Shown piece by piece: positions 1 to 35,865 of a stretch of DNA of 35,865 nt. Every line of letters begins with the position of its first letter. Positions within the stretch are counted from its first letter, which is position 1. This DNA is from Deltaproteobacteria bacterium. Lineage in GTDB: Bacteria > Myxococcota > Myxococcia > Myxococcales > 40CM-4-68-19. A program made the translations under genes and the position numbers. The stretch lies in NCBI GenBank assembly GCA_025350525.1, contig JANXXR010000006.1, forward strand, positions 1 through 35,865, given 5' to 3'. The notes beneath the pieces are model-generated. The model did not search any database, was not told where the DNA came from, and saw only the letters and a program-made list of their open reading frames with translations.

Positions 1-125
1 ACGCTGAAGATGGCGGTGGTGGCGCCGATGCCCAGCGCCAGCGCCAGCACCGCCGCGGCGGTGAAGCCCGGCGTGCGCAGGAGCCCCCGAACCGCGAAGC
101 GGAGATCGCGCAGGATTGCGTCCAT
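1..125 (-). CDS. ABC transporter permease (MacB/FtsX, ADOP-like), N-terminal fragment cut by window edge
   Basis: Reverse-strand translation [42 protein letters not shown]; almost identical to the N-terminus of the complete permease ending at 2539. Confidence 0.8.
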
Positions 126-127
126 GA

Positions 128-2539
128 TCAGTCCGCCCTCAGCGCCGACATCGGATCGACGCGCGTCGCCCGCAGCGCAGGGAGGTAGCTCGCCGCCAGC
201 GCCACCGCGGCCAGCACCATCGAGATGACCGCGTAGGTGAACGGATCGCGCGCGCCCACGCCGTAGAGCATGGAGGAGAGCACCTGCGCCGCGAGCAGCG
301 CCGAAGCGAGGCCGATGGCAACGCCCAGCCCCGCCACCTTGAGCGCGCCCCCCATCACCAGGCGCACCACGTCGCCGGGCTGCGCGCCCACCGCGATGCG
401 CACGCCGATCTCCCGGGTCCTCTGCGTCACGCCGTACGAGGTGACGCCGTAGATGCCCACCGCCGCGAGCAGGAGGGCGAGCGCCGCGAACGCGCCCAGG
501 AGCCGCAGCGGAAAGACCCGCGGCGCGAGCGAGTTGGCGACGACCTCGTCGAGCAGGTCGATGCGGCCTTCCGGCTGCGTGGGGTCGATGCCCGCGAGCG
601 GCTCGCGGAGGGAGGCGGGCGAGACCGCGCCGCGCAGCACCAGCGTCATCTGGTCGGGCGGCGATTGCGCAGCGGCGAAGTAGTAGACGGGCGGAGCCGG
701 GCGATCGAGGCCCTCTTCGCGCGCGTCCCCCACGACGCCGACGATGGTGCGCCACTCTCCCTCGCGCGGCCTCTTGGTGTCGAGCCGGATGCGGTGCCCC
801 AGCACCTCGCGACCTGGAGAGTAGCGCCGCACCCAGGCCTGGTTGACCAGCGCCACCAGCGGCGCGCGGGCGTCGTCGGACAGCGAAAATTCGCGGCCGG
901 CGACCACGGGCTGGCGCATCGCCTTGAAGTAGCCAGGCATGGCGCGGCGGATGGCGTCGCTGGGCTGCGGCTCGCCGGACGGCGGCTGGTAGCCTTCGAT
1001 GAAGTAGCTGAGCCGGTAGTTGCCCTCCATCGGCAGGCGATCGATCCCGCCGGCGGCCTCCACGCCGGGCAGCGCGCTCGCGCGGCGGAGCGCCTCGTCG
1101 AAGAAGCGGGCGCGGGCGGAGTCGTCGTCGTCGTACGCGGGGCCGCCGGGCGACAGTCGCGCCGCGGTGGCGCCGGCGGGGTCGAAGCCGGGTGAGACGC
1201 GGAGCAGGCTGGCGAAGCTGCGCAGCACCAGCCCCGCGCTCACCAGCACCACCAGCGAGAGCGCAACCTGCGCCACCACCAGCATCGAGCGGAGGCGTCC
1301 GGCGGAGACGCCGGCGGTGGTCTGGCCGCCCTCTTTCAGCGAGCCGGCGAGATCAGGCCGGCTGAAGCGGAGCGCGGGCAGCAGCCCCGAAAGGATGGTG
1401 GTCGCCGCAGTGACCCCGACCGCGAACGCCAGCACCGCGCGGTCGACGCGGATGTCGGCGAGCTGGCGGATCTGGCGCGGCGCGGTGGCGAGCAGCCCGT
1501 CGAGGCCCCAGGCGCCGATCAGGACGCCCAGCGCCGCGCCCATCACCGCCAGCACCGCGCTCTCGGTGAGCAGCTGACGGGTCAGCCGCGCGCGGCCCGC
1601 GCCCAGCGCCGATCGCAGCGCGAACTCCCGCTGCCGCGACGCCGACCGCGCCAGCATCAGATTTGCCACGTTGCCGCAGGCGATGAGCAGCACCAGGAGC
1701 ACGAGGCCGAAGAGCAGCCACAGTGGCTGCCGCGACGATCCGACGAAGCGGTCGCGCAGGGGCGCCGTGCTGAAGCGGAAGCCCTGCTCGGGCGCGTAGC
1801 TCTCCGGGTGGGCCGCGCGCACGCGGGCGCTCAGCTGATCGAGCGCCGCCTGGGCCGCCTCGGGCGAGAGGCCTGCGCGCAGCCTGCCGACGCCCTCGAG
1901 GTAGTGCGCCCCCCGCTGCTTGAGCCGCTGCTCGTCGGTAAAGCCGAACGGCACGTAGAACTCGCGCGTCCCGCCGTAGCGGAACGAGTCGGGCAGCACG
2001 CCCACGATGCGGTAGGGGTGGCCGTCCAGCGTGACGCTGCGCCCCACCACCGCGGGATCGGCCCCGTAGCGGCGGCGCCACGCGGTGCCGTCGAGCAGCG
2101 CGACCTCATCGTGGCCCTTGAAGTCCTCGTCCGGCGCGAAGCCGCGGCCAAGGACCGGCTGCACGCCCAGAGTCTTGAAGAAGCTGCCGGTGGCGTTGGC
2201 CACCCGGACCCGCTCGGCCCGCTCGCCCTGCAGCGCGGCCGTGCCGTCGGCGAAAGCGCCGGCCGCCTCGAGGAACGGCGCCGCCGTGAAGTCTTCGTAC
2301 TCGGGCACCGAGAGCGAGAAGCCGACCAGGTGGCGGGTCATGAAGTCGGTGCGCAGCGAGACCAGGCGGCTCTCGTCGCCCCATCCCAGCGATCGCAAGA
2401 GCACCGCGTGGACCACGCTGAAGATGGCGGTGGTGGCGCCGATGCCCAGCGCCAGCGCCAGCACCGCCGCGGCGGTGAAGCCCGGCGTGCGCAGGAGCCC
2501 CCGGATGGCGAAGCGCAGGTCGCGCAGGAGAGCGTCCAT
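128..2539 (-). CDS. ABC transporter permease, MacB-like/FtsX family (ADOP-type duplicated permease)
   Basis: 803 aa ORF; N-terminal MacB_PCD-like region, two FtsX-like TM blocks ([45 protein letters not shown]... and [47 protein letters not shown]), typical of ADOP permeases. Confidence 0.93.
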
Positions 2540-2540
2540 G

Positions 2541-3235
<695 letters not shown>

Positions 3236-3239
<4 letters not shown>

Positions 3240-4540
3240 TTCAGCCTCACTCGGTCGGCCTGGTCCCAGGCGGACATGTCGGAAAGGATCACGGTGTCGC
3301 CCTCGGCAAGCCCTTCGAGCACCTCGACGGTGGAGACGGAGCTGCGGCCCAGCTTCACCTTGGCGCGGCGCGCCTCGTCGCTCTCCCTGGCGAGGCGGAA
3401 GAGCTCGATCTGACCCTCGGGCTGCGCGCCGGCGGGGCGGCCGACGTAGAGGACGTTGGCCAGCTTCTCGATCTCCACCGTGCCCTCGATGGTCAGGTCG
3501 GGCCGGGCGCCGCGCGGCAATTCGGCGGGCAGCGAGACGTCGACCTCGACCGAGCCCTGGTTCGCCGAGGGCGAGATGCGCGAGACCTTGCCCTGCACGA
3601 TGCCGTTGCGGGTGTCGATCGAGGCCGAGAGCTGCAGCGCCAGGTCGCGCGCCTGCGTCTCGGGAATGCGCAGCACGGCCTTGAGCTTCTCGGGCTGGAC
3701 GACCTTGGCGAGCAGCGAGCCCGGCGTCACCCACTGGCCCAACTCCAGCGGCAGCTCGGAGAGGACGCCGTGTTCCACCGAGCGCACCTTCATCGATTCG
3801 ACCTGCTTGCGGCGGAAGGCGACCACCGCCTTGAGCCGCTCGATCTGCGCCCGCTGGGCCGCGACCACTTCCCGGCCGCTGCTGGAGACGACGCCGAGGC
3901 GCCGCTTCTCGAGAGCGAGCCGGCGGGTCAGCTGGGCGGCCTTTTCGATCTGCTGGTTCGCCTCGAGGCCGCTGATGACGCCGTCCTGCGCCAGCTTGCG
4001 GTCGGCCTTGGCGCGGCGCTCGGCGTCGAGGGCGTCGGCTTCCAGCGAGGCGAGGCCGGATTCGGTGACCAGCTCGTTGCCGCTCGAGGTCGCGCGCAGG
4101 TTGATGAGGTCGGCCTGCGCCTGCGCAAGCTGCCGCTCGGCGTCGAGCGCCTGCAGCATGACGTCGGGGTTGGACAACTCGAGCAGCACCGTGCCGGCCT
4201 CCACCTTTGCGCCGGGACGCAACGGGATGCGCTCGACGCGGCCGGCCGTGTCGGCGGTGATCAGCCGGATCTGCTCGGGCACCAGCGTGCCGGGGCCCTT
4301 CACCTCGCGCAGCATCGGTCCGCGCTTGACGGTGTCGGTCCAGAGCGAGGCGCGATCGACCACCGGCGCCGCCGACCGCAGGCGCGAGAGCCCGATGGTG
4401 ATCGCGATCAGCGCGGCGACGCCGGCGCCGATGGCCGCCCAGCGCGCCTTCTGGCTGCGCGGCTTGCGCGGAATGTCCACGATGCTCGCTGCTCGCTGGG
4501 GCTCGGCCATCGGGCGGGTAGAGAGCGAAAGTTGTGCCAA
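3236..4540 (-). CDS. HlyD/MacA-family periplasmic adaptor subunit
   Basis: 434 aa; N-terminal TM helix, biotinyl-lipoyl-like hairpin (GRVERIPLRPGAKVEAGTVLLELSNPDV), coiled-coil, C-terminal beta-barrel; operonic with ATPase and permease. Confidence 0.9.
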
Positions 4541-4550
4541 CCGTCTCGAG

Positions 4551-4585
4551 GGCCTCGGGCCTCAGGCTTCAGGCCTCAGGCCCAA
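4551..4585. repeat. Short 7-bp tandem repeat (ggcctca-like, about 4-5 degenerate units)
   Basis: ggcctcg ggcctca ggcttca ggcctca ggcccaa, read directly. Confidence 0.7.
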
Positions 4586-4706
4586 GACAACGTGTGCGGA
4601 TTTGGGACTGGCCGTCCCCGAACCGGGCATCTCGCCGATCGAGGACGTCTTCCTGATCCTGGCGTATACGGTCTGAAATCGCGGCGCCTGACCGCCCAGG
4701 GCTTTC

Positions 4707-6635
4707 ATGCCAGTCACCCAGGATGGAATTGACGCAGGCACGCCCATGGGCGCGACCGTCGTAGAAGGAGGTGCCACCTTCCGGGTCTGGGCGCCGGGGG
4801 CGCGCGACGTCTATTTGCGCTTTCCCGACGACGCGGCGACGGGATGGCTGCCGTCGGCGGGAAACCGACTCGCCCGACAGCCGAACGGCACCTGGGCGGG
4901 GTTCGTCGCCGGTGCGAGCGACGGCGAGCGATACCGGTTCTTCGTGCGCGGCACGGGCAGCGAAGGCTTCAAGCGCGACCCCTACGCCCGCGAGCTGACC
5001 GAAGAATGGCCCAACCCACGCTGCGTGCTGCGAGCTCCGAGGTATCCTTGGCACGATGGCGCTTTCATGGGGCCGGCGCTGGCGGACCTGGTCATCTACC
5101 AGTTCCACATCGGCACCTATCGCGCCGTCGACGACGCCGGCCACGACCTCCGCAACGGCCGGGTGGCCAGGCTTCTCGACGCCGTCGACCGCATTCCATA
5201 TCTGGCAGACCTCGGCTTCAATGCAGTAGAACCACTTCCCATCGACGAATTCACGGGCCCTTTCAGCCTCGGATACAACGGCGTCGATTACTTCTCGCCG
5301 GAGATGGACTATTCAGTCCCGGCGCCGGAGCTCCCCCGATACCTCTCCAGGGTGAACGCGCTGCTGGCGGCGCGTGGCGCACCGCCGGTCATCGCGCGCG
5401 ATCTCGAGGCGCACGGCGACCAGGTGCGCGCCTTCGTGGATCTCTGCCATCTGTACGGCATCGCCGTGCTCTTCGACGTGGTCTACAACCACGCGGGCGG
5501 TGACTTCGGCGACCAGGGACTCTACTTCTTCGACCGCCGGCCCGAGGGCAATCGGAACGACAGTCTCTATTTCACCGATCAAGAATGGGCGGGCGGCCTG
5601 GTCTTCGCTTACTGGGACGCGGACGTGCGGCGGTTCCTCGTTGATAACGCGCGTTCCTATTCACGCGAATACCACGCGGACGGCCTTCGTTACGACGAGG
5701 TGACCGTCATTGCGCGCAAGGGCGGTTGGCAGTTCTGCCAGGAGTTGACGGCCGGGGTCCGCGGCGAGCCCCGGCCTGCGATTCAGATCGCCGAGTATTG
5801 GGATGACCCGTTCTACGTGGTCGAATCGGCCCGGGAAGGCGGCGCCGGCTTCGATGCGCACTGGAGCGACCGCCTGCGAGTGGCGGTGCGCCGCGCTCTC
5901 GGACAAGCTGCGGCAGGTCGCGATGCCCAGGTCGACATCGAAGGTCTCGCCCGCGCGTTGTGGCCCGACGACCGATACCCCGCGTACCGGGCTGTCCATT
6001 GCCTCGAGAACCACGACCTGGTGCTGGTCACACATGCCGACGCCGTGCCTCGCATCGTCACTGTCGCCGACGGCTCCGATCAGCGCTCCTGGTGGGCACG
6101 CAGCCGGACGCGAGTCGCGAACGGCTTGCTCCTCACGGCTCCCGGCGTTCCCATGATGTTCATGGGCCAGGAGCTGCTCGAGCGAAACCTGTGGCACGAC
6201 GATCCCACCGACGCCGGCCATCTCGTGCAGTGGGACGGACTTGCGAGCGATCCCGCCGTCATCGACCACCACCGCTTCGTACGCGAGCTCATTGGCATCC
6301 GCCGCAGCTATCCCGCGCTTCGCGGAGAACGTATCAACGTGTTCCACGCGCGCGACGACAGCCGCGTCCTCGCCTTCCATCGCTGGCTCGACCAGCAGGG
6401 CCGGGACGTCGTGGTCGTGGCGAGCCTGTGTGAGACGACGTACGGCCGCTACCGTATCGGCTTCCCCCTCGCGGGCGCGTGGCGTGAAGTCTTCAACAGC
6501 GAGGCGTACGACCGGTATCCGGCGACAGGAAACGCCGGCCGCGCCGACGCGCTCGGCGTGCCATGGGACGGCTTGCCGGCCTCGGCCGAGATCGTCGTTC
6601 CGGCGTGCTCGATCATGATCTTCGCGCGCGAGTAG
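4707..6635 (+). CDS. GH13 alpha-amylase-family glycosidase with N-terminal CBM48/E-set-like domain (branching-enzyme/trehalohydrolase-like)
   Basis: 642 aa; GH13 motifs DVVYNHAGG, GLRYDEV (nucleophile Asp), AEYW (acid/base Glu), ENHDLV; N-terminal VEGGATFRVWAPGARDVYLRF. Confidence 0.9.
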   Translation: MPVTQDGIDAGTPMGATVVEGGATFRVWAPGARDVYLRFPDDAATGWLPSAGNRLARQPNGTWAGFVAGASDGERYRFFVRGTGSEGFKRDPYARELTEEWPNPRCVLRAPRYPWHDGAFMGPALADLVIYQFHIGTYRAVDDAGHDLRNGRVARLLDAVDRIPYLADLGFNAVEPLPIDEFTGPFSLGYNGVDYFSPEMDYSVPAPELPRYLSRVNALLAARGAPPVIARDLEAHGDQVRAFVDLCHLYGIAVLFDVVYNHAGGDFGDQGLYFFDRRPEGNRNDSLYFTDQEWAGGLVFAYWDADVRRFLVDNARSYSREYHADGLRYDEVTVIARKGGWQFCQELTAGVRGEPRPAIQIAEYWDDPFYVVESAREGGAGFDAHWSDRLRVAVRRALGQAAAGRDAQVDIEGLARALWPDDRYPAYRAVHCLENHDLVLVTHADAVPRIVTVADGSDQRSWWARSRTRVANGLLLTAPGVPMMFMGQELLERNLWHDDPTDAGHLVQWDGLASDPAVIDHHRFVRELIGIRRSYPALRGERINVFHARDDSRVLAFHRWLDQQGRDVVVVASLCETTYGRYRIGFPLAGAWREVFNSEAYDRYPATGNAGRADALGVPWDGLPASAEIVVPACSIMIFARE

Positions 6636-6769
6636 ACAGCCTCTGATGCAACACTCGCCATTCTTCACCGTCCTCAGTCCACTCCAGCCCCCCTTTTGTC
6701 GAGGGCATTTCCCTGTTAGGGTTAGAAGGCGATGCAGCAGCATCCAGCGCGTCGCTCTTGGGGGACAAG

Positions 6770-9700
6770 ATGCGCGCACACCGGCCAGCGCTAGTCGCAG
6801 CGCTTTGCATTGCCGCCGCATCCTGTAATTCGGGTTCGCCCGCTGCGCCCGGCAAACGGGACCGCAGCCACGAGGTCATCTCGGATGCGGCCCACAACAG
6901 CGGCACGCCGGGAATCTATTTCCTCCGTCCCATGATGCCCGCGCAGCCGGCGCAACTCGGGCACAGCGCCCCGCCCGGGAGCTTCGGCGGCCCCTGGGTG
7001 GTCATCGATCGCATCTCGCTGCCCGCGGGATGCGTCAACGACTGCCCGGCGCAGGTGATCACGCCCAACGTCACCACCATCACCCGCACCGCCACCAGCG
7101 ACGGCACCGGCATTCCCGTCAGCAAGGGCGACGCGCGCAACCGGCTCGTCTACCACGTCAACCGCGTGCCGCCTCCGCCCGGCGACAGCGAGCCCGACGC
7201 CGACCTCGACGACGTGCCCGACGGCTACTGGTCGACGCACTGGGAGTCGGACGACTTCGGCACCCTGGTGAACGGCATCTACCGCGCTCACGTGTTCGTG
7301 GGCAGCGTCGCGCAGCCGCTCGAGCTCGGGTTCGCCGACATCGAGATCGTTCCCGACGGCATCTCGAACGCCGTCTGGAAGAAGATCGATCGCACCGAGT
7401 TCGTGCCGCTCAAGTTCGGGCACACCCTCCTCATCACCTTCCAGATCGAGCCTTCGGCGCTGGTCTGCCTGGGCGTCGCCTGCACCGCTTCGGACTCGTG
7501 CCACCTGGCGGGCGTCTGCGACCGCAGCACCGGCGCCTGCTCGACCCGGCCGCGCCGAACGGCACCTCTTGCGCGACCAACGGCGGTCAGTGCCACGGCG
7601 GGAGCTGCTCGTGCCCGACCGGGTACTCGCTCGCGAACGGGACCTGCACGCCGATCGACAGCTGCCTCATCCATCACGGCGGGTGCAACGGCGCTGCCGT
7701 CTGCACCAGCACCGGGCCCGGCCAGAACGTCTGCGGCTGCAACCCGGGCTACACCGGCGACGGCAAGAGCTGCACGCCCGGCCTCGCCATCACCGGCGTG
7801 ACCGACGGCGAGATCACCAACGCCGCCTCGGTGACGCCGGTGATCGTCTCTCCCGCGCCGGTGACGGCGGCGCTCGCCGGCGCGCCCTTCCTCTCCGGGA
7901 CCGCGGTCGCCGCCGAGGGAGATCACCTGCTCGCCGCGACGGCGGCAGACGCCTTCGGCAACCAGAAGTCGGCGACGGTGCACTTCTCCCTCGATCGAAC
8001 TCCGCCAGCCGTGGTCATCGCCGGGGTCAGCGACGGCGAGCTTCGCGCCGCGCCGGCGACCATCTCCTTCAGCGCCACCGACGCGCACCTCGCATCGGCG
8101 GCCGCGACCCTCGATGGCGCGCCCTTCGCCTCGGGGGGCACGGTCGCTAGCGAAGGCCTGCACCAGGTGGTGGTGACCGCTGCGGACGCCGCGGGAAACA
8201 GCGCCGTCGCCTCGGTGACGTTCCGCATCGTGCTGACGCCGCCCGCGATCGTGGTCGTGGCGCCGAGCGATGGCGCCTACCTCAACACCGCCACCGCCTC
8301 TGTGGTCGCGCAGGTCACCGACCAGGGCGGCGGCATCGCGCAGGTCCAGGCCAACGGCGTCGCGATGGTGTTCTCCACGGGCGCATTTCGCGCCGACCTG
8401 CCGCTGCTCGAGGGCGTGAACACCATCGCCGTCGCGGCCAGCGACCTGGTCGGCAACCGGTCGCAGGTGACCCTTTCGGTAATGCGCGACACGACACCGC
8501 CCGCGATCAACCTGACCTCGCCCGCCGACGGCGCGCACCTCGCGGCTGCGAGCGTGCAGGTGGTCGGCGTCGCCACCGACGCGAGCCCGCTGGTCGTGCG
8601 GGTCGACGGCGCGCCGGTGTCGCCGAGCTTCGCCACCACGGTGGCGCTGACTCCCGGGGCGAACCTGATCGTGGTCTTTGCCACCGACGCGGCCGGCAAC
8701 TCCTCCACCGTCACGCGCCAGGTGCGCTCGAACACGGTGCCGCCCGCGCTCGCGGTCCTGTCGCCGCCCGATGGCCTGATCACCAGCCAGACGACCATCG
8801 CGGTTTCCGGCACTGCCCCTCCCGGCGACAGCGCCGACACGCTCTCAGTCACCATCGACGGCGCGCCCGCGGCCCTGACCGGCGCGGCCTTCAGCGGCGC
8901 CGTCTCGCCCCCCGAGGGCGACCACACCATCGTCGTCACCGCCAAGGACAGCTACGGCCTTTCCGCGCAGCGGCAGATCCACCTCACGCGCGACACCACG
9001 CCGCCCGTGATCGCCATCAGCGGCGTGGCCGACGGCGAAATCCGCACCAGCCCCGTCAGCATCTCGTTCAGCGCCAGCGACGCGCACCTCTCTTCCGTCA
9101 GCGCCACGCTCGACGGCGCGCCCTTCGCGAGCGGAGGCACGGTGAAGAGCGCGGGGCCGCACGCGCTGGCCGTCCTCGCCAGCGACGCAGCAGGAAATGC
9201 GTCGGCCGTGTACTGCACTTCCGCCTCGCCCTTGCGCCGCCGCAGGTCACCATCCTCGCGCCTGCCGACGGCAGCTACGGTAACTCGCCCACCGCGGCCG
9301 TGGTCGCGCAGGTCACCGACGGCGGCGGCGGCATCGCGCAGGTCACCGCCAACGGCGTGCCGATGGCGCTGGGGGCAGGCGGGCTCTTCCGCGCCTCGGT
9401 GGCGCTCACCGAGGGCCACGACCTGATCGCGGTCACGGCCACCGATCTGGCGGCGCAGTCGGCCCAGCAGACGATCTCGGTCGTGCTCGACACGCAGCCC
9501 CCGGCCCTCAACCTCGCCGCTCCGGCCGAGGGCGCGTTCATCGCCGCGCTCAGCGCCACCGTCAGCGGCACCGTCACCGACGCGAGCCCGCTGGCGCTGA
9601 CGGTCAACGGCGCGGCGACGGCGGTGGCCGCCGGCGGAAGCTTCTCCATCACGGCGGCGCTGTCCGCGGGAGCGAACACCATCGTGGCGTTGGCGACCGA

Positions 9701-11867
9701 CGCGGCGGGCAACTCCTCGGCGGTGACGCGCCACCTGCGCGCAAACAGCGTGCCGCCCGCGCTCACCGTCTCGTCGCCGGCCGAAGGCTTGATCACCAAC
9801 CAGACCACCATCGCGGTCTCCGGGACTGCTACGCCCGGCGACAGCACCGACACGCTCTCGGTCACCATCGACGGTGCCCCCGCGGCCCGGTCGGGCTCCG
9901 CGTTCAGCGGCGCGATCTCGCCGCCCGAAGGCGATCACACCATCGTCGTCATCGCCACCGACAGCTACGGGCTCTCCTCGCGGCAGGAGGTGCACATCAC
10001 GCGCGACACCACGCCGCCGGCCATCGCCATCAGCGGCGTCGCCGACAGCGAGGTCCGGACCAGCCCCGTTACCATCTCGTTTAGCGCCACCGACGCGCAC
10101 CTGTCGTCCGTCAGCGCCACGCTCGACGGCGCCTCGTTTGCGAGCGGAGGGACGGTGAGCGCCGCGGGAGCTCACGCGCTCGTGGTGGTGGCCGCCGACG
10201 CGGCGAGCAACCAGGCGACGCAGACCGTGCACTTCAGCATTGCGGCAGCGGGCGTCTTCAGGCTCGGCGGAACCGTGACCGGCCTCCCCTCGAGCCTGGT
10301 CCTGGCGAACGGTGCGGAGCAGCTCACCGTCTCGGACAACGGCGCCTTCGCCTTCGACACGCCCCTGGCCAGCGGCCAGAGCTACTCCGTCGGCATCCAG
10401 TCGCAGCCCGCTCCGCCTGCCCAGACCTGCACCGTGACCAACGGCGCCGGCGTTGCCACCGCCGACGTGACCAACGTGGAAGTGGACTGCCCTCCGTTTG
10501 CCGTCGCCAGCGGGCTGGTTGGCCCGGCCCTCGTCAAGGTCAATGGCTCGTCGGTCTACTTCGCCACCTCGAGCACGGTCAGCTGCTACGGCACCGGCAC
10601 CCCGCGGGACGGCATCATGATGGTGCCCACCAGCGGCGGTACGCCGGTGGCCATCGCGCCCATCGACCATTTCGCCGGCAATTGCGGCGCCTATGGAATG
10701 CTCTTCGATTCGTCGTATCTCTATTGGGCCGACTATGCCGATGCGACCATCTGGCGGGCGACGCTGGCCGGCGTCGGCCCGACGCAGATCTTCAGTGGCG
10801 GACAATACCTGAACGGTCTCGCCATCGACGCGGCCGGCGGGTCGCTCTACTATCACCAATATGGCTATTCCTCGATCGGCCGCGTCTCGACGGCGGGAAG
10901 CGGGAATACCACCTTTGCCAGCGCCGGCTCGATCAACGGCGAGAACCTGACCAGCGACGGCGCCAACCTCTATTGGACCGACGCCACCGTCGGAACCGTC
11001 AACCAGGTCCCGTTCAGCGCCTCCCCGCCCGCCTCGCCGACCACCCTCGCAACGGGGGAGGCGGCCCCGTTCGCCCCCTTCGTCAGCTCCTCGTCGATCT
11101 ACTGGCTCGCCTCCGGCGCGCTCCGCTACGCCTCGCTGACGTCTCCGTCCGCTGCGTCGCTGGCGACCGGCCTCCTCGCGCCCAACAGCACGGTTGCGGA
11201 TGCGAGCTCCGTTTGGGTGCTCGCCTCGGGATCGGGTGCGTCCGACGGGCGCATCTATCAGATCCCAACTGGCGGCGGCGCGCCGGTGATCATCGCCAAG
11301 GGCCTCTACCAGCCGAGATCCCTGGCGCAGGACGCGAGCAACCTCTACTGAGCGAGCGCCAACACCAGCGGTAACCAGGACGGCACCATCCAGATGATCA
11401 GCAAGGGCCCCCGGACCAACAACTGCGCCGGCCTCGGCGTGGCCTGCCCGGTGGCAGGGGACGGTTGGTTGTGGGACAACGCGGGGCCGGGGTGCCGGTG
11501 CATCTTCAGCACCTGCAACTGCTGCGACTTCGGCGGCAACGGTTTAAGGGAGCTGAAGTCCCACGTCGTCACCTTCCTGGTGGCTGGCGAGTCGCTGTCC
11601 TTCACCTTCGCTCCCACCTTCAGCTCCTGCTTCACCGGCGCCGAGGACTTCACGGCCCGGTGGATCCCGGCTCCCGGAAACAACCACGCCGGCGTCACCA
11701 TCACACCGCAGGGGGGCGCCGCCGACCTGTTCCTCGTCAATGACGGCAGCCATCAAATGGTCGAGTCATCCACTTTCAACACGTACCACCCGCAGACCTT
11801 CACCATCGGCTTCCCCGACGGCCGGCAGTTCGTCATGGACGGCACGACCGGCTTGTTGGTCCACTGA
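6770..11867 (+). pseudogene. Large secreted lipoprotein: EGF-like Cys-rich region, Ig-like repeat array, beta-propeller-like region and C-terminal Cys-containing segment; disrupted by two frameshifts and one stop
   Basis: Coding continues across three ORFs: 6770-~7543 (frame 2), ~7547-~9210 (frame 1), ~9211-11351 (frame 3), then in the same frame 11352-11867. N-terminus MRAHRPALVAALCIAAASC is a lipobox-like signal. Homology-like sequence resumes exactly after each frame change. Confidence 0.75.
8020..10250 (+). repeat. Higher-order protein-coding repeat, period about 1.0 kb (about four Ig-like domains per unit)
   Basis: Equivalent motifs GVSDGELRAAPATISFSATDAHL (L codon at 8041), GVADGEIRTSPVSISFSASDAHL (I codon at 9040), GVADSEVRTSPVTISFSATDAHL (V codon at 10053). 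Confidence 0.8.
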
Positions 11868-11876
11868 CCTCGCACG

Positions 11877-13439
11877 CTACCGGTCGTGGTCGTTGTCGTG
11901 TTCCCTGCAGACGAAGTTGGCCGCGTCGTTCGTGCTGCCGCGCCCCTTGTACTCGGCGAACTTCGGGAACGGGCACAGCGGGCGAGTGACCGCGACGCCG
12001 TTGGCAGGGTTGTCGCCGGTGAACTTGGTCGCCACGATGCTGTCCGGTGCGCGGCCCTGCTCGACCCATTGCACGAGCGGGGAAACCGTATCGAAAACGT
12101 TGGGGCCGGGCCCGCCGCCGCAGTGCAAAACGCCAGGAGCGAGGAAGAGGCGGTAGAACTCTTGCGTCTCCTCGCCGCCCTCGCGGGCGGAGACGGCATC
12201 GAAGTAATTGATGCTGCTCAGCGGAGAGATGGCCGGATCGTCCCAGCCGTGCCACTGGAGCAGCTTGCCTCCGTGCGCACGGAAGCGGCGCAGATCCGGA
12301 TCGGTGGAGTTGATGGTGCCGGCGGTGGTGTAATCAGCAAAGGAGACGTCGGTGTCGAAGTTGAACTTCGTGTAATCGAAGGAGGGATCCTCGAAGATGA
12401 TGAAGGTGAAGAACTGGTTTCCGAAGAACGCCTGGATGGTGGGCGAGCCCGCAATCGGGAAGGGTCCGGTGATCCAAGCCGACCAGCCGCCGGGCGCAGC
12501 CTCCGCGCCGGGGGCATAGCCCGGGAAGATCTGTCGGCCGGTGCGCGGGTTCCGCGGCCCGTCGTAGATGGCCTTCACCGCGGCCACCTGCGCGGCGGTG
12601 AGACAGGAGGGGCTGTCTGCGCCTTTGCACTGGATGCTCGCCGGATCGAAGTGGCACTGGCGCGGATCGTTGAGGACGCCGTCGAGGACTCCGTCCAGCT
12701 TGTCGCACTGGGCGAGGGCCGCAGCCTGGATGGCGGGGAGCTTGTTGGCGGGGATGCTGCCGGCCGGATCCGCGAACAGCGCCTTTTCGTTCCAGATGAA
12801 GCCGGTAAAGAGGTGCGTCCAGTCGTTGGCGGGAGCGCCGGCGGAGATGCCGTCGAAATCCTCGGGGAAGCGCTGCGCCTCCATCAAGGCCTCGCGGCCC
12901 CCGTCGGAGCAGCCCACGAAGTACGATCGCGACGGTCCCGTTCCATAGAACGCGGCGATAATCGCTTTTGCCTTGTCGGTGGTCTCCTTCAGCGCGCGGA
13001 ACCCGAAATCGATGACCTGCTGGTGGTGTCCCGGTGCGAAGGTGGCCGTGCCGCCGACGTGCCCGTCGTCGGTGCCCGCTGCCGCATAGCCGAGTTGCAG
13101 GGCGCCGGCGAGCGAGCCATAGGGAACCGCGCCGGCGAATCCGCCGTTGCCCGACTGCTGATATCTGCCGTTCCAGGTGGAGGCGGGCATCCAGACTTCG
13201 CTGATGATGTGCGAGTCGGGGCTGGGCGCGGAGTTGACTGCCACGCGGCAGAAGGCGGGGAGATTTGCGAAGGTCTGACCATTGGGCGCTTTGTAAGAAC
13301 CCGCCGGAACCGATTGTGCCGCGGTGATGGTGGCGTGGGGCAGCGAGAGTCCGGTCAGGCTGCTGCAGGGCGCTGCGTGGACGGGAGCGGCGGCGAACGC
13401 GGCGCACGCGAATGCGAGCGCGGTAAGGATGCGAGTCAT
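11877..13439 (-). CDS. Tannase/feruloyl esterase family alpha/beta hydrolase, secreted
   Basis: 520 aa; signal peptide MTRILTALAFACAAFAAAPVHA; YFVGCSDGGREALMEAQRFPEDFDGISAGAPANDWT nucleophile region and HGWDDPAISP acid region typical of the family. Confidence 0.92.
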   Translation of the reverse strand: MTRILTALAFACAAFAAAPVHAAPCSSLTGLSLPHATITAAQSVPAGSYKAPNGQTFANLPAFCRVAVNSAPSPDSHIISEVWMPASTWNGRYQQSGNGGFAGAVPYGSLAGALQLGYAAAGTDDGHVGGTATFAPGHHQQVIDFGFRALKETTDKAKAIIAAFYGTGPSRSYFVGCSDGGREALMEAQRFPEDFDGISAGAPANDWTHLFTGFIWNEKALFADPAGSIPANKLPAIQAAALAQCDKLDGVLDGVLNDPRQCHFDPASIQCKGADSPSCLTAAQVAAVKAIYDGPRNPRTGRQIFPGYAPGAEAAPGGWSAWITGPFPIAGSPTIQAFFGNQFFTFIIFEDPSFDYTKFNFDTDVSFADYTTAGTINSTDPDLRRFRAHGGKLLQWHGWDDPAISPLSSINYFDAVSAREGGEETQEFYRLFLAPGVLHCGGGPGPNVFDTVSPLVQWVEQGRAPDSIVATKFTGDNPANGVAVTRPLCPFPKFAEYKGRGSTNDAANFVCREHDNDHDR

Positions 13440-13557
13440 GGGTTCCTCCTGCGGGGCGAAGCTGGCGCGCAGTCAGCGCTGCGGAGTTCGCAAAATCAAG
13501 ACGCGACGGGTCACGCAGGGCCGGTCCGCGCCGCGTCCAACCGCACCAGTCGACGCG

Positions 13558-13707
13558 CGGCCGATCATCGTCGCCGTCGTGGGCCCAAATGGGGCCGGCA
13601 AGTCGACATTCTTTCATGCGCATCTCGCCTCGTCGGGTCTCGCTTCCTGAATGCGCATGACCTCGCCCCGGAGCTTGAGGTCGATGCGGGCAACGGCAGC
13701 ACCAGGC
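13558..13707 (+). pseudogene. Zeta toxin/P-loop kinase N-terminal relic
   Basis: RPIIVAVVGPNGAGKSTFFHAHLASSGL (frame 1, stop at 13648-13650), then SRFLNAHDLAPELEVDAG in the next frame; matches the zeta-toxin N-terminal pattern with an intact Walker A. Confidence 0.72.
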
Positions 13708-13887
13708 GAGCGCGCGCGCCGGCGCGGTCGGTGCGGTTCTCCAGCGAGAGCGTGCCTTCGTGCGCTCGGCGATCTGCCGCCGCGAGCTCGGGCGCAACCT
13801 GACGGGCGGCCGAGCGCTTCCTTCGATCAGTTGCCCCACACATGCCGAATGGCGAACTTCTCGTGGGGTCGGTCGTGGGGGGGAATC

Positions 13888-15777
13888 ATGCGCGCGCTCG
13901 TCTGGGTGGCGGTCGTCTGCCTTTTGGCATGTGGTGGGACCTCTCCCGGCGCGGGGAGCGTGGCGCCTGCGGAGGACGGCGGGGGCAGTTCGTCCCAAGG
14001 CACTCCCGACGGCGGCGCAGGGCCGGCCACTTCGCCTGCCGATGCCGGACCGCCCGATGCCAGCACGCCCGACGCCGGGGCGAACACCCCCGACGCCGGG
14101 GCGAGCGACCCCGGCAAGCCCGACGCCGGTCCGCCCGACGCGGGCCCGGCTCAAGCGACCTTCATGCTGCGCATCCGGATCGAAGGACGCGGCGCGGTCG
14201 CTTCGTCATCGCGGAGCCTCGCGTGCGCGCAGAGCTGCCAAGGGGTGTTCGTCGCCGGCACCTCCGTGTTGCTGACCGCCACTCCCGACGCGGGTCAGAA
14301 GTTCGCCGGCTGGAGCGGCGCCTGCGCAGGCTTCGGCAACTGCACGGTGGCGGCGGAGGCCACCGTCATCGCCAACTTCGTCGTCGACGTGCCGCCGGTG
14401 CCTAAGCACACCTTGAAGATCTCAGTCGGCGGCTCGGGCAGCGTCGCCTCCCGGCCGGCCGGTATCCTCTGCGGCGCGACCTGCGAGGCCTCCTTCGACG
14501 AGGGCACCATCGTCGCGCTGACCGAGGTTCCCGGCTCGGGCGCCCAGTTCAACACCTGGACCGGCGCCTGCGCGGGCCCGGGGGGCTGCTCGGTGACGAT
14601 GACCGCGGACCTCCAGGTGAACGCCTGGTTCGAGCCGGCGCCCAACGCGGCCTCCTGCCTGGGCATCCGCGCCGCCGATCCCGTGCAGGAAAACGGCACA
14701 GGCTGGTACACCGCTGCCTCCTGGAGCTGCCTGCCGCCCGTCGGCGACGGGCTCGGCAAGCTCGCCTTCGGGGTGAGCGATCCGCAACAGCAGTCCGCCA
14801 ACATGGTCGTCTTCAACGCGGACTTCCACGGCAGCAGCGACGTCGTGGCCGGCCTCTACCTCAGCGGCGTGACGCGCGTGCAGCAGCAGTCCACCGGCTT
14901 CTTCGCCTGGAAACAGGGGACGCCGCAGGATGCGGGGGCGATCGCCGTCACGTACTGGAAGCCGGGGGAGAGCTCGTACACCATGTACGGCAACCTGAAC
15001 GGCCTCTTCCGCCCGGGCGTCTTCGCGTCGGAGGAATCGCCGCACGGCCTGCTCCTGGTCAGCGATCTCGACACCCGCACGCCCTCCGCGGTTCGCGCGG
15101 CCGTCCTGCTCAAGGCCAACCAGACTGGGTCCCCGGAGATCGCCTGGGGGCCCATCCAACTCGACGCCCGGGGGCCGGCCTTCGGCGCCGGCGTGGACGC
15201 TATGGATCGCACCATCGTCATCACCGACGGCTCGGCGAAGTTTGGCGCTGGCGCCATCTCGGCCGAGTGGCTGGGACCTGATGGCGCGCCCCTGACCGGC
15301 GAGTTCCTGCTCCAGGCTTCTGTCGTCCCGGGCGCCAACACCTGGTTCGAGACCTCGGCGCTCATCGGCGGAGGAGTGCTGGTGCGCCGGATGGACCTCG
15401 ACGCGCGCGGCACGCATTCGCAAGCCCTCGTCACCGTCGCGAGCGGCTCGCCCGTCGTCGCCCCGCCGCCGGGCTGGATGGTGGCCCGACGCGACAGCCG
15501 CCTCAAGATCGCCCGCGGCGGGAGGGCGTACGCGGTGCTGCCCTTCGGCGCCAAGGGCGTCGCCTGCTCGCAGCGGGTGGAGCTGATCGCTCCGGACGGC
15601 ACCTTCTGCAGCGCGAGCACGTACACGATCCGAGCGGGAGCCTGCGACACCGCCGACCTGGCCCTGGGCGAGGACGGAACGGTCGTGCAGACCTCGCCGC
15701 CGGTGTTCAGCACTGACGATCAAGGTAAGGCGAATATGAGCTGCACCTGGCAGTGGTGGGTCGGTACGCTCCGATAG
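13888..15777 (+). CDS. Lipoprotein with Pro-Asp-Ala-Gly-rich linker and two InlB B-repeat-like domains
   Basis: MRALVWVAVVCLLACGG lipobox; PDAGPPDAGP linker; paired GRGAVASSSRSLACAQSCQGVFVAGTSVLLTATPDAGQKFAGWSGACAG... and GSGSVASRPAGILCGATCEASFDEGTIVALTEVPGSGAQFNTWTGACAG. Confidence 0.87.
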   Translation: MRALVWVAVVCLLACGGTSPGAGSVAPAEDGGGSSSQGTPDGGAGPATSPADAGPPDASTPDAGANTPDAGASDPGKPDAGPPDAGPAQATFMLRIRIEGRGAVASSSRSLACAQSCQGVFVAGTSVLLTATPDAGQKFAGWSGACAGFGNCTVAAEATVIANFVVDVPPVPKHTLKISVGGSGSVASRPAGILCGATCEASFDEGTIVALTEVPGSGAQFNTWTGACAGPGGCSVTMTADLQVNAWFEPAPNAASCLGIRAADPVQENGTGWYTAASWSCLPPVGDGLGKLAFGVSDPQQQSANMVVFNADFHGSSDVVAGLYLSGVTRVQQQSTGFFAWKQGTPQDAGAIAVTYWKPGESSYTMYGNLNGLFRPGVFASEESPHGLLLVSDLDTRTPSAVRAAVLLKANQTGSPEIAWGPIQLDARGPAFGAGVDAMDRTIVITDGSAKFGAGAISAEWLGPDGAPLTGEFLLQASVVPGANTWFETSALIGGGVLVRRMDLDARGTHSQALVTVASGSPVVAPPPGWMVARRDSRLKIARGGRAYAVLPFGAKGVACSQRVELIAPDGTFCSASTYTIRAGACDTADLALGEDGTVVQTSPPVFSTDDQGKANMSCTWQWWVGTLR

Positions 15778-15795
15778 TCGCAGAGGAGATCGCCT

Positions 15796-16536
15796 TCAGG
15801 CCTCGTCGAGCTTGAAGAAATGCGCCTGGCGGTCCCGGTGGGCCAGGAGCGCGGGCGTGATCGCCGCTGCCACCGCCCCATCGAGCCACCCGAAGGCGCC
15901 GCGCGCTCTGGCTGGCAAAGCGCGGATCGAGTCGGGCAGCGGCAAGAGCGCATTGATGCACGCCGCGCAGTACACATCGAGCGCCGAGAACCGATCGAAG
16001 AAGAACCGCCTGCCCCCGAGCCGCCCATCGAGCGCGCGCAAAAGGGAGACGCAGCGCTCGCGCGCCCAATCCAGCTCATCAGGCTGGTGCCCATAGCGCC
16101 CTAAGAGAAATTGCCCCGCGCGCGGCGCCAGCCCTTCGCGTCCGTCGGTCGCGAGCCCGCGAGAGACGAGCATTGCCCGCCGCGCCCAGGCCAACCCGCG
16201 CTCCCCGAGCAGCTCGTGGCCGAGGCCGAAGAGCTCGACCCGGTGCTCCGGAGGAATGTGCCCCGGTGCGAGCCGCTCGAGCAGCGAGAGGATCTCCGCC
16301 CAGCCGCTGCGGGGAAGCTCCCCTGAAAAGAGCGCGGCCGGCGCGTTGGCGACTCCCGACCAGCGCGTGGTCTCGGCGTCGCCGGCCGCGAGCCGCACCG
16401 CGACCGCGTCGAGCTGCTTGGCCGCGACCAAGGCAAGGACCGAGTCGGACCACGGGCTGGGGGCGCTGGTGAGCAAGACCAGCCGCAGACCGCTCGCCGC
16501 CTTCGCCGTCTCCAGTTCGACGAATGTGATTCCCAT
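15796..16536 (-). CDS. Glutathione S-transferase-like protein
   Basis: Start chosen at MGITFVELETAKAASGLRLVLLTSAPSPWSDSVLALVAAKQLDAVAVRL; GST C-terminal-like helices (FFFDRFSALDVYCAACINALLPLPDSI). Confidence 0.65.
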   Translation of the reverse strand: MGITFVELETAKAASGLRLVLLTSAPSPWSDSVLALVAAKQLDAVAVRLAAGDAETTRWSGVANAPAALFSGELPRSGWAEILSLLERLAPGHIPPEHRVELFGLGHELLGERGLAWARRAMLVSRGLATDGREGLAPRAGQFLLGRYGHQPDELDWARERCVSLLRALDGRLGGRRFFFDRFSALDVYCAACINALLPLPDSIRALPARARGAFGWLDGAVAAAITPALLAHRDRQAHFFKLDEA

Positions 16537-16641
16537 GCCGCGCACAATGCCACGGCGCGCGGCCCCTGAAACTCTCTCCGCCTCTTCCGTGCTAGATCTG
16601 GCCGCGGGAGAGAACATGGCCGCGGATTCGGGTCGCCGGGC

Positions 16642-17169
16642 GTGAGGGCGAGACGGAACGACCTCAGCGCGCTCGACCTCCAGATCGATCCCGAATGGGA
16701 AGCTGTGAAGGCGGTCTGGGACCCGTGCCGGGTCTTCCTCGAGCGGGGAGGGCTCGCGGATGACGAGACCTACCAGCTCGCCATGGTGGCGCGCGAGCTG
16801 CTCGAGAACGCCGTGAAGTTCGGAGCCTTCGCGGAAGGGGATCGCGTTCAACTCGCCATCCGCGTCGCCGCCGAAGACGTCGTGGTCGAAGTGAAGAGCC
16901 GCGTCGGCGTGGACGAGGCGCACCTGCGTCGCTTCGATCAGACCATCCAGTGGATCCGCGGGTTCCAATATCCCTTCGAGGCCTTCGTCGAACGGATGAA
17001 GCTCGTCTCCGCGCAGCCTTCCTCGGAGGGCGAGACCGGCCTCGGACTGACCCGCATCGCCTACGAAGGGAGAAGCATCATCGATTTCTACCTGGACGAA
17101 GACGACCTCCTTGCGGTCTCGGCGATCTACCGGCGGGACATCCCGGGGGGCGTTTGGAGAACTCCATAA
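16642..17169 (+). CDS. GHKL-type ATP-binding protein (anti-sigma-factor/partner-switching kinase-like)
   Basis: GTG start; N-box-like ELLENAVKFG and G-box-like ETGLGLTRIAYEG. Confidence 0.68.
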   Translation: MRARRNDLSALDLQIDPEWEAVKAVWDPCRVFLERGGLADDETYQLAMVARELLENAVKFGAFAEGDRVQLAIRVAAEDVVVEVKSRVGVDEAHLRRFDQTIQWIRGFQYPFEAFVERMKLVSAQPSSEGETGLGLTRIAYEGRSIIDFYLDEDDLLAVSAIYRRDIPGGVWRTP

Positions 17170-17528
17170 AGAAATGGGTCCAGACGGGTCTCGAGATCTC
17201 CCTCGCGCAGGAGCCAGGCGGACTTCGCCTGAGCTGGGTGGGCAAGAGCACGGCGCGCGAACCCCGGGTCTTCCTGGTGCCGATCCTGCTGGAGGCGTTC
17301 CAGAGCGCCCTGGCCGCCGCGCTTCCGTTGGTGCTCGACTTCACCGCGCTGGACTACATGAACTCGGCCACCCTGACCTCGGTGGTGAAAGCGTTCGAAG
17401 AGTCGCGCCGGCTCTCGGTTCCGATCGTCCTCGAGTACAGCCTTTCGCGAAGGTGGCAGGCGCTTTCGTTTGAAGCTTTCCGGACCTTCGAGACGCCCGA
17501 CGGCCGGATCAAGGTCACCGGCAAGTGA
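17154..17528 (+). CDS. STAS-domain-like protein (anti-sigma factor antagonist-like)
   Basis: Frame 3, probable TTG start at 17154 overlapping the previous gene; core PLVLDFTALDYMNSATLTSVVKAFEESRRLSVPIVLEY fits the STAS phosphoacceptor loop. Confidence 0.65.
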   Translation: MENSIKKWVQTGLEISLAQEPGGLRLSWVGKSTAREPRVFLVPILLEAFQSALAAALPLVLDFTALDYMNSATLTSVVKAFEESRRLSVPIVLEYSLSRRWQALSFEAFRTFETPDGRIKVTGK

Positions 17529-18928
17529 TCGGCGCGCCCGTCGCGGAGCCGCGGCGCAGGGGACGCTCCGTGCTCAGCGGGCGGCCGCTGACGTTCAGCG
17601 CCGGGGCGGCGAGCCGGCTCAGCCTCGAGGTGTCCTTCGAGGAAGGTGCCGTCCTCCCCGACGGCGCCGAACTGCAGTGGGTGGAGATCGAGCTGGCGCA
17701 GCTGGTCCGGCTCGGCCGGTGCCGCTTCGCCGCACAGGACGGCAAAAAAGAGGGCGCTGCCGGACGCTTGCTCTTCCTCGACGAGGTGTACGACTGCCGG
17801 ATCCTGATCCGCGACGGCAGGTTGATGGACCTCCGCGGCTTCTTCCAGAACCTGCCCCTGGTCCTCTTGCAGCGCGAGCGCATCCGGCCCGAGTTCAAGG
17901 AGCACTGCGCGCGGGTCGTCTACGACCTCGCGGTCTACAAGCGCTTCTTCGACGAGCAGGACCGGATCATCGACGAGGAGCCGGCCGACGTCGCCGGCGC
18001 CGCGCGCGAGGCGCTGCTCAAGGCCGACGGCCGGCGCTTCCTCGGCTTCCTCGACGAGAAGGTCCGGGAGCTCGACGCGCTCGTCCACGACTACACCTAC
18101 GAAGAGCACGAGCGGCACGGCTTCTATCTGCGCCGCTTGCTCTGGCCCTATCTCATGTCGGGCAAGATCCTGCGCCGCTCAAACTTGAAACCGCAGGGCT
18201 ATGCCGGCGATGCCGAGATGATGATCATGGTCTACGAGAACAGCTACGCAGGCCGGACCGTCTTCGACCAGCTGATGCACAAGCACGCGGTCGAGACGGC
18301 CGCGGCCGAAGCGGTCCGCTCCCGGCGGCGGCTGGTCCCCCGCGTGCTGCGGGAAGTGGAGGAACGGGTTGGGGATCCAGGGCCAGACGGATTCCACTTC
18401 CTCTCGCTGGCCGCTGGACCCGCGAGCGAGCTCGAGGAAGTCTTCCGCGGTCCGGGCGACGTAGAGCGGTTCAACCTGACGCTCCTGGATCAGGACCCCG
18501 TCGCGCTCGACCTGGCCCGGGCGACCGTGCGGCGGATCGAGGTGGCGCGGGGGGCTGCCCTGTCCGTGCGCTACCTGCAGCAGTCGGTTCGAACCGTGAT
18601 TCGCAGCCGCGACCTGGGGAGCGTGGTGGGACGGCATCACTTCGTCTACTCGATGGGGCTCTTCGACTACCTCTCCGCGCCCGTGGCGCGCGCGGTCCTG
18701 GCAAAGATCTGGGAGGTGGTGCGCCCCGGCGGCACGCTCCTCGCCGGCAATTTCCACTCCAGCACCGCCTCTCGCTACCACATGGCGTACTGGGCCGACT
18801 GGTCGCTTTGGTACCGCACCGAGGAGAGCTTCTTGGCCCTCGCTGAAGGTCTCGAGTACTCCTCGGCGCGCATCGATTTTGATGAGACCGGCTGCCAGAT
18901 GTTCCTTCGCCTGGAGAAACCCGCCTGA
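17525..18928 (+). CDS. SAM-dependent methyltransferase related to PhcB-like 3-hydroxypalmitate methyl ester synthases, with N-terminal PilZ-like region
   Basis: GTG start overlapping the upstream TGA; KILRRSNLKPQGYAGDAEMMIMVYENSYAGRTVFDQLMHKHAVETAAAEAVRSRR is characteristic of this family; SAM motif I-like FHFLSLAAGPASELEE and MTase core FVYSMGLFDYLSAPVARAVLAKIWEVVRPGGTLLAGNF. Confidence 0.8.
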   Translation: MIGAPVAEPRRRGRSVLSGRPLTFSAGAASRLSLEVSFEEGAVLPDGAELQWVEIELAQLVRLGRCRFAAQDGKKEGAAGRLLFLDEVYDCRILIRDGRLMDLRGFFQNLPLVLLQRERIRPEFKEHCARVVYDLAVYKRFFDEQDRIIDEEPADVAGAAREALLKADGRRFLGFLDEKVRELDALVHDYTYEEHERHGFYLRRLLWPYLMSGKILRRSNLKPQGYAGDAEMMIMVYENSYAGRTVFDQLMHKHAVETAAAEAVRSRRRLVPRVLREVEERVGDPGPDGFHFLSLAAGPASELEEVFRGPGDVERFNLTLLDQDPVALDLARATVRRIEVARGAALSVRYLQQSVRTVIRSRDLGSVVGRHHFVYSMGLFDYLSAPVARAVLAKIWEVVRPGGTLLAGNFHSSTASRYHMAYWADWSLWYRTEESFLALAEGLEYSSARIDFDETGCQMFLRLEKPA

Positions 18929-18948
18929 GGGTCAGCGGATCCTGAAGG

Positions 18949-21744
18949 TCAGCGGATGTGGATCGCCCCGGAGGTCAGCTTGCCGGTGATCGCCGTCCCG
19001 TCGCTGAGGGTGAGGGTGATCGAGCCGCCCCCCACCGCGCTGTCCACCGCCACCAGCGTGAAGGTGACGAGGTGGCCGGCGTTGACACCCGCGCCGGTCA
19101 TGGTCGCGCTGTGGCTGACCGGATCCGAGGAGGCCGAATCCGTCCGCGTCGAGCGGAAGCTGGTGCCGGTGCCGTCGTCGCGGTAGTCGGCCTTCTCGCC
19201 GCCGTCGTTGCAGACGAAGGCGAACTGGCCGTGCTTTCCGTTGCCCTCGTCGGTCTCGCCGGCGCCGTCGTCGTGCTGGTCGCCGCAAGTCAGCGGCACC
19301 GGCCCGACGTTGCCCAGCGTGAAATCGAACGACCGGGTCGCGTCCACGTCGGTGTAGAGGTCGGTGCGGGAGTTGTCCCGGCCAAAGGTGAGCGCGGTCA
19401 CGTTGTAGAGCGTGCTGCCGAGGATGGGGCGGCCCGGACCGAAGCCGTCCAGCGGCACGTCGATGGTGATGATGTCCCCCTGCACGGAGCCCTGGGCGGC
19501 AAACTCGGCCGGGTACTGCACCACCTTGCAGGTGTCGGGGGTGGTGATGACGCAGCCGGTGCCGGGGACCGCGCCCTGCGAGGAGGAGCCGCTGCCCGCG
19601 AAGAAGCTGGGCGGGCCGCCCGCCACCGACTCGGCCCCGAGGTAGAAGATGCGGTACGACTCCTCTCCCTGGTCGCCCCGCGAGAGCGCCTGGAAGCGGG
19701 TCAGCCAGACCGCGTTGGCCTTGCCCGGCGGCGGCGCGAAGCTCGCCAGCTTCTGCAGACCCATCTGCACCCGCAGCGTCTTGAGGTCGGGCTGGCTGAG
19801 CGCGATGCCGGTGAAGTCCAGCTGCGGCTGATTGGCGCCGGGTCCGGTCACCGGCGCGTAGTGCGGCGACTGCGCGTCGCCGGTCGGGTCGAAGGTCGGG
19901 TCTCCCGGCGGCGTCTCGGAGAGGACCCTGCCAGAGGCGGTCGGGCCGGCCAGCTGGCGGGTCTCGAAGAGGTGCGCGCCGTGGTGCTGGCTGGTGGTGT
20001 CGTTGTAGACGATGCGCAGCCTGCCGTCGCGGTCGAGGGTGATGCCGAAGTAGTCGGCCATGGTGCGATCGCCGCCGCTGATGCAGAGCGTGCCGTTGGT
20101 GCAGATCTGGCCGTAGTGCATCGGCTTCTCGGTGAAGCGCGCCTGGGCGAAGGCCGGCGTCGCCGAGAGCGCATTGGTGATGACCGAGGCGTAGCCGTAC
20201 CACTTGTACGCGGTGGCGGCCTGCCGGTTTACCGTCCACGAGGCCATGAGATTTGGATCGAGGCGCTCGGAGGTGCCGTACCAGACGGCCACCAGCGTGC
20301 CGGCGGCGCCCGCCTGCGTCCAGGGCATGATGTTGGTGTTCGCGTCCGGGCCGCCGTTGATGCGGACGATGGGACCCCAGTGCGCCCCCGCGTCGGTCGA
20401 GGCGGTGTAATAGACGTTGTAGTCCTTCCGATCGACCCACACCGCGTAGAGGTTTCCGGCGGCGTCGGTCGAGACCACGGGGAAGAGGTTGCTGACGTTG
20501 CCGCCGGGCGAGGCCGGCGTGTTGACGGTGTGGAAGAGGATGCCGGTGCGCTGGCCAGGGTCCACGTGGCCCACCGAGATGATCACGTGGTCGCCGCCGC
20601 CGCAGGGCAGGTAGAGGTTGCGGCGCACCGGATCGAAGCGCATCTGGCCGCAGGGCGCGCCGGTGTTGACCGTCGTCTGCGGCGCCGCCGTGGCAGGCTG
20701 GTAGACGATGCCGCCCACCGGATCGGCCGGGCCCGTCGAGCCGGGCGTCGAGTAGACGTACGGCCCGGTTTGGAGCTGGCGGAAGGTGAGAAAGACGGTG
20801 TTGTCGGTCGCCGCCGCGGTCAGGCCGTTGTCGACCGCGAGCCACTGCCGGTCGATGGCGGCGTTGGCTCCCCCGAACGGATTCTTGCGAAAGCTGTTGC
20901 CGTGGTCGTTGGAGACGGAGACCCCGATGCCGGTGAGATCCTCGAGGTCGGAGAAGTATGCGTAGCCCTGGTCGTCGACGACGACGTCGGTGTCGCCGCC
21001 GCCCGGGGGCGGGTCGGGCCGCACGCCGACGCTGAGGGGCGTGACGATGTTGAACTGGTCGCCGCGGTCCACCGAGCGGTGGATGAACGACTGGTTGGTG
21101 CTGGCGCCGAACGGCCCCGACTCCCAATAGGCGCCCGAGCTGTCGATGACGCTGAGCGGCTCGCCCTCGGTGCGCTGCGCGTCGACCACTGTCGCCGGAC
21201 CGAAGGCGAGTCCTCCGGTGGTGCGGGGCGGACCCTGCGTCGGGCCGCCGGGGGTCGAGGCGAAGAGGGCCGTCCCGCTGTAGCCTCCCATCACCACGGT
21301 GGCGGGCAGCACGCGGACTTCATACGTGCCCGACGGATTCTTCAGGAACACGCTTTCGGTGCAGGTCCCGCCTGCCGACTTTCCCACCTGCGTCCCCGCC
21401 GCGTCGTAGACGTAGAGGTCGAAGTCGTTGAGCGTGCTCGGGCAGGTGATGTCGATCCGGACCCCGCCGTTGTTGGTGGCCCAGTAGGAGCTGGGGACGT
21501 CCACCGTCAGGTAGTAGTGATCGCAGCGGAGGTTGGCCGGGTCGGCCGCGGGCGGGCAGGCGGCCGGATCGGCGTTGACGCCGACCACGTACGTCTGCCC
21601 GGTCCAACTCGCCGAGGTCGAAGCCGGACCGACGGTGCCGGCAGGCGGTGTCGCAGCCCGGGACGAGAAGGCGGCGAGCAGGGCCGCGACGGCGAGTCCA
21701 GCCGGCGACAGGCGGTGCGAGTGAGTCCACTGAGCGCAGGTCAT
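18949..21744 (-). CDS. Secreted BNR/sialidase-like beta-propeller protein with N-terminal PPC-like domain
   Basis: 931 aa; signal peptide; repeated propeller motifs (SFIHRSVDRGDQF, VSVSNDHGNSFRKNPF, YYTASTDAGAHWGPI); N-terminal NDFDLYVYDAAGTQVGKS PPC-like. Confidence 0.8.
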   Translation of the reverse strand: MTCAQWTHSHRLSPAGLAVAALLAAFSSRAATPPAGTVGPASTSASWTGQTYVVGVNADPAACPPAADPANLRCDHYYLTVDVPSSYWATNNGGVRIDITCPSTLNDFDLYVYDAAGTQVGKSAGGTCTESVFLKNPSGTYEVRVLPATVVMGGYSGTALFASTPGGPTQGPPRTTGGLAFGPATVVDAQRTEGEPLSVIDSSGAYWESGPFGASTNQSFIHRSVDRGDQFNIVTPLSVGVRPDPPPGGGDTDVVVDDQGYAYFSDLEDLTGIGVSVSNDHGNSFRKNPFGGANAAIDRQWLAVDNGLTAAATDNTVFLTFRQLQTGPYVYSTPGSTGPADPVGGIVYQPATAAPQTTVNTGAPCGQMRFDPVRRNLYLPCGGGDHVIISVGHVDPGQRTGILFHTVNTPASPGGNVSNLFPVVSTDAAGNLYAVWVDRKDYNVYYTASTDAGAHWGPIVRINGGPDANTNIMPWTQAGAAGTLVAVWYGTSERLDPNLMASWTVNRQAATAYKWYGYASVITNALSATPAFAQARFTEKPMHYGQICTNGTLCISGGDRTMADYFGITLDRDGRLRIVYNDTTSQHHGAHLFETRQLAGPTASGRVLSETPPGDPTFDPTGDAQSPHYAPVTGPGANQPQLDFTGIALSQPDLKTLRVQMGLQKLASFAPPPGKANAVWLTRFQALSRGDQGEESYRIFYLGAESVAGGPPSFFAGSGSSSQGAVPGTGCVITTPDTCKVVQYPAEFAAQGSVQGDIITIDVPLDGFGPGRPILGSTLYNVTALTFGRDNSRTDLYTDVDATRSFDFTLGNVGPVPLTCGDQHDDGAGETDEGNGKHGQFAFVCNDGGEKADYRDDGTGTSFRSTRTDSASSDPVSHSATMTGAGVNAGHLVTFTLVAVDSAVGGGSITLTLSDGTAITGKLTSGAIHIR

Positions 21745-21756
21745 GGCGAGCTCCGG

Positions 21757-24639
21757 TTAGCGGGGGTGGATGGAGAGGACGCCGGACACCAGCGGCGCGC
21801 TCTTCTGATAGAGGAAGCCCAGCGGCCCGGTGATGGTCATGGTGAAGGTGCCGACCTGCGTCGCCGTCGGCAGGTTGCAGGCGGTGAACGCGTAGGTGTA
21901 GCCGGGCTGGAGGTTCACGGTGGCGGCGCCGAGCAGGTTCACGCAGGCGCCGTTCGAGTAGGTGACGGCCTGCGAGCCGCCCACGCTCTGCATGGTGAAG
22001 TTGTCGCGGGGCGCGCTGTACTCGACGTTGCTGTTCTCCGGGTGGTTCGGGTCGTCGGAGAAGCTGGCGTGATCGCGGTCGGCAGCGTCCGAGTCGTCGC
22101 CCTCGCCGCTGTCGCCGCCGCCGCTGCCCGGAGGAGCGCCCACCCAAGTGGCGGTGTCGAACCGGTATGTGCCGTTGAGGCGGGTGAGGTCGGAGATGCC
22201 GTCGCCCCCGCCGGTCTGGGCCTGGCCGCGCAGGCCAATAAAAGTCGCGCCGGAGACGATGGCCCCGTGCTTCTGCAGCGCGTTCAGCTTCGCCAGCGCG
22301 ACCTTGACGGTGACCTGCTTGTTGACGAGGTCGAAGGCGCCGAAGTCCGCCGGACCGACGGTGGTGTAGACCATGTGCCCGCCGGAATCGCGCACCGCGG
22401 TTCCGTACGAGAACGTCTGCACTCCCTGCGGGTCGGTCGCGGCCAGCAGGAACCACTGGTCGGCGTGGTCGGAGACGAACGGCCGCGTCGGGTTGGTGGC
22501 GAAGCTCATCCGCCAGGTGCTATCGGGCGGCACCGAGGTCAGCCCCGACAAGCGCATGGTGGCGCTGATCAAGGTCGTCGGCGTGGTGACGTCGCAGCCG
22601 TATTGCACCGAGAGGATGTCCACCGGGCTGTCAGTCGGGGTGACCGCGAGGAGCCCGGCGGCCTGATCGTGCAGCTCGTCGACGACCTGGGGCTGCGTCG
22701 GGTCCGGCGCCGGCGCGCGATCGGTTCCCTGGATCTTCACCTGCGCGCCGGTGTGGAGGCTCAAGCCGCCGGTCTGGTGGGTGACGTACGGGTTCCCCTT
22801 GTAGTCGTTGTGGTCGTCGTCGAAGGTGATGAAGGCGAGGCCCTGCGGGTCGGTCTCCAGCTGGAAGAAGTCGCCCAGGTTGCGGTTGGCCGCGCCGCCG
22901 AATCCGCCCAGGCTGATGTTCGAGCCGTGCACGTAGTGGTCGCTCGCCACCGACTGGTAGAAGGTCGGGTTCTGCGCGGTCGCGTTCAGGCTCTCGGCGA
23001 AGAAGACCTTCCAGTTGGCGGCGTCGTTGTTCTGGCCCTTGCCGTCGTCGGTGTCGGAGACCTCGGTGCCGTACCAGGCCACGGCGATGCTGCCCGGCTT
23101 CTTGCCGGTGGTGATCCAGGGCAAGAGCGAGGTCGAGGGGCTGGCGAGGTTGCTGACCTTCACCGGCTGCGTCCAGGTCTTGCCCTGATCGGAGGAGGAG
23201 GCGAGGTAGATGGCCACGCCGCCGTCCGAATAGGCGACGTAGACGGTGCCGTCGGGCGCCACCTTGCACACGGGAAAGAGCGCCGCGATCGTGGCCGTCT
23301 TTCCCGTGGCGGCGGTGACGGTGTGGAAGTCGGCCGCGGTCGGCCCCAGCGAGCGCACCGTCGGGTGGCCGATGGCGACGTTCAGCTGGTTGGCGCTGGT
23401 CCCCTGCATGCAGAAATAGACGGTGCCGTCGCGCTGATCGACGGTGACCGGGCCGGTGGTGTTGCCGCCCACGGCGGCGAGGACGGGCGGGCCATAGGAG
23501 AAGCCGGCGTCGGTGGAGCGGTTGATCCAGAACTTCGAGGTTGCCACGAGGCCGGTGAAGTCGCGGTAGGCGAGGTAGACGGTGTCGCTGCCGTCGAACT
23601 CCATCCAGTTGCGGTCGTCGAGGGGGCTGGCCGAGTTGCCCGCCGGGTTGCGCTGGTAGCTGTTGGCGCGGTCGAAGGAGCGCTGCGTGGAGATGTTGGC
23701 CGCCACCAGGCTGGAGAGCGCCAGCGCCGGCACGTTGCCGCCGCCCGACGTCTGGGGCAGCGCGAAGCCGACCGCCATGTCCATGTCGCCGCCGCCGTCG
23801 CCCCCCAGCTGGGGGTTCTGCTGGCCGGTGACCGAGTCGGGCATGCCCTTGTACGACGGGTTGAAGGAGTTGCCGCCTCGGTCGATCGAGGCGGTCGCCC
23901 TCCGCAAGAAAGGATCGTAGCTGGCGCTGTTCGGGTTCAGGTCGAAGCGCCAGAGGTCATCGCCGCCGGGCACTCCGCGGATGCCGCCCGCGTAGGCGTT
24001 TCCCTGGAAGTCGACCCGGACGCTCGGCTCGTTGTCGCCGGTCGCGGCGAAGGCCAGGAGCGTGCGGTTGCGGCTGAAGGAGATGCCGACCTTGCTGCCC
24101 GGCACGTAGTTCGCCACCCGCGGCGCGGGTCCGGCCGGAATGGCCTCGAGCGCGGCGGTGCCCGTGTAGGGATCGGAGGTCACCACCGCGAAGTAGATGG
24201 CGCGCACCGCGAAGGTGTCGTTGACGCCGGCCGCGACGACGCGGTCGATGTCGAGCGTGGTCTCCTCGCTGGTCTCGGGAACGCCTCCGCCCTTCGAGGC
24301 CACCAGCGGGCCGGAGACGGAGCCGGTGAAGACGTCCAGATCGTAATCGTTGTACTGGTTCACCCACGCGATCTTGAAGTGGATGCGCTTGCCGGTGTAG
24401 TCGCCCGGCGCGAGGCGCAGCGTGAAGGTGTCGCAGTTGGTACCCTCGATGCAGGTGGTCTCGCCCTGCGGGCTCGCGGCCACCGCGGCGAATCCGTTCC
24501 AGGTCACAGTGGCGCCGGGGCTGAGCGTGCCGCTGGCCGGCGTCGCGGCCCGGGCTTCGCGGTGAAAGGAGGACAAGCCGGCGGTCACCACCAGGGTCAC
24601 TGCCGCGGTCAGCGTCGCGAGCATCAACTTGGTTTTCAT
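21757..24639 (-). CDS. Secreted BNR/sialidase-like beta-propeller protein, paralogous to the downstream gene
   Basis: 960 aa; signal peptide; N-terminal ATPASGTLSPGATVTWNG...NDYDLDVFTG parallels the 931 aa protein; WINRSTDAGFSYGPP, ASSSDQGKTWTQPVKV BNR motifs. Confidence 0.8.
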   Translation of the reverse strand: MKTKLMLATLTAAVTLVVTAGLSSFHREARAATPASGTLSPGATVTWNGFAAVAASPQGETTCIEGTNCDTFTLRLAPGDYTGKRIHFKIAWVNQYNDYDLDVFTGSVSGPLVASKGGGVPETSEETTLDIDRVVAAGVNDTFAVRAIYFAVVTSDPYTGTAALEAIPAGPAPRVANYVPGSKVGISFSRNRTLLAFAATGDNEPSVRVDFQGNAYAGGIRGVPGGDDLWRFDLNPNSASYDPFLRRATASIDRGGNSFNPSYKGMPDSVTGQQNPQLGGDGGGDMDMAVGFALPQTSGGGNVPALALSSLVAANISTQRSFDRANSYQRNPAGNSASPLDDRNWMEFDGSDTVYLAYRDFTGLVATSKFWINRSTDAGFSYGPPVLAAVGGNTTGPVTVDQRDGTVYFCMQGTSANQLNVAIGHPTVRSLGPTAADFHTVTAATGKTATIAALFPVCKVAPDGTVYVAYSDGGVAIYLASSSDQGKTWTQPVKVSNLASPSTSLLPWITTGKKPGSIAVAWYGTEVSDTDDGKGQNNDAANWKVFFAESLNATAQNPTFYQSVASDHYVHGSNISLGGFGGAANRNLGDFFQLETDPQGLAFITFDDDHNDYKGNPYVTHQTGGLSLHTGAQVKIQGTDRAPAPDPTQPQVVDELHDQAAGLLAVTPTDSPVDILSVQYGCDVTTPTTLISATMRLSGLTSVPPDSTWRMSFATNPTRPFVSDHADQWFLLAATDPQGVQTFSYGTAVRDSGGHMVYTTVGPADFGAFDLVNKQVTVKVALAKLNALQKHGAIVSGATFIGLRGQAQTGGGDGISDLTRLNGTYRFDTATWVGAPPGSGGGDSGEGDDSDAADRDHASFSDDPNHPENSNVEYSAPRDNFTMQSVGGSQAVTYSNGACVNLLGAATVNLQPGYTYAFTACNLPTATQVGTFTMTITGPLGFLYQKSAPLVSGVLSIHPR

Positions 24640-24649
24640 TGGGTAGCTC

Positions 24650-27535
24650 CTAGAAGTGGAAGGACCAGATGCCGCGGCCGAAGGTCGCGGCGAGGAGGAG
24701 GTTGGGATCGTTCGGGGCGAAGGTCAGGGCCGGCGTGGTGAAGGCGGGAAGGTTCGCGAGGACGCGCCAGGTGCCGCCGTCGAGCGTGCTGGAGATGAAG
24801 ACGCCGAGGTCGGTGCCGACGATCAGCCGGGTGCCGTGGACCACCACCCAGTCGGCCGGCGTGTCGGGCAGGTTGCCGGAGACGTCCACGAAGGTGTTGC
24901 CGCCATCCACCGACTTGAAGACGTGGCCGGTGCCGACGTTCTCCTGGAAGACGGCGCCGGGCGGCAGCCAGTGCGTGCTGTACCCGCCCAGTGCCGCGTA
25001 GACCGTGCGCGGATTCGCGGCGTCCATCCGCACCGAGTTGATGTACCGCCTGGGCAGCCCCGCGGGGTTCGGGATGACGTGCCAGCCGTTGCCGGTGAGC
25101 CGCTGCGCAGGCAGGGCGCCGCCCACGTTGGTGGCGAGCCCGCGACCGAAACGGTGCTGGCTGGTGCCGCTGCAGGGACCGCAATACCCGACGTAGGCGT
25201 TGTCGCCGACCAGGTCCACCGCGGAGAGCCGGTTGTTGGGATCGGCGGTGGTCTTGGTCGCGGCGGCGTCGCCCGGATGGTCGGCGGTGCCGAGGTCGAA
25301 CACCTTGGTCCAGACAAAGCCGGCGCAGGTCTCCTTGGCCGGCGTATTCACCACCGTGCAGGGCTGCGTGTACGCGTCGGTCGTCTCCTGCACGTCGCGC
25401 CCGCCGATGAGCAGGTGGCCAGCGCTGGTCGGATCCTGCTGCAGCGGCGTGGCGAAGAGCGGCGTGGTGAGCGCCGGATCGACGTGCTTCCAGGTGCTGC
25501 CGCCGTCGTTGGTGAGGGCGACCACGCCGCCCGCGTACTCCTCGACGATGTTCTTCGAGTTGTCAGGGTCGATGGCGGTGAAGAAGCCGTCGCCGCCGAA
25601 GATCATCACCTCGTATCCGGTGGGGGTGATCTTCATCTCGCCGTTGTCTTGAAGGCCGGCGACGATGGTGCCGTCCTTGGCGGCGGAGAGGTGGTAGGGC
25701 AAGAGCGTGGCGAGGCCGTCGTTGGCTCCGTTGCCCCAGCGGTCGTTGGAGAAGTCGGCGCCCGCGGCGACGTGCTGGAGGAAGGCGCCGCCGTCGTTGC
25801 CTGCGAGCAGCGTGACCCCGCCGCCCGACGCGTCGGGGACGAAGAGGCCGGCGTGCTGGTCGGGGTGCGTGGTGGTGCCGGGGATGGGCGAGGCGGCGCC
25901 GTTGCACTGGTAGCCCGGCAGCGAGAAGGCACAGGCGTTCCAGTAGCGGGCGATGACCTTCCAGGGAGTCGCCGCGGCGCTGACGCCGTTCTGCGGCTCG
26001 CCGACGAGGGTGTTCTCCCAGATCTCCTCGAGGCCGAAGGCGACACGGGTCGGCGCGTGGGTGAGCGCGTCGGTCGACGTCGGGTCGGCGTCGATCCAGA
26101 GGTTGTACCAGGACTGGACGCCCGGGTCGTAGCCGAGGGCGGCGCCGGCCGGCCCGAGCGAGCTGTTGGTCCCCGGCAGGGTGAGCTGCGACCAGTCCAT
26201 GATCTTGGTCCAGGTCTGGCCGAAGTCCTTGGAGACGTACGCGCCGTCGAGCACGGTGGGCGGGGCGGCAGTGCCGGCCGCGAGGCAGGTGTTGACCTCG
26301 AGGCCGGCCTGCACCTCGTCGAGGCAGCCGGCGATCTTCTGCGCGTCCTGCACGATGGCGTAGACGAGGTTGTGATCCTGGCCCACGCCGTGCGCGACGG
26401 TGAGCGCGGTGCGGCCGACGACGGGCGTGGGGGCGAAGCCGTTCTTCGAAGGGTTGCCGCCCGGGTCGACGAAGCTGAACGTTCCCGGCCTGCCGCTGGC
26501 GGAACGATAGATGCCGTTTTGCGGCGCCTGCTGAAGCGTGGTCGAGAGCGTTCCCTCGGCGTTGCGCATCTTCAGCTGGCCGCCGATCCAGCCGACCGCG
26601 GCGATCACCTGGCCGCCGCCCGCGCCGTTGGCGTCGGCGGGGCGGACCGTCACGTCGGTGACGATGTTGGCGAAGAAGCAGGCGCCGCTGGTGGTGTCGC
26701 CGGCGCAGTTGACCGGGTATCCCGCGGGCGAGGTGGGCAGGGCGACGTTGACGAAGGAGGCGCCGCCGTCGGTCGAGCGGTAGAGGCCCTTGCTGGTGGC
26801 GGCGTAGAGCGTCGCGCCGGTCGCGTCGCTCGGGTCGACGGCGATCCTGAACGAGAGCGCGCCGCTCGGGATCCCGGCGGCGTGGGTCCAGTGGCTCAGG
26901 TCGCGCGTGGTGAAGACGCCCAGACCCGACAGGGACAGGCCGCCGCCCATGGCGTTGTCGCCGGTGCCGGCGATGAGCGTGCCGCCGCCATAGCGGGAGA
27001 AGGCGATGGCGCCGACCACCTGGGTGGGCAGCCGATCGCCCACCGACTGCCAGCTGCCGCCGCCGTTGGTGGATTGCCAGACGCCGCCGCCCGCGACAGA
27101 AGCGAAGTAGCGGCCGGGCCGCGCCGGATCGGCGGCGAAGCCGGTGACGCGCGCCGAGAGCTTCACCCAGCCCAGCGAGCTGACGCCGTCGTTGATGTCG
27201 TTGTAGGCGGGATCATTGGCGTAGAGCGGGGCGTGGCCCACCTGGTGCCAGCCGTTGCCGGCGCCGGTGGCCCCGGTTCCGTCGTCATGATCCATCCCGT
27301 CGCGCTCGGCGATGGCCGACTCCTCCGCCCCTTCGGCGACCTCGTCGTAGGGGGCGGCGTGCTTGGCCACCGCCTCGAACTGGCGCGAGAGCTCCTCGAT
27401 GGGACTCTCGCCCGCGACCCGCCCCTCCCCGGCCTCCCGCTGCGCGCCGGGCCGGTCGGCGCAGAGGACGGCCGCGGCGAGGGACAGGACTGCGAGCCAG
27501 GAGTTCTGCCAACTCAGAGCGCGGAACGGTCGCAT
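24650..27535 (-). CDS. Secreted VPS10/BNR-repeat glycosidase-like beta-propeller protein
   Basis: GGGVWQSTNGGGSWQSVGDRL, KGLYRSTDGGASFVNVALP, AYVSKDFGQTWTKIMDW, HVFKSVDGGNTFVDVSGNLPDTP. Start at 27535 (MRPFRALSWQNSWLAVLSLAAAVLC) preferred over 27571. Confidence 0.82.
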   Translation of the reverse strand: MRPFRALSWQNSWLAVLSLAAAVLCADRPGAQREAGEGRVAGESPIEELSRQFEAVAKHAAPYDEVAEGAEESAIAERDGMDHDDGTGATGAGNGWHQVGHAPLYANDPAYNDINDGVSSLGWVKLSARVTGFAADPARPGRYFASVAGGGVWQSTNGGGSWQSVGDRLPTQVVGAIAFSRYGGGTLIAGTGDNAMGGGLSLSGLGVFTTRDLSHWTHAAGIPSGALSFRIAVDPSDATGATLYAATSKGLYRSTDGGASFVNVALPTSPAGYPVNCAGDTTSGACFFANIVTDVTVRPADANGAGGGQVIAAVGWIGGQLKMRNAEGTLSTTLQQAPQNGIYRSASGRPGTFSFVDPGGNPSKNGFAPTPVVGRTALTVAHGVGQDHNLVYAIVQDAQKIAGCLDEVQAGLEVNTCLAAGTAAPPTVLDGAYVSKDFGQTWTKIMDWSQLTLPGTNSSLGPAGAALGYDPGVQSWYNLWIDADPTSTDALTHAPTRVAFGLEEIWENTLVGEPQNGVSAAATPWKVIARYWNACAFSLPGYQCNGAASPIPGTTTHPDQHAGLFVPDASGGGVTLLAGNDGGAFLQHVAAGADFSNDRWGNGANDGLATLLPYHLSAAKDGTIVAGLQDNGEMKITPTGYEVMIFGGDGFFTAIDPDNSKNIVEEYAGGVVALTNDGGSTWKHVDPALTTPLFATPLQQDPTSAGHLLIGGRDVQETTDAYTQPCTVVNTPAKETCAGFVWTKVFDLGTADHPGDAAATKTTADPNNRLSAVDLVGDNAYVGYCGPCSGTSQHRFGRGLATNVGGALPAQRLTGNGWHVIPNPAGLPRRYINSVRMDAANPRTVYAALGGYSTHWLPPGAVFQENVGTGHVFKSVDGGNTFVDVSGNLPDTPADWVVVHGTRLIVGTDLGVFISSTLDGGTWRVLANLPAFTTPALTFAPNDPNLLLAATFGRGIWSFHF

Positions 27536-27649
27536 GCGGGCTCCTGCGGAAGCGCCAGGGATGGCGCGCAAGGCCCTTCAGCAAGGGCGGTGCCAGCGGG
27601 GGCTGGAGCGGCCACGCTGGGAAGTGCGTCCGCGTCCCTGCGCCGCCGA

Positions 27650-27703
27650 GAGCAAAAGCTGCGCGTTTGAGCAAGAGCGCCAGCCGGAGAGCAACTCTTG
27701 CTC
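27650..27703. repeat. GAGCAA direct repeats (27650, 27669, 27689) plus inverted TTGCTC (27698); 10-bp inverted repeat tgagcaagag/ctcttgctca
   Basis: Read directly: GAGCAA at 19- and 20-bp spacing; TGAGCAAGAG 27668-27677 pairs with CTCTTGCTCA 27695-27704; alternative hairpin GAGCAA-CTC-TTGCTC 27689-27703. Confidence 0.7.
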
Positions 27704-27800
27704 ACTGCGGTCCCTACCGGCACCAGCGTGCGGCCGCTCCAGCGAGCGGTCCGCGGCTCATCGAGTGGCTCTTCGCCCGGCTGATGTGCTGTGGCGTCGG

Positions 27801-28424
27801 TCAGTCGTTGCGAGACAAAGGCGATCGGTCGTGCGCGGGCCGCCTGGGTCGGGCCCGCCGCCATCCGACGCGCAGGAGCCAGGTGCGCGGCTCAGACAGC
27901 ACCTCGCGCGCCGCCGGCTCCGCCGAGGAGAACGGGTCGCGCCCGGCCGCGGCGAAGTGGTGCGCGGCGTTGCCGAGTACGTAGGCAATGGCGTTGGCCA
28001 GCGCGGTGGGCGAGGTTAGCAGGCGTGCGTGGTAGTGGTCGCCGAAGACCTTCCCGGCGCGGCCCATCATCTTGTTGAGCGCCTTGGCGATGCGGATGCA
28101 AAGCCCCTGCAGCGCCCGCGAGAGCGAGGCGTGGTCGTCGGCCTCGAGGATGAGGTGCAGGTGGTTCCCCTGCACGCTGAACTCGACGAGCCGCACCCCG
28201 AAGCGCCCGCGAGCTTTTTCGAAGCAGCTCCGGATGCGCCGGAAGCTCCGCTTGGAGCGCAAGTTCCAGACGTGATCGCGCATGCCCAGGGTCACGTGCA
28301 CCGGCGTCGCCCGCATGAAGCGCGGCCGGGCGGCGTGCGAGACGCGGTTGCCGCGCGGGCGGCCAGCGCCGTCGCGACGACCGCCGCGGGTGGGGAAGCT
28401 GAGCTGGCTGGAGCGAGCGCGCAT
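27801..28424 (-). mobile_element. IS200-like/REP-associated tyrosine (RAYT, Y1) transposase
   Basis: GRPRGNRVSHAARPRFMRATPVHVTLGMRDHVWNLRS...VEFSVQGNHLHLILEADDHASLSRALQGLCIRIAKALNKMMGRAGKVFGDHYHARLLTSPTALANAIAYVLGNAAHH; HLH (HUH) and Tyr-containing helix. Confidence 0.85.
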
Positions 28425-28608
28425 GAATTCGGGACTAATTGTACGATCGGCGCCGAGGAGAGTCAAGCCCCGATGATTGAAAAGCCTTTACAGTTACAGT
28501 CGAGGCGCAAGGCGGCGCCGTCGAGGCGGGCTCGCGTGCTCGTCCTCGCCTCGGCTCGCGGACGCGCCCCAGGACCAGCCCGAAACCGAGGCCCTGAACG
28601 AGGACGCG

Positions 28609-28642
28609 GACGAGCACGGCGCTTAGACGAGCACGGCGCTTA
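28609..28642. repeat. Perfect 17-bp tandem direct repeat (gacgagcacggcgctta x2)
   Basis: 28609-28625 and 28626-28642 are identical. Confidence 0.9.
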
Positions 28643-28678
28643 AGTGGGCGGCATTGGGCGAGGGATAGCGGCCCCCGA

Positions 28679-29701
28679 TCAGGGAGCGACGTTCGCCTTC
28701 GACTCGTTGAAGAGCCGGGTGCTCGAATCGAAGAGCGCCGCCTGCTCGGGCGTGTCGCAGACGGTGCCGGCGGAGGTGGAGGCGCCCGGGGCGACCAGCT
28801 TGCCCGGGCAGTTCTGCGCGATCTGCGGGTTCAGCGTGGCCCACCGCTGCTTGGAGAGGCAGACCGCGCCCTTCGTGTTCCAGCCCGCCTCGAAGACGAA
28901 GGTGGGGTCGGAGGGCCCGTGCAGCTGGAAGGGGCCCGGCGCGGGGGCGGTGTCCCAGACGTTGATCCGGGTGCCGTTCTGGGTCCAGGTCCGGCCGTCG
29001 CCGCAGTAGTCCGCGCGCGCCAGGCGGGTACAGGCCCAGTGCAGGTTGGAGAACGTCAGCGAGGAGCCCGCGGCGTCGGTCAGCCACGGCCGGTAACCCC
29101 AGCGGTAGCACTTGGCCATCACGCCGCGGGTGCAGGCGAAGGAAAACTGCGTGGTGGACTCGACGCGGTTGCCGCCGCTGTCGAAGGTCGCGGCGATGGG
29201 AATGGCGGCGGCGACGCCGTTCGCGTCGGCGGCGCAGAGCGGAGAGTAGGTTTTGCTCGAGGAGTCGTAGAGGTCGATGGAGTAGAGCCAGGTACTGCCG
29301 TCCGCGGAGGACGGATCCTGGGAGACGCTGCGCACCACCGTCCAGACGGCCTGGCCGGCGTCGTCGGCGGGGATCCAGCTGCCGGCGAGGGAGGCGCCTG
29401 CCAGTGTGCCCTTGGGTCCGGAGACCTTGAGCTCGCCCTTCTCGATCCGCGCGGACGGAAGCCAGCCGTTGTTCCACCAGCCCGAATAGCGGTGGTAGAT
29501 GGGCGGCTCGGCGCTGGCGGTTCCCACCGGCGCGGCGCTTTGCAGCACCCGGCCCTGCAGCTGCTGTCCCTGGTCCTGGTAGTACGCTGGGCTGCGCGGG
29601 ACCAGCGACATTCCCTCGCGAGCCGCGGGCACTTCCTCTCCGCAGGCCAGCGTGAAGAGGAAGAGGAAAGACCATGAGAGCCGCGCGAAGGGGCTGTTCA
29701 T
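28679..29701 (-). CDS. ADYC domain-containing lipoprotein
   Basis: MNSPFARLSWSFLFLFTLACGEE lipobox; HWACTRLARADYCGDGRTWTQNGTRINVWD carries the ADYC motif. Confidence 0.85.
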   Translation of the reverse strand: MNSPFARLSWSFLFLFTLACGEEVPAAREGMSLVPRSPAYYQDQGQQLQGRVLQSAAPVGTASAEPPIYHRYSGWWNNGWLPSARIEKGELKVSGPKGTLAGASLAGSWIPADDAGQAVWTVVRSVSQDPSSADGSTWLYSIDLYDSSSKTYSPLCAADANGVAAAIPIAATFDSGGNRVESTTQFSFACTRGVMAKCYRWGYRPWLTDAAGSSLTFSNLHWACTRLARADYCGDGRTWTQNGTRINVWDTAPAPGPFQLHGPSDPTFVFEAGWNTKGAVCLSKQRWATLNPQIAQNCPGKLVAPGASTSAGTVCDTPEQAALFDSSTRLFNESKANVAP

Positions 29702-29753
29702 GAGGGCCCAACCTGCAAAGAACAAGGCTCGAAATCAAGCCCCCTGGCTCGAA

Positions 29754-32700
29754 TTATTGTTGATCGGAACACAATCGAAACCCGATGAGCAGGCCGCGGG
29801 CGGTGGCCTCGGAGGGCTCGCGGTTGACCGCGCGCGCGGAGAGGGCTCCCTGGTACCAGCTGCCGCCGCGGATGGCCGGCGCGCCCGACGGCGACACCAC
29901 CATCTCCCAGGCGTTGCCGGCCATGTCGGCCGCGCCCACCGGGCTGTTCGAGCGCGGGTGCGAGCCGACCGGGTCGGGCCCGAAGGCCAGCGGCTCGCGA
30001 CCGTAGGTCTCGTCGATGTTGGCGTCGGCGCCCGAGAGGGTGTCGCCGGAAGGAAAGGCGCGACCGTCCGCGCCCCGCGCCGCCCGCTCCCACTCCTCTT
30101 CGCGGCAGAGGCGAGCGCGGGGCACGCGGCCCTGGGAAGAGAGCCAGGCCGCGTACGCGCTCGCGTCCTGGAAGGTGATGCCGGTGACCGGCAGCTGTCC
30201 CCAGTCGACCGCCGCGTTGGTCCTGCGGCCGGGATACACCAAGGGCGCGCCCTCGACCGCCTCGTACGCCCGGGTGGTCGGCTGGATGCGGAGCACGAAG
30301 AGACCGTCGCTGCGCTGCGAGAGCGCGACGCCGTTGCGCGCCGTCTGCACCGCCGGCATCCGCAGCTTCCGCTCCGGCGGCGCGAGGGCGCGCAGGTAGT
30401 CCAGCCATTGGGCGAAAGTCACCTCGGTGCGGGCGATGGCAAAGGCCGCCGACTCCCGCTCGTGCAGCGGCGGCGCGCCGAAGATGCCCAGCCGCACGTC
30501 CTCCTCTCCTTCGTACCCGGTGAAGTAGCGGCCGGCGGGGAGCGCGATGAAGCCGGGCGGCGCCGGCCGGATGTCGCGCAGCTTCAGCTCCTGCCGGTCG
30601 CCGAAGCGGAGCAGCAAGGGCAGGCGCGCGCCAGAAGCCAGCTCGAGGACGTAGGAGCCGGGCTTGAGCTCGCGCTCGGCGCCGGGCTTGAGCTGGATCG
30701 CGGGCGAGGCGTCGAGCAGCGGCCGCAGCTGCGCGTCCACGTCGATCTTCAGGCGCGCGGGCCGCTCGAAAGGAGCGCGCCGCCCGCCGCCCGGGTCCAC
30801 CTGGGCCAGCTGCGCGAGGAGCCCGGCGCGCTCTCGCGAGAGCGGATTCTGCCCGTCGCGCTCCAGCCGGAAGACGACCAGGTCCGCGAGCAGCCGGCGC
30901 GGCTCCTCTCCGGGCGAGAGCAGGAGGGCGCTGTCGATGGCGCCCCGCGCCTGTTCGAGGATCTGCAAAAGGCTGTGGTCGGCCGCCAGCACCCGCGTCC
31001 AGACCTGCTCGGCCACCACCGTCTGGTCGGCGTCGAAGCGGGCGAAGGCCTCGCGGCGCAAGGACCGCTCCTCCTGGTCGAGCGCGCGTGCCTTCTCCAG
31101 CGCCGCGGCCGCCCCGTCCAGCTGCGCGGCGGCCAGCTTGTGCTGGGCGGCCTGCGCGCGCGAGCGGACCTCGGCGATTCCCAGCCCGAGGAGCAGGGGC
31201 AAAGCGACTGCGCCTGCAAGGATGAGGAAGCGCTGCCGGCGCGCCGCAGTGGTCGAGGCCAGGACGAAGCGGCGCTCCCGCTCTCCGAGCGGCAGATCGT
31301 CAAACTGCTGCAGGTCGCGCAGCCGCCGCCGGGACCAGAGGCCCTCCTCGCCGCGGGAGCTCTCCCATTCCTCGGCGGCCCGCTCCAGCCGCATCAACAG
31401 CGCGCGCTTCTGCTCGTCCTGACCCACCCAGGCGCGCAGCTGTTCCCAGCTCTGGATCAACGCCTCGTGCGCCAGCTCGTAGGTGGTGGTGGCCCCCTGC
31501 GCGCTGCCTTGCGGATCGCCCGAGGTGAGGATGCGGGCGGCCACCAGCGCCTCGAGGGCGCTCGAGATGTCGCCTCCGGGCGGGAAGTCGGCCCGGATCC
31601 TTCGCGCCCGGGTGCCCTGGGCGGTGACGAGAAGGCGCAGGATCTGCTCCGCGGCGCGCCGCTGCGCAACGGAGAGCTGGGCGATCGCCTGGTCGGCATG
31701 GCGCGCCAGTGCCCCGCCGACGCCGCCCAGCGCCAAAAGCGCGCTGCCGTCGATGACCCGCCGGATCGGATCGCGCCTCTGCCACAGCTCGGTGACGGCG
31801 AACTGCACGAGCGGCAGCGCGCCGGGCCCGACCTTGGCGGCGGCCACCAGGTCGTCCACCAGCGTCTCTGGCGCGAAGCGGAAGTCCGCCGCCCGCGCCG
31901 GCCCCTCGATGGCCTGTCGCAGGCCCTCCTCGGTGAGCGGCCGCAAGAGGTAGAGGGCGGCGCCGAGCTCGGGGCCGAGCGAGGGCAGCGCCGACAGCCG
32001 CGTGAGGAAGTCGCTGCGGGCGGTGGAGAGGAAGCGGAAGTTCGGGCTGCGAACCGTCAAGGCTCCGAGGAAGCGGCTGAGCGCCTCGGCGTCGTCGGGC
32101 GAGGCGAGCGAGACCAGCTCCTCCAGGCCGTCGATGAAGAGCGCGCGGCCCTGGCCGTCGGGGGCGGCGCGGGCCCGGGCGGCGAGCTGCTCCGGGTCGG
32201 TGCGCAGGGCCAGCGCCGCGGCGAGCTCGTCGACGCCGAGCCACTTTTGCAGCGCCGCTGCGACCGCCTCCACCGGGCGCATGCCGAGCGAGAGCGAGAC
32301 GACCTCGAAGCTCCGCTGCTCCAGCGCGCCTGCCCGCAGCTGGGGCAAGCACTCCCGCGCGGCAGAGCGAGCTCTTGCCCACTCCGGAATCTCCCGCCAC
32401 CAGCACGAACGACGCCGCCCGCAGCCGCTCCAGCACCGCGCGCACCTCGCGCTCCCGGCCGAAGAAGAGCGCCGCGTGCTCGGGCCCGAAGACGGAGAGG
32501 CCCCGGTAGGGCTCCTCGGGCAGGGGGCCGCGCTGGTGCGCCAAGAGCGGCTCGAGCACCTCGAGCAGCGCCTCGGCACGCTGGGGGCGGCTGCGCGGAT
32601 CCGGCGAGAGACAGGCATGCACCAGCGCCGCGACCTCTCTGGGAGCCCGTGCGAGCGGCGCAAACGACCCGGCCTCCGCCTGCGACCGCAGCTCGTCGAG

Positions 32701-33411
32701 CGTCCGCGCCTGGTAGGGTGGGCTTCCGCTGCAGATCTCATAGATGACCGCGCCCCAGGCATAGAGATCGCTCAGTCGCGTCCCCGGCGCGCCGCCGAGG
32801 AGCTCGGGAGCGGCGTAGAGGGGAGTTCCCACCTGCAGCATGGCGCCGTGCCGTGCCACCGGGTCCGCGGCGCCGGGAAGCGGCTGCGTCTCGGCGAGGC
32901 CGGGGGTGATCTTCTGCAAGGGCAGGGCGTCGGGTTCGGCCAGCGCCGCCGAGACGCCGAAGTCCACCAGCTTGAGCTCCCCGGCGTCGGAGAGCAGCAC
33001 GTTGGCGGGTTTCAGGTCGCGGTGCAGAACGCCAGCCCGGTGGGCGGCGGCGAGGGCACGGGCCAGCTGCAGCGCGATGGGCAGCACCTGGTCCAGGTCG
33101 AGCGGCAGCGGCAAGAGGTCGAGGCTGCGGCCGTCCACCCACTCGGAGACGATGAAGGGCCGCCCCAGCACCTCGCCGACGCGATGGACCGCGACCACGT
33201 TGGGATGCTGCAGCCGGGCCAGCGAGCGCGCCTCGAGCAAAAAGCGCGCGCGCATCTCCGGCCGCTCGGCATGGCGCACGAACTTGATGGCCACCTGCCT
33301 GCCCAGGAGTTCGTCGTCGGCGAGGAACACCTCGCCCATGGCGCCGCGGCCCAGCGGCCGGACGATGCGAAACTCGAAGAAGGCGCGGGGCGGCTGGAAG
33401 TCCTCGCTCAC
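29754..33411 (-). pseudogene. Ser/Thr protein kinase fused to nSTAND-type P-loop ATPase, TM helix and C-terminal FGE-sulfatase-like domain; single frameshift
   Basis: N-part 33411->~32348: GRGAMGEV, VAIKFV, HRDLKPANVLL, VDFGVS, then GDSGVGKSSLCRAG; C-part ~32347->29754: RAGALEQRSFEVVSLSLG..., TM FLILAGAVALPLLLGLGIAEV, RVPRARLCREEEWERAARG...NAWEMV...IRGGSWY...GFRLC. The frames join with one extra A at 32347/32348. Confidence 0.85.
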
Positions 33412-35136
33412 GCCTGAAGCCCGTACTGCTTGACCTTGAGCACGAAGGTGCGCAGCGGCATCCCGATCAGCTGCGCGGCGTGCTTCTGCACCCCGCCGCT
33501 CGCCGCCAGCGCCTCGACCATCCGGGCGCGCTCGAGCGCCTTGATCTCCGCTCCGATGGAGGTGGCGAAGCCCTCGCGCTTCTGCACGGGCCGCGGCGGC
33601 GCGGGCGCCACCTCCCGTCCTTCACCGAGCGCGATCTCCTCGATGATGGGCCCTTCGTGCAGCGCGGCCAGCGCGGCCATGAGGTTGCGCAGCTCGCGGA
33701 CGTTGCCGGGCCAGGCGTGCAGAGACAGCTGCGCCATGGCCGCCGCGCTGATGGGTTGGCGTCCCGATGCCGAGAGCTTTGCAGGCGCTGGCGAGGAAGG
33801 TCCGCGCCAGCAGCGGGATCTCGCGGGGGCGGCTGCGCAGCGCCGGCAGCGCCACCCGCGCCGCGCAGAGGCGGAAGTAGAGATCCTCGCGGAAGCGGCC
33901 TGCTTTGACCTCGGCGGCGAGATCGCGGTGGGTGACGGCGATTACCCGCACGTCCACCGCCACGCTGCGCGAGTCGCCCAGCCGGACGATCTGGTGGGTC
34001 TCCGCGGCGCGCAGGAGCTTGGCCTGCAGCGGCAGCGAGAGCTCGCCGATCTCGTCGAGGAAGAGCACGCCGCCCGCGGCCGCCTCGAAGAAGCCCTGCT
34101 TGGCGGCGGTGGCCCCGGAGAAGGCCCCGCGCTCGTGGCCGAACAGCTCGCTCTCGGCCAGCGCCTCCGGCAGCGCTGCGCAGTTGACCGGGATGAACGG
34201 TCCCTGCGCCCGCCGGGATCGGGCGTGCAAGGCCAGGGCGATCATCTCCTTGCCGGTGCCGGTCTCTCCGGTGATGAGGACGGGCAGGTCGCTGGGGGCG
34301 AGCCGCTCCACCAGCCGGTAGAGGCCGCGCATGGCGGGGTCGGCGACGATCAGCTCCTGCGCGCCCAGCCCGACGCGCATCACCAGCTCGCGGGCGAGAT
34401 GGACGCCGGGCTTGCCGGCCGCCTCCCGCGCCGCCCACAGCAGCGACTCGCCGTCGGCTGCGTCCTCGGGAAAGAGGGCGATGCCGGCGCTCGCTTTGCT
34501 TTCCTCTAGCGTGGCGAGGAGCTCGGTCGCGAGCTGGACCACTTCCGGCTCCTCCAACTCCGGCAGCAGGAAGAGCAGCATCGCCGGAGAATCGAGCGCG
34601 CCCCGGTCGTGCGACCGCAAGCGGGACTTGAGGCGCGTCAGCTGCTGCGGCGCGAACGGCACCGGCGCCGACACCGCGATCAGCGCCAGGGGCCGCTCGT
34701 AGTGCGTCGAGCGGGCCAACTCCTCCGCCAGGCGCTCGCGCAGGCGGGGCAGCGGCACCAGGGAATCCTCGGCGTGGGCCCGCTGACCCTGCAGCACCAG
34801 CGTCACCTTGCCGAGCGTGATGACGTCTCCCGGCGCGATGGCCCGCGGCTCCTTGACGGCGGCGCCGTTGAGCAGGGTCCCGTTGCGGCTGCCCAGGTCG
34901 CTCAGCACCACGCTGTCCCGGGTCACCAGCAGCCGCGTGTGCAGCCGCGAGATCGATGGGTCGTCGATGATCAGGTCCGCGTCCACCGCCCGGCCGATGG
35001 TGAAGGGTCCCGTCCGCAGCGCCACCACCTGCGAGCTTCCCTCCTGCACGATCACCAGCTGGAGCCGCTCCCAATCGGCTTGCCTGGGCGCTGCTTCGAA
35101 GTCCTGGGTCTCCCGCGGGGGGGCCATCTCCGTCAT
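33408..35136 (-). pseudogene. Sigma54-dependent transcriptional activator: FHA, degenerate GGDEF-like domain, AAA+, Fis-type HTH; single frameshift
   Basis: FHA core GPFTIGRAVDADLIIDDPSISRLHTRLLV..LSDLGSRNGTLLNG; Walker A GETGTGKE; GAFSGA; Walker B GGVLFLDEIGEL; HAWPGNVRELRNL and C-terminal GGVQKHAAQLIGMPLRTFVLKVKQYGL lie in another frame after an extra G in 33753-33755. Confidence 0.87.
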
Positions 35137-35233
35137 CCGGCCGCCAGCCAAGCACGACAGTCGCCGCTGGCGCAATGGCCGGCGCGGGTGCGATTGTTTT
35201 TCAGAATTCCGTACCAGGCTTGAAAGGATTTCA

Positions 35234-35865
35234 TTGCCGGACACCGACTCCCGCTACCTCCGGCTCAGGCTCCTCTATGCGCTCTTGCCGTTGCTGGCGC
35301 TGGACACGGTGCTGTTCGCGGCGCGGCTGCTCGAGCGGATCGAGCTCTTCTTTCCGCGGCCGGATCGGATGGAGCTGCAGGACTGGCTGAACATCAGCGC
35401 CTCCTTCTTCTTCTTCCACTTCGGCATCGCGCTCTTCGCCATCGGGCTGGTGCGCTGCAGCCGGCGGCCCGACCTCGCCATCTGGTTCCTGCGCGTGCTG
35501 GCGCTGCTGATCAGCCTCTGCGAAATCGTCGGACACATCTACTTCATGATCACCGGCGACTCGCTGGACTTCTTCCAGCTCGTCTACGCCCTGCAGCGCC
35601 CGCGCGAGGTCTGGCTGATCGCCCGCGCCGGGGCCAACGAGGCGCGGTGGCTCCTCGCCGTCGCGCTCTACGCCGTCCTGCTGGCCGCGCCGCGCCTGCA
35701 CCGCCGCTTCATTCCCCGGCCGGCCAGCACCCCGCGGGCCCCGCTCCTCACCCGCCGCGCCGGCTGGATGCTGCTGCTGGGCGGCATCCCCATCGCGGCC
35801 ATGGGCGCCCTCGTCTTCGCCGACCCCAGGCTCGACGCCATGGCCCGGCGCGATCCGGCCATCAA
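35234..35865 (+). CDS. Membrane-anchored sulfatase/phosphoglycerol-transferase-like protein, N-terminal TM region (truncated by window end)
   Basis: TTG start after aaagga; translation LPDTDSRYLRLRLLYALLPLLALDTVLFAARLLERIELFF...SLCEIVGHIYFMITGDSLDFFQLVYALQRPREVWLIA...; hydrophobic helices and the TGDSLDFFQLVYAL motif resemble LTA-synthase/sulfatase-family N-termini. Confidence 0.65.
   Translation, partial: MPDTDSRYLRLRLLYALLPLLALDTVLFAARLLERIELFFPRPDRMELQDWLNISASFFFFHFGIALFAIGLVRCSRRPDLAIWFLRVLALLISLCEIVGHIYFMITGDSLDFFQLVYALQRPREVWLIARAGANEARWLLAVALYAVLLAAPRLHRRFIPRPASTPRAPLLTRRAGWMLLLGGIPIAAMGALVFADPRLDAMARRDPAI

Follow-up and report, generated by a model that had tools for sequence, protein, structure and literature searches.

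A kinase-STAS-methyltransferase operon with likenesses to the SiaABCD and Phc systems in a myxobacterial genome

Three overlapping genes for a kinase, a STAS protein and a methyltransferase

The window, a 35,865-nucleotide stretch of contig JANXXR010000006.1 from a Deltaproteobacteria bacterium, carries at 16642-18928 on the + strand overlapping genes for a GHKL kinase, a STAS protein and a class I methyltransferase (Table 1). On re-checking, the coordinates, frames and end-to-start overlaps in the original prediction proved exact. TTG 17154 is the sole start codon in frame near the homologous N terminus of the STAS protein, and the STAS TGA and the methyltransferase GTG (17525) share letters as GTGA. 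The prediction overlooked the usual fourth gene, which encodes a membrane SpoIIE phosphatase; the window copy lacks it and has a convergent gene 3′ of the methyltransferase gene, where relatives have the phosphatase.

Other parts of the window hold further features. Two large tandem open reading frames (ORFs; 931 and 960 aa), convergent to the methyltransferase gene, occupy 18949-24639 on the - strand and are mutually alike in repeat-like motifs. Overlapping ORFs at 7030-9423 and 9300-11348 (+), with repeated Glucodextranase-B/Ig-like domains, are perhaps a single gene broken by a frameshift. A Tannase/feruloyl esterase family protein is encoded at 11877-13439 (-).

Table 1. Genes, domains and motifs of the three-gene locus in window coordinates
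Feature	Position	Strand	Details or basis
GHKL (HATPase_c) kinase, SiaB / slr1658-like	16642..17169	+	175 aa, GTG start
N-box ELLENAVKFG, kinase residues 52-61	16795..16824	+	alignment of 27 relatives
ATP-lid / G2-like box ETGLGL, kinase residues 131-136	17032..17049	+	alignment of relatives
STAS-domain protein, SiaC-like	17154..17528	+	124 aa, TTG start, 16-bp overlap with kinase gene
Candidate phosphoacceptor Ser71 in Y68-M-N70-S71-A	17364..17366	+	alignment, SiaC register
PhcB-like SAM-dependent methyltransferase	17525..18928	+	467 aa, GTG start overlaps STAS stop
Methyltransferase N-terminal all-beta domain, residues 8-92	17546..17800	+	model, sister-clade comparison
Methyltransferase helical middle region, residues 93-285	17801..18379	+	model, conservation
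GYAGD family signature in helical region	18197-18211	+	family alignment
Rossmann-type SAM-binding catalytic domain of methyltransferase	18380..18925	+	model, fold match, conservation

Curated Pfam models recognized all three window proteins weakly, with scores under their cut-offs, and matched relatives more strongly, which bears out the predicted identities. The window kinase matched HATPase_c (E=2e-5) and HATPase_c_2 (E=6e-5), both slightly short of the curated cut-off, and HATPase_c_2 matched all 27 kinase relatives (best 5e-8). The top curated family for all 27 was the slr1658 superfamily, which outscored SiaB_fam_kinase (1/27 at E<=0.001) and DUF6272 (9/27); the window kinase itself scored 37.6 bits against an NCBIfam cut-off of 100. 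The proposed N- and G-box-like motifs held up across the 27 relatives, with E52, L53, E55, N56, K59 and G61 invariant in the N-box and L134 and G135 invariant in the lid.

The STAS protein matched Pfam STAS at E=5e-4, under the cut-off. Pfam SiaC matched 14 of 24 STAS relatives (best 1e-7), the window protein not being among them. AlphaFold gave the window protein a SpoIIAA/RsbV/SiaC fold (pLDDT 94), and SiaC chains made up eight of the best 50 PDB fold matches of this model, including those in the SiaB-SiaC complex 6kko and the SiaC-SiaD complex 7e6g. The loop DYMNSATLT had been proposed to contain a phosphorylatable Ser or Thr. Y68, N70 and S71 of this loop are invariant in the 24 relatives, and profile alignment places S71 in register with SiaC T68, the phosphorylation site within LLYLNTSSIK (PMC7647112). 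In the SiaC-SiaD structure, SiaC touches the stalk of SiaD through Y65, N67, T68 and S69, and a phosphate on T68 prevents SiaD binding (PMC8457831). The first three of these contact residues correspond to the invariant Y68, N70 and S71.

The original prediction had invoked RsbW/RsbV-type switching. The partner-switch kinase and STAS protein stand; the nearest model, though, is SiaABCD, with a SiaC-type STAS protein, an enzyme target and a membrane PP2C phosphatase. In a classical RsbW/RsbV switch, the kinase would also be an anti-sigma factor, freed by the STAS protein, and the methyltransferase would be a bystander or a member of the regulon. We consider this very improbable. It is true that SpoIIAA/RsbV and SpoIIAB are also among the fold matches of the STAS protein and the GHKL kinase, but the SiaC and slr1658 profiles beat the anti-sigma families in most members, no recurrent sigma factor gene was noticed in the operon neighbourhoods, and the constant partner is the methyltransferase.

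Recurrence of the operon and its membrane phosphatase

The gene triplet, whose conservation in other genomes the original prediction had named as a test of itself, is present as a paralogue in the same genome and at 29 loci in total from Myxococcota, Thermodesulfobacteriota and Neomarinimicrobiota. Scanning of genome contigs yielded 13 loci, which belong to Myxococcota, Desulfobacterales/Syntrophaceae and Neomarinimicrobiota; the order HATPase-STAS-MTase-(TM)SpoIIE was found at all 13, one being interrupted by a contig end. The kinase and STAS genes lie upstream of the methyltransferase gene at 24 of the 29 loci. In five relatives (L051-L053, L055 and L059), a STAS gene lies beyond the phosphatase gene, outside the kinase-methyltransferase-phosphatase block; in L051, L053, L055 and L059, two STAS paralogues flank the operon and none lies inside, a possible multi-target switch.

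A census of 195 Myxococcota genomes yielded 20 full-length methyltransferases of this clade. The kinase gene adjoins all 20 on the same strand, and the arrangement is therefore far above chance. Conversely, 18 of the 20 kinases with E<1e-60 lie beside a methyltransferase, and the other two are both at contig ends. Mirror-tree correlations among the four genes (r 0.67-0.81) indicate co-inheritance and do not separate interaction from common descent.

Additional arrangements were observed at individual loci. At L109:3716-6434, a kinase gene and a TM-SpoIIE gene accompany a divergent STAS gene, with no methyltransferase found nearby. At L005, L006, L007 and L011, a second receptor with a diverged membrane domain follows the four-gene operon; the one scanned, in L005, is a PAS hybrid histidine kinase.

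The phosphatase membrane domain adjoins 19 of the 20 full-length Myxococcota methyltransferases, the window copy being the sole exception. In a methyltransferase tree, the window copy clusters with those of Anaeromyxobacter (support 98/96), and in the three Anaeromyxobacter sister copies (L003, L004 and L047) the phosphatase gene directly follows the methyltransferase gene. Since the window copy groups with copies that keep the phosphatase, its absence is a secondary loss. The second copy in the same genome, on contig C379, is 40-42% identical and has a gene for a membrane SpoIIE phosphatase after it. Thus, the window copy either uses the C379 phosphatase or is locked in one state.

One explanation for the window copy is that of a partial or decaying paralogue: having lost its own receptor-phosphatase, it would no longer switch, or would borrow the C379 phosphatase. 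The convergent gene at the position of the sister phosphatases fits this idea, as does the Ala after S71: of the STAS proteins encoded between HATPase and MTase, only that of the window copy has SA in place of SS. However, none of the three overlapping frames is interrupted, and the kinase, STAS protein and methyltransferase retain their invariant positions. We regard this explanation as unlikely.

The methyltransferase and its Phc-type partner

The window methyltransferase matched Pfam Methyltransf_25 weakly (E=3e-4), and this family matched all 29 methyltransferase relatives (best 5e-11). The structural model (pLDDT 91.6) begins with an all-beta domain, continues in long helices and ends in a SAM-binding fold, in which motif I, SLAAGPASEL (A296-G298-P299-A300), and an acidic loop, LLDQD (320-324), are conserved. 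The clade-specific conserved residues are scattered through both the helical and the Rossmann parts, the N-terminal domain having only one of them, and no single docking site emerges from this pattern. By analogy with the SiaD stalk, the helical region is a candidate docking surface for the STAS protein.

The top PDB fold match of the methyltransferase model was 3ocj, a Bordetella protein that is itself uncharacterized and gives no lead to a substrate. A PDB sequence search with the methyltransferase profile returned weak CheR matches only.

The N-terminal domain had been predicted to be PilZ-like. In an hmmscan, Pfam PilZ matched none of the 29 methyltransferases of the window clade, none contains the DxSxxG motif, and direct profile comparison against 11 PilZ domains from this genome yielded a probability of 0.2%. 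By profile, no canonical PilZ domain is recognized in the window clade, and binding of c-di-GMP by this clade is unsupported. However, methyltransferases of the sister clade, which is linked to histidine kinases, carry a genuine PilZ domain at the equivalent position (7 of 10 over the Pfam cut-off), and the N-terminal profiles of the two clades align colinearly, if weakly. Because the sister clade has a true PilZ at the same place, a degenerate PilZ-like barrel lacking the c-di-GMP-binding motif is the likeliest reading, and in this reduced sense the prediction survives. The PilZ domains suggest c-di-GMP regulation of the sister enzymes, an input that the window clade may have swapped for a STAS switch.

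Most members of one set of Myxococcota sister methyltransferases (L061, L062, L064, L068-L072, L081 and L085) bear PilZ, with a DVSQNG-type motif. Each enzyme of the set is followed by a kinase with a PhcS-type membrane domain, a hybrid histidine kinase where scanned. The loci of this set are candidate c-di-GMP-gated Phc-like systems.

Hydropathy analysis of the SpoIIE proteins revealed five clear hydrophobic segments, possibly six, at the N terminus. A profile built solely from this membrane part, when run against all neighbourhood ORFs, matched only proteins adjacent to methyltransferases and nothing unrelated; matches included hybrid histidine kinases, a guanylate cyclase and a PhcS-like kinase of Paraburkholderia (E=2.7e-13). 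Across Myxococcota genomes, 40 of 49 copies of the membrane domain (E<1e-11) adjoin such a methyltransferase, and several of the other nine are at contig ends. No PhcS-type membrane sensor is present beside the window copy. A third kind of output occurs at L063:5335-8247, where the protein encoded after a methyltransferase joins this membrane domain to a guanylate/adenylate cyclase.

The Paraburkholderia kinase belongs to a phcBSR-like operon on plasmid pPHS1_P of P. graminis (L086), with the order methyltransferase, histidine kinase, response regulator, response regulator, which is the layout of phcBSRQ (PMC6989110). The window methyltransferase found the methyltransferase of this operon by tblastn at E=7e-17, and a family HMM, seeded from the window clade and then widened to sister methyltransferases, found it at E=2e-102. 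The assignment to a PhcB-like family, part of the original prediction, is upheld by this homology, which was established with the enzyme of the phcBSR-like Paraburkholderia operon. In Ralstonia, hydroxy fatty acid methyl esters are made by PhcB and sensed by PhcS (PMC8578825). The distribution of the membrane domain indicates that the pairing of enzyme and receptor predates the choice of output. It is chiefly on this ground that we argue for a receptor that senses something tied to the enzyme.

The kinase gene was found with none of 35 sister methyltransferases, so STAS control is dispensable for the enzyme family. A possible, if less probable, alternative to the model favored below is a one-way loop, as in Phc, in which the methyltransferase makes an autoinducer constitutively and the SpoIIE receptor senses this product and dephosphorylates the STAS protein. 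The STAS protein would then act on another enzyme, a sigma factor or a transcription factor, and would not contact the methyltransferase. Such a loop would accommodate the receptor domains that adjoin methyltransferases with other outputs and no STAS protein (the hybrid histidine kinases, L063 and the phcBSR-like set), as well as the extra STAS genes beside some operons. It accounts less well for kinase and STAS genes that are translationally coupled and precede the methyltransferase gene at most loci, and SiaC, the nearest characterized relative, targets the enzyme of its own operon (PMC8457831).

A proposed Sia-type switch in a Phc-type module

We favor a model, held at about even confidence, in which the three genes represent three-quarters of a SiaABCD-like circuit whose target enzyme is a PhcB-like methyltransferase and not a diguanylate cyclase; in brief, a Sia-type partner switch within a Phc-type module of signal enzyme and receptor. 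The GHKL kinase would phosphorylate the STAS protein at Ser71, and a membrane receptor-phosphatase (5-6 TM helices plus SpoIIE/PP2C) would remove this phosphate once its membrane domain receives a signal. Unphosphorylated STAS protein, by analogy with SiaABCD, would bind the methyltransferase and change its activity. The enzyme would probably make a small hydrophobic methyl ester. As in PhcBS, the receptor-phosphatase may sense this product and close a feedback loop, because the same membrane domain is found on histidine kinases paired with sister methyltransferases. Counting against this model are the missing phosphatase beside the window copy, the sister methyltransferases that do without the kinase, the scores of the window proteins under family cut-offs, the STAS genes outside the block in five relatives and the L109 set without a methyltransferase.

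SiaABCD of Pseudomonas aeruginosa (PMC7647112, PMC8457831, PMC7278518) is likewise an operon for a membrane PP2C, a GHKL-type kinase, a STAS phosphoprotein and an enzyme. The kinase, STAS protein and phosphatase here pair off with SiaB, SiaC and SiaA, tentatively in the case of SiaB, with the methyltransferase in the place of SiaD. At the start of helix 2, the candidate phosphoacceptor sits in the Y-x-N-[ST]-[SA] register shared with SiaC. The systems differ in that the enzyme here is a methyltransferase in every locus, whereas SiaD is a GGDEF diguanylate cyclase; in gene order (here kinase-STAS-enzyme-phosphatase); and in the PhcS-type sensor with 5-6 TM helices. Sequence similarity is weak, and the SiaA-like membrane PP2C, missing beside the window copy, is present in the C379 paralogue as in nearly all Myxococcota copies.

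The Phc system of Ralstonia and relatives (PMC6989110, PMC8578825) also has a homologous methyltransferase and a homologous membrane sensor domain side by side; this likeness was measured on the Paraburkholderia graminis pPHS1_P operon. In Phc, output is through a histidine kinase and response regulators, whereas here it is through a SpoIIE phosphatase, a kinase and a STAS protein. For the cyanobacterial slr1658/slr1659 regulators, the kinase family matches all 27 relatives and the STAS partner also matches, weakly; however, the window kinase falls far under the cut-off, and the literature examined places none of them in an operon with a methyltransferase. In HsbA-HsbD and BgrV-BgrR (cited in PMC8457831), a STAS protein also governs an enzyme and not a sigma factor, although the target enzymes are diguanylate cyclases.

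A literature search, partial in coverage, for methyltransferases under STAS control or for Phc systems linked to SpoIIE returned nothing relevant, and within that coverage the conserved four-gene circuit is, as far as we found, apparently undescribed. By analogy with the Sia and Phc systems, it may place a lipid-type communication signal under a protein phosphorylation switch. A more speculative and rather doubtful extension is that it represents a widespread third type of lipid signaling, in which a self-made signal would act through a receptor-phosphatase and a STAS switch on its own synthase, with no histidine-kinase cascade.

The enzyme-directed partner switches in the literature examined target diguanylate cyclases, and a methyltransferase target would broaden their scope. 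The receptor domain of Phc quorum sensing is also found on protein phosphatases, which joins two fields. These loci offer orphan receptors open to testing, together with candidate synthases of lipid signals, in Anaeromyxobacter as well as in other bacteria without a known signal of this kind.
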